Positions 1 to 64,000 of a stretch of 64,000 bases of DNA are shown piece by piece. The stretch lies in assembly GCA_004211905.1 (NCBI GenBank), contig SHBP01000001.1, forward strand, positions 124,001 to 188,000, given 5' to 3'. The notes under the pieces are model-generated. The model saw only the letters and a list, made by a program, of their open reading frames with translations. It did no database searches and was not told where the DNA came from. Origin of the DNA: SAR92 clade bacterium (lineage in GTDB: Bacteria > Pseudomonadota > Gammaproteobacteria > Pseudomonadales > Porticoccaceae). How positions within the stretch are numbered: the stretch's first letter is position 1; every line of letters starts with the position of its first letter. Position numbers and translations under genes: made by a program.

Positions 1-366
1 AACGCTGTAGACTGCGAGAGACGTCATACCGAGGAAAAAAAGTAATCCAATATTAACGTCGATGATCATCATGCCAGGAGCAAAGGGAACAACGGCGAAA
101 CCCATCATCATTGCTACGACGATCGCTGTAGGCGCAAATATAAATACAACACGATCGGAAAAAGGTGGTATCCAATCATCTTTGAACAGTAATTTGATCA
201 TGTCAGCTACCACTTGGCCAATACCGAGTGGACCAAGCCGATTGGGGCCATAACGATCTTGCCAAACCCCCAGTAAGCGTCTCTCAAACCAAGTTAGAAC
301 TGCTGCTCCGGCAACGCCACTAATTAAAATGGTCAGAGCGAGAATGACTGGCATGAGTTCAGACAT
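1..366 (-). CDS. nuoH: NADH-quinone oxidoreductase subunit H, 5' part only
   Basis: The first 122 codons of the proton-channel-linking membrane subunit of complex I; the rest lies beyond the left edge. The reading frame runs from an ATG at 366 to base 1 without a stop. It gives a hydrophobic N-terminus followed by the family signature WFERRLLGVWQDRYGPNRLG and then GQVVADMIKLLFKDD, which is typical NuoH and close to the quinone site. The start overlaps the nuoG stop by 8 bases, and an AGGAGG-like sequence near the end of nuoG (GGAGGTGC) serves as ribosome binding site. Co-transcription with nuoA-G is therefore expected. Confidence 0.95.
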   Translation of the reverse strand, partial: MSELMPVILALTILISGVAGAAVLTWFERRLLGVWQDRYGPNRLGPLGIGQVVADMIKLLFKDDWIPPFSDRVVFIFAPTAIVVAMMMGFAVVPFAPGMMIIDVNIGLLFFLGMTSLAVYSV

Positions 367-3121
367 TATGCGCACCTCCCTCTGTAATTACCTGTTCAAA
401 AGCAGCTTTATCAGATGCTATCATCTCAGGACTGGAGCGCTGCCAATTGGTATCGACCTCTAAACTGACTAAACTACCGGCAATTAAACCTTGAGTTTCC
501 GCGTATCCAACACTGAAGCCAATACAATTTTTAGCCACTCTAGATAGAAGTCGGACTTCTAAAGCACACTCAAGATCTCCCTGTCTAACCAGCAACCCAT
601 CTCCCGGACTGACCGAAAGTTTCTCAGCAACCTTCTCTCCAATGGCGATAAACCCGTGGCCGGCTAGTTCGGCCATCTCATCAGTGTGCGCTGAAAGCTC
701 GTCACTCCCGTGAATTTGTTGCATTGGTACCAGCTGCCACTGGTGTTGCTTTAAAGTAACCTCTCCTACTTCGGAAGATACGACAGCACCGGACTGTGAT
801 GACTTTATGAGTCGCACTCCCGAGGACCCGCCCTTCAGAGGCCCATCGACCTCTGACTGGAATTTCTGTAGTGACTGGTTTGAATTCCATCCTGGTGACC
901 AAACAAAGGGGGTCAATGAGGAAGGTTGACCACGATTTAACCCTTCCATACTAAACGACAAAGGACTCTCAAGATCTTTTGGTTGTTGAGGCTCATGAAC
1001 TGATACACCGGAATTCATTGCCGTGCGGCCACTATAGCGATGAGTCTGGCGAGGTATCTTTGAACCCAGGTTTCTGAAACTATTTAGCGGTGCAACATCT
1101 ATCAGACCTTTAAGATCCTTATTACTTTGAGCACATGCAGTAATGACTTGATCTAAATGCTCCAAAGCAGATAGCTTTTTATGTCCAACTGCCCCTGCAA
1201 GCTGCAATATCCACTGCCAACTTGGCATGCGCTCAACAGCGGGGGAGTGAACAGGATAGAACCGCTGAGCACGACCCTCACTACTCACTAGTGTGCCTTG
1301 AGACTCAGCATAAGACGCCGCTGGTAATACTAAATCTGACTGATCAAGAGTACTATTTTCATACATATCCAAGGTTATGACCTTGATTCCACTAGCCAGT
1401 AATTGATCAATTTCAGCGCGATCCCCACGTCGGTACAAATCATTTTCTAATATGATTAAAGCATCAAGTTTGGGGGCTTTGTTTACTAGGTCTGCCAAAC
1501 TACAAGCATCGTTTTGAGTGAGTAACGCTAACCCCATGCTGTTGCATTCAGGGATACAAAAACTCAACATTGTTTCGGGCGTATTGAGAGCCTCGGCAAC
1601 CGCCGCCGCGCTGTTTATAATCCCTTGATTACCCATGCTTGATCCACTAATGATCAAGGGGTTTTTTGCCGATTTAAGAATCTTGGCAGTGGCATCTGCT
1701 TCAGGATTGTCAGACTTTCCACCCTTCAAAGCTGCAGCGACAGCGTGACCAAAGGATGCAATTTGATCTGGAGCAAGAGAGACACACTGACTAGCTACAT
1801 CATCAAGACGAGTATCCACTGCTGACACGATGATCATAGGTGATAGTTGATCTTGAGCAAGATTTCTAACTGCCGCATCCTGCCATGAGGGTAACCCCAT
1901 CTGCTCAGCTAACTCGAAGGCTTTGTTGCGCACTGACTGGCGCAATGCAAGCGCCACTCGAGGTGCTGTATTAGTAACATCCTCTCCAAGAACAAGGATC
2001 GCATCAGCAGATTCCATCTTCTTGATCGATGGGTTAATCGCTGTCGTGGATTGCAATATTGATAAGATGCTACCGATTAACTCTGCTTCTGAATCGGAAT
2101 ACCCTGGTACAAAGTTCTTTTTACCAACTAATTCTCTCAGCATATAGTTCGCTTCAAGAGACGCTCTTGGCGAACCAATAGCGGCGACTTTTTTACCTGC
2201 TACCCAACCGGCTGCAGTCTCTAGTGCTTGCTGTTGATGAACGGCAAAAAAGCTTCCATCAGGTTTTTTGATTCCAGCATAATCTAAGCGTAAATCGCTG
2301 TTTAAATAACCACTACCAAAACGGCCTCGATCACAAATAAAGTATCCATTAACCTCGTCGTGATAACGATTATGTACTCGCTTGACCTTACCGTAACGCT
2401 CTCCTGGCGCGATATTACAACCCACCGCACAGCCCTGACAAATGGAGGGCCCTGATTGCAAATCCCACTTGCGACTGTACTGCTTAAGGAATGGTTTGTC
2501 GGTGAACACGCCGGTAGGACAAACTTCGACAAGATTGCCAGAGAACTCACTCTCTAAAATACCTTCTTCATGACGGCCAAAATAAACATGGTCATGGGAC
2601 GCTTGAGCCCCTAGGTCCTTGCCACCTGCATAGTCTCTGTAGTAGCGCTCACAGCGATAACATGCGATACAGCGGTTCATTTCATGATGGATCAGGGGGC
2701 CTAAATATTGATTTCGATAAGTGTTCTTTTTACCGGTATATCGACGATCACGATGGCCGACCATAACGGTCATATCTTGAAGATGGCATTCACCACCCTC
2801 AGCGCATACCGGACAGTCGTGAGGGTGATTAAGCATTAAACTTTCAACCACAGCTTCCCTAAACTCTGTTGCATTCTCAGCTTTAAGTGAGAATCTTGCC
2901 CCTTCAACCACCGGAGTCATGCATCCCATGACTATTCTTCCTTTCGTGTCTTCCTCATTTTGATATTGAACAAGCGCGCACTGGCGACATGAACCGATGG
3001 AACCCATAGAGGGGTGCCAACAAAAATAAGGTAGGTCAAGACCGGCATTAAGGCAGGCTTCAAGAATATTCTCGCCCTCTTTAACGGCAATTTCCTGACC
3101 ATCAACAAGAATCATTGGCAT
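359..3121 (-). CDS. nuoG: NADH-quinone oxidoreductase subunit G
   Basis: The 75-kDa-type peripheral subunit of complex I, 920 residues, slightly longer than the roughly 910 of enterobacteria. It carries the electron wire between NuoEF and NuoB. The N-terminal [2Fe-2S] ligands are visible as C34, C45, C48 and C67. The HPHDCPVCAEGGEC segment near residue 100 supplies the His/Cys-ligated [4Fe-4S] cluster, and NRCIACYRC starts the next one. CQGCAVGC with a later FICDRGRFG supplies the off-path N7 cluster, which only some bacteria keep. The middle is molybdopterin-oxidoreductase-like without an active cofactor. It starts 3 bases after the nuoF stop; a second ATG two codons in is the alternative start. 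Confidence 0.97.
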   Translation of the reverse strand: MPMILVDGQEIAVKEGENILEACLNAGLDLPYFCWHPSMGSIGSCRQCALVQYQNEEDTKGRIVMGCMTPVVEGARFSLKAENATEFREAVVESLMLNHPHDCPVCAEGGECHLQDMTVMVGHRDRRYTGKKNTYRNQYLGPLIHHEMNRCIACYRCERYYRDYAGGKDLGAQASHDHVYFGRHEEGILESEFSGNLVEVCPTGVFTDKPFLKQYSRKWDLQSGPSICQGCAVGCNIAPGERYGKVKRVHNRYHDEVNGYFICDRGRFGSGYLNSDLRLDYAGIKKPDGSFFAVHQQQALETAAGWVAGKKVAAIGSPRASLEANYMLRELVGKKNFVPGYSDSEAELIGSILSILQSTTAINPSIKKMESADAILVLGEDVTNTAPRVALALRQSVRNKAFELAEQMGLPSWQDAAVRNLAQDQLSPMIIVSAVDTRLDDVASQCVSLAPDQIASFGHAVAAALKGGKSDNPEADATAKILKSAKNPLIISGSSMGNQGIINSAAAVAEALNTPETMLSFCIPECNSMGLALLTQNDACSLADLVNKAPKLDALIILENDLYRRGDRAEIDQLLASGIKVITLDMYENSTLDQSDLVLPAASYAESQGTLVSSEGRAQRFYPVHSPAVERMPSWQWILQLAGAVGHKKLSALEHLDQVITACAQSNKDLKGLIDVAPLNSFRNLGSKIPRQTHRYSGRTAMNSGVSVHEPQQPKDLESPLSFSMEGLNRGQPSSLTPFVWSPGWNSNQSLQKFQSEVDGPLKGGSSGVRLIKSSQSGAVVSSEVGEVTLKQHQWQLVPMQQIHGSDELSAHTDEMAELAGHGFIAIGEKVAEKLSVSPGDGLLVRQGDLECALEVRLLSRVAKNCIGFSVGYAETQGLIAGSLVSLEVDTNWQRSSPEMIASDKAAFEQVITEGGAHNV

Positions 3122-3124
3122 AAT

Positions 3125-4420
3125 TTAAGCTCCCACTCCGGAGTGGTAAGGACAACGGCCACCACTAATATGACGTTCAAAATCCTCTCGGAAGTATTTA
3201 AGTGCACTTTGAAGAGGCTCCATGGCTCCAGGGGCTAAAGCACAGTGGGTATTACCAATAGCACCTATATAGTTGATTTGATACTCAAGGGTATCCAAAT
3301 CTTCTGCTTTACCACGGCCATTTTCTATATCTTCTAGCACTTGCCTAGACCACGGCAGTCCATCGCGGCAAGGCGTACAAAACCCACAGGATTCGTGGGC
3401 AAAGAATCGGATTAGGTTAAGCACCATCCCTACTGGACAGGTCTGATCGTCTAGAATGATCATAGTGCCTGTACCCATGCGGCTGCCCGCTTTACCAATG
3501 ACGTTGTAGTCCATGGCTAAATCTAGGTGATCTTGGGTTAAGAAGTCAGTTGACCCACCCCCAGGCAAGAAACCTTTTAGCTGCAAGCCATCTTGCATAC
3601 CGCCCGCATGATTTTCTAAGATTTCACGAACGGGAGTTCCCATTGGAAGCTCCCAACAACCAGGATTTTTAACTCGACCACTGACACCAAATAGCTTGGT
3701 ACCAGCATCCTCACCCACTCCAAGACCTTTGAACCAATCAGCACCACGATCAATAATATGAGGAATATTACAAAGGGTTTCGACATTATTAACAATCGTT
3801 GGACGACCCCAGAGGCCACTAACCTGAGGAAATGGAGGTTTAGCTCTAGGGTTAGCACGCTTGCCTTCAAGGGCATTAATGAGTGCCGTTTCTTCTCCGC
3901 ATATATACCGACCAGCGCTAGGGTGTACATACATATCAAGCTTGTAGCCACTACCCATAATATTTTCACCGAGGTAGCCCTTAGCATAACATTCAGCCAA
4001 AGCTTCCCGCAGGCGCTCAATGGCGACCACATATTCACCGCGAATAAAGATGTATGAAAGATCCGCACCAATACAATATGCAGACAAAATCATGCCCTCT
4101 ATGAGTTGATGAGGGTCATATTCCATCAGCAGCCGATCTTTAAACGTCCCTGGCTCCATTTCATCAGCGTTGCAGACTAAGTATTTGTGCCCTGGTGTGC
4201 ACTTGTCACCCATCGGTACGAAACTCCATTTCATCCCTGTAGGGAATCCTGCACCGCCACGGCCACGCAAATTAGACTGGCTAACCACTTCTCTACAATC
4301 ATCTGGAGACATTCCGGACATCGCTTTACGCAAGCCAGAATAGCCGCCATTAGCCTCGTAAGCTACCATATCAGTAGGCCCTTTATCTGGGACTATATTA
4401 CGAGTCAGTACTTTCTCCAT
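3125..4420 (-). CDS. nuoF: NADH-quinone oxidoreductase subunit F
   Basis: The NADH- and FMN-binding subunit of complex I (431 residues), where NADH is oxidised on the cytoplasmic arm. The glycine-rich GRGGAGFPTGMKW near residue 55 is the FMN/NADH-binding loop. SCGFCTPCRDG near residue 345, together with the Cys of NTHCAL near residue 392, gives the four ligands of [4Fe-4S] cluster N3. Length is normal. The ATG shares one base with the nuoE stop (TAATG), indicating translational coupling. Confidence 0.97.
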   Translation of the reverse strand: MEKVLTRNIVPDKGPTDMVAYEANGGYSGLRKAMSGMSPDDCREVVSQSNLRGRGGAGFPTGMKWSFVPMGDKCTPGHKYLVCNADEMEPGTFKDRLLMEYDPHQLIEGMILSAYCIGADLSYIFIRGEYVVAIERLREALAECYAKGYLGENIMGSGYKLDMYVHPSAGRYICGEETALINALEGKRANPRAKPPFPQVSGLWGRPTIVNNVETLCNIPHIIDRGADWFKGLGVGEDAGTKLFGVSGRVKNPGCWELPMGTPVREILENHAGGMQDGLQLKGFLPGGGSTDFLTQDHLDLAMDYNVIGKAGSRMGTGTMIILDDQTCPVGMVLNLIRFFAHESCGFCTPCRDGLPWSRQVLEDIENGRGKAEDLDTLEYQINYIGAIGNTHCALAPGAMEPLQSALKYFREDFERHISGGRCPYHSGVGA

Positions 4421-4938
4421 TACTGTTTGCCTCCTGATTTTCCACTGGCAAACAAGGTTTCTACTACCTCGTTATTAAGGTTGGTGACAAGCTCATCTCC
4501 GACCATCATCACTGGAGCTCGATCGCAGGCACCTAGGCAAGGCACTGGCAGCAGTGTGTAAGCGTTATCATTAGTAGTCTCACCATAATCAACACCCAGT
4601 TTGTCTGAGATCGCTTGCTTGATATCATCACAACCATTGATCCAACAACTGACGCTATCGCAGAATAAAATAACTTTATCTCCCACTGGGCGTCGATAGA
4701 TCAAATTGTAAAAAGTTGCCACTCCCTCAAGTTCTTCAGAGGACATTTCAAGATGTTTCGCAATAGCCTGAAGACATTCATCAGATACCCAACCACGCGC
4801 CTTCTGAACAATCTTTAAAGCATCAATGGCGGCGCCCGATTTATAAGGTATATGGACCAACTCATGATCTATTTCAGCTATCTCTTCAACTGTGAGCACA
4901 GAGCTGAGATCAGTTTGAATTATTCTTGTATCACTCAT
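4420..4938 (-). CDS. nuoE: NADH-quinone oxidoreductase subunit E
   Basis: The 24-kDa thioredoxin-fold subunit of complex I (172 residues), paired with NuoF and carrying [2Fe-2S] cluster N1a. The ligands appear as CDSVSC near residue 93 and CLGACD near residue 133, with the family spacing. The N-terminal helical part contains the usual [17 protein letters not shown] and GVATFYNLI motifs. The ATG overlaps the nuoCD stop by four bases (ATGA). Confidence 0.97.
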
Positions 4939-6686
4939 CGGTCTACATCCGCCATAACAAAATCAATACTTGCAATAATGGCAATAAGATCGGGAATCAT
5001 TAGCCCATTACTGATCAGGGGTATCTGCTGCAAGTGAGGAAAAGATGGCGTGCGGATACGGGTTCGATATGAATTAGTTCCACCGTCACTGACCAAATGG
5101 TAGCTGTTGATTCCCTTTGTAGCCTCAATCATGACAGAGGCTTCCCCTGTGGGTACAACAGGACCCCAACTTACATTAAGAAAATGATGGATAAGTGTTT
5201 CAATGTCTTCCATTGTGCGTTCTTTGGGTGGCGGAGTTGTAAGACGGTGATCACTTTTATAGGGACCGCCAGGCATGTTATCCACACACTGCCGAATGAT
5301 ACGTATACTCTGACGAATCTCTTCAATACGGAGTTCAGCTCGATCATAGCAATCTCCGTTGTGAGAGACAGGCACGTCGAAATCGAACTGATCATAACCA
5401 CCATAGGGTCGTTTTTTCCGAACATCCCAGTCACAGCCTGTGGCCCGTAAACCTGGCCCAGTAATACCCCAATCGATCGCTTCTTGCTTAGTGTATACAC
5501 CTATGCCAACGGTGCGCTCCTTAAGCATTTTGTTCTGCATCGCCATTTTATCGTAGTGATCAAGGCGAGCAGGAAGGTAGTCAATAAACTCTCGGATCAT
5601 GGTATCCCAGCCTTCAGGGAGATCCTGGGAGACACCCCCAATACGGAACCATGCTGGGTGCATTCGCCCGCCTGTGATTGCTTCAATAATCCCGAATAAT
5701 CTTTCACGATCAGCGAACATATAAAATACGGGGGACATCTGCCCAACGTCTTGCACGAAGGTGCCATAAAAAACAAGATGACTGGAAATCCTAAATAATT
5801 CAGCCAGCATAATGCGAATAATTTTGGCTCGCTCAGGGACAACGATTCCACCAAGCATTTCTACGGACTGAATGTAGGCTAGGTTGTTCATAACCCCGCC
5901 AAGATAATCAATACGGTCCGTATAAGGAATATAAGTATGCCAAGTTTGCCGCTCAGCCATCTTCTCAGCACCACGATGGTGGTAACCAATATCAGGAACT
6001 GAATCGACAATCACTTCACCATCAAGCTGCAGAGCTACTCTAAATACTCCATGCACGCTGGGGTGATTAGGGCCAAGATTAAGAAACATATACTCACTGT
6101 CGTCACTGGCCTTCTCCATTCCCCATTCTTCAGGTCGAAATCTAAGCGCCTCCTGCTCTTTAGCGACTCGCTCAGGTCCCATTTCAAAGGGTGCCATTTC
6201 AGTTGCTCGAGCCGGATGATCCTTGCGTAGAGCATGCCCCTCCCATGTCGGAGGTAGCAAAATGCGATACAAATTAGGGTGGCCGTCAAACACCACACCA
6301 AACATATCCCAAGCCTCTCGCTCGTACCAATTTGCGTTGGGCCAAACACTGATGCACGTCGGTAGACTTAGGTCTGGCTCTGAAAGCCCAACTTTAATAC
6401 GGATATCATCATTGCGCTCCATGGAGAGTAATTGATAAACAACCGTGTAGTCAGCGGCAGGTTGCCCAGAACGGTTTTCCCTCGTTCGCTCATCAATAGC
6501 GAATAGATCATATAACATTGAGAATTGAGGTTTGAGAAATCGTAAAATATCAGACAAAAGAGCCCTAGGCACCCATAGTGTCAAAATAGAGTCAGCCGTT
6601 GGTTGGACAGTAAATTGTTCCCGTCCAAACTGGCGGTATAGGCCTTCTTCTACTTGGCTATGAACCATTGATTCAGCCGTCTGCAT
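4935..6686 (-). CDS. nuoCD: NADH-quinone oxidoreductase fused subunit C/D
   Basis: A single 583-residue protein joining NuoC (about 1-180, with the [12 protein letters not shown] signature) and NuoD (about 195-583, with [13 protein letters not shown] and HRGAEK). NuoD lines the quinone-reduction cavity with NuoB. The fusion is typical of gammaproteobacteria such as E. coli and Pseudomonas, and is good evidence for the lineage. The C-terminus ends in the usual [11 protein letters not shown]. It begins 28 bases after the nuoB stop. Confidence 0.97.
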
Positions 6687-6714
6687 TTAGTCCTCTCTGA
6701 TTGTTCTTGGGATC

Positions 6715-7353
6715 CTAGCTGTTTTTCGGTTCCCTTAATTCTGTTGCCTGGATGCGCTGCGCAGTGAGTTCATCGCGCTTGCTAATTTTGGCGGGTTTAA
6801 CAATAGATTGGTCTCCAGCCGCCCAAGTAATTGGGCGCCGCTCTTTACCTATCGACTCTTGAAGCATAATTAGTCCCTGCATGAGGGCTTCTGGCCGTGG
6901 CGGACAACCTGGAACATAGACATCTACCGGAATAAATTTATCCACCCCCTGCACCACAGAATAGATATCATACATACCCCCTGAGTTAGCGCAGGAACCC
7001 ATTGAAATAATCCATCTGGGCTCCAGTAGTTGCTCGTAAAGTCGCTGCACAACAGGTGCCATTTTTAAAAAACAAGTACCGGATATAACCATAAGATCTG
7101 CTTGTCGAGGGGTGGCTCTAATAACCTCAGAACCAAATCGGGCAATATCATGACGACTGGTAAAAGACGTCGCCATTTCTACATAACAACAGGACAAACC
7201 AAAATTAAATGGCCAAAGTGAGTGCGCTCTACCCCAGGCAATCAGATCTTCAAGTTTGGCGAACGCTACATTGCGCTTGACCTGCTCTTCAATAAAATCA
7301 TCGCTTTCACCTATCACATTGCCCAGTTCGGGGCGCGTTAAGCTCCAATCCAT
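6715..7353 (-). CDS. nuoB: NADH-quinone oxidoreductase subunit B
   Basis: The subunit holding terminal [4Fe-4S] cluster N2, which reduces quinone (212 residues). The tandem cysteines are C55 and C56 ([10 protein letters not shown]); the other two ligands are C121 ([12 protein letters not shown]) and C150 ([11 protein letters not shown]). All four match the E. coli ligands with a constant offset of eight. The C-terminal tail after ESIGKERRP is poorly conserved, as usual. The ATG shares one base with the nuoA stop. Confidence 0.97.
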
Positions 7354-7772
7354 TACTTCACCTCAGCCGATTTTTGCGCCGATTCAAGTCCAACGCGAGT
7401 TTTATTTCCCCACTCAAGAGCTCCAGATCGCCATTCGTAAACAAGCACCAAGCCGAGGATTGCAATAAACACCACCATTGCCAAATATCCCTGCCAACCT
7501 AATTCAAAAAACGCAATGGCCCAAGCAAAAATGAATACAGTTTCCAGATCAAAAATAACAAAAAAGATAGCAACTAAATAGAACTCAACAGAGATGCGAA
7601 TCTGGGAACCACCAACGGAGACGACACCGGATTCAAAAGGATCATTAGTTGCCGCCTCTCGGCGACGCTGGCCAAGAAGCCATGACAGCACAAGCATGGT
7701 GACTACCAGCATAATCACCATGAAAAAATAAATGGCGAGAGGCCATATCTCATTCGCGTAGGAATTGACCAT
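7353..7772 (-). CDS. nuoA: NADH-quinone oxidoreductase subunit A
   Basis: A small membrane subunit of complex I (139 residues) with three predicted transmembrane segments and the family sequence [12 protein letters not shown] in the first loop. It is the first gene of the operon. A TTG two codons upstream (7778) is in frame, but the ATG at 7772 is preferred: GGGCGG lies about seven bases before it and the N-terminus [12 protein letters not shown] then resembles the family. The 5' region is the 450-bp gap described separately. Confidence 0.93.
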
Positions 7773-7798
7773 TAGCAACCGCCCATAGAGAAAGATTT

Positions 7799-7804
7799 AG
7801 TATA
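7799..7804 (-). promoter_or_regulatory. candidate -10 element of the nuo operon promoter
   Basis: On the minus strand this reads TATACT, five of six consensus bases, about 27 bases before the nuoA ATG. No convincing -35 hexamer sits at the right distance (TTTCCC is the best), so an activator would be needed if this is the real promoter. It is the only good candidate seen close to the gene. Confidence 0.3.
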
Positions 7805-7848
7805 AATGCAAGTCTTAAATCGGGAAAAATAAGAAATAAAAAAGTCTG

Positions 7849-7899
7849 TGATCATCAACTGTAGATGATCTAGTCGCCTGTAACAAAGATGATCTTTGT
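7849..7899. promoter_or_regulatory. cluster of three related dyads upstream of nuoA
   Basis: Three short inverted repeats share the core GATGATC or its complement. They are TGATCATCA (7849-7857), TAGATGATCTA (7862-7872) and ACAAAGATGATCTTTGT (7883-7899, perfect except for its single central base). Their centres are at about 7853, 7867 and 7891. They lie roughly 45-100 bases upstream of the candidate nuo -10, where activator or repressor sites are common. I do not recognise the motif. Confidence 0.4.
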
Positions 7900-7970
7900 A
7901 CAGATTCAATGGCATAAAACACCCCAAGATTTTTGGGTTTCTTTCGCCTAATGTTACTTAGTTAGGGAAG

Positions 7971-8025
7971 AACCCTTTATTGTTATTAGGTTAAGCAGTT
8001 TAACCGTACCTAACATAGGGTTTTT
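7971..8025. other. nested inverted repeat in the nuoA upstream gap
   Basis: Three inverted repeats are nested: AACCCT (7971-7976) with AGGGTT (8017-8022), TTAGG (7986-7990) with CCTAA (8009-8013), and GGTTAA (7989-7994) with TTAACC (8000-8005). On the plus strand the outer stem runs into a T tract, so it resembles a plus-strand terminator, yet no plus-strand gene precedes it. It could be a structured leader, the end of an unannotated small RNA, or a DNA site. The rest of 7773-8230 shows nothing coding. Confidence 0.35.
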
Positions 8026-8166
8026 CCGCAAGCATTCATTTGCATTTTATTCACTAATGGAGCGTTAACTATGTGTTTTAGTATAATTTTTTAATTATAT
8101 TCGGAGCCAAGAGAAGCACTTAAACAAAATTATTCTTAGCTGTTTTCCAAATCGAAAAAAAATCAC

Positions 8167-8211
8167 TCAAAAAAAATAGTAAAACGCCATAAAATTAGGC
8201 GCTTTACTATT
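8167..8211 (-). terminator. rho-independent terminator of the giant protease gene
   Basis: On the minus strand a 14-base stem (AATAGTAAAGCGCC with GGCGTTTTACTATT, one G-U pair) closes a nine-base loop and is followed by a run of T residues. It lies about 20 bases after the stop codon at 8231 and separates this gene from the nuo operon. Confidence 0.9.
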
Positions 8212-8230
8212 TTGCTTCTGCGGGTAAAAA

Positions 8231-11200
8231 CTAACTACTCGGAGTTAGCGACGCCAAATGGGCTTCAATTTGGCCTGCTGAATTTCGGGTAGCGTCTGCA
8301 GCAACAACATCACTGATAAGTGCTTCTCCCCTCAGTCCAAAGAGATACCTCAGGGTCAGCAATCCATCGGTTAAAGCATCTATTTGCCCATTGCCATCAA
8401 TGTCTGCAAGATTATTAAGAAGATCTATTCGAGTCTCAATATCTTCTGGAGAAGTATAAATCGCATCTGGCGCTAGGGTTCCAGTAATAAGCGCATCTTC
8501 GCTTAGGCCAAACATACCCCTTAGCAACAAAAGACCATCGGTGAGAGCATCGTATTGCCCGTTACCATCAAGATCTATCGATCCAGACGGGACAGTTCCA
8601 CCGAGGAACTCATCTAATGCCATAATGCCGTCGCTATCCTGATCGCTTGAGGCATCTGATGGGTCGTTTGGATCAAGACCATACTGACTCTCCCAAGCAT
8701 CGGGCATGCCATCTCCGTCTGAATCATATGCATACTCGCCATTGTTAGGATAGACGTCTGAGTTATCCCCTACTCCATCAGTATCACTATCCATAGTCTC
8801 CGAGGAATCTAGCGGAAAAGGATCGACATTATTTGCAACGCCGTCACCATCACTATCATTAGTCGGATCCAGAGGTAAGGCATCATCACTATCGTCCACC
8901 CCATCACCATCATCATCCGTATCCGCATTGTTGCCGACACCGTCCAAATCCGAGTCTAAGTACTCTGTTGGATCCAGCGGCAACGCATCCTCTTCATCTG
9001 CAACTCCATCATTGTCATCGTCATCATCAGCATTGTTACCGATACCATCTAAATCAGTATCTAAACTTTCAGATGGGTCCAAAGGAAACACATCTAAGTC
9101 ATCACTAACGCCATCACCATCATCATCGGTATCCGCATTATCTCCCACACCATCTAAATCAGTATCTATGGTTTCGGCAGGGTCTAGAGGGAAATCATCA
9201 GAATCATTAGGAACTCCGTCACCATCTGTATCTAAAAGAATGGTGATATCGACGATTGCATTCTCACTATCCAAGCGACCATCGTTTACTCTGAAGCTAA
9301 AGCTATCAGAGGTTGCATCAGGTACAGAGCTTATATAGGTTACTATCTGAGACATTTGATCGCCGATCTGAATGCTAGAAATACTTGCATCGATAATAAC
9401 TAACCCGCTTTCCTCGGCAATGTAAGCGGTATTATCATCACTTGATAGAGCTACTCCACGGGAGGCACTAGTGCTGAAGGCTCCCTTAGATTTAGGTTGT
9501 AATTTATCACTGACATCAATCACTTGAAGGCTTGTTAAATCGGCTATGTAGGCATAATTGCCATTTGAGGATAAGCCTAAACCCCAACTGCTTCCGTCTG
9601 TATCAAAACTACTGAGTATTGTCGGATTCGTCGAATCTGTAATGTCCGCAATCTGCAGTCCAAAGCTATCGTCAGAAATATAGGCCGTAGTATCATCACT
9701 GGATAACTTCACCGCAAGAGCACGACCAGGAGTATCGAGGGTACTCACCAGAACCGGGTATGCAGGATTGCTAATATCAATAATGTCTAAGCCGGATTCA
9801 CTCACCGCAACATAAGCCATGCTCTCATCGGAGGATAAGGCAGTGCCATAGGCTGAACCAGAGGTTTCTATAGACCCCAATAAACTCGGACTTTGAGTAT
9901 CGCTAATATCTATTATCTCCAATGAATTAACATCTGCAACATAAGCGATCAAACCATCATCTGACAAAGTAACCCCAAGAGAGAAACCCTCAGTATCAAA
10001 TGTACTTAAAAGGCTCGGGTTGGACGAATCACTCACATCAACAATCTGAAGGCCTGCACTTTCATCGGCAATAAAAATCGTATTACCATCAGAAGAAACT
10101 GCTAAGCTGTAAGCACTCCCATTGGTATCAAAAGTACTCAGTGTCACTGGATTTGAGGCATCACTAACATCGACAATCTGTAACCCAGCCTGGTAATCCG
10201 CAAGGTAAGCTCTAGCACCATCTTGTGAAATAACCACATCTACACCAATACTATTATTAGGTACTGAGCCCAGCAAACTAGGATTAAACGCTACTGCAAA
10301 ATTTCCTTTAGTAGGCTCAGAAGCAAGATAATAAGTAAGCTTGTCGTTCTCTGGATCTGTACCAAATAACGTAATGTCTGTTGGTATTTTTTCAACTAAA
10401 GTAATCTGTTGCGCACGGGCCGAAGGCTTCACATTAGGATAGTCACCTACATTAACTGCCCCTTGACCTTGGCCCCCAGAATTAAGCGTTTGGGTTACAA
10501 CAATCTCTCCTGCCGTCGTCAATAACAAGAAGTCGGCGCCATTCCATCCATCGCCATAGGAATCAGACATTTTCAATGTATAGCGAGCATCTCCCAGACA
10601 CATCATTCCGCTGAAAGGCGCTATGCCTTCGTATAAAACCACACCCACGGCATTTTCGAGCGTCCAACTTACCTCTTCAGGGTAATTCCCGGATGTAACG
10701 TTCACAAAATAAGGAGTGGAGGAACAAGATAATATCCCAGCATTAACTCCATCAATAAGCGCTTGAACTTCATTTAATTGGTCAATATTAGCTCCGCTTG
10801 TTAGTAAGCTAATAGCTGTCTGATAGGCCATAAGATTTTCAGCATTAATATTGACAAGCCCGATAATAGCATTCAAGTCATCAGTTGAGACTTCGCTGGC
10901 ATCTCCAGAATCCGCAGCGAATAGCAATTTGTTAAGAGCGGCACTATTCCGATTAACCGCATCACAATCCTCTATGGGACTTACATCAGCTGAGCCCACA
11001 GAAATAGAAGCCCCAGGCCAACCTGATTTACCTTCGCAGTAACTTAAAAGCTCTAGATTTCTATTGCCAAAAAAACTTTCACTCCCCAACAAAGGCCTAT
11101 CACCCAAAAAACTAGCTGCGATGAGATTATTGTAACTAAACGCCCCTTCCCCTATTTCGGCCACGCTATCAGGAATTGTGATTGATCTAAGAGAGTTACT

Positions 11201-14200
11201 GGTGAAAGCATAATCTTCAATGGAGGTAACACTATTGGGAATAGTCACTGAGGTAATACCTTGACTAGCAAAAGCACCCTCGCCAATTGCTACAACTGGA
11301 GATGAGAAAAAGCCTAGTGTTTCCGGAATCACCAAATTAGTGGCACAGATGTTAACACACCCAGTGAGGGTCAACCGGCCATCAGAGGTGCGCACATAGG
11401 TCCATGTGCCATTATCAGTGATTGAAGTATCCATCCAAATATCAACTGGAGCCACGTTACTATCGAGCTCTCCATCATTAGCTTTGAAGGTAAAATTATC
11501 GGTTGGTGCATCGGTCACAACATCTTGTGATGTATGGGTATAAATCACAGTTTGAGGAATGTTATCTCCAGCGGAAAATGTAGTAGGCTCTACGTCGATA
11601 ACCTGTATCCCATTGAGACTATCCGCTACGTAAACCTTGGCACCATCAGCAGCCAAAACAACATTCAAGGTATTTGATTCTAAGTCAGAGCTGAGACGGA
11701 AATTTCCTAATATAGGACTTGAGGGACTTGCTATATCAACAATTTGTATGCCCGACTCACCATTAGCAATGTAAGCCTTGGAGCCATCAGATGACAATGA
11801 CAAGCCAAACGCAGAGCCACCAATATTTCGCGTACCTAGTAAGACCGGCTCAAAGGAATAACTCACATCAACAACCTGCAAGCCTGCAGAGCCGCTAGCA
11901 AGGTAAACGGTATCCTCATCTATCGACAGCACCACACCTTGGACTGACCCGGCAGTGTTTATTGAACCATACACATAAAGGTTGCTTGCATCACTTACAT
12001 TAACAATGGCTAGTCCTGATGTGCCGTTAGCTACATAAGCCTTAATACCGTTGCTTGATAATGCTACACCAAGCGCCTCACCTCCAGTCTCGAGGGATCC
12101 CCACAAGCTCGGGTTTTCAGCATTAGTTATATCAATAATCTGTAGCCCAGAAGTACCTCCTGAGACATAAGCCTTTGTACCATCCGAGGACAGTGTAACG
12201 TCAGACGCATAGCCATCGGTATCAAATGTTCCTATCAAAGACGGACTGTTCACATCACTGATATCGACAATTTGAAGCCCCGAAGTTCCATCAGCGACAT
12301 AGGCATAATTCCCGCGTACCGCTGCTCCCAGAGCCTCTCCAGTTGTGTCCATGTAAATTGGCACTCCGGGGTTAGTGGGATCTGAGATATCAATAATTGC
12401 AAGACCAGCATCATAATCTGCTACGTAGGCATAGTTATCATTGATGGCAACTTTTCTTGCCTCCCCATCTGTTGGGACACTCCCAAGCAAGCTGGGCTCC
12501 AAAACACTCACCTGCCCCCGGCCTGGAGCATCTACCAAAGAAAATGTAAGCGCTTGATTCTCAGGATCAACTGCACCTAAGCTAACTTCGAGAGAGTTTT
12601 GTGGAGACCCTTCAAATGTCTGAGCTAAAGCGATAGGAGCCTTATTGACATAAGTACCATCAGTACTAATTTCTAGTGTAAAGTTATCGAGACTACCACC
12701 ATCTCCAGAATAAATATCTGTAATAGATAAAACCCAATCTCCTTGCGTGCTTTGATTATTAAGGATATCAAGGGAGCCTTGTTGCGGCCTTATAATTCCT
12801 GACACTACTGGGCTAGAAGAAGCACAGACTAGATCTGAACCATCATCATCAAATACAACATTTATATCTGAGCCCGAAGAATAATCAGGATTTAAACAGG
12901 TATCTTGCGAAAGCAACGTTATGACCGTTCCTGAGGGGGATTCCAGCGTAATGATCAACTCTGCTACATAGGTATGAGACACATCAACGCCAACGTTGAC
13001 GTCAGTGATAACTAGATCTTCGGAGATAGATAAAGTTGAAGACACTGAGGTTGGCTCATCAGACCGTATCGTGATTGGTAGATCTTCGGCTTGGAACAAG
13101 TTTGGCGTAATGAACTTAAATGGAGCACTCGCAGCAGCAACACCACAACTGTTCATAGGTGTCACACGCCAGTAGTACTCCGTCTCACGCTGCAAACCAG
13201 CAATCGTAGTAGACCTGCTATCTACAGTAGATCTGAGAAAAATTTCATTAAAGCTTTCATCGGTAGCTACCTCGACTAAATAGCTGACTGCATTATTCTG
13301 TTTTTGCCATTCTAATTTAGCGGTTAAGCCACTAAGCACACTTTCGTTAGTTGGCAACGCCAAGATAACAGGCTCAAATATCGAACTATAGGCCGAAACA
13401 TTAAATGTAACGGATTGCGCGCGAATGTCTGATGTTGCAACAATCTCAACTGGATAGGTATCGGGTACAATATCGTCTGTGGCTGAGAAAGTTATCTCAA
13501 CGGCAGTACTGTTCACTGAGGCACTGAGCGGGGAAAAGCCAACTGATATCCCAGATGGCGCATTTAGCGACGAGAAATAGGCCGTATCAGTAAACGACGA
13601 TGAAGTTTCATAGATCAACGATGCTGTAGCACTTTCGTTATTGCACACCGCATAATCAAGCTCATCATAGGTTAAAACAATGTCGTCTCGGGTTATGCCA
13701 AAATCTCGGGCATTTATCGCGTAAAAAACATTATCAACCGCATCAACACGCACTCTTGCTGTAGAAGTAACCACATCAGGCAGATCGACTTTATGACTGC
13801 CATCATTATTAACGTTTTCAGCCAATATGTAGGGGTAGGTCAACCCTCCATCAACCGATAATCTAATATTCACAGATTCGGTAAGAATGGGTGTAACGTC
13901 TGTTCCTGCTACAGCCCAGGTGATTGTTTGCTCCGAGGCCGCCAAATACAGCTGTCCATCACCCTGTGATGTAACCGAGAATGCACCATCACTATCTATA
14001 ACCGTAATCTTTGTTCTTGTCGATGCCACACCACCGCCACCCGTCGCATTATCTCTCACAGTGAAAGCAAAGTTAAACTCACGAGGCACCAAAGATAATG
14101 TTTCCCAAGTCGAGCCCACATAAGGGCTTGATAGGGTTAAATCACCAGAAATTACACTGGTTAAGAGAGGGAAATATCGTGTCGGATTTTCAGAGGGCGG

Positions 14201-15712
14201 TAAGGATCTGAAATTTGCACCTTGATTGTTTTCTGGACCAAACACACTACTGGGCACTAAGCCATTGTCAACTTGCTCCCAGGTATAGGTGAGAACATCG
14301 TTCTCATCTACGTCTGTGGCAGACCCTGTTAAAACAAAGGGCGTACCCACCGGAATAGTATAATCTTTGAGCGGCGCCACGGATGGAACAGTATTGTCGA
14401 TATCTTGGTTAACATGGCATGACTGGGCTTTAAGATAGCTCAAACCCTGCAAAATACTGACGTTGTGGTAATAATTGTCTGCAAAAAAAGCTACATTGTC
14501 TTCTCCGGTACCTGCATAGCTCATTATGGTTGTCCCACTTGCAGGCTCTACATTGACTCCTGTGCCCTCTGTGCGCATAGAGAAGGTGTGGTTAGCTCCC
14601 AATTGATGTCCCATCTCATGAGCAACCAGGTTTACAAACTCGCTACCCTCAGGTTGACTTGATGCAGACCAGGCACTTCCTTTTACGTCATCATCACAAA
14701 AGGCTCCAAGCGCTCCAGCATTACCTCCACCACCGATGCCACTGAAGATATGACCAACATCATAATTTTCACTACCGATCACTGAGTCCAAAACAACTTG
14801 GAGTTCACCGTTCATTGTGCCATTTAAATTGCTAGGGTCATCCTGAAAAGGGTCAGTTTCAGAATCGGTATAGACAATAAGATCATTATCATCTATCAGC
14901 TCTAAACGCATCCCTAGATCGGTCTCAAAAATAAAATTGAGCTCCGTCAGGGTCGTATTAATAGCCGCTAAAGCCGACTCAACTGTGCCACCATGAAATT
15001 CTGTATATTGTCCATTAACCGCAACTGCCAAACGGTAAGTGGCAAGGGTGCTTTCATCAGAGAACCCCACCAAAGATGACGTCTTTTCAGTCAACTCAAC
15101 TAATGACTTACCAGTTTTTGCACCCTTAGAGGAAGACCTTGAAGACTGTGGTGTTGAACATACCAGTGGCTCTCTGGGCTTTGCAGCGCTTAACCTTGAA
15201 TAAGCAATATAACTGTCGGATGTTCCAGATATGCTTTTTATTGTCGTTTTGGTTCTAGCTGCAGTATCAACAATAGTTGCCTCCAACCCAGAGCCCGAGT
15301 AACTGAAATAAACCTTCATCTGCGGATAGTCTAAAGAGTAACCGCGATACGCTTTAATATCGGGAAATTTCGCCGCAAGCGCCGATGAGAAGTTTGATTT
15401 TTCTCTCACTTGAAAACGAATCATCTTCCCTTCTGCACTAGGGAAATAAACAACCTCACTACTTGGCCCTCTCATTTGACCGAGATCGAGAGATTGTATA
15501 AAGCGCGGTTTATCCAGAGAAAAAATAACGGAAGACCCTAAGTCTGCATCAAAGGCCTCATTTGCTAGATGATCAGAGGCTTTTCCCTGATAGCTCCAAT
15601 AATGATCTGCGTCAACATGCTGTTTATCAACGGTGTTTTTGTCGTCTGAAGAAAAGACAGTTGGTACAAAAAGCGATAAGGTTAGTAAAACTAAATGCAC
15701 CCACTTAGACAT
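8231..15712 (-). CDS. giant secreted reprolysin-like metalloprotease with nested propellers and dockerin-like tail
   Basis: 2493 residues, beginning with a signal peptide (about 1-22). A propeptide-like region precedes a metzincin domain with the zinc motif HEMGHQLGANH (H365, H369, H375) and a Met-turn TIMSYAG, so it resembles the M12B family. Downstream come an Ig-like region, a fibronectin-III-like domain (about 777-870) and a proprotein-convertase P domain (about 885-1020). Next are a cadherin-like domain interrupted by seven LVIVD repeats (1023-1424), BspA-type leucine-rich repeats (about 1437-1557), a GDGWNG module near 1720, and a second interrupted cadherin-like domain with seven LVIVD repeats (1760-2156). 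Asp-rich thrombospondin type 3 repeats and two dockerin-like repeats end the protein. It is probably exported by Sec and then a type II-like route. AGGGA precedes the ATG by five bases. Its substrate is unknown. Confidence 0.9.
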   Translation of the reverse strand: MSKWVHLVLLTLSLFVPTVFSSDDKNTVDKQHVDADHYWSYQGKASDHLANEAFDADLGSSVIFSLDKPRFIQSLDLGQMRGPSSEVVYFPSAEGKMIRFQVREKSNFSSALAAKFPDIKAYRGYSLDYPQMKVYFSYSGSGLEATIVDTAARTKTTIKSISGTSDSYIAYSRLSAAKPREPLVCSTPQSSRSSSKGAKTGKSLVELTEKTSSLVGFSDESTLATYRLAVAVNGQYTEFHGGTVESALAAINTTLTELNFIFETDLGMRLELIDDNDLIVYTDSETDPFQDDPSNLNGTMNGELQVVLDSVIGSENYDVGHIFSGIGGGGNAGALGAFCDDDVKGSAWSASSQPEGSEFVNLVAHEMGHQLGANHTFSMRTEGTGVNVEPASGTTIMSYAGTGEDNVAFFADNYYHNVSILQGLSYLKAQSCHVNQDIDNTVPSVAPLKDYTIPVGTPFVLTGSATDVDENDVLTYTWEQVDNGLVPSSVFGPENNQGANFRSLPPSENPTRYFPLLTSVISGDLTLSSPYVGSTWETLSLVPREFNFAFTVRDNATGGGGVASTRTKITVIDSDGAFSVTSQGDGQLYLAASEQTITWAVAGTDVTPILTESVNIRLSVDGGLTYPYILAENVNNDGSHKVDLPDVVTSTARVRVDAVDNVFYAINARDFGITRDDIVLTYDELDYAVCNNESATASLIYETSSSFTDTAYFSSLNAPSGISVGFSPLSASVNSTAVEITFSATDDIVPDTYPVEIVATSDIRAQSVTFNVSAYSSIFEPVILALPTNESVLSGLTAKLEWQKQNNAVSYLVEVATDESFNEIFLRSTVDSRSTTIAGLQRETEYYWRVTPMNSCGVAAASAPFKFITPNLFQAEDLPITIRSDEPTSVSSTLSISEDLVITDVNVGVDVSHTYVAELIITLESPSGTVITLLSQDTCLNPDYSSGSDINVVFDDDGSDLVCASSSPVVSGIIRPQQGSLDILNNQSTQGDWVLSITDIYSGDGGSLDNFTLEISTDGTYVNKAPIALAQTFEGSPQNSLEVSLGAVDPENQALTFSLVDAPGRGQVSVLEPSLLGSVPTDGEARKVAINDNYAYVADYDAGLAIIDISDPTNPGVPIYMDTTGEALGAAVRGNYAYVADGTSGLQIVDISDVNSPSLIGTFDTDGYASDVTLSSDGTKAYVSGGTSGLQIIDITNAENPSLWGSLETGGEALGVALSSNGIKAYVANGTSGLAIVNVSDASNLYVYGSINTAGSVQGVVLSIDEDTVYLASGSAGLQVVDVSYSFEPVLLGTRNIGGSAFGLSLSSDGSKAYIANGESGIQIVDIASPSSPILGNFRLSSDLESNTLNVVLAADGAKVYVADSLNGIQVIDVEPTTFSAGDNIPQTVIYTHTSQDVVTDAPTDNFTFKANDGELDSNVAPVDIWMDTSITDNGTWTYVRTSDGRLTLTGCVNICATNLVIPETLGFFSSPVVAIGEGAFASQGITSVTIPNSVTSIEDYAFTSNSLRSITIPDSVAEIGEGAFSYNNLIAASFLGDRPLLGSESFFGNRNLELLSYCEGKSGWPGASISVGSADVSPIEDCDAVNRNSAALNKLLFAADSGDASEVSTDDLNAIIGLVNINAENLMAYQTAISLLTSGANIDQLNEVQALIDGVNAGILSCSSTPYFVNVTSGNYPEEVSWTLENAVGVVLYEGIAPFSGMMCLGDARYTLKMSDSYGDGWNGADFLLLTTAGEIVVTQTLNSGGQGQGAVNVGDYPNVKPSARAQQITLVEKIPTDITLFGTDPENDKLTYYLASEPTKGNFAVAFNPSLLGSVPNNSIGVDVVISQDGARAYLADYQAGLQIVDVSDASNPVTLSTFDTNGSAYSLAVSSDGNTIFIADESAGLQIVDVSDSSNPSLLSTFDTEGFSLGVTLSDDGLIAYVADVNSLEIIDISDTQSPSLLGSIETSGSAYGTALSSDESMAYVAVSESGLDIIDISNPAYPVLVSTLDTPGRALAVKLSSDDTTAYISDDSFGLQIADITDSTNPTILSSFDTDGSSWGLGLSSNGNYAYIADLTSLQVIDVSDKLQPKSKGAFSTSASRGVALSSDDNTAYIAEESGLVIIDASISSIQIGDQMSQIVTYISSVPDATSDSFSFRVNDGRLDSENAIVDITILLDTDGDGVPNDSDDFPLDPAETIDTDLDGVGDNADTDDDGDGVSDDLDVFPLDPSESLDTDLDGIGNNADDDDDNDGVADEEDALPLDPTEYLDSDLDGVGNNADTDDDGDGVDDSDDALPLDPTNDSDGDGVANNVDPFPLDSSETMDSDTDGVGDNSDVYPNNGEYAYDSDGDGMPDAWESQYGLDPNDPSDASSDQDSDGIMALDEFLGGTVPSGSIDLDGNGQYDALTDGLLLLRGMFGLSEDALITGTLAPDAIYTSPEDIETRIDLLNNLADIDGNGQIDALTDGLLTLRYLFGLRGEALISDVVAADATRNSAGQIEAHLASLTPSS
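8250..8577 (-). repeat. two dockerin-like C-terminal repeats
   Basis: Inside the giant protease two copies of a roughly 60-residue unit share DxDGNGQxDALTDGLL, LR, FGL and a following AL segment. The DxDGNGQ part resembles the calcium-binding loop of type I dockerins or EF-hands. Its position at the very C-terminus suggests attachment, sorting or protein-protein binding rather than catalysis. Confidence 0.7.
8730..9232 (-). repeat. thrombospondin type 3-like Asp-rich repeats
   Basis: Within the giant protease a series of units of the form DxDxDGVGNNADxDDDGDGV alternates with PLDPxE segments. Such repeats bind calcium and form a rigid stalk. The DNA is correspondingly repetitive, with many CATCACCATC-like words. 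Confidence 0.85.
9375..10255 (-). repeat. second LVIVD seven-repeat array
   Basis: Seven units of about 42 residues follow the pattern GxAxGxxLSSDGxxAYVAD then GLQIVDVSD. This matches LVIVD repeats, which form beta-propeller blades; seven copies fit one closed propeller. Sequence before (DPENDKLTYYL) and after (DSFSFRVNDGRLDS) looks like two halves of one cadherin/Ig-like domain. Confidence 0.8.
11580..12475 (-). repeat. first LVIVD seven-repeat array
   Basis: Seven units of the same pattern as the second array, for example GEALGVALSSNGIKAYVANG and then GLAIVNVSD. The flanks DPENQALTFSLV and DNFTFKANDGELDS again resemble the two halves of one cadherin-like domain, so the entire nested module appears duplicated within the protein. 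Confidence 0.8.
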
Positions 15713-15810
15713 ATTTTCCCTCTATTATTCCACCAATCGGACTAATCGCATGACCGCCCACTGTCTAGAAATGACGTGCGGGAAAGACTAGGATGAACTC
15801 TTAGCTTCTT

Positions 15811-15816
15811 ATTATA
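15811..15816 (-). promoter_or_regulatory. candidate -10 element of the giant protease gene
   Basis: The minus strand reads a perfect TATAAT about 95 bases before the ATG. TTGCAT lies upstream but with a 20-base spacer, so the -35 is weak or uses a regulator. The rest of the 239-bp gap to purA shows no other feature and no clear purA terminator. Confidence 0.35.
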
Positions 15817-15951
15817 TTTAACGAAAAACACTAATTATGCAATATTAAATCGATGCGGCAACGATACTAAGTTAACTATCAAAATGCAATATCAATATCC
15901 GCGCCTAAATGTGGTGTAACCAACTCAGCTTTATCATGATTTTGATATCTA

Positions 15952-17262
<1,311 letters not shown>

Positions 17263-17284
17263 TTAAACAACCTAACCCTGAGTG

Positions 17285-18463
17285 TTAGGACAAACTCTGA
17301 ACAATATATTTACCATCAACTTTTATGATTTGGCGATCGCATTTCATCTCTTGAAAATCAACATTCTGACCTTCAAATCCCTGCACTACCCGGTTTCCTT
17401 GACTTCGCAAGATCCTGACCTGATCGTGACTTTTGCTATCTGTTGTAAAAGGCGCGAAAATACCACATCCTGAAATAGCTTCGTTCTGGCCTCGAATCAT
17501 GAGTGACTTGAGATCAAAAGCAAAGCCAGTGGCCGGTCGTGCGCGACCAAAAGCCTCTCCGACATGATCATAACGACCGCCATTACCCAGAGCTTTTCCG
17601 AAACCTTCGACATAGCCAGCAAAAACGATTCCAGTATGATAGTGATAACCTGGCATCTCACCCAAATCTATGTACACAGTGACTCCCATCTCTGTAATGG
17701 AATCAACAACAACCGCCAATTGATCGATAGCCTCATGTACCTCTGTTGGAGCTCCAACAAGAGCCTCCCTAGCAGCACCTAATACTTCGACACTTCCCAT
17801 GAGCGTTGGCAGGACATTTAACCATTGCCCCAATTTCTCATCTTCAATATTCACCATTATCCAGTCTTTTAATTCATCTCTGGCCTTGCGCTGTAAAAGC
17901 TCACAAAGCTGGGCTTCAAGAAAATCATCAAGATTAGCCTGACTAAGCAGCCCTCGAAGAATATCGACGTGCCCTAGGTCAAGATGAACCTCCATAACAC
18001 CAGCAGTTTTAAGTGTTTGAAGGAAAATTTCAATAACTTCTATATCCGCCGAGATAGATGCCTCACCAAACAATTCAAGGCCCACAGATATAGGTGCCCG
18101 AGACTCTAATGGCCCTCTCGGGCGAGTATGTAAAACTGTTCCTGCATAGCAAAGGCGGGTAGGCCCTTCACGACGTAAACTATGAGCGTCCATTCTAGCA
18201 GTTTGCGGAGTGATATCCGCACGAATGCCCATCATGCGACCACTGAGTTGGTCGGTAACACGGAAGGTCATTAAGTCGAGATCAGAACCAGAACCACTAA
18301 GCAATGATTCCGTAAACTCCACCATTGGCGGTATAACTAAGTCATAACCCCAATTGTGGTATAAATCGAGTATTTGGCGACGCAAATGTTCAACCAAGCG
18401 AGCCTGTTCTGGCAATACTTCGTCAATACCATCTGGCAACAACCATCGATCTACATTAGTCAC
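17285..18463 (-). CDS. hisZ: ATP phosphoribosyltransferase regulatory subunit
   Basis: A catalytically inactive histidyl-tRNA-synthetase relative that assembles with short-form HisG and makes the first histidine-biosynthesis enzyme active and feedback-regulated. Its 392 residues start with the class II core (LLPDGIDEVLPEQA, IRADITPQTARM, LCYAGTVLHTRP) and end without a tRNA anticodon domain. The start is GTG, chosen because AGAGG lies about six bases upstream and MTNVDRWLLPDG is the family N-terminus. Placement next to purA and away from hisG is normal in pseudomonads. Confidence 0.95.
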   Translation of the reverse strand: MTNVDRWLLPDGIDEVLPEQARLVEHLRRQILDLYHNWGYDLVIPPMVEFTESLLSGSGSDLDLMTFRVTDQLSGRMMGIRADITPQTARMDAHSLRREGPTRLCYAGTVLHTRPRGPLESRAPISVGLELFGEASISADIEVIEIFLQTLKTAGVMEVHLDLGHVDILRGLLSQANLDDFLEAQLCELLQRKARDELKDWIMVNIEDEKLGQWLNVLPTLMGSVEVLGAAREALVGAPTEVHEAIDQLAVVVDSITEMGVTVYIDLGEMPGYHYHTGIVFAGYVEGFGKALGNGGRYDHVGEAFGRARPATGFAFDLKSLMIRGQNEAISGCGIFAPFTTDSKSHDQVRILRSQGNRVVQGFEGQNVDFQEMKCDRQIIKVDGKYIVQSLS

Positions 18464-18494
18464 GAGAACCTCTTAATTTGTATCACTATTAAAT

Positions 18495-18680
18495 TTACCG
18501 CCACATCCACAGTAACAATAAACCGATTACCATGCTAAATAGCCCTATCAAGCGCATAGACCTTTCATTGACTGATGCGAGCATTTTCGCCATCTCCCGC
18601 CACCTATTAGGCGCGGTAAAAGGCATAATTCCCTCAAATATAAGCATTAGGGCTATAGCACGCCCAATATCTTCTAGCAT
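18495..18680 (-). CDS. DUF2065 small membrane protein (YjeT family)
   Basis: A 61-residue protein with two hydrophobic segments around the conserved EGIMPFTAPNRWR and ending LIGLFSMVIGLLLLW. This is the DUF2065/YjeT family, found next to hflC in many gammaproteobacteria; function unknown. ATG at 18680 is preferred over an in-frame GTG at 18701 because AGGA lies six bases upstream of the ATG and the GTG sits in the tail of a terminator. A terminator separates it from hflC. Confidence 0.85.
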   Translation of the reverse strand: MLEDIGRAIALMLIFEGIMPFTAPNRWREMAKMLASVNERSMRLIGLFSMVIGLLLLWMWR

Positions 18681-18701
18681 TTCTAGTCCTGCCACCAACA
18701 C

Positions 18702-18726
18702 AAAAAAACCGGGTTTCCCCGGTTTT
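18702..18726 (-). terminator. rho-independent terminator after hflC
   Basis: On the minus strand AAAACCGGG, loop GAAA, CCCGGTTTT is followed by further T residues. This nine-base-pair stem with a stable GNRA tetraloop lies 77 bases beyond the hflC stop and directly before the DUF2065 gene. Confidence 0.93.
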
Positions 18727-18802
18727 CGAATTTTAGCAAAACCTCAGCCAATGTGGCAGAGATTTGTGAACTAAATCACTATTTCTAAACATCGGGACCC
18801 AA

Positions 18803-19675
18803 CTACTGACCCTTTTGCTGGTTTAAATACTTGAAGAAATCACTATCCGGCTCAACTAATAAAATATCTCCTTTGTTAGAGAACGAAGATTTATAAGCAT
18901 TTAGACTACGCACAAATGCGTAAAATTCAGGGTCCTGCTCATAGGCTTCCGCGTAAATTCGAGCCGCGTCCGCATCACCCTGTCCACGCAATTCTTCAGC
19001 ATCTCTATAGGCATTAGCTAGTTCAATAGTTCTTTCACGATCCGCAGATGCGCGGATTTTTTCAGCTTTCTCTTTACCCGTTGACCGTAACTCTTGAGCT
19101 TCTTTATTTCGCTCTGCTGTCATTCGTCGATAGACTTGATTACTGACCTCTGGAGGAAGGTCAATTCTCTTTACTCGAACATCCACAATTTCTACGCCAA
19201 GCTCTTGTAACACAGTATTGTTAAGAGAATCAGTGATATTTTTCATCAACGCATCACGCTCTCCAGAAACCACCTCTTGTAACGTTAGCGTACCAAACTG
19301 ATCACGTAACCCAGCATTTATACGATTTGCGAGACGACTTTCTGCCACTCTCTCCGAACCATTAGTAACTTTGTAGTAGGTTTCAACGTCGGAGATCCTC
19401 CACTTTGCATACGAATCTACGATTAATCGCTTTTTCTCGACAGTAAAGAAACTTGCTGGTTGCGCATCCACTGTTAATATTCGAGCATCAAAGCGTCGTA
19501 CATTGTCAATAAATGGCGTCTTCACGTGTAACCCAGGTTTAATATCAGCGTGAATCATCTCGCCAAACCGCAGGGCGACACCTCGCTCAACCTCACTAAT
19601 CACATACAGCGCATTACTAGCCACAACAAACAAAAGAATCAGAATGGTGACAATTGGTTTTGATAGATTTTTCAT
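18803..19675 (-). CDS. hflC: FtsH protease modulator HflC
   Basis: A stomatin/SPFH-family protein of 290 residues with one N-terminal membrane segment (about 8-25) and a large periplasmic domain. With HflK it forms the cage around the membrane protease FtsH and modulates its action on membrane substrates. VERGVALRFGE and the coiled, charged ERTIELANAYRDAEELRGQGDA region are typical. The ATG overlaps the hflK stop by four bases, so the two subunits are translationally coupled. Confidence 0.97.
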   Translation of the reverse strand: MKNLSKPIVTILILLFVVASNALYVISEVERGVALRFGEMIHADIKPGLHVKTPFIDNVRRFDARILTVDAQPASFFTVEKKRLIVDSYAKWRISDVETYYKVTNGSERVAESRLANRINAGLRDQFGTLTLQEVVSGERDALMKNITDSLNNTVLQELGVEIVDVRVKRIDLPPEVSNQVYRRMTAERNKEAQELRSTGKEKAEKIRASADRERTIELANAYRDAEELRGQGDADAARIYAEAYEQDPEFYAFVRSLNAYKSSFSNKGDILLVEPDSDFFKYLNQQKGQ

Positions 19676-20817
19676 CGGCGTCTCTCCGATTGGGCCTGAT
19701 TACTGCTGCGCTGAAGCTTTTCTATAACTTCATTGGCAACTCGATCAATCAGCTGATTATTAGTTTCATCACTGCGATTCGATGGGCTCCCACCTTGCTG
19801 CATCAATTTATCTAGCGGGAGGTAGAGCATATTATTGCCCCCTTCTGTATCCATTAGCACCTTGGTACTATCCGTCATGACCTGCTCAATAGCATCAATG
19901 TAGAGACGCTCGCGAGTTACTCCTGGCGCTTTCTGGTATTCCCTGAGCAATGCAGAGAAGCGATTGGCTTCACCCGTGGACTTAGAGACTACTTGGGACA
20001 GATAAGCTTGTGCTTCCTCACGTAAACGTTGAGCCTCACCGCGAGCTTCAGGAATGACTCCGTTTGAGTAGGCCTGAGCCTCATTAACTAATCGCTCTAG
20101 ATCTTCTCTGGCCTCAATAACGTCATCGTACGCAGCTTTTACTTCGTTTGGCGGTCTTGCATCTTCAATGTTAATTTTCACGATGTTTATACCACTAGAG
20201 TATAGATCCAGTAAATCTTGGAGCTTTTCAGTAGTACCATCCGCAACCTCCGTTCGCTGGTCCGATATAACGCCATCAAGTCCAGTGCTGCCCACCACAT
20301 GGCGTAACGCACTATCTGTTGCTTGCTTGAGCGTCGTTTCGGGCGACCTGATACTCAAAACAAAGTCTTTGGCACTCGCGATGTTGTACTGAACTGCTAA
20401 AGCAACCTCTACGATATTTTCATCCTGAGTCAACATTAGTCCGCGTGTTGAATACTGACGTTCTTCAGTTACACCTACTGTATAAACTTTATCTATCAAA
20501 GGAGGATTCCACTTTAAACCCGGATCTTCAATAGTTTCACTGTACTCACCAAGTCTCAGCACAACTGCATTTTCTTTCTCATCAACCTGATAGAATCCCA
20601 AAAACCCCCAAACTAAAACCAACCCTATAAACACCATCGGTACTAGACTTTTAAAACTTCCACCGCCAGAACTGCCCGAATTTGAGGCTCCTCCACCACC
20701 AAAGATACCTAACTTTTCTTTGAGTTTCTTCAATGCTTCATCAATATCTGGCGGCCCCTGATCATTTCGGTTTCCGCCCCAAGGGTCTTTACCACCACCC
20801 GGCTCATTCCAAGCCAT
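19672..20817 (-). CDS. hflK: FtsH protease modulator HflK
   Basis: Partner of HflC (381 residues). The Gly/Asn/Pro-rich cytoplasmic N-terminus (AWNEPGGGKDPWGG), one transmembrane segment near residues 58-78, then the SPFH domain starting around VDEKENAVVLRLGEY are diagnostic. The C-terminal tail is Gln/Ser/Arg-rich. GGAGAAT lies well placed before the ATG. It is 85 bases downstream of hflX. Confidence 0.97.
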   Translation of the reverse strand: MAWNEPGGGKDPWGGNRNDQGPPDIDEALKKLKEKLGIFGGGGASNSGSSGGGSFKSLVPMVFIGLVLVWGFLGFYQVDEKENAVVLRLGEYSETIEDPGLKWNPPLIDKVYTVGVTEERQYSTRGLMLTQDENIVEVALAVQYNIASAKDFVLSIRSPETTLKQATDSALRHVVGSTGLDGVISDQRTEVADGTTEKLQDLLDLYSSGINIVKINIEDARPPNEVKAAYDDVIEAREDLERLVNEAQAYSNGVIPEARGEAQRLREEAQAYLSQVVSKSTGEANRFSALLREYQKAPGVTRERLYIDAIEQVMTDSTKVLMDTEGGNNMLYLPLDKLMQQGGSPSNRSDETNNQLIDRVANEVIEKLQRSSNQAQSERRR

Positions 20818-20902
20818 AGTATTCTCCAGTTTAAATTAGCGTCTTTAACAGACAATTTTACCAATGCTCTTGTACAAACATGATTACTTTACCACTACCT
20901 AC

Positions 20903-22198
20903 CTATAATGTGACCAAATCTTGCAATTTCAAGTTCACATTCTTCAAAATGCGGAAAAAATCTCCTTCAGGTAACTTAATTTCCAACTCTATCATGCCCT
21001 GATCATCAATCTTCTCTGAAACAATGGCCTTATGACTGTATAAAGCCGCTCTCAAAGCACCATGAGAAGGTTCTATCCGCAAGCGCTTATGTATCGTTTC
21101 TGTGGGTAACTTTTCCACAACAGCAGCTAGAAGTTGCTCCAAGCCCTCACCTTGCAACGCAGAAACCCACACAGATGTTATCTCTCCGCCCGAATTACGC
21201 TCTACTTTTGGCTTTGGCTCATCCAAAAGATCAACCTTGTTGTAGACCATGAGAGTTGGCAACTTATAAGCGTCAATCTCTTTTAGTACCTCATCTACGC
21301 GCGCAATATTGGTCGCTCGATCTTCAGCGCTAGCATCTATAACATGCAATAGTAAATCTGCGGAGGCTGCTTCTTCTAGCGTAGCCCTGAATGCATCCAC
21401 AAGACGGTGAGGAAGATGACTAATAAATCCTACCGTATCAGCAAATATAACCGACCCAAGGTCATGCACCTCGACCCGACGCATAGTAGGATCTAAAGTT
21501 GCAAAAAGTTGATCTGCAACAAACACATCAGCCTCGGTAACCGCATTGAACAAGGTGGATTTTCCGGCATTGGTATAGCCTACCAATGACACGGTGGGAG
21601 TTTCGGATCGTTTTCTACTGCGACGCCCCTGGTCTCTCTGCTTGCGGACCTTCTCCAATCGCTTTTCAATAGATTTAATACGGTCTCTGACCATCCGTCG
21701 ATCAGACTCAAGTTGGGTCTCGCCTGGTCCTCGCATGCCTATTCCGCCTTTCTGGCGCTCAAGGTGCGTCCAACCTCGAACTAACCGGGAGGACAAATGC
21801 TGTAGTTGGGCCAATTCTACCTGCAGCTTTCCCTCATGAGTACGTGCCCGTTGAGCAAAAATATCGAGAATCAAACCAGTCCTATCAAGGACTCTACATT
21901 GTAACTCCGCTTCAATATTCCGCTCTTGGCTGGGTGACAAATTGTGGTTGAATATAACTAGCTCTGCCCCGGTGCGTTGCACTGTGGCTTTAATCTCATC
22001 TAGCTTTCCACTGCCAACGAAAAACTTTGCACTAGGGGACTGGCGCGACCCTGTGATGAACTCTACAGGGTCCCCTCCAGCGGCAATGACTAGCTCCTCG
22101 AACTCTCTTGGGTCTTCGGGCTCGGACTCGCTAGTAAGTTTAATGTGCACCAGAACCGCTGTTTCGCCAGACTCTGGTCGCTCAAAAAATAAAGCCAC
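20903..22198 (-). CDS. hflX: ribosome-associated GTPase HflX
   Basis: A TRAFAC-class GTPase (431 residues) that binds the 50S subunit and splits stalled ribosomes under stress. It has the N-terminal HflX domain with the FNHNLSPSQERN motif, the glycine-rich linker GGIGMRGPGETQLE, and a G domain with GYTNAGKST, DTVGF and YNKVD. The start is GTG, only three bases after the hfq stop; GTGGCTTTATTTTTTGAG gives the family N-terminus. Tight linkage to hfq is typical. Confidence 0.97.
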   Translation of the reverse strand: MALFFERPESGETAVLVHIKLTSESEPEDPREFEELVIAAGGDPVEFITGSRQSPSAKFFVGSGKLDEIKATVQRTGAELVIFNHNLSPSQERNIEAELQCRVLDRTGLILDIFAQRARTHEGKLQVELAQLQHLSSRLVRGWTHLERQKGGIGMRGPGETQLESDRRMVRDRIKSIEKRLEKVRKQRDQGRRSRKRSETPTVSLVGYTNAGKSTLFNAVTEADVFVADQLFATLDPTMRRVEVHDLGSVIFADTVGFISHLPHRLVDAFRATLEEAASADLLLHVIDASAEDRATNIARVDEVLKEIDAYKLPTLMVYNKVDLLDEPKPKVERNSGGEITSVWVSALQGEGLEQLLAAVVEKLPTETIHKRLRIEPSHGALRAALYSHKAIVSEKIDDQGMIELEIKLPEGDFFRILKNVNLKLQDLVTL

Positions 22199-22201
22199 AG
22201 T

Positions 22202-22480
22202 TTAGTAGTTTTCGTCGCCGTAGTTGCCCGAATCATCATTAGATTCATTTTGCTCGCTACCACTGGATGGTAGGCGCACAGCTCGAGAAGGCACCACTGT
22301 AGAAATGGCATGTTTGTATACCATTTGACTAACAGTGTTCTTCAGCAGAACCACAAATTGATCGAATGACTCGACCTGGCCTTGAAGTTTGATGCCATTA
22401 ACAAGAAATATAGATACTGGAATTCTCTCTTTTCTTAAAGCATTAAGAAAAGGATCTTGTAAGTTATGCCCTTTTGACAT
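22202..22480 (-). CDS. hfq: RNA chaperone Hfq
   Basis: The hexameric Sm-like RNA chaperone that pairs small RNAs with mRNAs (92 residues). The N-terminal core [20 protein letters not shown] and the Sm2 motif [12 protein letters not shown] are near-identical to the family. The C-terminal tail is short, acidic and Ser/Asn/Gly-rich, presumably disordered. AAGGAG lies a few bases before the ATG. The 97-bp leader between miaA and hfq contains hairpins described separately. Confidence 0.98.
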
Positions 22481-22494
22481 GAGTACTTCTCCTT

Positions 22495-22553
22495 ATTGAA
22501 TATTCAATAAACGCTGCAAGTTCGCAGCAAAAATAGCGGGATTGCGATCCGCT
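22495..22553 (-). promoter_or_regulatory. structured leader of hfq
   Basis: Between miaA and hfq the minus strand holds, in order, AGCGGAT/ATCCCGCT (22535-22553, one bulge) followed by five T residues, a small stem GCTGC/GCAGC (22513-22528), and a 14-base perfect palindrome ATTGAATATTCAAT (22495-22508) ending just before the ribosome binding site. The first could act as a partial terminator or attenuator; the others could bear on hfq translation. Confidence 0.4.
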
Positions 22554-22577
22554 CTAAGACACAGATTCCCTGTGATC

Positions 22578-23552
22578 TTATTTTAATATGGGGACATCCT
22601 CGAGTATTTTCAAGCACTGTTTACATAAATTTTCAGAACTTAAAAATTCTTTGCCGTTATCTATATATATTTGATGTGCATCAGACCACTTTCGCAGCCA
22701 AGTTATCTGCCTCTTGGCCAACTGCCGACTGGTCGTAATCGCGCTATCTATGGACTGATCCAACCTGAGATCTCCATCAAAATACTGCCAAAGTTGTCGG
22801 TAACCCGCTGAGCGCATAGCAGGTAGATCTATGTTAAGATCATTACGTTGATAAAGCGCTTTTACCTCTAACTCAAAACCCTGCTCCATCATTTGGTGGA
22901 ACCTTGTCTCTATACGTTGATGTAGCAAACTCCGACTATTAGCTAATAAAGCTATTTGGATAATTTCATAGTCATTCTCTATACCATTATCACCAGATCT
23001 AGCTTGTAGCTTCGACATAGACTCCCCAGTCAACTGATATACCTCCAGCGCTCGCTGAATACGTTGCGAGTGATTAGGGTGGAGTCTTGCTGCGGTCTTA
23101 GGATCAATTTGGCGCAGTTCTTCATACAAACTTGGCCAACCTTCTATATCTGCACGTTGTTGGATTTTTTTTCTTACATTTTGGTCCGCTTCTGGAAGGT
23201 CTGAGAGCCCTTCGAGCAATATTTTAAAGTAAAGCATGGACCCCCCGACTAACAGAGGTATTCTTCCAGAAGCCGTTATCTCGGTCATCTGAATGCGAGC
23301 ATCATTTATAAAGTCTGCAACACTATAAGACTCAGCGGGATCGCGTATGTCAATGAGTCGATGTGGATGTCTAGAGAGGGTTTGCGCATCAGGCTTTGCG
23401 CTCCCAATGTTTAGGTGTCTATATATCTGAGCGGAGTCCACACTAATAATCTCTACAGGGAGATGATATCGGAGGGCAATGGCTAAATCTGTTTTACCTG
23501 ACGCGGTGGGCCCCATTAAGAAGATGGCTGTAGGTAACTTTGGGGAGCTCAT
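22578..23552 (-). CDS. miaA: tRNA dimethylallyltransferase
   Basis: Transfers the dimethylallyl group to A37 of tRNAs reading codons that begin with U (324 residues). The Walker-type loop FLMGPTASGKTDLAI, the VDSAQIYRHLNIGSAKP motif, LVGGSMLYF and the QITWLRKW motif are visible. ATG at 23552 is chosen over a TTG two codons upstream because TAGGAG overlapping the mutL stop is spaced correctly only for the ATG. It continues the mutL-miaA-hfq run. Confidence 0.97.
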   Translation of the reverse strand: MSSPKLPTAIFLMGPTASGKTDLAIALRYHLPVEIISVDSAQIYRHLNIGSAKPDAQTLSRHPHRLIDIRDPAESYSVADFINDARIQMTEITASGRIPLLVGGSMLYFKILLEGLSDLPEADQNVRKKIQQRADIEGWPSLYEELRQIDPKTAARLHPNHSQRIQRALEVYQLTGESMSKLQARSGDNGIENDYEIIQIALLANSRSLLHQRIETRFHQMMEQGFELEVKALYQRNDLNIDLPAMRSAGYRQLWQYFDGDLRLDQSIDSAITTSRQLAKRQITWLRKWSDAHQIYIDNGKEFLSSENLCKQCLKILEDVPILK

Positions 23553-23563
23553 TACCAATACTC

Positions 23564-25363
23564 CTAACGACCACGCAGGAACAGTTTATCTAGCTCCTCT
23601 ACAGTCAACTGAGACCAAGTTGGGCGGCCATGATTACACTGACCACTTCGCTCAGTAATCTCCATATCTCTCAACAGCGCATTCATTTCAGGTATTGTCA
23701 GTTTTCGATTTGCTCGCACTGATCCATGGCAAGCCATAGTTGACAAGATCTCATTGATATGATTTTTGATTCGCTCTGAACCACCATGCTGTAGGAGATC
23801 AGACAGCACATCTCTCAGCAATCTCTCAACCTCAGAACCCCTTAGTATTGCGGGTATCTCTCGGACAATAATACTTTCACTACCAGCGCGCTCTACCGCA
23901 AAACCAAGCTTACTAAATACAGCTTGATGAGCATCTACTGCATCCGCCTCACGCTGACTAACTGCCAAATTCTCTGGGACCAGCAATGGTTGTGCAACTA
24001 AACCTTGCTCATCAAATGCATTTTTCATGCGTTCATATGTAATCCGCTCATGGGCCGCATGCATATCAATAATAATCAAGCCATGGCTGTTTTCAGCAAG
24101 AATAAAAATACCTTTTAGCTGAGCGATAGCGAACCCCAGCGGCGGGATCTCCCCGTCATTGTTTTCTCCATCCTGTGGATGGGATGAATAAAGGTTTTGA
24201 TAACTACTCATTGGGGTATTTACGCTGGCCGATTGCTGCGAGGGCCAAGATGCTAAATAACTACTCGATGAATTTCCTACTAACGGCAAAGGTTTTTGAT
24301 CTAAAAAAATGGGATTATGGTCAGCAATTTTATCACCCTCACTGTCGCGGATATGATCCTGAGGACGGTCAGTCGCCAACGCCTTTTGTAAAGTACTGGA
24401 AACAAAACTATGGACGCTACCTCCCTCTCGGAACCTCACTTCATGCTTCGTAGGGTGCACATTAACATCCACATCCCCAGGCTCAATTTCTAAAAACAAT
24501 ACATATGCCGGATGGCGACCGTGATAAAGAACATCTTGATAAGCTTGCCGTATAGCATGGGAAACAATCTTATCTCTGATAGAGCGGCCATTAACGAAAA
24601 AGTATTGCAGGTCTGCCTGACTGCGCGAAAAAGTGGGCAACCCTATCCAACCCCACAATCGAATTCCGGTACGATTGTTATCCACATACAGAGCTTGCTC
24701 CATAAATACCGGACCACATATGTCTGCTACCCTCTTTTCTTGCTCCAACTGGCTACTTGCGGAGCGAAGATTGAACTGAACTTTTTGATTATGTTTAAGG
24801 CTAAAAGCAACGTCCATGCGACTCAATGCTAATTTTTTGAGGCCATCAGCGACTCGTTTGTACTCAGTATTTTCAGTCCGTAAAAATTTTCGCCGAGCTG
24901 GCGTATTAAAAAATAGATCTCGCACCTCTACGCTTGTGCCAACCGGATGAGGTGCAGGTTCGAGTTCAACCTCCATATCCCGCCCCTCAGAGACTGCTCT
25001 CCAGCCAGCGCTATTACCAGAATTTGAAGTAAGCGCTAAACGCGAAACTGAAGCAATACTTGCCAGTGCCTCACCCCTAAACCCTAAAGTTGATACCGCC
25101 TCAAGGTCTTCAAGATCTGAAATTTTACTGGTGGCATGGCGACTTAAGGCCAATGACAATTCACCCTCGGCGATTCCGCAGCCATCATCTCGGACTTTAA
25201 TCAATTTACTGCCGCCTTGCTCAACTTCAACATCAATGCGACTAGCACCTGCATCTAAGCTGTTTTCACACAACTCCTTAAGTACAGAGGACGGCCGCTC
25301 AACCACCTCACCCGCGGCAATTTGATTGGCCAACTGCGGGCTTAGTATCTGAATACTAGGCAT
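23564..25363 (-). CDS. mutL: DNA mismatch repair protein MutL
   Basis: 599 residues. The N-terminal GHKL ATPase has ENSLDAG, DDGCGI and [15 protein letters not shown]; a variable linker follows near 340-400. The C-terminal dimerisation domain contains [14 protein letters not shown] near 430, [20 protein letters not shown] and a terminal FLRGR. This matches the metal-binding D-x-H-A-x2-E-x4-E motif of endonuclease-type MutL, with M in place of the usual Q. The protein therefore probably nicks DNA itself, as expected in a lineage without MutH. I do not see mutS here. Confidence 0.97.
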
Positions 25364-25404
25364 AAGGACTAATCTTTAGAGCACTGTTAAACAACTGAAA
25401 CACC

Positions 25405-26751
25405 TTAACTAGGAGGAATAGATATTTTCTGACCAACACGAATCGAACTAGACGAAAGATTATTGTACCGCAATATTTTGTTTACTGAGGTTTTATAGCG
25501 TTGAGCAATCTCTGAAAGAGTATCACCTCGGGCTATTACATAAGTTTTAATCAATTCTTTTGATGATTTCCCCAACAATGTACCCACTGGGGGCTGTTCA
25601 ATATAAAAACTGAAGAGACCATCGAACACTGCTTTAGCCATTTTTTGCTGGTAACGATCACTACTTAACTGTTTGGCTTCTTTCGGGTTAGAAATAAAAC
25701 CTGTTTCAATTAACAATGATGGAATATCCGGGGATTTCAAAACCAAGAATCCAGCTTGCTCAACTTGTTTCTTATGCAAGCGGGCCACAGCACCCATGTT
25801 TCTCAAAACATAACTTCCAGCGTCTAAACTACTACGAAGCGTCTCGTTCATAGACAAATCAAGCAAAACCCCTGCGAGTAAATCATCTTTATCATCAAGA
25901 CTAAGAGCACTTGCGCCACCAATCAAGTCTGCTCGATTTTCTGATGAGGCCAAATATCTTGCCGTCTCGCTCGTCGCTCCTTTGGTGGAAAGTGCATAGA
26001 CCGAAGCGCCATTAGCCCTTGGATCAGAGAACCCGTCTGCGTGAATAGAAATAAAGAAGTCAGCTTGCTCTCTTCGTGCAATTTGCGTCCTCTTACGATG
26101 ATCAATGTAATAATCTCCTGTTCTGACGAGAACCCCATCAAAATAGGGATTCTCATCAAAAAGCTTGTCAATTTTTTTTGCGATTTGTAGCACAACGCGC
26201 TTCTCCCGCAACCTGTTCGGTCCGGAAGCACCGGGATCTTCACCCCCATGACCGGCATCGATTGCGATAACTATTTTACGATCATTACGCTCCAGTATCT
26301 TTGCAACAGTTTTGCTCACCTGTTGCTTTTTGTCATAAAGGTCAACTACCAATCTGTCACCTGATATCTCATTCGCTTCAAGTGCAAAGCTTTTAGGGCT
26401 AACGCTACCCTTAAGATCCAAAACAATCCTCAAATCATTACTATTTCTGACCGCGTGTCGAATCTTTAATATAGATGTTTTACTTAAATCAAGCTGCTTA
26501 ATATTCGCCTTAAATTTGGCATCGCTAATATCAATAACTAATCGATGAGGGTTCTCAAGAGCAATAAGCTGATGCTTCACCGAACCACTAAGGTCAATAA
26601 CTAGACGAGTTTTCTCTGGTGATCGCCACACACGTAACGAATCGATATCTGAGGCTAACGCGGTTATAGGCACCAAAACTAGAGCTATAACACAGATTCC
26701 ACAAAGGCCTAGGTCAAATTTTTTCTTAATCTTGCGATAGTTTAAATTCAA
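25405..26751 (-). CDS. amiB: N-acetylmuramoyl-L-alanine amidase with AMIN and LysM domains
   Basis: A periplasmic amidase that cleaves septal peptidoglycan during cell separation (448 residues). A signal sequence (about 16-34) is followed by an AMIN domain (about 38-135). The zinc amidase catalytic domain (about 160-385) has IAIDAGHGGEDPGA, SIHADGF and ETGFISN, and a C-terminal LysM (about 400-445) follows. The start is TTG: AGAGGA lies six bases upstream and no ATG precedes the signal peptide. It sits between tsaE and mutL, as in pseudomonads. Confidence 0.95.
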   Translation of the reverse strand: MNLNYRKIKKKFDLGLCGICVIALVLVPITALASDIDSLRVWRSPEKTRLVIDLSGSVKHQLIALENPHRLVIDISDAKFKANIKQLDLSKTSILKIRHAVRNSNDLRIVLDLKGSVSPKSFALEANEISGDRLVVDLYDKKQQVSKTVAKILERNDRKIVIAIDAGHGGEDPGASGPNRLREKRVVLQIAKKIDKLFDENPYFDGVLVRTGDYYIDHRKRTQIARREQADFFISIHADGFSDPRANGASVYALSTKGATSETARYLASSENRADLIGGASALSLDDKDDLLAGVLLDLSMNETLRSSLDAGSYVLRNMGAVARLHKKQVEQAGFLVLKSPDIPSLLIETGFISNPKEAKQLSSDRYQQKMAKAVFDGLFSFYIEQPPVGTLLGKSSKELIKTYVIARGDTLSEIAQRYKTSVNKILRYNNLSSSSIRVGQKISIPPS

Positions 26752-26771
26752 AGGATTCCTCTGCGTAATTT

Positions 26772-27278
26772 CTAGCTATGACTCAAATCACAACCCGTTA
26801 TTTTAGCCAATCGACTAAGAAAATCTGTACCTATATCTGTTAGCGCCATAACAGTAACCTCTCGCCCGATCCGATGATGCTCAATATCAACACTAACGTC
26901 TGCAGCAGACAAGTACCCATTCCCTCGCTCTGGCCACTCTATCAGGCATAGAGAACCCTGTGAAAGATAGTCAGCAAAACCAATATAATCAAGCTCCTCT
27001 GGGTCTATAACGCGATACAAATCAAAATGATAAACAGTACCAACATCTAGATCATAAGGCTCAACTAGAGTGTAGGTTGGACTTTTAACTGCACCTTGGT
27101 GACCAAGGTTTTGGAGTAACCCTCGGCTCAACGTTGTTTTACCAGCGCCTAAATCGCCCCTTAGAGTAATAGTCATTTTAGACCTAAAGGCTTCGGCGAT
27201 ATCACCACCAAGGGCAATCATCGCTGCTTCATCATCAATTTTAAATGAAGCCTGACTTTTTATTCTACCGTTACTCAC
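26772..27278 (-). CDS. tsaE: tRNA threonylcarbamoyladenosine biosynthesis ATPase TsaE
   Basis: The ATPase of the TsaBDE complex that makes t6A37 in ANN-decoding tRNAs (168 residues). The P-loop LRGDLGAGKTTLSRGLL near residue 40, SPTYTLVEPY and HFDLYR motifs identify it. The GTG start overlaps the nnr stop by four bases (GTGA). Its partner tsaB is in this window at 58988. Confidence 0.96.
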   Translation of the reverse strand: MSNGRIKSQASFKIDDEAAMIALGGDIAEAFRSKMTITLRGDLGAGKTTLSRGLLQNLGHQGAVKSPTYTLVEPYDLDVGTVYHFDLYRVIDPEELDYIGFADYLSQGSLCLIEWPERGNGYLSAADVSVDIEHHRIGREVTVMALTDIGTDFLSRLAKITGCDLSHS

Positions 27279-28795
27279 AATTCGTCAAAATTCCGTTGAT
27301 TAGAGATATCGCCTAAATAAGCTAGAATATCGGTTGCTACCAAGCCTCGAGGCCCCAATCCTTCTGCGGCTTTGTCAGCTGCAAATGAATGCATGCAACA
27401 GCCTAGCTCAGTTGCAGTTTGTAGGTCCATTCCTTGAGCAATAAGGCCTCCAATGATTCCACCCAATAAATCACCCATCCCAGCCGTCGACATTGCCGGG
27501 TTACCATAGGGACAAACTCGTAATGGCCTGCCGGGCGGAGATGAAATGATGGTTCCAGCCCCTTTTAAAAGTACTACCGCATTGTATTTTTCTTGGAGAT
27601 CGCGAACAGCCGCAAACCGATCAGACTGAATATCAGCTACAGTAACCCCCAAAAGTCGAGCAGCCTCTCCAGGATGGGGCGTCATAACCCATAACCGATT
27701 TTCAAAATCAGTTACCACACGACCATCGGCGATGATATTTAGCGCATCGGCATCGATTACCATCGGCAACTTAGTGGCCATAGCCTTTTGTAACATTTGT
27801 TCCGACCAAGAGGATCTCCCAAGGCCAGGCCCGACAACTAATACTGTTGGTCGCGCAAGCAATGGCTCTAAAGCTTGCCCTGAGACCACACCAAATGCCA
27901 TGACTTCCGGTTGCCGCGCCAAGCTTGCTGGAACATGCTCGGGTCGTGTTGCATGACTTGCCAAACCTGCACCAATTTTAAGGCAAGCCTGAGAGGCCAT
28001 CAATGAAGCACCTCCAGTTCCATGATCTCCACCGATCACCATGCAGTGCCCACGTTGGTTTTTATGCACGTCGGCTTCAAATTCGGGTATGTAATCAATT
28101 AGCTCTTCAAGGTCCATTAATTCAGCAGAAGGGAGTTTTTCATAAATAATAGTTTCTGGAATATCAAGAGAATCGTATATGACATCACCAGACACGGCCG
28201 GTCCACGACCTGTAAATAGGCCTTGTTTGACTCCTACAAAAGTTATGGTTATGTCTGCGTTTACCACGATATCTTTTACAGACCCAGTATCACTGGACAA
28301 CCCTGAAGGTATATCAACTGATAAAACTGGAAGCAATGAGCTGTTAATATGCTCAATCGCATCAGCAAAATTCTCTCGCAAATCACCATCAAAGCCTGTC
28401 CCCATAAGGCTATCAACGATGATTCCCTCTGAAAGATTACAATTTATGGTAAAAGGCTTACATTCCACTTTGGCATCAAGGCACATCTGTTTAGCTTGTT
28501 TTGTTTCAGCAGACATGGTCTTTAAATTCCCTAATTCATAGACCTGCACTGGTATGTTTTCATTGGCTGCTAGAGAGCCAATAATATACCCATCACCCCC
28601 GTTATTACCTGATCCACAAAACACATGGATACACTCGGGACGACCAAAATTTTCTAACAGCTCGGTAAAGGCGGCTTGACCAGCTCTGCGCATTAATTCA
28701 GCACCTGGAATATCGCCTTTTGCTGTAGCTAATCGATCGATTTCGCGAACAGTTCTGGCATTAAATAGAGCTTGATGAAGAAGATAGTGCGACAT
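27275..28795 (-). CDS. nnr: bifunctional NAD(P)H-hydrate epimerase / ADP-dependent dehydratase
   Basis: Repairs damaged NAD(P)HX. The 506 residues split into a YjeF-N epimerase (about 1-215, FCGSGNNGGDGY, DSLMGTGFDG, VDIPSGL) and a ribokinase-like dehydratase (about 230-506, VIGGDHGTGGASLMA, VGPGLGRSSW, MSTAGMGDLLGG). The two activities remove the epimer and dehydrate the hydrate. It is the first gene of the minus-strand run nnr-tsaE-amiB-mutL and diverges from queG. Confidence 0.96.
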   Translation of the reverse strand: MSHYLLHQALFNARTVREIDRLATAKGDIPGAELMRRAGQAAFTELLENFGRPECIHVFCGSGNNGGDGYIIGSLAANENIPVQVYELGNLKTMSAETKQAKQMCLDAKVECKPFTINCNLSEGIIVDSLMGTGFDGDLRENFADAIEHINSSLLPVLSVDIPSGLSSDTGSVKDIVVNADITITFVGVKQGLFTGRGPAVSGDVIYDSLDIPETIIYEKLPSAELMDLEELIDYIPEFEADVHKNQRGHCMVIGGDHGTGGASLMASQACLKIGAGLASHATRPEHVPASLARQPEVMAFGVVSGQALEPLLARPTVLVVGPGLGRSSWSEQMLQKAMATKLPMVIDADALNIIADGRVVTDFENRLWVMTPHPGEAARLLGVTVADIQSDRFAAVRDLQEKYNAVVLLKGAGTIISSPPGRPLRVCPYGNPAMSTAGMGDLLGGIIGGLIAQGMDLQTATELGCCMHSFAADKAAEGLGPRGLVATDILAYLGDISNQRNFDEL

Positions 28796-28851
28796 AGCGA
28801 TGATATCCCAGTAAAATTAGAGCGATTATAAGGCAGAACAGCTGTGAAACC

Positions 28852-29940
28852 ATGCATGAAATTGAAGGCGACGTCGAAAATCTAGAAAATTTAGCCACAA
28901 AGATCAAATCTTGGGGGGCTGCATTCGGATTCCAACAAGTTTCTATTATTGAGCCTGACCTAAACAACGCGTCGAAGCGCCTGCAGGAATGGTTGGCAAA
29001 AGGATTTCAAGGTTCTATGGGATGGATGGGAGAACATGGTGATAAACGCTATGTTGTCGACAAGTTGGTAGATCACACAGTCAGAGTTATATCGGTACGC
29101 ATGGATTATCTTGCAGACACCAATATGATCGCGGTGTTAAGAGACGATAACAAGGCCTATATCTCTCGCTATGCCTTAGGCAGGGACTATCATAAAGTCA
29201 TTCGTAATCGACTAGCTGCTCTGATCAAAAAAATTGAACAAGAACTCCCCGAACTCAACTTATCTCAACGACCCTTTGTAGATAGTGCCCCAGTCATGGA
29301 AAAGCCAATTGCCGAACAAGCTGGTCTTGGTTGGATCGGCAAAAATACGCTGTTGCTTAACGAGTCCGCAGGCTCTTGGTTTTTTCTTGGCGAAATCTAT
29401 ACCTCCCTGAAATTACCCGTTGACAACCAAAAACAAGAAAATAAATGCGGTAACTGCCGCTCTTGTTTGAAGGTTTGTCCCACCGATGCATTCCCTGAGC
29501 CTTATGTTTTAGATGCTCGTCGCTGCATCTCATACCTCACTATTGAAAGTAAAGACGCTATACCTGAGGAGCTTCGGCCACTAATGGGTAATAGAGTATT
29601 TGGTTGTGATGACTGTCAAATCAGATGTCCATGGAACCGATTTGCTTCACTGACCCAGGAAGATGATTTCACTCCAAGACACAACCTCGATGATCCATCT
29701 TTAGTGACCTTGTTTAATTGGGATGCTGAGGACTTTTTAGAGAAAACTCAGGGATCGCCGATACGTCGCATTGGCCATGAGCGCTGGCTACGAAATATCG
29801 CGGTAGGATTGGGCAACGCATCAGGCTCCAATACTATTCTTGATGAACTTAAAGCCAAGGCTAATCACCCTTCGGCACTAGTCAGGGAGCATGTTGAGTG
29901 GGCAATCGCTCAACAAAAAGAAAAACTTAGTCTCGAATAA
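28852..29940 (+). CDS. queG: epoxyqueuosine reductase
   Basis: The cobalamin-dependent iron-sulfur enzyme for the last step of queuosine synthesis in tRNA (362 residues). The N-terminal cobalamin-binding DUF1730 part includes [15 protein letters not shown] and [20 protein letters not shown]. Two 4Fe-4S motifs follow: [12 protein letters not shown] near residue 201 and [10 protein letters not shown] near 258. A HEAT-like C-terminus closes it. Its last 14 bases overlap the 3' end of orn on the opposite strand. Confidence 0.96.
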
Positions 29941-30475
29941 ATACAGTTCGATAATAGGCCAACTCTGCAATTGAGTCGTGAATATCATCCATCGCCAAAT
30001 GACTCCCTTTTTTCACAAAACCATTTGCAAGGTCAGGACGCCATCGTTTGATCAATTCTTTCAGAGTACTAACGTCCAAATTTCGATAGTGAAAAAAAGA
30101 TTCTAGTTCGGGCATATAACGGACTAAAAAACGCCTATCTTGGCCAATTGAGTTACCACACATGGGTGATTGCCCTGAGGGAACCCATTGCTCCAAAAAG
30201 CTGATGGTTTGTTCCATTGCCTCAGATTCGCTAATCTGGCTAGTTCGAACACGCTCGGTCAATCCCGAACCACCGTGCTGTCGAGTATTCCAGTCATCCA
30301 TTTTAGATAGCAAGCTATCTGGCTGATTAATAACTACAGATGGGCCCTCTGCCAAGACGTTCAGCTCTGAATCAGTCACAACTGTAGCGATCTCGATTAT
30401 TCTCTCTTTCAGAGGATCCAATCCAGTCATCTCCAGATCAATCCAGATTAAATTAAGCTCATTCTTGTTCGTCAT
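29927..30475 (-). CDS. orn: oligoribonuclease
   Basis: A DEDDh-family 3'-5' exonuclease that degrades dinucleotides such as pGpG, the last step of RNA and c-di-GMP turnover. 182 residues from the chosen ATG at 30475, the family's usual length; an in-frame upstream start would add 11 residues unlike the family. [13 protein letters not shown] holds the first Asp/Glu pair, and [14 protein letters not shown] the catalytic His/Asp. It lies between queG and rsgA, as in pseudomonads. Confidence 0.96.
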
Positions 30476-30624
30476 AGGAATCCCATTTTGACATTTTGGC
30501 AACAGCAAGTCCGTTACTAGATGTTACTTAGGCTAGTAATGCTATATCCTTAGCGCCTATAACGCCAGAGATGGCCTTCAGTTACATTGGATTAATGAGT
30601 TATGAGTATTATTTTCTAAACCCT

Positions 30625-31656
30625 ATGAGCAAACGCAGACTGAGTGATCGTCAAAAAGATCGCATTCAATCCATTCAGGAACGAAGACGCCAGCGAGCGA
30701 TCAATAGCAATGCCGTGGCGGTAGAAGAGATAGAAAATCTAAATAATCTTGGTCCAGAAATACTCGGAACAGTCGTCACAAACTTTGGTGCTCAGGTGGA
30801 TGTTGAAGCCGCAGAAACAGAGATCCGGGGTCGTGTCGTCCGCTGCCATATGAGGGCTAATCTTGAGAGTTTAGTGACAGGCGATAAAGTGATATGGAGG
30901 TTTGCAGAACCACATGGAGTTATAGTTGCTCGTCAAGACCGCGAGTCAGAATTAATGCGACCAGACATCTATGGGAAATTACGGCCAGTTGCCGCGAATG
31001 TTAACCTAATCGCAATTGTCTTTTCACCCAAGCCTGCTGCTTTTAGTAATCTACTAGATCGCTACTTGGTTGCTTCTGAGGTGCAGGGCATTAAGCCAGT
31101 GCTAATCCTTAATAAATCCGACATGCTGGATAGTAGTGAGTTTGATGATATTAGTCAGTTAGTTAAAAACTATCAGTTCGTTGGATACGATGTTCTTCAA
31201 GTCTCAGCCAAAACTGGGCAGGGTATTGACGCTCTGCAAGATTATCTTGCGAAGAGTACTGCGATATTTGTAGGCCAGTCAGGAGTCGGCAAATCCTCAC
31301 TGATTAATCTCTTACAACCCGCAGCTAATATGCAAGTGGGGGCCCTATCTGTGGGTAAGGAGAAAGGCACTCATACGACCACTGTATCTAAGCTTTTTCA
31401 TTTATCTGGCGGTGGCACCCTTATCGACTCACCAGGAATAAGAGAATTTGCATTAACTCACCTTACTAAAGATCAGGTGATAAATGGCTTTGTTGACTTT
31501 CGCCCATATCTTGGCCATTGCAAATTTCGTGATTGTAATCACAATAAAGAAATTGGATGCAGCCTTCTGGCTGCTGTGGCAACCAATAAGGTGCTCGCAG
31601 ATAGATTGCACAATTATCGGCAGATACTTCTGTCGCAGGAATCTAGTCGATTGTAG
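30625..31656 (+). CDS. rsgA: ribosome small-subunit-dependent GTPase A
   Basis: A circularly permuted GTPase that checks late maturation of the 30S subunit. The order is OB fold (about 35-105), G4 motif NKSD, then the P-loop GQSGVGKSSLIN, G3 DSPGIREF, and a zinc knuckle HCKFRDCNHNKEIGC. ATG at 30625 gives 343 residues and the family N-terminus MSKRRLSDRQKDRI. An in-frame ATG at 30571 would add 18 atypical residues, but neither start has a strong ribosome binding site. It is divergent from orn. Confidence 0.95.
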   Translation: MSKRRLSDRQKDRIQSIQERRRQRAINSNAVAVEEIENLNNLGPEILGTVVTNFGAQVDVEAAETEIRGRVVRCHMRANLESLVTGDKVIWRFAEPHGVIVARQDRESELMRPDIYGKLRPVAANVNLIAIVFSPKPAAFSNLLDRYLVASEVQGIKPVLILNKSDMLDSSEFDDISQLVKNYQFVGYDVLQVSAKTGQGIDALQDYLAKSTAIFVGQSGVGKSSLINLLQPAANMQVGALSVGKEKGTHTTTVSKLFHLSGGGTLIDSPGIREFALTHLTKDQVINGFVDFRPYLGHCKFRDCNHNKEIGCSLLAAVATNKVLADRLHNYRQILLSQESSRL

Positions 31657-31709
31657 CTACTTAGAGTACTCAGCTGACACTGACTAACAGATAGATTTGG
31701 AGGCGGCTG

Positions 31710-32534
31710 ATGGCCACACCATTGCCAAGATTACTTGAACCCTCGGAATTGGAAGCGCTTCTTGGAAGAGAAGATTTGGTAATTGTCGATCTTTGTAAGC
31801 CGGACCTTTATGCTCGATCCCATGTACCTGGGGCTCTGCATCTTAAAGGAACTCAACTTATGTCAAATACACCTCCAGCACTGGGTATACATCCTAGCTT
31901 CGCAGAGATCGAATCCTTACTAAGCTACATAGGCATCAACCCATCCAAGCATGTCGTCATTTATGATGATGAGGGCGGCGGTTGGGCCGGTAGATTAGCG
32001 TGGATTTTGGATTTGGTTGGCCTACACCAGTGGTCCTATCTAAATGGCGGTATTGTTAGTTGGATCAAAGAGGGCCATATAACCCAAAAAGAAACTAATC
32101 TACCTAATCGCTCTGATCCTCAGATCGGTAGCGACTTTGCAAATCTATCTGCAACTATTGGTGCAGATCAAATTATCAATCAATTGGGTTGTCCTAACTT
32201 TGCGATTTGGGATGCTCGCCGTCTAGAGGAATATACCGGAGAAATAACACGAGCTAATCGCGGCGGTCATATTCCGGGGGCAATAAATCTTGAATGGATT
32301 GAACTGATAGATCAAAAAAATAATTTACGGATTAAACAGAACGCGCAAAATATTCTAGACGATTGCGGCCTTACTAAAGAAAAAATTATCGCTACCCATT
32401 GCCAATTACATCAACGTTCGAGCTTTACTTATATGGTTGCACGGATTCTAGGTTATGAGAAAATAACTGGATACGGTGGCTCCTGGGCTGAATGGGGCAA
32501 TCTTGACCACACGCCCATAGAGTATGGTTTTTGA
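31710..32534 (+). CDS. thiosulfate sulfurtransferase (rhodanese), RhdA type
   Basis: Two rhodanese domains in 274 residues: an inactive N-terminal one (about 10-130, DLCKPDLYARSHVPGA) and an active C-terminal one (about 160-270, WDARRLEEYTGE). The active-site loop is HCQLHQRSS with the catalytic Cys near residue 231. This matches the CQxHxRS-type loop of the RhdA found beside psd in Pseudomonas and Azotobacter, rather than the CRKGVTA of eukaryotic rhodanese. It transfers sulfane sulfur; the physiological acceptor is unknown. GGAGG lies six bases before the ATG. Confidence 0.93.
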   Translation: MATPLPRLLEPSELEALLGREDLVIVDLCKPDLYARSHVPGALHLKGTQLMSNTPPALGIHPSFAEIESLLSYIGINPSKHVVIYDDEGGGWAGRLAWILDLVGLHQWSYLNGGIVSWIKEGHITQKETNLPNRSDPQIGSDFANLSATIGADQIINQLGCPNFAIWDARRLEEYTGEITRANRGGHIPGAINLEWIELIDQKNNLRIKQNAQNILDDCGLTKEKIIATHCQLHQRSSFTYMVARILGYEKITGYGGSWAEWGNLDHTPIEYGF

Positions 32535-32578
32535 ATTTCCTTATGTAACCACTAATTTAATATTAAAGAGTAAAAACT

Positions 32579-33433
32579 ATGAGTCACAGCGCCGACATTT
32601 TTGTCGCCATTCAGCGAATACTCCCCAAGCATACTTTATCTAGGCTCGTTGGTAAGATAGCAGAGTCGAAGCGACCTTGGCTAAAGAATTTTCTAATCGA
32701 TCGAGCTATTTCAGCGTTCACTATTAATATGGAAGAGGCGACAAGTGCTGATTTAAACGATTACGACAATTTTAATGCCTTTTTTACTCGAGAACTTAAA
32801 GCAGGGACCCGACCCGTAGATATGGACGATCATAGCGTTTGTTGTCCCGCTGATGGAGTCATTAGTCAGTCAGGAATCATAGACCGACAAAGAATTCTCC
32901 AAGCCAAGGGCATTGATTATTCAGTAAGCCGTCTTTTAGGCAATTCATCTTCAGCCCAAAAATTTCAAGATGGATCTTTTGCAACCATTTATCTCTCCCC
33001 TAAAGACTACCACCGTGTGCATATGCCTATTGCCGGCAAATTGCGAACTACCCGTTACATCCCCGGCGAACTTTTCTCGGTTAACGACAAAACTGCGCAG
33101 GGTTTGGATGGCTTATTTGCGCGCAATGAACGGTTAGTCTGTGAATTTAACTCTGAGTTAGTGGGTGATTTTGCCGTTATTTTTGTTGGCGCAATGCTAG
33201 TTGCGGGTATCGAAACCGTCTGGGGCGGATACGAAAAACCAGGCCCTGGTGCTGTACGAGAGTCTGACTATTCTGATCAAGAACTTGCTTATGCCAAGGG
33301 AGAAGAAATCGGCCAATTTAGATTTGGTTCGACAGTCATTGTTTTGTTTGGCGAAAATAAAGTCTCTGGACTGGAAAACTTGAGTTTAAAAACCCCTGTT
33401 ATAATGGGAGAGAAACTGGCAATTCTCACCTAG
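32579..33433 (+). CDS. psd: phosphatidylserine decarboxylase proenzyme
   Basis: Makes phosphatidylethanolamine at the inner membrane (284 residues). The proenzyme cleaves itself at RFGSTVIVLF, where the Ser near residue 252 becomes the pyruvoyl group. FNAFFTRELKAGTRPV, CPADGVISQSG and YLSPKDYHRVHMP are family motifs, the last two with the autocleavage Asp and His. It ends 13 bases from the convergent hemE stop, with no terminator visible between them. Confidence 0.97.
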   Translation: MSHSADIFVAIQRILPKHTLSRLVGKIAESKRPWLKNFLIDRAISAFTINMEEATSADLNDYDNFNAFFTRELKAGTRPVDMDDHSVCCPADGVISQSGIIDRQRILQAKGIDYSVSRLLGNSSSAQKFQDGSFATIYLSPKDYHRVHMPIAGKLRTTRYIPGELFSVNDKTAQGLDGLFARNERLVCEFNSELVGDFAVIFVGAMLVAGIETVWGGYEKPGPGAVRESDYSDQELAYAKGEEIGQFRFGSTVIVLFGENKVSGLENLSLKTPVIMGEKLAILT

Positions 33434-33446
33434 TGCATCTCCGGAT

Positions 33447-34505
33447 CTAACTGGAGCTTGAGAACTCATGCACAGCATCGATAAAAATCTTGGCATTATC
33501 AGGGGCAATATCAGGGGTAATTCCATGACCAAGGTTGAACACATGGCCGTCATTCTTACCAAAAGATCCCAGGATTCTCTTAACCTCCCGCTGAATAACT
33601 TCTGGCTTGGCTCTTAGGATCGCTGGGTCCATGTTGCCTTGCAGAGCAACTTTATCACCAACTCGATGGCGAGCAGATCCTATATCTATCGTCCAATCAA
33701 GTCCGAGACAATCACAGCCTGTATTTGCCATAGCTTCTAACCAAAGACCACCCCCTTTGGTGAAAAGGATCACGGGTACGTCTCGGCCATCGGCCTGCTT
33801 AATCAGACCGTCGACAATCTTCGCCATGTATGTAAGAGAAAATTCAAGATAGGCACTATGGCTTAGGACACCTCCCCAGGTATCAAATATCTGTACTACC
33901 TGTGCACCTGCGAGAATCTGCGCATTTAGGTAATCAATAACAGAAAGAGCAAGTTTATCGAGTAGTTGGTGGAGTAACTCGGGCTGTGTGTATAGCATTG
34001 TTTTGGCGCGAGCAAAGTCACGACTGCTCTGCCCTTCAATCATATAGGTCGCCAATGTCCAAGGACTCCCTGAGAATCCAATTAAGGGAACACGACCATT
34101 CAGCTCTTGACGAATCATAGACACAGCATCAGTCACATAAGTTAGATCTATAGCCGTGTTAATCACCTCAAGTTGCTCTATATCTGCTTCGCTTCGCAAA
34201 GGTTTATGGAATTTAGGCCCTTCACCCTCAGCAAAATAAAGCCCTAAACCCATTGCATCAGGAATCGTTAGAATATCTGAAAAAAGAATCGCTGCATCTA
34301 ATTCAAATCTCTCAAGAGGTTGCAGAGTGACTTCACAGGCTAGTTCTGTATTTTTGCACAGGCTCATGAAGTCACCTGCCTGTCCCCTAACCTGACGGTA
34401 TTCAGGTAAATAGCGCCCTGCTTGGCGCATCATCCACACTGGTGTTTTATCAACCGGTTGCCGAGCTAATGCTCGTAAAAATCGATCGTTTTTTAATTCT
34501 GTCAT
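33447..34505 (-). CDS. hemE: uroporphyrinogen decarboxylase
   Basis: Decarboxylates the four acetate side chains of uroporphyrinogen III in heme synthesis (352 residues). The signature [16 protein letters not shown] near residue 22 binds the substrate carboxylates; [12 protein letters not shown] and [16 protein letters not shown] follow. It starts 29 bases after the diflavin reductase stop on the same strand, so it may share the gltB-like transcript. In Pseudomonas hemE likewise follows gltBD. Confidence 0.98.
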
Positions 34506-34534
34506 AAATAATTTAAGTCAATAAGGTGGGACGA

Positions 34535-36286
34535 CTAGTATACGTCGCGTAGATAGCGTTTTTCACGCTTTAGATTATTAACATACTCTTTGGCCTTGTC
34601 ACTACTTAGACTACCCTGAGCCGCGATAATGTCGCAAAGAGCTTGGTCCACATCTTTCGCCATGCGAGTCGCATCTCCACAAACATAAAAATAGCCGCCA
34701 TTTTCGAGCCACTGGTAAAGTTCGGCGCCATGTTCATGCATTTTATTCTGTACATAAACTTTTTCTTTTTGATCCCTCGAAAAAGCTAAATCAAGGCGCG
34801 TCAGTACACCCGCCGCCTGCATCTCTATTAATTCCTGCTCATAAATAAAATCAGATGCTCTTGTTTGATCACCAAAAAACAACCAATTTTGGCCTTTTGC
34901 ACCGCGGATTTGGCGCTCTTCTAGAAAAGCCCTGAAAGGTGCTACCCCAGTACCAGGACCCACCATAATCATTGGAGCATCGTCGTTACTAGGGATTCGA
35001 AACGCTTTGTTAGGAGATATAAAAACTCCTGCTTTACCGTTCTTTGCAATTCGATCAGCCAAAAATGTGGAGCACACTCCAAGGTGGTCACGCCCATTAT
35101 CGTTCCATCGCACTGAAGCTACCGTTAAATGAACTGAACCTGGGTGTTTATTAGGACTTGAGGAAATCGAGTATGCTCGATGCTGCAGAGGCTTAAGCAA
35201 TGCTAAAAATTCTGACGCGGAAAAATATATATCAGAGTTTAGATTCAATAAATCAAGAGTATCCTTACCCCACAGGAAGTCGGCTAAAGCCTCTTTATCT
35301 CCATTTTTGACGACGTGGGAAAACATTTCATCTTTAGCTTGAGTCTCCACAGCAGCAATAAGCTTTCGGGAGGGGGTAGCAATTTCATATTGAAATGTCA
35401 GCAGTTCAGTAAGTGATTTTTCTTGATCCTCAAGAATAGTATCGCCACTCACTAAAAGTCGCTCTATAATCTTTGCCACTAATTTGTCATCGTTTACCGG
35501 CATAACATTTAGAGCATCCCCGGTGTCATAGACTAGCCCGCTGTCCCCTAAGTCAAACTCATAGTGTCGAATCTCTTTACCAGACAATTCACCAGAAAGC
35601 AGGTGATTAACAGCTAACGTGGCCGGGTATGGATTCTTTCTATTCCAAATGGATTTGACAACTGCAGGAGTGGGTTTGTCGACTGGAGCGACCGCTTGGC
35701 CGTCATTAGCTAAAGGAATCGTTTTATTAATCCATTCCTCCGCAACATCTTCAAAATCTACATCACAATCTAACCGATCGACCAGTCGCTGAGCACCGAG
35801 CTGCTCTAGACGCACATCAAGAAGCTTCCCCGCCTGACAGAAGTCGTCATACCCAGAGTCACCAAGTGCTAAAACGCCAAACTGCATGTCGGGTAATTTA
35901 GGCATATCCGAGCTATATATGCTCTCCCAAAATAATCCTGCATTATCTGGCATTTCTCCTTCACCATACGTGGCTATGGTGATAATAACTCTCCTCATCG
36001 CCGCGAATGCTTCTATGCTCACATCATCTAAACCTTGGACTATAGCCTGAAACCCCTGCGCTTTGGCTGTAGCTGCAGCATCCATTGCTAAACCCTCTGC
36101 ATTACCGGTTTGAGTACCATAGAGAATATTAACCAAGGGCGCAGTCGATGATGCAGTATTTGCAGCTGTACCCACTTGACTCCCAGTCATTGTTTTTGCC
36201 GATTGCATACCTGCAAGGAAGCCCGCTAACCAAGATTTTTGGTCACCAGTAAAAGGAGCATCTTCTGGTATAAATGGAAGTTTCAT
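34535..36286 (-). CDS. CysJ-like NADPH diflavin reductase in the gltD position
   Basis: 583 residues with the layout of sulfite reductase flavoprotein alpha subunits. A short N-terminal lead (IPEDAPFTGDQKSWLAGFLA) precedes a flavodoxin-like FMN domain (about 50-195, LYGTQTGNAEG, TYGEGEMPDNA, LGDSGYDDFC). An FAD domain (about 215-420, RAYSISSSP) and an NADPH domain (about 430-583, VGPGTGVAPFRAFLEER, YVCGDATRMAKDV, terminal KRYLRDVY) follow. No cysI hemoprotein gene is near. It lies 15 bases after the gltB-like gene and 29 before hemE, exactly where gltD sits in Pseudomonas. It may feed electrons to the GltB-like protein; assimilatory sulfite reduction is the alternative. Confidence 0.9.
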   Translation of the reverse strand: MKLPFIPEDAPFTGDQKSWLAGFLAGMQSAKTMTGSQVGTAANTASSTAPLVNILYGTQTGNAEGLAMDAAATAKAQGFQAIVQGLDDVSIEAFAAMRRVIITIATYGEGEMPDNAGLFWESIYSSDMPKLPDMQFGVLALGDSGYDDFCQAGKLLDVRLEQLGAQRLVDRLDCDVDFEDVAEEWINKTIPLANDGQAVAPVDKPTPAVVKSIWNRKNPYPATLAVNHLLSGELSGKEIRHYEFDLGDSGLVYDTGDALNVMPVNDDKLVAKIIERLLVSGDTILEDQEKSLTELLTFQYEIATPSRKLIAAVETQAKDEMFSHVVKNGDKEALADFLWGKDTLDLLNLNSDIYFSASEFLALLKPLQHRAYSISSSPNKHPGSVHLTVASVRWNDNGRDHLGVCSTFLADRIAKNGKAGVFISPNKAFRIPSNDDAPMIMVGPGTGVAPFRAFLEERQIRGAKGQNWLFFGDQTRASDFIYEQELIEMQAAGVLTRLDLAFSRDQKEKVYVQNKMHEHGAELYQWLENGGYFYVCGDATRMAKDVDQALCDIIAAQGSLSSDKAKEYVNNLKREKRYLRDVY

Positions 36287-36301
36287 TAAACGGCCTCAGT
36301 A

Positions 36302-39300
36302 TTAACTAACGTTGGGCAAAATATCACTCAACGCATTATGTGCAAAAAGTTCTTCAAAGCTTGGTATTCGACCTAACGCAACTTTATTTTTGTGCTGCTG
36401 ATGTAATATCCAACCATAGGTAGCCGGACTATCCATTGATAAAATATTTCGCAAACTCAGAGCTTCTTTAAAATCATTGAGACGCTTGCCCGCAATCATG
36501 GCAGCAAGTTCGGCTGCACTATACCCTGAAATAGCCTCGCGTGCATGCCGAAGTAGAGCATTCATCAAAGCAAAATCTTCGGTCAAAATGAGATTGCGAG
36601 TTATTTTAATCACATTGGGATCTTCCACTGATGTTGAACCAGGAAGCTTTTTAAGGGCTATTTTTTGAGCTGCATCGAGCACCGAGTAGGTATTTATTAG
36701 CTCGAACATATCGCCACTCTCAGACAAATCAGGGTTAGGAACTGAGCCTTTCATAACAGGCTGTCCAGAACGCCACGCCTTTTTAAGCTTATTGACTTGA
36801 AATGCCGCAAGAGCATTGGCGAGTTCCTCAGCTAGCTCTTTACGCGGCTTGGCCTCTAAAATTGCTTCAGAATCCTGATACTGTAATAGTGCTCGGGGAG
36901 TTAGATAAGCAAAATTGGCGCGCTCATCACTCCAATTTTTAAGAAACCAAGACGCCTTTTTAGATCCAGTTGCTTTAGCATGCCAGTGCAACATAGTGTG
37001 TATTGCTTGAGCATGAATTTCTGCTTCCTCAGTATTATTATCTAAATAACCCAGCAGCACAGAATCGTGGCTGATACAGTGAGTGAATTTCTTGTACGGA
37101 TCATATTGATAGGCAAACCCGCCTGACATACCGTTACCGAAACCCTTAGCAAATGCTCCTAAGTTCAGAACTGCGCCATTGGTCATGTACTCTGCACAGA
37201 AATCACCTACACCTTCAACCACTGCTGTAGCCCCTGAGTTACGCACAGCAAACCGATCACCAGCCTGGCCCTCAACAAACAGTCGGCCACCAGTAGCGCC
37301 AAATAGTGCAAAATTCCCAATGAGTACATTAGTCCCAGGTTTGTCAGACCCTCCTCGTGGTGCATGGATTATGAGCTCTCCACCGCAAGCAGTCTTACCA
37401 ACACCATCATTGCAAGTCCCCGTATGGTCCATCAGCATACCGTCGTTGCAGAATGCACCATAGGATTGACCTGCAGAGCCATGAGTCGTTATTTTTATTG
37501 CATGATTCCGCAGAAACCGCCTTCCTCGCCGGTCTGTGAGCACTGCAGGTAAATCAAGATCTCCCAGCTCATGATTGAGCATGCGCTCAATATCTATGGC
37601 AAGTTGACCACCCACACTCTTATTGCGGTTATTTAATGACTGGCTATTTGGTAATTCTATTGATAGCTGCTTTTGGTCTACCAAAGCCTTCCGAATGACG
37701 CCAATAAACCCTTCGTCAACGGCATAGTCACGTTCCATATAAATTGGCTGATCGACCTTTCGCTCCTCCACTACAGTCAGCATAGCTCTGAGATCTAACT
37801 GTCCCACCGATGAGGGGTGATCTAGCAGATGAATCAAATCACAGCGGCCTCTGGCCTCGCGCAACGATCTCAACCCCAGATCCGCAAGAATCTCTCTTAC
37901 TTCATGGGCAATATTGAGTAGATATTGTCCAAGGGCTCGTGGGTCACCATCAAACACCTCAGGATTTGTCGTTAAACCCGCTGGGCATTTGATATTACAG
38001 TTCTTTGCCATGACACACTTCAGCATCATCAACGCTGTAGTACCAAACTCAAAACTATCACCGCCCATTAAAGCTGATTTAACAACGTCTGACCCTGTTT
38101 GGTGGGCTCCAGAACATCGAAGAACGACCTTTTGGCGTAATCCGTTAGCACACAAAGCTTGGTGGACTTCAGCTATACCGATCTCTGCAGCCCGCCCTGT
38201 GTACTTTAAAGAAGTAACTGAAGCCGCCCCAGTGCCTCCAGTATTACCTGCCACATTAATCACATCAGCACCAGCTTTTGCCACGCCAACTGCGATTGTT
38301 CCAATGCCATCAGAAGAGACCAGTTTAACGATCACACGCACTCTGGCGGCTTTAGCATCGTGTATAAGCTGGGCCAAATCCTCAATCGAGTATGTATCAT
38401 GATGAGGTGGCGGTGAAATTAACTCTACACCAGGGACACCACCACGCGCAGCAGCTATCTCCACATTAACCTTGGGTGCGGGCAACTGACCACCTTCTCC
38501 TGGTTTAGCTCCCTGACCAATCTTTATCTCTATCTCTTCAAGCATTGGATCGGCTAGATAGCCAGCCCAAACGCCAAAGCGCCCAGAGGCAAATTGTTTG
38601 ATACGAGAGGCGCGGATAGTGCCGTAGCGAGAAAAATGCTCACCGCCTTCCCCACAATTAGACATTCCCCCAACCATATTGGTCCCATGAGCTACTGCTT
38701 CATGGGCAGTGGCAACCAAAGCACCGTGACTCATGGCACCGGAGGCTAAAAGCGGTGTGATTTCACTGGCAGGCTGAACCTCAGCTAAATCTGCTTTTGG
38801 TTTAGCTCTGCGCAAACGACTCACGTAATCCTGAGCGGCACCGGACACATGTAACGTCAAAATATCAGTGCTAATTGATTGGTTAATGATGTCTACGCCG
38901 AAACGATCAACAAATGAAGCGGCTAAAGCATCTAACCTTCCAGGTTGATCGGCCAGAGGACCTGTCAAACGGAGTGCACATTGATCATCTGCAAGCATTT
39001 CACAGTTTAAACCACGAATAACAAAATGATTGTTTCCCGCTCTGTTAAACAACATCATCTCATGCTTAAATTCACTCGATTTAGAGAGGAATGAAACATC
39101 TGCAGGGAATGCCAAGACATCTCTTAATGCAGCGGGCCTAGTAGATCTTTCCTCTGTCATAGCTCGAGAGAAGTCTCTATATCCGGGTGTGATCTTGAAC
39201 TCATTGATTTCTTGGGGTGAAAGTCGATCAAAACTCGTGTTGGTGTATCCCTCGTCGCTAATTCCAAAAGCACCCTCCATGCGATTAAGAGTCAAAAGTC

Positions 39301-41785
39301 TCAACACATCGTTGGTATCGGTATCATTGTCTGCGTCAAAAGCGATAGGTTCTTCGGTTAAATCAACAAAGCCGCGAACTGCTGCCACACCATATGAGTG
39401 TCCGGCACCACCGGCTCGCTCTTTGAAAAGCCCTAGCATAGGGATATCGCTTTCAACCTCACAAATGAGTGCTCGCTCATGCCAATCCGCGTGAGCTTGA
39501 GCAATCTCTGTAAAGCCCACCCCCCCAACTGGGGACTTCATATTTGGGAAATAGCGACGAAATACCGGATCGTTTGTGTTTAAGAAATTAGGCTCAAAAA
39601 ACTCTCCACCTGAATAGCTCTCTACAGTACAAAGACCAACCTTGCCCATGGTCTTCATCAAAGCTTTTTCGGCCGCCTTAGCAAACTTCTGATAAGCCCC
39701 ATCAGCATCATCAGAAAACTTATCTTCGGCACGCATCTGCACACCCATTGGATAAACTGCTGCGGCACCAAATCCCAAAGCACAAGCAACATGGTGTGAC
39801 GAACAAATTTGTCCGCTCTCAACAATCAAAGAAACTCTCAACCTGAGGCCCGTTTCAATAAGACGCTGATTAATCGCCGACACGATCAGAGTCATGGAAA
39901 TAGAACCGTGGGACCGTGTTACATGGCGATCACTAATGATAGCTATGCCACCTTGCTCCCGTGCAAACTGCTCAACATCGTCACAAACCCCGTCAATTCC
40001 GGCAATTAGCGATCTCTTATTTGCCTCTACGTCACCAAAGACAGGCTTAAATAACATTGAAAAACGACCAACAGGAGTCTCTTTCTGCGATCGAATTTTA
40101 AGTATCTGTGCATAATTAAGAATGGGGGATTCAAGAACTATTTGACGGCCAGGCTGAGCACCTATATTAGGTTTAGTCCCAAGAGCTACCCGCATAGTCA
40201 TTCCCTCGACTTCACGAATTGAATCTAGAGGCGGATTAGTTACTTGAGCAAAACGCTGGGAAAAATACTTAGCAACTCCTCCCTCATTGTCAGAGAGCGC
40301 ATTAATTGCATTGCCATAACCCATGGCAGACACCTTTTCAGTCCCAGTGGCCAGCATTGGATCTATCATGAAGCGAAAACATTCTTGATTTTGAGAATAG
40401 GCTACATATCGTCCCGCCAAAGGAAGGTCACCTGAGTAACTACTAGACAAGGAGGTTTCTTCACTGGGAATATCAGGCAAATCCTCAATTGCAATACGAG
40501 CTTTCTCAACTAAATTAAGGTAATTACGCTGACTGGCCAACAGCTCTAAAGCCTCTTCAGTGCCAAAAGAACGTTTCTGCTGGTGGTCATAATAGAGCAT
40601 TCCACCCGCTTCGATGCGTCCACGACTCAAAACAGATTCATCGCCAAAATCAATCTGGCCCGCTTCTGACATAACCGCTAAGTAAGTTTCAGTTTCTACA
40701 CTTCTGAGGGGTCTTAAGCCAAGTCTGTCCAACCGAGCACCAATGATTGAACCATCACCAAAAATTAACGCCGCAGGACCATCATTTTTTTCTTCATAGA
40801 GCGAAAAGTACTCGAGCATAGCCCGAACATTAGGTGAGAGCGTCTTATCGTTTTCCCATGCTGGCGGCATCATTGAAACGACCGCAGTAACCAAATCAAG
40901 ATCATCCTCAACCACTCGAGATTGAAGCGTCTGATCTAAACGACAACTATCCGACTGGCCCTTAGGTCGAATGATATTATTCTCTTTAGAACGAGCAATA
41001 GCAGCCTCAGAAAGGCGGTTCTTTTTATCAGTATTTAACTCTCCATTATGGGCCATCAACCGGAATGGCTGGGCCATAGACGGATGAGGGTCAGTATTGG
41101 TTGAAAACCGCGTATGAAAATAGAGCGTATGAATGCTATGGGATGCATCATTAAGATCTAGGAAATACGGAATAATTTCATTGGAATTTAAGCGGCCCTT
41201 CAAGACTTGCATCTTCGCTGACATCGATAAGGGATAGAGCCCATCGAAGTCTTCCTCTGTATAGGCTTTTGACTCAATGGCTAATAGGGCCTTGTGAATG
41301 GCTTTATCTAGCTCGGTACCTATAATCCCTTCTGGCGTAGCAAACACCCACTGGGCAATTGGTAATTGATATTTAACTGACGCCGGTCGCAAAACAGAAT
41401 TATCAACCTTCACATCGCGAGTTACAAGAATCTTCATGCCTTGGGCTTCTAATACTTGATCGACCAACTCTCTGGCACGCTGATGCTGACTTGGATCGTT
41501 TGGTAAAAAGAAGTTAGCCACTCCAAACTCACCAGGTGTTAACTCAGAATTAGTTACCTTATTAAAAAACTCAACTGATAAATCAACGGAAACACCCGCG
41601 CCATCTCCAACACCTTCAGCTGACATACCTCCACGGTGAGGTACCGCACAGAGAGCCTCATGCCCCTTAACTAAAAGTTCGTGGGTCTGCTTGCCATCTT
41701 TGCGAGTGAGAAACCCTACGCCACAGCTACTTTTTTCAAAAGTACTGTCGTAGAGGCCAAACTGTGTCGCTTCATTCATATTCAT
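36302..41785 (-). CDS. gltB: long variant of glutamate synthase large subunit
   Basis: 1827 residues, about 345 longer than typical GltB. A 20-residue propeptide precedes the nucleophile C21 (CGVGF) of the class II glutaminase domain, which keeps HNGELNT and DGPAALIFGDG. A central domain and an enlarged region before about 1010 follow. The FMN/synthase domain (about 1012-1400) has GQGAKPGEGGQLP and SPPPHHDTYSIEDLAQ, and the GXGXG helix domain lies near 1416-1566. About 195 further residues extend beyond the usual C-terminus. The 3Fe-4S ligands C1257, C1263, C1267 are spaced x5/x3 instead of x5/x4, and GNTGGTG replaces the usual GHDGGTG. No gltD follows; a diflavin reductase does. A decent promoter lies upstream. 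The substrate is probably 2-oxoglutarate plus glutamine, but a different acceptor is possible. Confidence 0.88.
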   Translation of the reverse strand: MNMNEATQFGLYDSTFEKSSCGVGFLTRKDGKQTHELLVKGHEALCAVPHRGGMSAEGVGDGAGVSVDLSVEFFNKVTNSELTPGEFGVANFFLPNDPSQHQRARELVDQVLEAQGMKILVTRDVKVDNSVLRPASVKYQLPIAQWVFATPEGIIGTELDKAIHKALLAIESKAYTEEDFDGLYPLSMSAKMQVLKGRLNSNEIIPYFLDLNDASHSIHTLYFHTRFSTNTDPHPSMAQPFRLMAHNGELNTDKKNRLSEAAIARSKENNIIRPKGQSDSCRLDQTLQSRVVEDDLDLVTAVVSMMPPAWENDKTLSPNVRAMLEYFSLYEEKNDGPAALIFGDGSIIGARLDRLGLRPLRSVETETYLAVMSEAGQIDFGDESVLSRGRIEAGGMLYYDHQQKRSFGTEEALELLASQRNYLNLVEKARIAIEDLPDIPSEETSLSSSYSGDLPLAGRYVAYSQNQECFRFMIDPMLATGTEKVSAMGYGNAINALSDNEGGVAKYFSQRFAQVTNPPLDSIREVEGMTMRVALGTKPNIGAQPGRQIVLESPILNYAQILKIRSQKETPVGRFSMLFKPVFGDVEANKRSLIAGIDGVCDDVEQFAREQGGIAIISDRHVTRSHGSISMTLIVSAINQRLIETGLRLRVSLIVESGQICSSHHVACALGFGAAAVYPMGVQMRAEDKFSDDADGAYQKFAKAAEKALMKTMGKVGLCTVESYSGGEFFEPNFLNTNDPVFRRYFPNMKSPVGGVGFTEIAQAHADWHERALICEVESDIPMLGLFKERAGGAGHSYGVAAVRGFVDLTEEPIAFDADNDTDTNDVLRLLTLNRMEGAFGISDEGYTNTSFDRLSPQEINEFKITPGYRDFSRAMTEERSTRPAALRDVLAFPADVSFLSKSSEFKHEMMLFNRAGNNHFVIRGLNCEMLADDQCALRLTGPLADQPGRLDALAASFVDRFGVDIINQSISTDILTLHVSGAAQDYVSRLRRAKPKADLAEVQPASEITPLLASGAMSHGALVATAHEAVAHGTNMVGGMSNCGEGGEHFSRYGTIRASRIKQFASGRFGVWAGYLADPMLEEIEIKIGQGAKPGEGGQLPAPKVNVEIAAARGGVPGVELISPPPHHDTYSIEDLAQLIHDAKAARVRVIVKLVSSDGIGTIAVGVAKAGADVINVAGNTGGTGAASVTSLKYTGRAAEIGIAEVHQALCANGLRQKVVLRCSGAHQTGSDVVKSALMGGDSFEFGTTALMMLKCVMAKNCNIKCPAGLTTNPEVFDGDPRALGQYLLNIAHEVREILADLGLRSLREARGRCDLIHLLDHPSSVGQLDLRAMLTVVEERKVDQPIYMERDYAVDEGFIGVIRKALVDQKQLSIELPNSQSLNNRNKSVGGQLAIDIERMLNHELGDLDLPAVLTDRRGRRFLRNHAIKITTHGSAGQSYGAFCNDGMLMDHTGTCNDGVGKTACGGELIIHAPRGGSDKPGTNVLIGNFALFGATGGRLFVEGQAGDRFAVRNSGATAVVEGVGDFCAEYMTNGAVLNLGAFAKGFGNGMSGGFAYQYDPYKKFTHCISHDSVLLGYLDNNTEEAEIHAQAIHTMLHWHAKATGSKKASWFLKNWSDERANFAYLTPRALLQYQDSEAILEAKPRKELAEELANALAAFQVNKLKKAWRSGQPVMKGSVPNPDLSESGDMFELINTYSVLDAAQKIALKKLPGSTSVEDPNVIKITRNLILTEDFALMNALLRHAREAISGYSAAELAAMIAGKRLNDFKEALSLRNILSMDSPATYGWILHQQHKNKVALGRIPSFEELFAHNALSDILPNVS

Positions 41786-41861
41786 TAATTCTTCTTTGAG
41801 GGCTATTGGTATGGTTTGTGGGACATGAGTTTTCCGCCCCAGGTATTTCCGAGGGATGCAT

Positions 41862-41890
41862 ATTTTACACTTCCCAATCCGTTACGACAA
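41862..41890 (-). promoter_or_regulatory. sigma-70-like promoter of the gltB-like operon
   Basis: On the minus strand TTGTCG (41890-41885), a 17-base spacer and TAAAAT (41867-41862) match the consensus at four and five positions. Transcription would start near 41855, leaving a leader of about 70 bases. This suggests gltB-like, diflavin reductase and hemE are transcribed apart from aroKB. Nothing else is evident in the 230-bp gap. Confidence 0.5.
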
Positions 41891-42015
41891 ACGTGATTAC
41901 GCAGTGAACACGCAACAGAGGCCACTAAATTAGCAGTTTTAGATCGAATTCAAACAAAATATCGAATATTCACAACATGATTAACTAATTTATAATGCTG
42001 GTTTTGCCTAACGTC

Positions 42016-43128
42016 TTATGAACCGCATGCGCTAATTAAAACTTTTTCCAGCAAACTTTCAGAAGAGTCAACCTCAACATAGGCATCCCCTAATGCTCTA
42101 AGTAATACAAGCCTGAGCTTGCCATCAAGCACTTTCTTATCTCGATACATTAATGAGGTAAAGTCAGTCGAAACCATATCATCCGGCGGTCTTGATGGTA
42201 GAGAAAAAACCTCTAGTAGACTCCTGATTCTTTGCACATCTTGATCGACTAGATGCCCTGCAAGCACAGAAACCTCCATCGCCATTAACATTCCTATGGC
42301 CACTGCTTCCCCATGTAAAAAACCAGTGTATTCTTGAAATGTCTCAATAGCGTGACCAAAAGTATGTCCAAGATTAAGTATTGCCCGCATACCTTGTTCG
42401 GTTTCATCGGCACTGACAACCATAGCCTTATCAATACACGACTTTTCTATAGCATAAGCTAGGGCATTCTCGTCGCGATTCAATAACTTCTGTGCGTTAG
42501 TTTCCAACCACTGTAAAAAGTCATAATCCGTTATCAAACCATATTTAATCACTTCGGCCATGCCCGCAGCGAACTGCTTGTTTGGAAGTGTATTTAGAAC
42601 ATTCAGATCAATAACAACGGCTCTTGGTTGGTGAAAAGCCCCTAACATATTCTTGCCCAACGCGTGATTGACCCCTGTTTTTCCACCAACAGAGGAATCT
42701 ACCTGAGCTAACAATGTAGTGGGTATCTGAATAAATGGGACGCCACGCTGATATGATGCGGCGGCAAAACCAGCCATATCTCCAACAACCCCTCCACCTA
42801 AAGCGATCAAGGTTGTCTTTCGATCGTGCTTTTTCTCTATCAACTTGGTGAAAATCCAATTTAAATGATCTAAGTTTTTAAATCTCTCACCATCAGGCAA
42901 CACTACAACATCCACCTGCTTTTCATCGAGGCTGCCTAGAACTAAATCTAGGTATAAGGACGCTATTGTGTCATTAGTAACGATTAAGGCTTTTTGACCC
43001 TGTATGTATGTATTCAGATTAACTCTAGATAGCTCTGCTGAACCTATAAAAATGGGGTAGCTTCTGTCGCCTAAATCGACCTGCACAACTTTTGAGGCAC
43101 TATCAGTAGGGCTTGGAGATTTGATCAT
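42016..43128 (-). CDS. aroB: 3-dehydroquinate synthase
   Basis: The second enzyme of the shikimate pathway, converting DAHP to dehydroquinate with NAD and a metal ion (370 residues). LPDGERFKNLDHLNWIFTKL, ALGGGVVGDMAGFAAASYQRG, TTLLAQVDSSVGGKTGVNH and LNLGHTFGHAIE are family motifs, the last with metal-binding His residues. It follows aroK after 87 bases. In Pseudomonas damX would come next; here the gltB-like gene does. Confidence 0.97.
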   Translation of the reverse strand: MIKSPSPTDSASKVVQVDLGDRSYPIFIGSAELSRVNLNTYIQGQKALIVTNDTIASLYLDLVLGSLDEKQVDVVVLPDGERFKNLDHLNWIFTKLIEKKHDRKTTLIALGGGVVGDMAGFAAASYQRGVPFIQIPTTLLAQVDSSVGGKTGVNHALGKNMLGAFHQPRAVVIDLNVLNTLPNKQFAAGMAEVIKYGLITDYDFLQWLETNAQKLLNRDENALAYAIEKSCIDKAMVVSADETEQGMRAILNLGHTFGHAIETFQEYTGFLHGEAVAIGMLMAMEVSVLAGHLVDQDVQRIRSLLEVFSLPSRPPDDMVSTDFTSLMYRDKKVLDGKLRLVLLRALGDAYVEVDSSESLLEKVLISACGS

Positions 43129-43215
43129 AGCTCTATGTGTTTCTTGGATTAGAGCCTAGTTTAACCTTTTAATGCCTCTCATGCTCGGAGAATTTATAAC
43201 TAGACTAAGTATCAA

Positions 43216-43734
43216 CTAACTTACGGATAGCTGATCAGCAAGTTCAGCAACTACTTGTTGAACGTGAAAACTTGAGGATGTAAAAACAATATCGGCAACC
43301 TCACGATACAGAGGATCTCTCTGCTCGTACAGAAGGTCTATTGCCGCCTTACGATCCTCGACCTGCAATAATGGCCGCTTTTTATCTCGTTTGGTCCTCT
43401 CATAAAGTTGTTGTTTAGTGACCCTAAGATAAACAACCTTCCCAGCGCCGATCATTGCTTTGCGATTAGCTGTACTTAACACGATCCCGCCACCAGTAGC
43501 GATTACAGAGGGCGTTGAGGAAGATATAGTTCGCAGAAGCATAGTAGATTCACGCTGCCGAAAGCCTTCTTCACCCTCCATATCGAAGATCCACTGTATA
43601 TCCGCACCCGTTGACTTCACTATCTCTGCATCAATGTCAAAAAATGGTCGCCCTAAGACACTGGCTAGCTGTTTACCAATGGTCGATTTACCTGCGCCCA
43701 TAGGGCCAACTAAAAAGAGATGCGTCGAGATCAT
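43216..43734 (-). CDS. aroK: shikimate kinase I
   Basis: Phosphorylates shikimate at the 3-hydroxyl (172 residues). The P-loop FLVGPMGAGKSTIGK, FFDIDAEIV with the Mg/shikimate Asp, EGFRQRE, VIATGGGIV and the lid KKRPLLQ are visible. The ATG overlaps the pilQ stop by four bases, which couples aroK to the pilus operon as in other gammaproteobacteria. Confidence 0.97.
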   Translation of the reverse strand: MISTHLFLVGPMGAGKSTIGKQLASVLGRPFFDIDAEIVKSTGADIQWIFDMEGEEGFRQRESTMLLRTISSSTPSVIATGGGIVLSTANRKAMIGAGKVVYLRVTKQQLYERTKRDKKRPLLQVEDRKAAIDLLYEQRDPLYREVADIVFTSSSFHVQQVVAELADQLSVS

Positions 43735-45470
43735 GTGTCTATGAAATTTTCATCAATTATTTTGGGAGTTATAAAGATGAGTATTTCACGTTTATCCTTT
43801 GCGCGCATTTGTTTTTTAAATAAGTTACCTAACAATGGTATATCTCCAAGAATTGGAACCTCCTCAATATCTGAAAGCTCTTCAGACTGGAAAATTCCGC
43901 CGAGCACAAGAGTTTGTCCATTACCCACCAAAGCTTGCGTGGTAATTTCGGTAATATCTATCGCTGGTTCGGCGTTAACCGTGAAGCTACCTACGGAATC
44001 TTGTTTTACTAAAATATCCATAATCACTCGATTATCTGGCGTTATTTGTGGAGTTACCTGGAGTTTCAACACTGCCTCTTTAAATTGAGTTTGGACTACG
44101 CCATCCGCTGTGTTAGAACTTGTAGTGACTACTTGATACGGGATTTCAACTCCAGATTTAATAGACGCCTGAGTTTTATCTGCAGTAAGAATCTTCGGTT
44201 GAGAAACTATTTCTCCAAAACCCCCAGCTTCGAGAGCGTTTAGCTCTAAATCAATCAAAAGGTTATTAGACAGGTAACCAAGGGACAATGCCGTCGGTGA
44301 ATTCTCAATACCTAAATCTGAAGCTAGTACACCAGTCAACCTTTGGTTAGGATCACTGATTGCATTGAAATTGACTGCATCATTACCTACCACCCCCCAA
44401 CTGACTCCTAATTCTCTGCGAAAATCCGAAGAGGCTCGAACTATGCGGGCTTCAATAAGCACTTGTTTTACGGGAATATCTATTTGGTTTAGCATGCGCT
44501 TAAATGCATCTATTTTTTCGGATGTGTCAGTTAAAATAATAGTATTCGTCCGCTCATCGATAATCACTGATCCACGATCCGACATAAGTGTCGAGGCTCC
44601 TTCACCGTTAGTCCCGTCATCATCAATTCGTCCACTCGTTGTATCTGAAGATATCCCGAAAAACTTAGAAATATTATACACATCTGCATACTTTACTCTT
44701 GCAATGTAAGTCTCCAATGAAGCTAAAGCTTGTAATTGTTTCTGATCTTCAATCTCCCGAGCTTCTCTATCACTTAATTCCTCTAAGGGGGCTATCAGCA
44801 AAATATTTCCCTGCTTTCGCATTCCTAGGCCTTTTGACTTTAAAATAGTATCTAGCGCTTGATCCCAAGGAACCTTTTTTAAGTTAAGACTAATAGCTCC
44901 TTTTACTGAGTCAGTGGCTACCAAATTTAGCGATTTAAAGTCAGCTACAATCTGCAAAACATCTCGAATCTGTATGTCCTGAAAATTAAGGTCAATGAGA
45001 TCTCCTTTGAAGGTGCTTTTTTTAGGTTCTTTGGGAGAAGAAGAGAATCTGCTATCTAAAACTGTGATGATAATTTGATTATCCGTTCGCTCAGTTTTGT
45101 ATGTAAATAATCTGCGATTCACAATCTGAACAATGGCATTACCGTCTTTTTGCTCACTATCAATATACCTAATTGGTGTGGAGAAATCAGAAACATCTAA
45201 CCGTTTATCAAGATTACCTGGCAAACTCGTTTTCTTAAAAACAACTTTAATTTGATTGTCGATCACTGATACGGCGGCGCCTGAAACCAATTGATTAGAA
45301 CTAATAGTAACCAGAGCCTGTCCTTCTGAGTTTAGATCAAATTCCACATTAGTAATGGACAGTTCTTCACTTTCAACTTTAGTTGCGATCATAACAACCA
45401 TACACACTAACGTTATTGCAAATAATCTGAAATTCAAAATAACTCTAAATTGACTTACATTTCCATTCAT
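43731..45470 (-). CDS. pilQ: type IV pilus secretin PilQ
   Basis: Outer-membrane pore for the type IV pilus, 579 residues against about 714 in P. aeruginosa. A signal/anchor region (about 14-33) is followed by one AMIN domain (about 38-130), a secretin/TonB short N-terminal domain (about 155-215), an N1-type domain and the secretin core (about 365-570) with VEIPYQV and ending LFKKQMRAKDKREILIFITPKI. The shortness is explained by a single AMIN domain instead of two. It is the last pil gene of the pilMNOPQ operon and overlaps aroK. Confidence 0.96.
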   Translation of the reverse strand: MNGNVSQFRVILNFRLFAITLVCMVVMIATKVESEELSITNVEFDLNSEGQALVTISSNQLVSGAAVSVIDNQIKVVFKKTSLPGNLDKRLDVSDFSTPIRYIDSEQKDGNAIVQIVNRRLFTYKTERTDNQIIITVLDSRFSSSPKEPKKSTFKGDLIDLNFQDIQIRDVLQIVADFKSLNLVATDSVKGAISLNLKKVPWDQALDTILKSKGLGMRKQGNILLIAPLEELSDREAREIEDQKQLQALASLETYIARVKYADVYNISKFFGISSDTTSGRIDDDGTNGEGASTLMSDRGSVIIDERTNTIILTDTSEKIDAFKRMLNQIDIPVKQVLIEARIVRASSDFRRELGVSWGVVGNDAVNFNAISDPNQRLTGVLASDLGIENSPTALSLGYLSNNLLIDLELNALEAGGFGEIVSQPKILTADKTQASIKSGVEIPYQVVTTSSNTADGVVQTQFKEAVLKLQVTPQITPDNRVIMDILVKQDSVGSFTVNAEPAIDITEITTQALVGNGQTLVLGGIFQSEELSDIEEVPILGDIPLLGNLFKKQMRAKDKREILIFITPKIIDENFIDT

Positions 45471-45471
45471 T

Positions 45472-45987
45472 TCACTTCTCCAATGTTACTACTTGACGTT
45501 GACCAAACCATCCACCTCTACGATCAGAAATCTTCTCCAAAATAATTACCTGCGTATCTTTAATATCAATTACTTGACCATAATTTTTACCTACAAAATC
45601 GCCCTTTCTAACTTTATTTATACTGCCATTAGAATCGACAATCAAAGCCCAAACATCTGTCTTACTTTTTAAGGAGCCAACCATTTTTAAAGACAGTAAC
45701 TCAAAAAACTCTAAAGGTTGCTTCGGTCTCAATAAATCAGGATTAGTGACCTTTTCTTTGTTGTATGAGGTATCTTGTGATGGCTGACTGAATCGCTCAA
45801 ACACGTTTCGTTTAGAACTAGACTGATAGACATAGCCTTTCTCAACTGGCATTTTTGGCAGGGGATCCACTTCAGAAACTTTAGTCAAACCAAATTCATC
45901 TAACTGGACATTAATCTCAATGAATTTATCCTGTCCAGAACAACCGACTATCAAATGTAATAGTGGAATTACCAAGAAAGCTTTCAT
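45472..45987 (-). CDS. pilP: type IV pilus assembly lipoprotein PilP
   Basis: An inner-membrane lipoprotein of the pilus alignment complex (171 residues). The lipobox is LIVGCSG with the lipidated Cys at residue 16. The unstructured N-terminal half binds PilNO and the beta-rich C-terminus (KMVGSLKS, VRKGDFVGKNYGQV) contacts the PilQ periplasmic domains. The ATG overlaps the pilO stop by four bases. Confidence 0.95.
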   Translation of the reverse strand: MKAFLVIPLLHLIVGCSGQDKFIEINVQLDEFGLTKVSEVDPLPKMPVEKGYVYQSSSKRNVFERFSQPSQDTSYNKEKVTNPDLLRPKQPLEFFELLSLKMVGSLKSKTDVWALIVDSNGSINKVRKGDFVGKNYGQVIDIKDTQVIILEKISDRRGGWFGQRQVVTLEK

Positions 45988-46601
45988 GGTGGGTTACCGA
46001 CAGAATTAAAACGATAAGTTTTAGCATCCAGTTCTAACAAGATCTCATTCCCTTCGGTTTTTCCCAGTGAGAAATCATGTAAGCTCACTAATCTTTCTAG
46101 TTGCGTTAGACCGGCAACGAAATTGCCAAGATTGTGATACTGTCCAGAAACACTAATCTTGATTGGCAACTCTGTGTATAGCCCAGCATCTTTTTCGCTC
46201 TGAATAGATATCACTGAGGTAACCAAACCAGACTGAGTAGCGACTCTGGTAATATCTTCAATTATTTCAGGCACTTCTGAATCAACAGGCATTTTTTCAG
46301 TAAAGGACGCAAACATTAGGTCTAACTCAGCCATTTGTTGAATATACTTATCTTTTCTAGCGATCAAAGACTTTTTACGCCCATACTCGATGACTTTTTG
46401 AGACTCATATAGCTCCTGATCCCTCAACTCATCCAAATTTCCATGTATGATCATGTAGTAACTTGCAGCTACTATCACCGTAAACACAAAAAAGATTGTT
46501 AAAAAAAATATCGACCGAGGCCAGGTTTCGATGTGGCCTAATGTAATATCTTCTTTACTGAACATATCGGGAATATCGATACCTTTTTGTTTGTCCAACA
46601 T
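45984..46601 (-). CDS. pilO: type IV pilus assembly protein PilO
   Basis: A bitopic inner-membrane protein of the alignment complex (205 residues). A cytoplasmic N-terminus carries one transmembrane segment near 30-51, a coiled coil (about 60-100) and a ferredoxin-like periplasmic domain with VSGQYHNLGNFVAGL and LVSLHDFSL. It forms heterodimers with PilN. It directly abuts pilN. Confidence 0.95.
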   Translation of the reverse strand: MLDKQKGIDIPDMFSKEDITLGHIETWPRSIFFLTIFFVFTVIVAASYYMIIHGNLDELRDQELYESQKVIEYGRKKSLIARKDKYIQQMAELDLMFASFTEKMPVDSEVPEIIEDITRVATQSGLVTSVISIQSEKDAGLYTELPIKISVSGQYHNLGNFVAGLTQLERLVSLHDFSLGKTEGNEILLELDAKTYRFNSVGNPP

Positions 46602-47183
46602 TTAGTCTCCTTTCCAACTAACTTGTTCTTTGGGTCCCTCTTTCAAATCATCCAAATAAACATTGATGTAAAATTCATTCGCGTAGCCTTCACTCTTGAT
46701 CTGTTTTTCGATTTCCAACAGGCGCGGTCGACTAAACAGATAGGATCTATTAATATTTTTCATAAATTGCGACACATCACTATTCGACTCAGCTCGGCCT
46801 ATGATCACTAGCAGATTATTTTTTCTCTCCACACGCTTTAGAGTGATTTGAACTGGCATTGCGACAACCAACTCATCTAACACCCTCGCAGTGGCGGATC
46901 GACCCGATTGCAAATGCTCAAGTATTTGAATTTGACCGATTAATTCAGCTTTTCTGGATTCAAGATTTCGTACCTCTTCAAGAGACTCGTCGAATCTATC
47001 AATTCTGGACTGAATATAATCGTTTAGCTGTTTAGACTCATTTACCCAACTATTAGTAATCAATGCAGCTGGTGCCGCAAAGACCATTGCACAAACTCCC
47101 GTTAGCACAAGAATGAGAAGCTTCTCTTTGCGCCTGCGAGTAGCCAAATCTCGCCGCCATGGAAGTAAGTTGAGCTCTACCAT
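46602..47183 (-). CDS. pilN: type IV pilus assembly protein PilN
   Basis: 193 residues starting with the PilM-binding peptide VELNLLPWRRDLATRRRKE, one of the clearest PilN signatures, then a membrane segment (about 23-42), a coiled coil and a periplasmic ferredoxin-like fold. It couples cytoplasmic PilM to PilO and PilP. The ATG overlaps the pilM stop by seven bases. Confidence 0.96.
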   Translation of the reverse strand: MVELNLLPWRRDLATRRRKEKLLILVLTGVCAMVFAAPAALITNSWVNESKQLNDYIQSRIDRFDESLEEVRNLESRKAELIGQIQILEHLQSGRSATARVLDELVVAMPVQITLKRVERKNNLLVIIGRAESNSDVSQFMKNINRSYLFSRPRLLEIEKQIKSEGYANEFYINVYLDDLKEGPKEQVSWKGD

Positions 47184-48331
47184 TTATGTCCTTTAGATAA
47201 AGCTAAACCAAAAGCGAGCATCATTGCAGGCGTATCCGAAAGAAGCCGGGAGCGGCTAACTTGAGAGCTCAAAGTAATATTTTTTAGTAGATCTACTATT
47301 TCGGCTGGAATATCAACGGCTTTTGAAATTTCATCAGGCAAACCTACCACTTTTGACACCCCTCCAGATAACATCAAACGATCAATTTTCTTTATCTCGG
47401 TCGATGAGTAAAAAACCTGAATCGAGCGCTTAATATGCTGGATCAACAATCCTTTAAATGGGCCCAGCATGGTTTCAACATAATCAGAGTCTAGCCCGCC
47501 TTTCCGTTTTGCCTTCCCCGCTTCTGCCCAAGACAGGTTATAACGTCGCTGGATATCCTCGGTTAGTTGTTTGCCACCAAACGGTTGTTCTAAAGAGTAA
47601 ACCACCATTGCCTGAGAGATTACTACAAACGTGAATACCGACGCACCAATGTCTATAACTGCAACCACCTCTTCTGGGTCATAGCCCATGCTCCTGCTAT
47701 TTGTATTATCATGCTGTCTTGATTCAGCCGCGTCTGTTTTGATGAGTTCTTTATAAGCCCGCGCAAATGCAAAGCTTTCAACATCGACTACAACAGGTTG
47801 AAGCCCCGCTAGTTTGATTACCTCTTTTCTTTGATCAACATAATCTCGCTGGCAAGCGACCACCTGCACTCTCAACTCATCCTTACTTAATGGATTTTGA
47901 CCAACCACAGCAAAATCTAAGTTTACTTCATCAAGATTGAAGGGAATTATAGCGCCAGCCTCTAACTCAACTCTCGCCTCCAACTGTTTCTCTGAGAGTG
48001 CTCTGGGCACATCTATGAAGTTCGAAATTACTGATGAACCAGACACTGCTACTGCTGCCTTTAATGAAGAGGCGTTAGAGTCTTGATAAACAATCTTTAG
48101 TACTTTTGCAGTCGCCTCTATATCTATAATTTCTCTGTCGATTACAGCTCCAGGCGGGAGAGGCGATACACCATAAGAGACAACCTTATAACCTCCATGA
48201 TTAGACTCCATCTCAATAAGTTTTATCGCAGATGAAGAGATATCGATGCCTAATATTGTTTTAGGCACCGACTTTAAACCGACATTTAGTGATAATATCT
48301 TATCTTTAAGCGCGAATAATTTACTGAACAC
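47177..48331 (-). CDS. pilM: type IV pilus assembly protein PilM
   Basis: A cytoplasmic actin-like ATPase-fold protein that binds the PilN tail. TILGIDISSSAIKLIEME is the nucleotide-fold start, VVAVIDIGASVFTFVV the second phosphate loop and LSGGVSKVVGLPDEIS the third. The start is uncertain: from GTG at 48331 the protein has 384 residues, still longer than the usual 354. Another GTG at 48406 would add 25 residues and leave only 47 bases before divergent mrcA. Neither has a clear ribosome binding site. Confidence 0.92.
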   Translation of the reverse strand: MFSKLFALKDKILSLNVGLKSVPKTILGIDISSSAIKLIEMESNHGGYKVVSYGVSPLPPGAVIDREIIDIEATAKVLKIVYQDSNASSLKAAVAVSGSSVISNFIDVPRALSEKQLEARVELEAGAIIPFNLDEVNLDFAVVGQNPLSKDELRVQVVACQRDYVDQRKEVIKLAGLQPVVVDVESFAFARAYKELIKTDAAESRQHDNTNSRSMGYDPEEVVAVIDIGASVFTFVVISQAMVVYSLEQPFGGKQLTEDIQRRYNLSWAEAGKAKRKGGLDSDYVETMLGPFKGLLIQHIKRSIQVFYSSTEIKKIDRLMLSGGVSKVVGLPDEISKAVDIPAEIVDLLKNITLSSQVSRSRLLSDTPAMMLAFGLALSKGHKW

Positions 48332-48419
48332 AAAAGAAACCCAATAATAGTCATTGCGACTCGCTAGAATAACTGGATTTTCGTTAACTAGTTGGATGCA
48401 CTTCACATTACTGACGTTC

Positions 48420-48425
48420 TATAAT
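48420..48425 (+). promoter_or_regulatory. candidate -10 element of mrcA
   Basis: A perfect TATAAT lies 28 bases before the mrcA ATG; the -35 region (TGCACT at 17 bases, or TTGGAT too far away) is poor. AGGAAATTAAGTT before the ATG supplies the ribosome binding site. The complementary strand TATTAT could serve pilM. Confidence 0.4.
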
Positions 48426-48453
48426 AGAAAAAATGATTTTAGGAAATTAAGTT

Positions 48454-50970
48454 ATGGATCGTCGTCGAGCCATCAAATTTAGCTTGATAACCCTTTTGTT
48501 GGGGGTAGGCGGCATTCTGTTAGTCACTTCATGTCTTTACCTTTATTTGAGTCCGAAATTACCCTCTGCTGAAGAACTCAAAGATGTCCGTATGCAAATT
48601 CCACTCAGAGTGGCATCCCAAGATTTAAAGATTATAGGTGAGTTCGGCAACCAAAAACGGACTCCCGTAGATTTTAAAAACATTCCCAAGCAAATGGTTG
48701 ATGCTCTTTTAGCCGCAGAGGACGACAGTTTTTTCGAACACAAAGGAATTGTTGTTTCTGGGCTTGTAAGATCCGTTGTACAACTCGTAAGTCAAGGGAA
48801 AGCTGTTGGCGGCGGAAGTACAATTACAATGCAGGTCGCCAGAAACTTTTTTTTCCACAAGCGCAAAGAATTTACCCGTAAATTTAACGAAATATTACTC
48901 GCTTTCCGCATCGAGGAGGTGCTAACAAAGGAAGAAATACTATCCCTTTACGCAAATAAAATGTTTCTTGGTAAAACTGCTTATGGATTCGCTGCGGCCG
49001 CACAAGTTTATTACGGTAAAAATCTTAATGATCTCAGCCTAGCCCAAGTTGCAATGATAGCAGGCTTACCAAAAGCACCCTCCGCCTTCAACCCAATAGC
49101 CAATCCGAAGCGTGCGACTGAACGAAGAAATTGGATTTTGGGAAGAATGCTGAAATTAAACAGTATTTCTTATGAAGAATATCAAGAAGCCATAATTGAA
49201 GTTGATAATGCTTTCTATCATGGCTCCAAATCAGAGGTGGACGCCGATTATGTCGCCGAAATCGTCAGACAAGAAGTTATCTCTAAATTCGGCCTTAAAG
49301 CCTACACCGAAGGCTACACCGCCATCACCACCATTGACTCAAAAATGCAAAAAAGTGGTGTTGATGCCTTACATTCTGGAGTGTTGTCCTATGACCAACG
49401 TCATGGATATAGAGGTGTAGAGAAATCAGAAATCGAGGAATCTCTCTGGGTAGAAACATTGAAAACTACTCGTGATGTTGGGCCTTTAGAGCCGGCCATA
49501 ATAAGCCTAGTTGCCGATGATCGACTCACACTACTTACCAGAGATGCCGGCATCCAAACACTCAACTGGGCAGATGGCTTGAAAGGCTTACGAACATATA
49601 AAACAGTAAATGATAGATCGGCTCCAATTGAATCTGCTACCGATGTATTTACCTCTGGAGATCTTATCAGAATTACAAGAGATAAAAATGGAAAGATAAG
49701 CTTGGCCCAACTTCCAGAAGTGCAGTCAGCACTGGTGGCGATGGACCCATACAATGGTGCTATAAGAGCTATGGTCGGCGGGTTCGATTACAGAGAGAGC
49801 AGTTTTAACCGTGCTACTCAAGCGGCTCGCCAACCTGGCTCAAATTTCAAGCCTTTTATTTATGCAACTGCGCTTAAAAATGGCTTCACTCCGGCATCAA
49901 TCATCAATGATGCTCCAGTAGTCTTCGATGATGCAAAACTGGAAGACACTTGGAGGCCAGAGAATGATGGGGGCAAATTCTATGGACCAACCCGTCTAAG
50001 AGAAGCCCTATACCGATCTCGAAATCTTGTTTCGATTAGACTCTTAAGGCGAATGGGAATAGACCAGACACTTGAAGGGCTACAATTATTTGGATTTGAC
50101 ACAAGTGAAATGCCGTTAGATTTGTCCCTGGCGTTAGGGAGTTACGCTTTAACCCCTTTAGAGATTGCAGCTGGATATGCAATGTTTGCCAATGACGGTT
50201 ATCAAGTTAGGCACCATGTTCTTGATAAAATTGTTGATCGCGATGGAAATGTAATTTTCCAAGCATCCCCTGAGGTAGCATGCGATCCCTGTAATGTATC
50301 TAACAATCAGATAAGGCCTGATGTTGCAACGTCTAATGAGAATATGATGTCGCCTGAAATTGATTTTCAACTACGAGCATTATTTGATGATTTAGAAAAA
50401 GTATCTGCTGAGGATGGAGATCGATACAGTTGGGACAAAGTTAAACAAAGCCTAGCAACACTGCCTAATGCCAAAGTCACTCCTGCTAAACGAGGAATGG
50501 ACCCCCAGACAGCATTCTTGATGGACTCCATGTTAAAAGATGTCATTTTGAGGGGGACAGGTGTTAAAGCTAAAGTGCTCAATCGGAGTGATATTGGAGG
50601 TAAAACGGGCACTACCAACGGTCCGAGAGATGCATGGTTTTCTGGTTATTCTCCTCATCTAGTTTCGACAGCTTGGGTTGGATTTGATGACAATTCAGTC
50701 ATCGGTCGCAATGAATATGGCGGGTCCGCTGCCCTCCCTATCTGGATTGAGTTTATGTCAAATGCCCTCAAAGGCAAAGCTGATATGGATAAACGACAAC
50801 CTAATGGCATTGTCACAGTCAAAATTGATCCGAAGACTGGAAAACGAGTCGCGCCGAGTAATCAGGGTATCTACGAATTTTTCAGAACTGAAAATGTCCC
50901 TGCAGCTCCAGATGAAGATTCTAGTTCCACAGAAACAGAACAGAACCCTCTCCCCGATGATATTTTTTAG
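48454..50970 (+). CDS. mrcA: penicillin-binding protein 1A
   Basis: A bifunctional peptidoglycan glycosyltransferase/transpeptidase, 838 residues, anchored by an N-terminal membrane segment (about 9-31). The transglycosylase domain shows EDDSFFEHKGI and GGSTITMQVARNFFF. An OB-like insert lies near 300-420. The transpeptidase has the active Ser in QPGSNFKPFIYA (SxxK), SRN, and KTGTTNGPRDAWFSGY (KTG). The C-terminal tail is short and acidic. It is divergent from pilM, the standard arrangement (ponA in Pseudomonas). Confidence 0.97.
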   Translation: MDRRRAIKFSLITLLLGVGGILLVTSCLYLYLSPKLPSAEELKDVRMQIPLRVASQDLKIIGEFGNQKRTPVDFKNIPKQMVDALLAAEDDSFFEHKGIVVSGLVRSVVQLVSQGKAVGGGSTITMQVARNFFFHKRKEFTRKFNEILLAFRIEEVLTKEEILSLYANKMFLGKTAYGFAAAAQVYYGKNLNDLSLAQVAMIAGLPKAPSAFNPIANPKRATERRNWILGRMLKLNSISYEEYQEAIIEVDNAFYHGSKSEVDADYVAEIVRQEVISKFGLKAYTEGYTAITTIDSKMQKSGVDALHSGVLSYDQRHGYRGVEKSEIEESLWVETLKTTRDVGPLEPAIISLVADDRLTLLTRDAGIQTLNWADGLKGLRTYKTVNDRSAPIESATDVFTSGDLIRITRDKNGKISLAQLPEVQSALVAMDPYNGAIRAMVGGFDYRESSFNRATQAARQPGSNFKPFIYATALKNGFTPASIINDAPVVFDDAKLEDTWRPENDGGKFYGPTRLREALYRSRNLVSIRLLRRMGIDQTLEGLQLFGFDTSEMPLDLSLALGSYALTPLEIAAGYAMFANDGYQVRHHVLDKIVDRDGNVIFQASPEVACDPCNVSNNQIRPDVATSNENMMSPEIDFQLRALFDDLEKVSAEDGDRYSWDKVKQSLATLPNAKVTPAKRGMDPQTAFLMDSMLKDVILRGTGVKAKVLNRSDIGGKTGTTNGPRDAWFSGYSPHLVSTAWVGFDDNSVIGRNEYGGSAALPIWIEFMSNALKGKADMDKRQPNGIVTVKIDPKTGKRVAPSNQGIYEFFRTENVPAAPDEDSSSTETEQNPLPDDIF

Positions 50971-50992
50971 CACCGAAATTAACGGTATTTAA

Positions 50993-51670
50993 ATGGTAAT
51001 AGATTGGACAGCGATTGATACAGTTCTGCTTGATATGGACGGTACTTTACTGGACCTGCATTTCGATAATTTCTTCTGGCTTCAACACTTACCAGAGCAT
51101 TATGCAGCAAAGTTTCCAGGTGACGAAGACAAAGCACTGGGTGACTTGAAACGCCAACTGTTTGAGAAGAGAGGCACTCTAGATTGGTACTGCACCGACT
51201 TTTGGTCTGAGCAATTAGATATAGACATTGTTAGGCTGAAAAAAGACATCCAGCACCTCATCAGCGAACGGCCCAAATCACTGCTGTTCTTGCAGGCTTT
51301 GAATGCCAATAATAAACAGCGAATATTAGTCACAAATGCTCACCCTAGCAGCGTGGCTTTAAAATTTTCTGTGACAAATATAGAAATGGAACTAGATGGC
51401 GTTGTTTCGTCTCATGAATATGGTTTCCCAAAGGAATCCTTAGCATTTTGGAGAGCACTTCAACAAAAATACTCCTTCAATCCTCAAAAAACACTCTTTA
51501 TTGATGACTCCGAACCAGTTCTGGATACAGCTCAGCGTTTCGGTGTTGCCAACTTACTCTGTGTAGATAGCCCCGACAGTACAATCTCAACTAAACATAA
51601 ATCTAAATATCCTTCTATTAGCCAATTTGAAGAGCTACTGTCGCACAATGGTAAACTACATTATGCTTAA
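50993..51670 (+). CDS. yrfG: HAD-family nucleotidase, YrfG-like
   Basis: 225 residues with HAD motif I LLDMDGTLLDL, motif II LVTNAHPSS, and motif IV LFIDDSEPVLDTA. E. coli YrfG hydrolyses GMP and IMP; the same activity is inferred from family and from the yrfG-hslR-hslO order. The ribosome binding site is weak. Its 3' end overlaps hslR by eight bases. Confidence 0.9.
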   Translation: MVIDWTAIDTVLLDMDGTLLDLHFDNFFWLQHLPEHYAAKFPGDEDKALGDLKRQLFEKRGTLDWYCTDFWSEQLDIDIVRLKKDIQHLISERPKSLLFLQALNANNKQRILVTNAHPSSVALKFSVTNIEMELDGVVSSHEYGFPKESLAFWRALQQKYSFNPQKTLFIDDSEPVLDTAQRFGVANLLCVDSPDSTISTKHKSKYPSISQFEELLSHNGKLHYA

Positions 51671-52037
51671 AATTCGACTGGACAAATGGTTGTGGGCAGC
51701 CCGACTCTACAAGACCAGAGTTCTTGCTAAAACAGCAATAGACAATGGTAAAGTTCATGTTGCCGGCCAAAAAACTAAGCCCAGTCGCATAGTTGAGGTA
51801 GGCGAGCAGCTTAGAATACGCAGAGGAGAGGACGAAAAAACTATTACGGTATTAGCTCTCTCGGAGCACAGGCGTGGAGCACCTGAAGCTCAAAGTCTAT
51901 ATGAGGAAACTCAAGAAAGTATATCTAAAAGAGAAGAGAAATCCGCTAAAAGAAAAGCATTTTATGACTCTGCGCCAGCCTCTGTAAGACCTAATAAAAA
52001 GCAACGACGGCAAATTCATCGTTTTTTAAAAAATTAA
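51663..52037 (+). CDS. hslR: ribosome-associated heat shock protein Hsp15
   Basis: An S4-domain protein that binds 50S subunits carrying nascent chains and helps recycle them after heat shock. IRLDKWLWAARLYKTRVLAK is the S4 start and LYEETQES with a Lys/Arg-rich tail follows. ATG at 51663 gives 124 residues; in-frame ATGs at 51648 and 51627 are alternatives, and none has a strong ribosome binding site. Confidence 0.94.
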   Translation: MLKIRLDKWLWAARLYKTRVLAKTAIDNGKVHVAGQKTKPSRIVEVGEQLRIRRGEDEKTITVLALSEHRRGAPEAQSLYEETQESISKREEKSAKRKAFYDSAPASVRPNKKQRRQIHRFLKN

Positions 52038-52076
52038 GGTTAATCTGCTCAAATCTTTCAGTACAATAGCGCGCAT

Positions 52077-52961
52077 ATGAAAAATCAAGACATCTTGCAA
52101 CGCTTCTTATTTGACGGTACCGACGTGCGAGGTGCAATAACGACCCTTTCATCCAGCTATCGAGACATTATAGACCTGCATAATTACCCTCAAACAGTTT
52201 CTAAGCTTTTCGGTGAATTTTTAGTAGCCGCCAGTCTTATTGGCGCCTCACTAAAACAAGCGGGTATAGTCACCGTACAAGCAACTGGCGATGGTCCAGT
52301 CTCAACAATTATGGCTGAATGCAGCCAAGGTCAAAAACTACGTGGTATTGTCCGTGGCGACTGGGACTCTTTTGACAATAGCTCCGTTTCTAGCTCCAAT
52401 AATCTGTCTAAGTTGATGGGGCTAGGAACCTTGGCAATCACTATAGAACCTGAGCAAGGAGAAAGGTATCAAGGTATTGTTAAGATGGAGGCTGCTGATT
52501 TAAGCGGCTGTTTAGAACACTATTTTGATCAATCTGCACAACTACTAACCAAAATAAAAATCTCAGTAGATCAGAGCGTCGCTTCAGGACTATTGATTCA
52601 ACAAATGCCGATTACTCAAGACTTTGAACAAGCAAAGGATGATTGGCAACACCTATGCACGCTTATGGATACCCTAAAGAGTAACGAGCAACTGGAACTT
52701 TCTCATAATGATCAGTTGTATCGTTTGTTTCATGAAGACAATGTTCGGTTATTTGCATCACAGCCGGTCTCATTTTTCTGTAGTTGCTCTCTGGAAAGAA
52801 CTGAGAGCGCTCTCGTATCTCTCGGTGAGGACGAATTATTGGAAACCTGCAAGGAGCATGGGCTTGTATTAATAACCTGCCAATTTTGTGATCAGCAATA
52901 TCGGTTTACAGAAAATGCTATCAAGGCTATGTTTAACACAAAAACCAATATCCTGCACTGA
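52077..52961 (+). CDS. hslO: redox-regulated chaperone Hsp33
   Basis: A chaperone switched on by oxidation of its zinc site (294 residues). The N-terminal substrate domain contains FDGTDVRGAITTL and ATGDGPVSTIMAEC. The C-terminal zinc ligands are CSC near residue 239 and CQFC near residue 271. Spacing differs little from E. coli. It follows hslR after 39 bases, giving yrfG-hslR-hslO; pckA, often next, is absent. Confidence 0.97.
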   Translation: MKNQDILQRFLFDGTDVRGAITTLSSSYRDIIDLHNYPQTVSKLFGEFLVAASLIGASLKQAGIVTVQATGDGPVSTIMAECSQGQKLRGIVRGDWDSFDNSSVSSSNNLSKLMGLGTLAITIEPEQGERYQGIVKMEAADLSGCLEHYFDQSAQLLTKIKISVDQSVASGLLIQQMPITQDFEQAKDDWQHLCTLMDTLKSNEQLELSHNDQLYRLFHEDNVRLFASQPVSFFCSCSLERTESALVSLGEDELLETCKEHGLVLITCQFCDQQYRFTENAIKAMFNTKTNILH

Positions 52962-53058
52962 ACTTATCTGCTCTAAATATAATGATAAGTGGGGGTTCAA
53001 GTTCTCTTCCAAGGGCCAACGGTTATTGTTTGTACTAGAATAATGGCCTAATGTCCAA

Positions 53059-54819
53059 ATGGGGAATATCTTGCTTAACAGACACTCAGCATTAAATACC
53101 GCAATATTTTTGTCATTTCTTACAATGTCATCTTGTGCCATTAAAAACCAAGATCATGGTCGCACGATCGAAGACATCGCCGATGAGATTTTAGAAGCGA
53201 CCATGCTGCGCTACCCATCAACACCTACTTTTTATTCGATCAAAAATAGTCGTCATGATCAACTATTTGATAATTCATTAAGCTCCATGCAGCAATGGCA
53301 AGATAGAGAAGATCAATGGTTGGACGAACTAAATGCTATCGGTGAGCCCAAGGAAATTGGCAGCAGAGATTGGGTAACCTTTGGTATTGTTCAAGAGAAT
53401 CTCGCTGCTTCTCGTGATGCGCGAGTCTGCCGAAAGGAGCTGTGGGAGACTAGTACTACAACGGCCTGGTATACCGGATTACCATTTATCTTTGACATCC
53501 AACCACTAGATTCAACTGAATTAAAAGAACAAGCACTCCATCGGTTGAGCCAAGTTAGTCGATTTATAGATATTGAAATTGAAAATCTCAAATACGGACT
53601 CTCAGAAGGTTACAGCTCGCCCAAAATTACTGTAGAGGCAGTTCCCTCGGAAGTGCGTATCCTTCTTGAGCCAAGCTCTCCATTCCTTTCGATGGGTGAG
53701 CGCGGCGAAGATGAAGATTTTAATGATCAAGTGAAACGGATCTTCAATGATGAAATTGCGCCAGCTATTATTCGCTACGCTAACTTCATTGAGAGTGATT
53801 ACCTAAGTCAAGCACGCGATGAAATCTCCATTAGCTTCAATCCAAATGGATCCAAATGCTATCCAGCTCTGGTTAGATCCTACGCTACAATTCAACCTAG
53901 TGCCGATCAAATTCATAACCTTGGATTACAACAAATTGCCAACATAAGATCAGAAATGTCCATCTTGCTTGATAAGCACTTCGACGGCGAATCGATTGAA
54001 AGCTTCCTTAGAAGGATAAATACAGACAAAGAATTTACATTCAGATCTGAAAAAGAGGTGGTCCAATATTCAAGGGATGCGCTTAAGGCCGCCCAAGACA
54101 AAATGAGTCAAGTATTTAGACTCAAACCGAAAGCGGGTGTTTTGATAAAGCCCTATCCGGAATATGCGGCAAGCGGAGTTGGCGAGTATCACTCTTCCTC
54201 TGAGGATGGAACAAGGCCAGGTATCTTTTATATAGCAGTCAAAGATCCCGAAAAACGATCACGAGCAAGCCAACTATCAACGCTGTATCATGAAACCTAT
54301 CCTGGGCATCATATGCAGGGGGCTATAGCGCTGGAACTAGGTAATAGGTTACATCCACTGGTTCGCTATACATATAACGACGGCTACTCGGAGGGTTGGG
54401 CTCTCTATTCCGAGCGGCTGGCGGAAGAGCTAGGACTTTACAAAACACCTCTAGAACTCATGGGAATGTTATCTGATCAGGCCGCTCGTGCTGCAAGATT
54501 GGTGGTTGATTCTGGAATTCACTCCAAAGGTTGGACCCGACAGCAGGCGGTAGATTACATGTTGAACAACACTGGATGGGCCGAGGTGGACATACAAAGC
54601 GATATCAATCGTTATATTTCATGGCCAGCTCAGGCAAATGCCTACATGCTAGGTATGCTCCAACTCAGGAATCTAAGAATTTATTCGGAAAAAGAGCTTG
54701 GTGATAAGTTTGATATTCGCCTATTCCACGATCGTCTGCTTGAAAATGGCAGTATGACCTTACCAATGACCAATCAGGCTGTAATTAGATGGGTAACAAG
54801 TTTGCAAGTCCAACAGTAA
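53059..54819 (+). CDS. DUF885 lipoprotein, putative zinc peptidase
   Basis: 586 residues. The N-terminus has a hydrophobic stretch ending in a lipobox-like MSSC near residue 26, suggesting a lipoprotein. The family's metallopeptidase-like motif is LYHETYPGHHMQGA (HExxxGHH), followed by YNDGYSEGWALYSERLAEELG, which supplies further ligands. DUF885 proteins are gluzincin-like and their substrates are mostly unknown. A TATAAT at 52978-52983 may be its promoter; it is not an operon partner of hslO. Confidence 0.88.
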   Translation: MGNILLNRHSALNTAIFLSFLTMSSCAIKNQDHGRTIEDIADEILEATMLRYPSTPTFYSIKNSRHDQLFDNSLSSMQQWQDREDQWLDELNAIGEPKEIGSRDWVTFGIVQENLAASRDARVCRKELWETSTTTAWYTGLPFIFDIQPLDSTELKEQALHRLSQVSRFIDIEIENLKYGLSEGYSSPKITVEAVPSEVRILLEPSSPFLSMGERGEDEDFNDQVKRIFNDEIAPAIIRYANFIESDYLSQARDEISISFNPNGSKCYPALVRSYATIQPSADQIHNLGLQQIANIRSEMSILLDKHFDGESIESFLRRINTDKEFTFRSEKEVVQYSRDALKAAQDKMSQVFRLKPKAGVLIKPYPEYAASGVGEYHSSSEDGTRPGIFYIAVKDPEKRSRASQLSTLYHETYPGHHMQGAIALELGNRLHPLVRYTYNDGYSEGWALYSERLAEELGLYKTPLELMGMLSDQAARAARLVVDSGIHSKGWTRQQAVDYMLNNTGWAEVDIQSDINRYISWPAQANAYMLGMLQLRNLRIYSEKELGDKFDIRLFHDRLLENGSMTLPMTNQAVIRWVTSLQVQQ

Positions 54820-54899
54820 CTCTTTTCTGGGCCTCCTTCCCCATTGTTCAATGTAAAAGTTAAGCGCTCCAGTTAAATCTAACTTACATAGGCGAAAGC

Positions 54900-54998
54900 A
54901 TGAACTTTACGTTTAAGCCAGAAGCCTCTGTTCCAGCAACCTTAAACGTGGTTCTCTTATTTTTGGGTTACTATTTTTTTTCAAAAAATCAGAACTGA
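54900..54998 (+). CDS. possible 32-residue small membrane protein
   Basis: ATG preceded by AGGCGAAAG with near-ideal spacing opens a 32-codon frame ending 13 bases before a terminator. The product is hydrophobic in its second half (VVLLFLGYYFFSK), consistent with one membrane span. I recognise no family, and chance cannot be excluded. It lies in the 282-bp gap between two convergent genes. Confidence 0.28.
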   Translation: MNFTFKPEASVPATLNVVLLFLGYYFFSKNQN

Positions 54999-55010
54999 GA
55001 CACGGTTTAC

Positions 55011-55040
55011 AAAAAAACCGCAACAATGCGCGGTTCTTTT
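55011..55040. terminator. bidirectional terminator between DUF885 and cytochrome c5 genes
   Basis: AACCGC (55016-55021) and GCGGTT (55030-55035) pair around an eight-base loop, with a run of A on the left and T on the right, so it can end transcripts in either direction. It lies between convergent genes. Confidence 0.75.
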
Positions 55041-55093
55041 ATAATAGATATTTACCCCTAAGCACCCAACAACCAAGGGATATTCACTTACCA

Positions 55094-55118
55094 GCTATTT
55101 GCTATTTGCTATTTGCTA
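55094..55118. repeat. 7-bp tandem repeat at the cytochrome c5 stop codon
   Basis: Three and a half perfect copies of GCTATTT (plus strand) run across the last codons and stop of the cytochrome gene. Gain or loss of one copy shifts the frame at the very C-terminus. Confidence 0.85.
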
Positions 55119-55536
55119 AAATATAGTCAATCGCAGACTTAACTTCATCATCGCTACAACTCATGCAAGTTCCCCTAGCCGGCATGCCTCGAATGCCATT
55201 AATAGCATTGGCATAGACGGCATCAATACCTTTCTCAAGCTTCAAAGCCCAAGCTGATATATCGCCATATTTAGGAGCACCAGCAATTCCTGAGTTGTGG
55301 CAGGCCATACAGTTGGTGTTATAGATATCATCCCCTGAGCGAGCTGACACGGTAGTCACGACTTCGGTAGTAGTCACAGATTGACCTTCCATTAATACGT
55401 GACCTGCAGGGGCTATTCGCTCAGCAACCGCAGCCTTTTGATTTTCTGTCAATTCGACATCTGAGTTGTCAGCACCACAGGCACTCAGTAAAAGGGTACT
55501 AAATAGTAAAAAAGCAAACAGGTTTGGGTGGCTCAT
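55102..55536 (-). CDS. cytochrome c5-like monoheme lipoprotein
   Basis: 144 residues. The signal ends in a lipobox LLLSACG (Cys about 20), so it is probably anchored to a membrane in the periplasm. The heme motif is CMACH within YNTNCMACHNSGIAGAPK. A distal Met is in RGMPARG, followed by CMSC, the pair seen in cytochrome c5. It likely shuttles electrons to a terminal oxidase. ATG at 55536 is preferred to a TTG at 55548 because GGAG lies seven bases upstream. Its stop codon is inside a 7-bp tandem repeat. Confidence 0.9.
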   Translation of the reverse strand: MSHPNLFAFLLFSTLLLSACGADNSDVELTENQKAAVAERIAPAGHVLMEGQSVTTTEVVTTVSARSGDDIYNTNCMACHNSGIAGAPKYGDISAWALKLEKGIDAVYANAINGIRGMPARGTCMSCSDDEVKSAIDYILANSK

Positions 55537-55665
55537 ACAGGGCTCCAATGTCTATAAAAAATGATTATTAATGTTTTAAGCTTTAGGTTGATGTCTCATT
55601 TCACTCAGTGAATATTATACATAGTAAAGTTTATATTCTCATTACGAATGCGCATTAAATTCTGA

Positions 55666-56673
55666 TCACCCAAGAGGCCTCAGGCCTACAGCTTCTCGCA
55701 CAACTGAAATTAAGTCGGCACTATAAACTCGCGCTTTTTCAGCTCCTGCGCGCAACGCAATCTCAACCTCTCCAGGGTTTTCAATCAACTCAATGTATCT
55801 CTCACGAGGCTCTGCCAAATGACCATTAATTAACTCAAATAACTGCTGTTTTGCCTCTCCCCAAGCAATTCCATCAGCAAATGCAGCACGCATCTCGCTA
55901 GCTTGCTCTGCAGAGGCAAAAGCCTGCCAAATCTGGAATACAGTGGATTCATCTGGGTTTTTGGGCTGACCCGGTTCTAATAAATTGGTTTTAATTTTAT
56001 TGATATGCTTTCTGAGTTTCTTTTCACTCAAGAATAGAGGAATAGTATTACCATAACTCTTACTCATCTTACGCCCATCCAACCCTTGTAACACTGCCAT
56101 ATCATCGTCTACCTGTGCCTCAGGCAGAACAAAATGTTCTCCATAATGATGATTAAACCGTTGCGCTATGTCACGAGCCATTTCAATATGCTGTATTTGA
56201 TCTCGACCAACAGGAATTTTGTGAGCGTTGAACATCAAAATATCCGCCGCCATAAGAATTGGATAGCTAAACAGGCCCATGGTGACGCCAAAATCTGCGT
56301 CATCTCCATTCTCTTCGTTCAGTTGCACTGCACCTTTGTATGCATGAGCTCTATTGACCAATCCCTTCGCAGTCATGCAGGTCAGCAACCAAGTCAATTC
56401 AGGAATTTCAGGGATATCTGATTGACGGTAGAAGGTCACCTTATTTGGATCTAAACCCAGCGCTAGCCATGCCGCTGCTATTTCCAAGGTAGATTGATGA
56501 ACTCTCTCAGGATCTTGGCATTTAATAAGCGAGTGATAATCAGCTAGAAAAAAGAACGAGTCGTAATCACCACTTAGGCTCGCTTCGACGGCAGGCCTAA
56601 TGGCACCAACATAGTTTCCTAAGTGAGGTGCTCCGGAGGTTGTAATGCCTGTTAAAACGCGCCGTTTACTCAT
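55666..56673 (-). CDS. trpS: tryptophanyl-tRNA synthetase
   Basis: A class I aminoacyl-tRNA synthetase of 335 residues. The HIGH-like motif is PHLGNYVGA near residue 18 and the KMSKS motif is [11 protein letters not shown] near 198. [20 protein letters not shown] marks the tryptophan pocket. It stands between the cytochrome gene and apeB, each with moderate gaps, so it may have its own promoter. Confidence 0.97.
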
Positions 56674-56722
56674 AAATTATTTGCCGCCTAAATAATGACA
56701 CCATCATACCGCTTAACCACAG

Positions 56723-58030
56723 TTACTCAACCTCAATACTTGGGTTCAATGGTCTATTAAAGAACTCTATTAACACATTAGAAAGTCTTATCGGATCCTC
56801 GACGCCAGTCATTTCCCGGCAGGAGTGCATCGCTAACTGAGGTATACCAACATCCAAAGTCGGCACTCCAAGTCTACCTGATGTTATTGGCCCAATAGTA
56901 CTCCCACAACCTAAATCATTTCGCGATACAAAATGCTGCACGGGTACATCAATATCACTGCACAATTGCTTAAAGAGACTCGATGTTATGCTGTTAGTGG
57001 CATACCGTTGCTTGACATTCACCTTCACAACAGGGCCTCCGTTCAGCGCTGGCAGATGTCCCCCATCATGTTTATTTGCAAAATTAGGGTGAGTTGCGTG
57101 AGCATTATCGCAAGAGATCATTAACGATTTAGTAATGACTCTACTAATTATTTCACTTGAAGTATTAACGCCACACAGCCGTGCAACGATCGACTCCAAG
57201 AACGGCCCATCTGCTCCTATGGCAGAGACACTACCTACTTCTTCATGATCATTACAAACTATCAAAGAAGTCTGCTCACTATTGGCATTTACAATAGATT
57301 GGGTCGCCACAAAACAACTTAAAAGATTATCCAACCTCGCCGAAGTAATGAACTCGTCATTTAAACCAACAATTCCAGCTGATTGCGTATCATATAGGCA
57401 GAGCTCATAGTCAATAACCTTATCTCCTTTTCCCAGGAAGTGCTCTGCTAGTAAATTTCTAAACGAAGTAGAGCCTGCGCATTGCATTAATACTGGGATT
57501 ATGTCCGTCTGGGCGTTAATGGAGCGATCCTTGTTAGCTTCTCGATCCAAATGAATCGCCAAACTGGGTATCGTTGCGACCGCCCGCTCAAAATCAACAA
57601 GCTTTTGCTTTAGGTTTTGCTTTTTATCCCTAAAAACAAGCCGTCCTGCAATGGATAAATCTCGGTCAAACCATGGATTTAAAAGCGCCCCACCATACAC
57701 CTCAACACCTAACTGAAAATATCCTTGTTTATTAACTTCAGGCTGAGGTTTAACCATAAGACATGGGCTATCTGTGTGCGCACCAGCCATCTTAATACCC
57801 GTATCAACAATATCTTCTTGCCCTACGACAAAAGCTATAATTGACGAACCATTACGTGTAACAAAATGTTTTTCTCCGACTGAAAGCGACCAACTATCAG
57901 ACTCTTTAAGCTCGGTAAATCCTGCGCCCAAGAGAGTTTTCGTCATCTCGAGCACTGCATGAAACGGCGTAGGCGATGCGTCTAAAAAACGCGTCAAATC
58001 AGCATTAAATTTTTCTCTATCTTGCAACAT
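56723..58030 (-). CDS. apeB: M18 family aminopeptidase
   Basis: A cytoplasmic dizinc aminopeptidase that prefers acidic N-termini (435 residues). The metal ligands lie in GAHTDSPCLMVKP, CNDHEEVGSVSA (with the catalytic Glu pair) and SCDNAHATHPNF near the C-terminal third; GCGSTIGPITSGRLG and AMHSCREM complete the site. It is the aspartyl aminopeptidase type common in proteobacteria. Confidence 0.94.
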   Translation of the reverse strand: MLQDREKFNADLTRFLDASPTPFHAVLEMTKTLLGAGFTELKESDSWSLSVGEKHFVTRNGSSIIAFVVGQEDIVDTGIKMAGAHTDSPCLMVKPQPEVNKQGYFQLGVEVYGGALLNPWFDRDLSIAGRLVFRDKKQNLKQKLVDFERAVATIPSLAIHLDREANKDRSINAQTDIIPVLMQCAGSTSFRNLLAEHFLGKGDKVIDYELCLYDTQSAGIVGLNDEFITSARLDNLLSCFVATQSIVNANSEQTSLIVCNDHEEVGSVSAIGADGPFLESIVARLCGVNTSSEIISRVITKSLMISCDNAHATHPNFANKHDGGHLPALNGGPVVKVNVKQRYATNSITSSLFKQLCSDIDVPVQHFVSRNDLGCGSTIGPITSGRLGVPTLDVGIPQLAMHSCREMTGVEDPIRLSNVLIEFFNRPLNPSIEVE

Positions 58031-58116
58031 TTTTATAGATTCCGTTTAAGTACATCGATTAAAGGTCTAATAACGCATTATAGAAGTTTGTGTCCTGTGA
58101 AAACACTCAACCACAG

Positions 58117-58986
58117 CTAAGATTTCAAACGGGCTAGAAGGCTAGAAGTATCCCAGCGATTACCACCTAACTTTTGAACCTCAGAGTAAAATTCGTCCAC
58201 AATTTGGGTAACAGGCAACGAACTACCATTTCTTTCAGCCTCCTCAAGAGCAAATGAGAGATCTTTTCGCATCCACTCAACAGCAAAACCGTGTTCATAC
58301 TCATTGGCTAGCATAGTTTGATAGCGATTATCCATTTGCCATGACTGCGCGGCGCCTTTGGATATAACTTCTACCACTTGATGAGCATTGAGACCAGCCC
58401 GCTCAGCAAAATTAAGTCCCTCAGCAAGTCCTTGCACTAGCCCCGCTATACATATTTGATTGGCCATCTTACACAGCTGCCCACTGCCGGCAGGACCCAT
58501 CAGATTGACAGCCTTTGCATAGGAATTGATTGCTTCAATGACGCGAAGAAAGTCCGACTCCTGTCCTCCACACATTACCGTAAGCTGACCACTATCCGCT
58601 CCTTGTTGGCCTCCGGATACCGGAGCATCTACAAAACCAATCTTATTTTTTTCAGCTTCGGCAGCCAGTTTATGTGCTAATTTTGCCGAAGTGGTTGTAT
58701 GATCAACTAAAATAGCACCCGCAGACATACCAGCAAAAACACCATCTTTCCCGAATGTTACATCGGTAACATCATCATCATTACCAACGCAAATAAACAC
58801 AATATCCGCACCTTTAGCTACATCCGCCGGGGTGGATTTAAGGGTTCCTGAATATTGTCTTAGCCATTTTTCTGCGGTTTTACGAGTTCGATTATAAGCC
58901 GATACTGAATATCCTTTCTTAGATAGCCAACCTGCCATGGGAAATCCCATGACCCCGAGGCCTACAAAAGCAACCTTAGTGCCCAT
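58117..58986 (-). CDS. beta-hydroxyacid dehydrogenase (3-hydroxyisobutyrate dehydrogenase family)
   Basis: 289 residues. The N-terminal Rossmann loop is VAFVGLGVMGFPMAGWL and the substrate loop DAPVSGGQQGADSG. The catalytic Lys is in GQLCKMANQ near residue 171, and an all-helical C-terminus follows. The family includes GarR, GlxR and MmsB; the substrate cannot be decided from sequence. One base separates its ATG from the tsaB stop, so it is co-transcribed with tsaB, but no valine-catabolism gene is near. Confidence 0.9.
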   Translation of the reverse strand: MGTKVAFVGLGVMGFPMAGWLSKKGYSVSAYNRTRKTAEKWLRQYSGTLKSTPADVAKGADIVFICVGNDDDVTDVTFGKDGVFAGMSAGAILVDHTTTSAKLAHKLAAEAEKNKIGFVDAPVSGGQQGADSGQLTVMCGGQESDFLRVIEAINSYAKAVNLMGPAGSGQLCKMANQICIAGLVQGLAEGLNFAERAGLNAHQVVEVISKGAAQSWQMDNRYQTMLANEYEHGFAVEWMRKDLSFALEEAERNGSSLPVTQIVDEFYSEVQKLGGNRWDTSSLLARLKS

Positions 58987-58987
58987 A

Positions 58988-59707
58988 CTATGCTTCCCTA
59001 ATTCGCTTTCTTCTTTGCCATGCCTCTGTACCGCGCAGATAGACTAAATCTATTGAGCTTATGGCCTTTCCCTCACCTTTTCTATATCTAGGTAACGCAA
59101 TCCCTAAAAGATCCACAGCGTTTGGATATACGTGGGTCAAAAGCTCCGACCAATCACCCCCAGATGAAACTAGTTTATCTCCATCACCAATAATTGCACT
59201 TGGTGACAGTTCCTGCATCCACTTGATAGCATCTTCAGCTTTAAGTAACCGGTCATGATGATAAGTTGAAATTTGCCCGTCACAATTCACGTTATAACAA
59301 CCACAGTTGAACTCTCCCATTCGAGCATCTAAGACAACCATGACTGTCTGATCGCCGTCAGACTTATCTGGCAGAGAGTTATCTCTCATTTTGCGAATAT
59401 ATGTAGCGACCATAACCTCTAACGAAGATACAGGCACAACTGGGATATCCAAACCAAACGCTAGACCTTGTGCAGCAGCGAACCCTATACGAAGTCCTGT
59501 GAAAGAACCCGGGCCTACAGATACGCTAAGTGCGTCTATTTCGCTAACTTTTATAGATGACTCAATGAGAACCTCATTAATCATCTTCATGACAAGTTGT
59601 GTATGTGAGCGGGGCTCTTGAGCGTATCGGAATACATCTCCCGAGGCACTATGCAGCGCTACGGAACACGCATCTGTTGAAGTTTCTATCGCAAGAATTG
59701 ATATCAT
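58988..59707 (-). CDS. tsaB: tRNA threonylcarbamoyladenosine biosynthesis protein TsaB
   Basis: The ASKHA-fold scaffold subunit of the TsaBDE complex (239 residues). ILAIETSTDACSVAL and SVSVGPGSFTGLRIG are TsaB signatures; it lacks the metal-binding His pair of TsaD. It is needed for t6A37 formation with TsaE, found at 26772 in this window. The stop abuts the beta-hydroxyacid dehydrogenase gene. Confidence 0.96.
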   Translation of the reverse strand: MISILAIETSTDACSVALHSASGDVFRYAQEPRSHTQLVMKMINEVLIESSIKVSEIDALSVSVGPGSFTGLRIGFAAAQGLAFGLDIPVVPVSSLEVMVATYIRKMRDNSLPDKSDGDQTVMVVLDARMGEFNCGCYNVNCDGQISTYHHDRLLKAEDAIKWMQELSPSAIIGDGDKLVSSGGDWSELLTHVYPNAVDLLGIALPRYRKGEGKAISSIDLVYLRGTEAWQRRKRIREA

Positions 59708-59815
59708 TACTAACCTTTAAACCTTGGATTGAAAACTTAGCACCACCTATAGAACTTTTTGTTTAGTGCATAATAAAGAGAGTGACGATTCAGCACTTCA
59801 TCGAAGGGCGTGCAA

Positions 59816-60466
59816 CTAATCCATTGCAGCCACTAATCTTGCCTGAACATCAGAGAGTAGCCCCAAACCATTCACTGTAGCAAATTTTGGTGATTGACCC
59901 TGTAAGTCCTCTAATTCTGTATAAAATTTCACCAACGGTTTGGTCTGCTCGTGATAAACAGCAAGCCTATTGCGCACAGTATCTTCAAGATCGTCCAATC
60001 TCTGAACCAAGGGTTCTCCACTATCGTCATCGTACCCAGCAATCTTCGGTGGATTGTGTTCAATATGGTAAACCCGTCCGGAATTCTCATGAACCCTGCG
60101 GCCGCTTAAGCGAGAAACAATCTCTTCGTCATCCACGCTAATCTCAACCACTACATCGATTTTTATTCCAGCGTCACTAATAGCTTGAGCTTGAGGGATG
60201 GTACGAGGGAATCCATCAAATAAGAATCCATTTTTACAATCGCTCTGGTTGATTCGTTCTTTAACCAATGCAATGATTAAGTCATCCGAAACTAGCCCCC
60301 CAGACTCCATAATTCCTTTCACCTGTGATCCTAATTCAGAGCCGGACTTAACTGCTGCTCGCAACATATCACCAGTGGATATCTGCGGAACAGAGTACTG
60401 CTCGGTAATAAACTTCGCTTGAGTGCCCTTTCCTGCACCTGGGGGACCTAATAAAATGACTCTCAT
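59816..60466 (-). CDS. adk: adenylate kinase
   Basis: Interconverts ATP + AMP and 2 ADP (216 residues). The P-loop [17 protein letters not shown], the AMP-binding [11 protein letters not shown] and the long LID ([20 protein letters not shown]) identify a long-form adenylate kinase with a Cys-free lid of the proteobacterial type. The 209-bp gap upstream toward mazG holds a CTATCTAGATAG palindrome (60541-60552) but no gene or RNA that I recognise. Confidence 0.97.
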
Positions 60467-60675
60467 TACGGCTATTCCTCAATTAACTATCGCTTACAGC
60501 TATTGGTTGAAACCTATCCATAAGCTAAATTTTTGTCTCGCTATCTAGATAGATAGGACGTCTGACAAGACCGGCAAATCGGCCGCGTACGATACACGTA
60601 ATGCCATAACTGGACAACCCTGCCCTAGTTATAAGGTATATAGTTTTCCCCAATTAACTAGCCCGCTTTGGCTTG

Positions 60676-61494
60676 CTATTCAGCCTTCTTGACCTCGAGC
60701 CATAGTAACTCTAATTCCTTAACTGAATGATTATGGATGTTTTTATCTCCAAGAAGATCCTCCATCGCACCAAAGCGTCTACAAAATTTTTCATTAGCAT
60801 GTCGCATTGCAGTCTCAGGATCGATCTTTAAGTGTCTAGCCAAGTTGACACAACTGAACAACAAATCTCCTAATTCGTCAGCGACTCCCGCAACATCTCC
60901 CCGCTGAATTTCCGCCTCAAGCTCGCTGAGTTCTTCATTTATTTTATCGATCACCGGCGCCGTATCTGTCCAGTCGAAACCCACAGTTGCCGCTCGTTTT
61001 TGTAGCTTTAAGGCTCGGCTAAGGGCTGGCAGAGCAAGGGGTATGTCATCAAGGATCTTTTGAGAGCCTTTATTTTCTCTCTCTTGCTTTTTAATCGATT
61101 CCCAGACTTCTTTAATATCGTCAATTTGCGCACCTGAATGATTATCTCTAACTGACTCTAATGTTCCTTCAGGGAACACATGGGGATGTCTTCTAATCAA
61201 TTTATCAGTGATAGATGATGTAACTCGATCAAAATCAAACTGCCCCTGCTCTTCACCTATTTGGCTATAAAATATAATTTGAAAAAGTAAATCCCCTAGC
61301 TCTTCATTAAGATGCTCCGTATCATTTCTTTCAATGGCATCAACAACCTCATATACCTCTTCAATGGTATGGCTTGTGATGGTTTGGAGGGTCTGCTTTA
61401 AGTCCCAAGGACATCCTGTTTCAGGATCTCGTAAACGCCGCATTAAATAGCGCAGGTCATTAATTGTGTAATTTTTCACCATCTCATCACTCAT
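60676..61494 (-). CDS. mazG: nucleoside triphosphate pyrophosphohydrolase MazG
   Basis: Hydrolyses NTPs to NMP and PPi, cleaning the nucleotide pool (272 residues). Two MazG repeats are visible: the N-terminal one has CPWDLKQTLQTI and EELGDLLFQIIFYSQIG, the C-terminal one GFDWTDTAPVIDKINEE and ELGDLLFSCVNLARHL, each with the ExxE/ExxD metal ligands. It starts 11 bases after acpS, so it belongs to the rnc-era-recO-acpS transcript. Confidence 0.96.
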   Translation of the reverse strand: MSDEMVKNYTINDLRYLMRRLRDPETGCPWDLKQTLQTITSHTIEEVYEVVDAIERNDTEHLNEELGDLLFQIIFYSQIGEEQGQFDFDRVTSSITDKLIRRHPHVFPEGTLESVRDNHSGAQIDDIKEVWESIKKQERENKGSQKILDDIPLALPALSRALKLQKRAATVGFDWTDTAPVIDKINEELSELEAEIQRGDVAGVADELGDLLFSCVNLARHLKIDPETAMRHANEKFCRRFGAMEDLLGDKNIHNHSVKELELLWLEVKKAE

Positions 61495-61505
61495 AGGAGT
61501 AGGTC

Positions 61506-61883
61506 CTAACTAGATAAAACAGCATAGGCAATTGCGTAATCTCTTTCATCAGCAATACTAATTAGCACAACCGACCCCTCTTTCTTAGCAAGTATTTTAG
61601 CCGCACCCCCTGACAAGCTTATTTGAGGTGCTCCCTTAACATCATTAGTTATGACCATATCCTGAAAACTCACTCCATGGCCAATACCAGTTCCCAAAGC
61701 TTTGGCCACTGCTTCTTTTACCGCAAAACGCTTGGCTAAAAAAGCAGCTTTTTGATGGCTCTTTTGATAATGCTTTTGTTCAGATTCAGTCAAAATACGT
61801 TCTACAAATTTATCCTCTTGGCGATTCAGGACGTCTGAAATTCTTGCTATTTCAACGATGTCAGTACCGATACCTATAACCAT
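61506..61883 (-). CDS. acpS: holo-[acyl-carrier-protein] synthase
   Basis: Transfers 4'-phosphopantetheine from CoA to acyl carrier protein (125 residues). GIGTDIVEI with Asp8 and FAVKEAVAKALGTG with the catalytic Glu near residue 58 are the metal ligands. It starts 23 bases after recO; pdxJ, which usually lies between these genes in gammaproteobacteria, is missing. Confidence 0.97.
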   Translation of the reverse strand: MVIGIGTDIVEIARISDVLNRQEDKFVERILTESEQKHYQKSHQKAAFLAKRFAVKEAVAKALGTGIGHGVSFQDMVITNDVKGAPQISLSGGAAKILAKKEGSVVLISIADERDYAIAYAVLSS

Positions 61884-61906
61884 TAATGTTGTCCTTTAAA
61901 CTTTGT

Positions 61907-62638
61907 CTAATCTTGGGCAGCAGAATTAGCCAAGTGTTGACGATAGAGTTCACGACTATGCAATTTACGCCCATCAAGATAAAAGTCTATCACGCCACGT
62001 AAAAGCTGTTTTGCAGTTAAAATCACCGACTTACGATCAAACTTACCCTCTGATAAAGCCACAAGATCTGATCCTCTGAATACACCAGCCATTTCCGTAC
62101 TTTGATTAGAACACTCCATCAGGCCTTCTTCAGGGATATATTTATACAACTTGTCTGCATCGAGATATTCGCCAGATTCTGCATCTGTATCAATAGCCAG
62201 ACCATAACCCAGTTCCTCTAGGAGGCTCATTTCAAGCTGTCGCAGTTTGAGCTCACTTAACTGCCCAGAGCTCATATGAGCGAAGTACTGTTGGTATTGA
62301 TCATAGAGATCTTCATGAGGATCATGCTCATGAAGAAGACGAAAAAACAATTCATTGACATAGAGCCCTGTAAAAAGACATTCACCCTGCAAAAATAGGG
62401 GGCTCTGAGTCGCGTCAGCCTGAGTAAGCGTCTTCAAATCACCGCGACCTTGCCAACTAAATTGATGCTCTGTATAGGGAAAAAGAGCCCGAGTAACACC
62501 CTTTTTGTTAGGCTTTCTATAGCCCTTAGCTACACAGCGGACACGGCCATAATTTTTAGTAAATAAATCGACTAAAAGACTGGTTTCACGGTAGGGTCTT
62601 GTATGTAACACAAACCCAACTTCAGAATCAGTCTTCAC
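61907..62638 (-). CDS. recO: DNA repair protein RecO
   Basis: A recombination mediator that anneals DNA and loads RecA with RecR (243 residues). The N-terminal OB fold begins GFVLHTRPYRETSLLVDLF, with YGRVRCVAKGYRK; the helical C-terminus has LRQLEMSLLEELGYG. The start appears to be GTG, six bases after the era stop, giving the family N-terminus, though the ribosome binding site (AAGGGA) is close. Confidence 0.95.
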   Translation of the reverse strand: MKTDSEVGFVLHTRPYRETSLLVDLFTKNYGRVRCVAKGYRKPNKKGVTRALFPYTEHQFSWQGRGDLKTLTQADATQSPLFLQGECLFTGLYVNELFFRLLHEHDPHEDLYDQYQQYFAHMSSGQLSELKLRQLEMSLLEELGYGLAIDTDAESGEYLDADKLYKYIPEEGLMECSNQSTEMAGVFRGSDLVALSEGKFDRKSVILTAKQLLRGVIDFYLDGRKLHSRELYRQHLANSAAQD

Positions 62639-62644
62639 TATCCC

Positions 62645-63544
62645 TTACTCATCCACGTAACCTAGGCTTCGCAAAGCACGCTCATCATCAGACCAGCCAC
62701 TGCGGACCTTTACCCACGTTCTCAGCATCACCTTAGAATCCAATAGATTTTCAATGTCAGCGCGAGACTGCTCACCAATCTTTTTAATACGTTCACCCTT
62801 TGTGCCAATAATAATTTTTTTCTGGCCATCTCGTTCAACTAATATCAGAGCATCGATATAGGTGATTTTCCCTTCAACGCGGAATTCCTCGATTTCCACA
62901 GTCACTTGATAAGGAACTTCAGCACCTAGTTGCCGAGTGATTTTTTCTCTTACAATTTCCGCTGCTAAAAACCGTTCGCTGCGATCTGTAATTTGATCTT
63001 CTGGAAAAAGATGATCTTTTTGAGGAATGTAAGACTTAATTTTTTCTTCGAATTCAGCAAGGTTTGTCTTTCTCAAAGCTGATAATGGAATTAACTCTAC
63101 CGCATTTACCTTACTAGACAGAAATTCAAGGTGAGGTAAGAGTGCTTTTTTGTCCTCGATCATATCCACCTTATTAAGTGCAACAATTAAAGGAACCCTG
63201 TTATTAGACAAGTATTTCGCCACGTACTCGTCTGCTTCACTCCACTCAAAGCGGTCAACTACAAATACAACTAAATCGACATCTGAAATAACACTGGCCG
63301 CAGAGCGATTCATCACTCTATTAATTGCTCGCTCCTGGTTGGTATGAATACCGGGGGTGTCTACAAATATCATTTGGATATTGTCATTAGTTTTTATGCC
63401 GAGCAAAGTATGGCGGGTAGTCTGGGGTTTACGCGACGTGATACATAGCTTTTGACCCAATATATGGTTCAATAAAGTAGACTTCCCAACATTAGGTCGA
63501 CCGACAATAGCCACGTAACCACAGTATGTATCTTCAGCTGTCAC
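62645..63544 (-). CDS. era: GTPase Era
   Basis: An essential GTPase for 16S rRNA and 30S maturation (299 residues). G1 is [17 protein letters not shown], the effector RKPQTTRH, G3 DTPGIH, G4 LNKVD, and the C-terminal KH domain includes [15 protein letters not shown], which binds the 3' end of 16S rRNA. The start is GTG and shares one base with the rnc stop (TAGTG), so translation is coupled. Confidence 0.97.
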
Positions 63545-64000
63545 TACTTTAGCTCCAATTGTGTTAGTAATTGTTCTGCTACCATTTGCTCTGCTCTTCT
63601 CCTACTGCCTGCTGTAGCGCTCATCTCATCTTTAACCACATCTAGTTTACAGCTTACTGTAAACAAACGATTGTGAGCCTCACCGCCTATTTTCACTAGT
63701 TGGTAGTCTGGCAAGGGTTCACCCCTTTTTTGTAACCATTCTTGGAGTGCAGTTTTAGGATCTTTTCCAGGCTTTACTTTTAAGGCGCTCTCAATAAAGT
63801 TGCTAAACCATAATAAGACACACTCTTTGGCCATCTCCATGCCTTTATCTAGATAAACTGCCCCAATAAGTGCCTCGACAGTATCTCCAAGAATCGAGTC
63901 ACGACGATGACCGCCGCTCTTCATTTCACCCGAGCCGAGAAGTAACTCTGCTCCCAACTCTAACTCTTTTGCCACTTGCGCTAATGATTCACCGCGCACT
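63544..64000 (-). CDS. rnc: ribonuclease III, 3' part
   Basis: The C-terminal 151 residues of the dsRNA endonuclease; the N-terminus, including the ERLEFLGD signature, lies beyond the right edge. The second half of the catalytic domain is present ([18 protein letters not shown] with its acidic residues). It is followed by the dsRNA-binding domain ([19 protein letters not shown] to [13 protein letters not shown]). It heads rnc-era-recO-acpS-mazG. Confidence 0.96.

Follow-up and report, generated by a model that had tools for sequence, protein, structure and literature searches.

The gene pair and its protein domains

Two adjacent genes on the reverse strand of the window (the whole stretch of 64,000 nucleotides that was analyzed) occupy the slot held by gltBD in related genomes: a long gltB-like gene (36302..41785), read as a 1827-aa ORF with the Pfam domains GATase_2, Glu_syn_central, Glu_synthase, and GXGXG in canonical order, and, 15 bp downstream by the window ORFs, a gene for a CysJ-like diflavin reductase (DFR; 34535..36286), a 583-aa ORF identified by Pfam. 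The slot is bordered downstream by hemE (33447..34505) and upstream by aroB (42016..43128), both ORFs on the same strand, and the canonical loci examined have the same borders. Inspection of the window ORFs over 24-50 kb gives the order pilMNOPQ-aroK-aroB-gltB-X-hemE, in which X is DFR. An earlier note had likened this order to the pseudomonad gltBD locus and had described X as a complete CysJ-like diflavin reductase 15 bp from a variant gltB, with no cysI nearby and with gltD missing. All of this is borne out: the order is correct and the slot is shared with canonical relatives, DFR has the full flavodoxin-FAD-NAD(P)H layout by Pfam, and the 1827-aa GltB carries two extra regions absent from short GltBs. 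NIR_SIR matches in the genome (contigs C2 and C4) all lie outside the window, with the cysI on C4 adjoining a CysJ of ~600 aa, and the whole draft genome (90.9% complete) has neither a Fer4_20/GltD match nor a second full GltB.

The long GltB begins with a class II glutaminase domain (residues 21-422; 40520..41725; PF00310, E 1e-84) that starts at the cysteine of CGVGF, followed by the glutamate synthase central domain (residues 461-731; 39593..40405; PF04898, E 7e-72), an extra region of ~190 aa (38816..39382), the FMN/2-oxoglutarate Glu_synthase domain (residues 994-1305; 37871..38806; PF01645, E 5e-102), the GXGXG beta-helix domain (residues 1414-1586; 37028..37546; PF01493, E 3e-51), and an all-helical C-terminal extension of ~190 aa (36305..36886) that is the hallmark of the long family (all on the reverse strand). 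By alignment, the extra region, at about residues 800-990, has no counterpart in short GltBs, and the tail, after residue 1633, has none in canonical GltBs. An AlphaFold model of the insertion (residues 765-1000) is largely poorly resolved (mean pLDDT 64.8) apart from a compact, confident alpha/beta end near residues 895-1000 (block means 64-96 from residue 895), while the modeled tail (residues 1600-1827) is all-helical with a mean pLDDT of 83.4; neither model matches a PDB fold at E ≤ 0.001, the best match having E 0.07 and ArgR-like matches starting at 0.19. The whole protein narrowly misses the NCBIfam model for the glutamate synthase large subunit, PRK11750 (1039.7 against a cut-off of 1047 bits).

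The [3Fe-4S] motif of the window protein, CVMAKNCNIKC (37985..38017, reverse strand), has the spacing C-x5-C-x3-C, a residue short of the canonical GltB spacing. This spacing is present in 24/24 long GltBs that were found without use of the motif (11 from the genus, 7 from distant carriers, 2 from alphaproteobacteria, and 4 on plasmids) and in 0/8 canonical (short) GltBs, all eight of which have C-x5-C-x4-C. It is also present in 79/79 of a larger set of long GltBs, in which 71 rows had been preselected for CVMAKNC; this set omits nine of the 80 named loci described below (short, broken, or ambiguous), and those nine have the same spacing. Across the larger set, HNGELN, GA[KR]PGEGGQLP, and PPPHHD are each found in 79/79 proteins, PHRGG, GEGGEH, and the CGVGF pattern each in 78/79, and KQ-x-ASGRFGV in 64/79; from GltS structures, we take these to be motifs of glutaminase activity and of FMN and substrate binding. 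CVMAKNC is presumably also tied to GlxD/N-methylglutamate synthase. An origin of the FMN domain from that family was considered and dropped on profile scores, because stand-alone Glu_synthase proteins (eight, found in three distant carriers) reach only 118-143 bits on an FMN-domain profile (made from long and short GltB rows together), against 551-616 for canonical GltBs.

DFR joins a flavodoxin (FMN) domain (residues 54-185; 35732..36127; PF00258, E 2e-29), an FAD-binding domain (residues 216-408; 35063..35641; PF00667, E 2e-28), and an NAD(P)H-binding domain (residues 441-547; 34646..34966; PF00175, E 9e-15), all on the reverse strand, in a single chain, and so meets the criterion for a diflavin reductase by Pfam; CysJ, P450 reductase, and NO synthase are among its relatives with solved structures. 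It passes PRK06214, named "sulfite reductase subunit alpha" (464 against a cut-off of 432), and lies below both cysJ equivalog cut-offs (TIGR01931, 597.5 against 668; PRK10953, 495 against 838). Four of its five cysteines (150, 174, 405, and 536) are conserved in ≥97% of the 78 homologues aligned, and by eye their spacing forms no cluster-type motif.

Linkage and mutual exclusion with gltBD in the genus

The pair was followed through 56 relatives (the genome itself, 34 others of the same genus, and 21 of the same order). Long GltB occurs in 11 of these genomes, all of the genus, at 83-100% identity; canonical GltB occurs in 44, mostly as a single frame of ~1490 aa but in a few cases broken or split between contigs, and G012, a low-completeness draft, has neither. 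Canonical matches that run over several frames or two contigs (G009, G013, G017, G031, and G036) suggest frameshifts or draft breaks. DFR adjoins long GltB in 11/11 carriers and adjoins no GltB in the other 45 genomes, and this adjacency is therefore not due to chance. Canonical GltD (Fer4_20) is distributed in the opposite way, being found in 0/11 long-GltB genomes vs. 44/45 others. Two of the carriers (G015 and G023) do have a Fer4_20 protein of another kind, of ~595 aa and with an N-terminally cut match; four canonical genomes have the same type on top of their GltD. Other, weaker matches to DFR consist of CysJ-type proteins (at 36-40% identity, in five long-GltB genomes), flavodoxins, and other reductases, and in one canonical relative (G054) a 580-aa frame matches DFR in two parts at 41%, on a contig other than that of its gltBD.

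The chromosomal slot was compared in all 11 long loci and in eight of the 44 canonical loci (six from the genus and two from the order). hemE follows in 19/19 of these loci and aroB precedes in 18/19, the exception being the long locus of G006, where the aroB side is lost at a contig end. In a tree of HemE and AroB from the 19 loci (without AroB for G006), the 11 carriers form one clade with an ultrafast bootstrap of 95. Given the shared slot and this single clade on the flanking genes, the simplest reading of these sequences would be a single swap in place of gltBD. Between psd and hemE, four of the six canonical genus loci examined have a 481-aa ORF (L058:2868-4313); it is absent from L062, L061 ends there, and it was not found in the long-GltB loci.

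With PF00208 (glutamate/leucine dehydrogenase) as the only glutamate dehydrogenase model searched, no genome of the genus has a full-length strong match. The matches in carriers are partial and weak (E ≥ 1.3e-5, in frames of 248-362 aa), with none in G006 and G032; among the canonical genus relatives, eight show matches at E 1e-10 to 1e-14, with frames of 300-424 aa, and three show weak matches in proteins of ~1600 aa. Since the carriers have no canonical GltD and, by this model, no clear glutamate dehydrogenase, long GltB with DFR appears to provide the sole GOGAT route detected in their drafts, which are 74-98% complete.

Distribution beyond the genus and possible links to iron

A profile of the C-terminal tail was searched in 369 genomes of the class and 398 of the phylum, and matched four and six of them, respectively (the genome of the window is counted in both). 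Seven distinct distant carriers, from six other families, all have an adjacent DFR, at 48-60% identity. Five of the seven (G303, G204, G761, G778, and G581) lack both a Fer4_20 match and any further full-length GltB; the gammaproteobacterial carriers G349 and G477 also keep a canonical gltBD set. In G477, the canonical gltB-gltD lies directly upstream of the long gltB-DFR (L080, 8067-18905), and a Fur-like box lies between the two. Around the alphaproteobacterial carrier G803, a sample of 385 genomes gave three strong tail-profile matches, G803 included, and 17 weak ones that extend no further than the first ~60 positions of the profile, most of them in frames as long as canonical GltB; both of the new carriers, which were found by the tail profile alone, have DFR adjacent. 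With so few matches in the class, phylum, and G803-centered samples, the pair is, as far as sequence searches can tell, patchy and rare in random samples.

Named loci were collected by scanning for two short peptide patterns, one of them CVMAKNC; the best 80 of 496 confirmed stretches were kept. All of these 80 have a long-GltB match (cut by a contig end or split over frames in L092, L094, L107, L108, L122, L124, L131, L136, and L155), and eight of them (L082-L088 and L105) look like contigs already counted in the genome searches. These best 80 include loci of SAR92/HTCC2207/Porticoccaceae, rhizobia, roseobacters, Rhodococcus, Mycobacteroides, Herbiconiux, Comamonas, and Methylobacillus; in broader terms, the pair turns up in Alpha-, Beta-, and Gammaproteobacteria and in Actinobacteria. 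Nine plasmid records contain full-length matches at 60-70%, and the four plasmids examined all carry the pair, annotated as "glutamate synthase-related protein" or gltB together with a sulfite reductase name. Pairwise distances of GltB and DFR correlate (Pearson r 0.92 over 78 loci; L115 was omitted for lack of a DFR frame), as expected of genes moving together, although shared descent alone also raises this value. Four mycobacterial loci (L117, L125, L126, and L140) have a second diflavin reductase ~3 kb upstream on the other strand, 44-45% identical to the DFR of the window.

The earlier note had suggested testing whether DFR co-occurs next to long GltB in other genomes and gltD does not. 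DFR is adjacent in 11/11 genus carriers, 7/7 distant carriers, and 79/80 among the best 80 of 496 named loci, the exception (L094) ending at a contig edge. A normal gltD with a short gltB elsewhere in the genome, which the note would have counted against its reading, is absent from 11/11 genus carriers and 5/7 distant carriers, but a GltD-like Fer4_20 protein is present in 43/48 named carriers tested (48 of the 80 loci; canonical GltB was not part of this search) and is thus usual in carriers outside the marine groups. The five without it are two Planktomarina MAGs, two SAR92/Porticoccaceae genomes, and one Tepidamorphaceae MAG. This agrees with the long pair being an additional isozyme in many carriers and the only such enzyme in some marine lineages, with the reservation that drafts can miss genes.

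Several features of the neighborhoods point toward iron. A HemS/ChuX-like gene directly follows DFR in 24/73 examined loci by BLAST clustering, which found no such gene in the other 49, some of them cut by contig ends. Among 13 HemS-type proteins compared with Pfam (12 from the 24 loci and one from a Ketogulonicigenium plasmid), eight exceed the HemS cut-off and five are sub-threshold. In Ketogulonicigenium, a siderophore operon with a TonB siderophore receptor and an fhu transporter lies downstream of the pair. By eye, FecI-like, FecR-like, and TonB-receptor-like ORFs lie directly upstream of the long gltB in the distant carrier G761 (L077, 13902-17911). A Pfam scan of neighboring ORFs, limited to the 25 commonest of 115 families and to crude greedy calling (145 ORFs called as far as about L151, 129 scanned), found no recurrent family beyond HemS/ChuX (six members, E 1e-4); siderophore-interacting proteins account for two members.

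Upstream of long gltB, a Fur-like box in G349 is matched by 0/500 shuffles and a weaker one in G477 by 11/500, while no Fur box was found in the five distant carriers without gltBD (92-469 of 500 shuffles as good) or in ten readable SAR92-type upstream regions (84-191 of 200). IdeR-like boxes were sought in 13 actinobacterial regions and are present in Herbiconiux (0/500 shuffles), four Mycobacteroides/Mycobacterium (1-9/500), two Rhodococcus (4-6/500), R. erythropolis (6/500), and, weakly, one further Rhodococcus (34/500), with none in four Rhodococcus regions (100-499 of 500). Three of these four box-negative Rhodococcus genomes (L130, L134, and L141) have Fer4_20 proteins; the presence of GltD is thus no predictor of a box, and an iron-box rule is not general. 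Phylogeny ties the box tests to one another, several kinds of box were tried, and L122 and L144 were omitted because the start was not matched; a search of upstream regions for Irr boxes gave nothing consistent. In many Rhizobiales upstream regions (L098-L160), a TTGACT promoter-like element precedes a palindrome of a different kind, near GTCAG-N5-CTGAC, that overlaps the putative start site. Together, the Fur- and IdeR-like boxes and the haem and siderophore genes hint at an iron-sparing isozyme in some GltD-keeping genomes.

A proposed glutamate synthase and its relation to known systems

When ammonium is scarce, it enters biomass mainly through glutamate synthase, and the standard enzymes receive their electrons either from NADPH or NADH through GltD-type subunits or from ferredoxin. 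The gene pair, its near-invariant linkage, its mutual exclusion with gltBD at the level of the genus, and its conserved motifs are direct observations, as is the lack, in the genus carriers, of any other glutamate-forming enzyme among those searched for. Both genes probably specify parts of a single enzyme, a glutamate synthase in which the long GltB is reduced by DFR instead of GltD, as the earlier note had inferred for a flavodoxin-FNR fusion; the slot and the 11/11 vs. 0/45 linkage support that inference, while the electron path, docking, reaction, and iron sparing remain inferred. In the proposed path, electrons would pass from NADPH to the FAD and then the FMN of DFR, and from there, singly, to the [3Fe-4S] cluster and finally the FMN of GltB, DFR taking the place of the FAD and two [4Fe-4S] clusters of GltD. 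The glutaminase domain of GltB would free ammonia, which would combine with 2-oxoglutarate at the GltB FMN site to give 2-iminoglutarate, to be reduced to glutamate by that FMN. The shorter [3Fe-4S] loop, the insertion, and the helical tail may together shape a docking site for the flavodoxin domain.

The alternative that survives best, though it is improbable, is that the pair acts as a glutamine amidotransferase with some other 2-oxo acid or acceptor as the target of its reductive amination, and is no true glutamate synthase. Where Fer4_20 is present, as in the 43 of 48 named carriers with a GltD-like protein, the pair could indeed have another job, and the two extra GltB regions without a known fold would be compatible with another acceptor; against this, the pair replaces gltBD in place in genomes where it supplies the only full GltB and where no clear glutamate dehydrogenase was found, and it retains the motifs of the FMN and substrate sites. 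Still harder to sustain is the possibility that long GltB is of the ferredoxin type, reduced by any ferredoxin or flavodoxin, with DFR dispensable. Like ferredoxin-GltS, it has no GltD partner, but its alignment to the ferredoxin-dependent enzyme 1llw breaks at chain 915-933, an insertion that we assume to be the ferredoxin loop and that has no counterpart in long GltB; moreover, DFR is present at nearly every locus, with distances that track those of GltB.

A role of DFR chiefly in feeding the HemS/ChuX-type haem-degrading protein, with gltB a mere passenger of an iron regulon, can draw on the 24/73 loci in which such a gene lies beside DFR and has very little else in its favor, since the other 49 loci (some cut by contig ends) show no such gene, hemE directly follows DFR in the SAR92-type slot, and the near-invariant partner of DFR is GltB. 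The least credible alternative, that DFR is a CysJ for sulfite reduction and only a chance neighbor of gltB, agrees with the label "sulfite reductase subunit alpha" in plasmid records and with the 36-40% identity of DFR to CysJ-type proteins beside cysI in five carriers, but it is rejected on the counts themselves, because a NIR_SIR protein is absent in 6/11 long-GltB genomes and cysI in the remaining five adjoins a separate CysJ-type protein of ~600 aa, and DFR, which falls below the cysJ cut-offs, adjoins long GltB across several classes. A cysI without another reductase partner, which by the earlier note would have told against the proposal, was looked for in all 11 genus carriers and not encountered.

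Taking the pair, then, as a glutamate synthase reduced by DFR, an economy of iron would follow from cluster arithmetic. Canonical NADPH-GltS contains one [3Fe-4S] and two [4Fe-4S] clusters (PMC8097209); canonical GltBD thus sums to 11 Fe per protomer, and the variant would need three, which is what would make it an iron-sparing glutamate synthase. Glutamate synthase is also linked to iron elsewhere: both glutamate synthase genes (gltBD) of Caulobacter are down under iron limitation (PMC3751524), and the iron-sparing targets of B. subtilis include glutamate synthase (PMC9938188). The pair may thus be a way to make glutamate with far less iron. It would serve as an iron-regulated second isozyme in some GltD-keeping bacteria and as the sole enzyme in the SAR92-type lineage. 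The wider proposal, on which the evidence is evenly balanced, is of a further class of glutamate synthase (GltB-long plus DFR) that spares iron, is induced by iron starvation beside GltBD in rhizobia, roseobacters, and actinomycetes, and has settled as the sole glutamate synthase of marine SAR92-type, and perhaps of Planktomarina-type, bacteria following a swap into the gltBD locus. If true, a widespread version with a flavin-only reductase would extend a textbook enzyme by one class, the name "sulfite reductase subunit alpha", misleading for DFR, would be corrected, and nitrogen assimilation would be tied to iron economy in ocean and soil bacteria; for SAR92-type genomes without gltD, any pathway call that depends on gltD would mistakenly give GS-GOGAT as missing.

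As the earlier note had supposed, no description of a diflavin reductase as the partner of GltB was found in the open-access literature (subscription papers and preprints were outside its scope, and a description in print is possible), nor was anything on the pair found in PMC9409073. The closest precedent for exchanging the reductase of a glutamate synthase for another module is that of the putative F420H2-dependent glutamate synthases (FGltS) proposed for methanogens, which are likewise inferred from genomes (PMC3448663); their reductase is given there as an archaeal F420H2 dehydrogenase with Fe-S centers, whereas that of the long pair is a diflavin reductase. Database entries named "glutamate synthase-related protein" and "sulfite reductase subunit alpha" are this same gene pair under automatic names that assign it no function as a pair.

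Among the established enzymes, NADPH-GltBD of the Azospirillum brasilense and E. coli type shares with the long pair the GltB domain order, the class II glutaminase, the FMN site, the three-cysteine [3Fe-4S] motif, the two-gene operon, and, in this genus, the chromosomal slot. The long pair differs in having a diflavin reductase and no GltD, and therefore no two [4Fe-4S] clusters, in the spacing C-x5-C-x3-C instead of C-x5-C-x4-C, and in the ~190-aa insertion and ~190-aa helical tail added to GltB. Ferredoxin-GltS (Synechocystis, PDB 1llw/1ofd) shares the large subunit without GltD, but the long pair has a dedicated NADPH diflavin reductase next door and the extra GltB regions. CysJ, the flavoprotein of assimilatory sulfite reductase, has the same flavodoxin-FAD-NADP(H) layout, yet DFR scores below both of its equivalog cut-offs and is partnered by GltB, where the partner of CysJ is CysI. 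Since each of these families fails a tested feature, the pair is filed as a new glutamate synthase variant, outside the GltBD, ferredoxin-GltS, and CysJ families.
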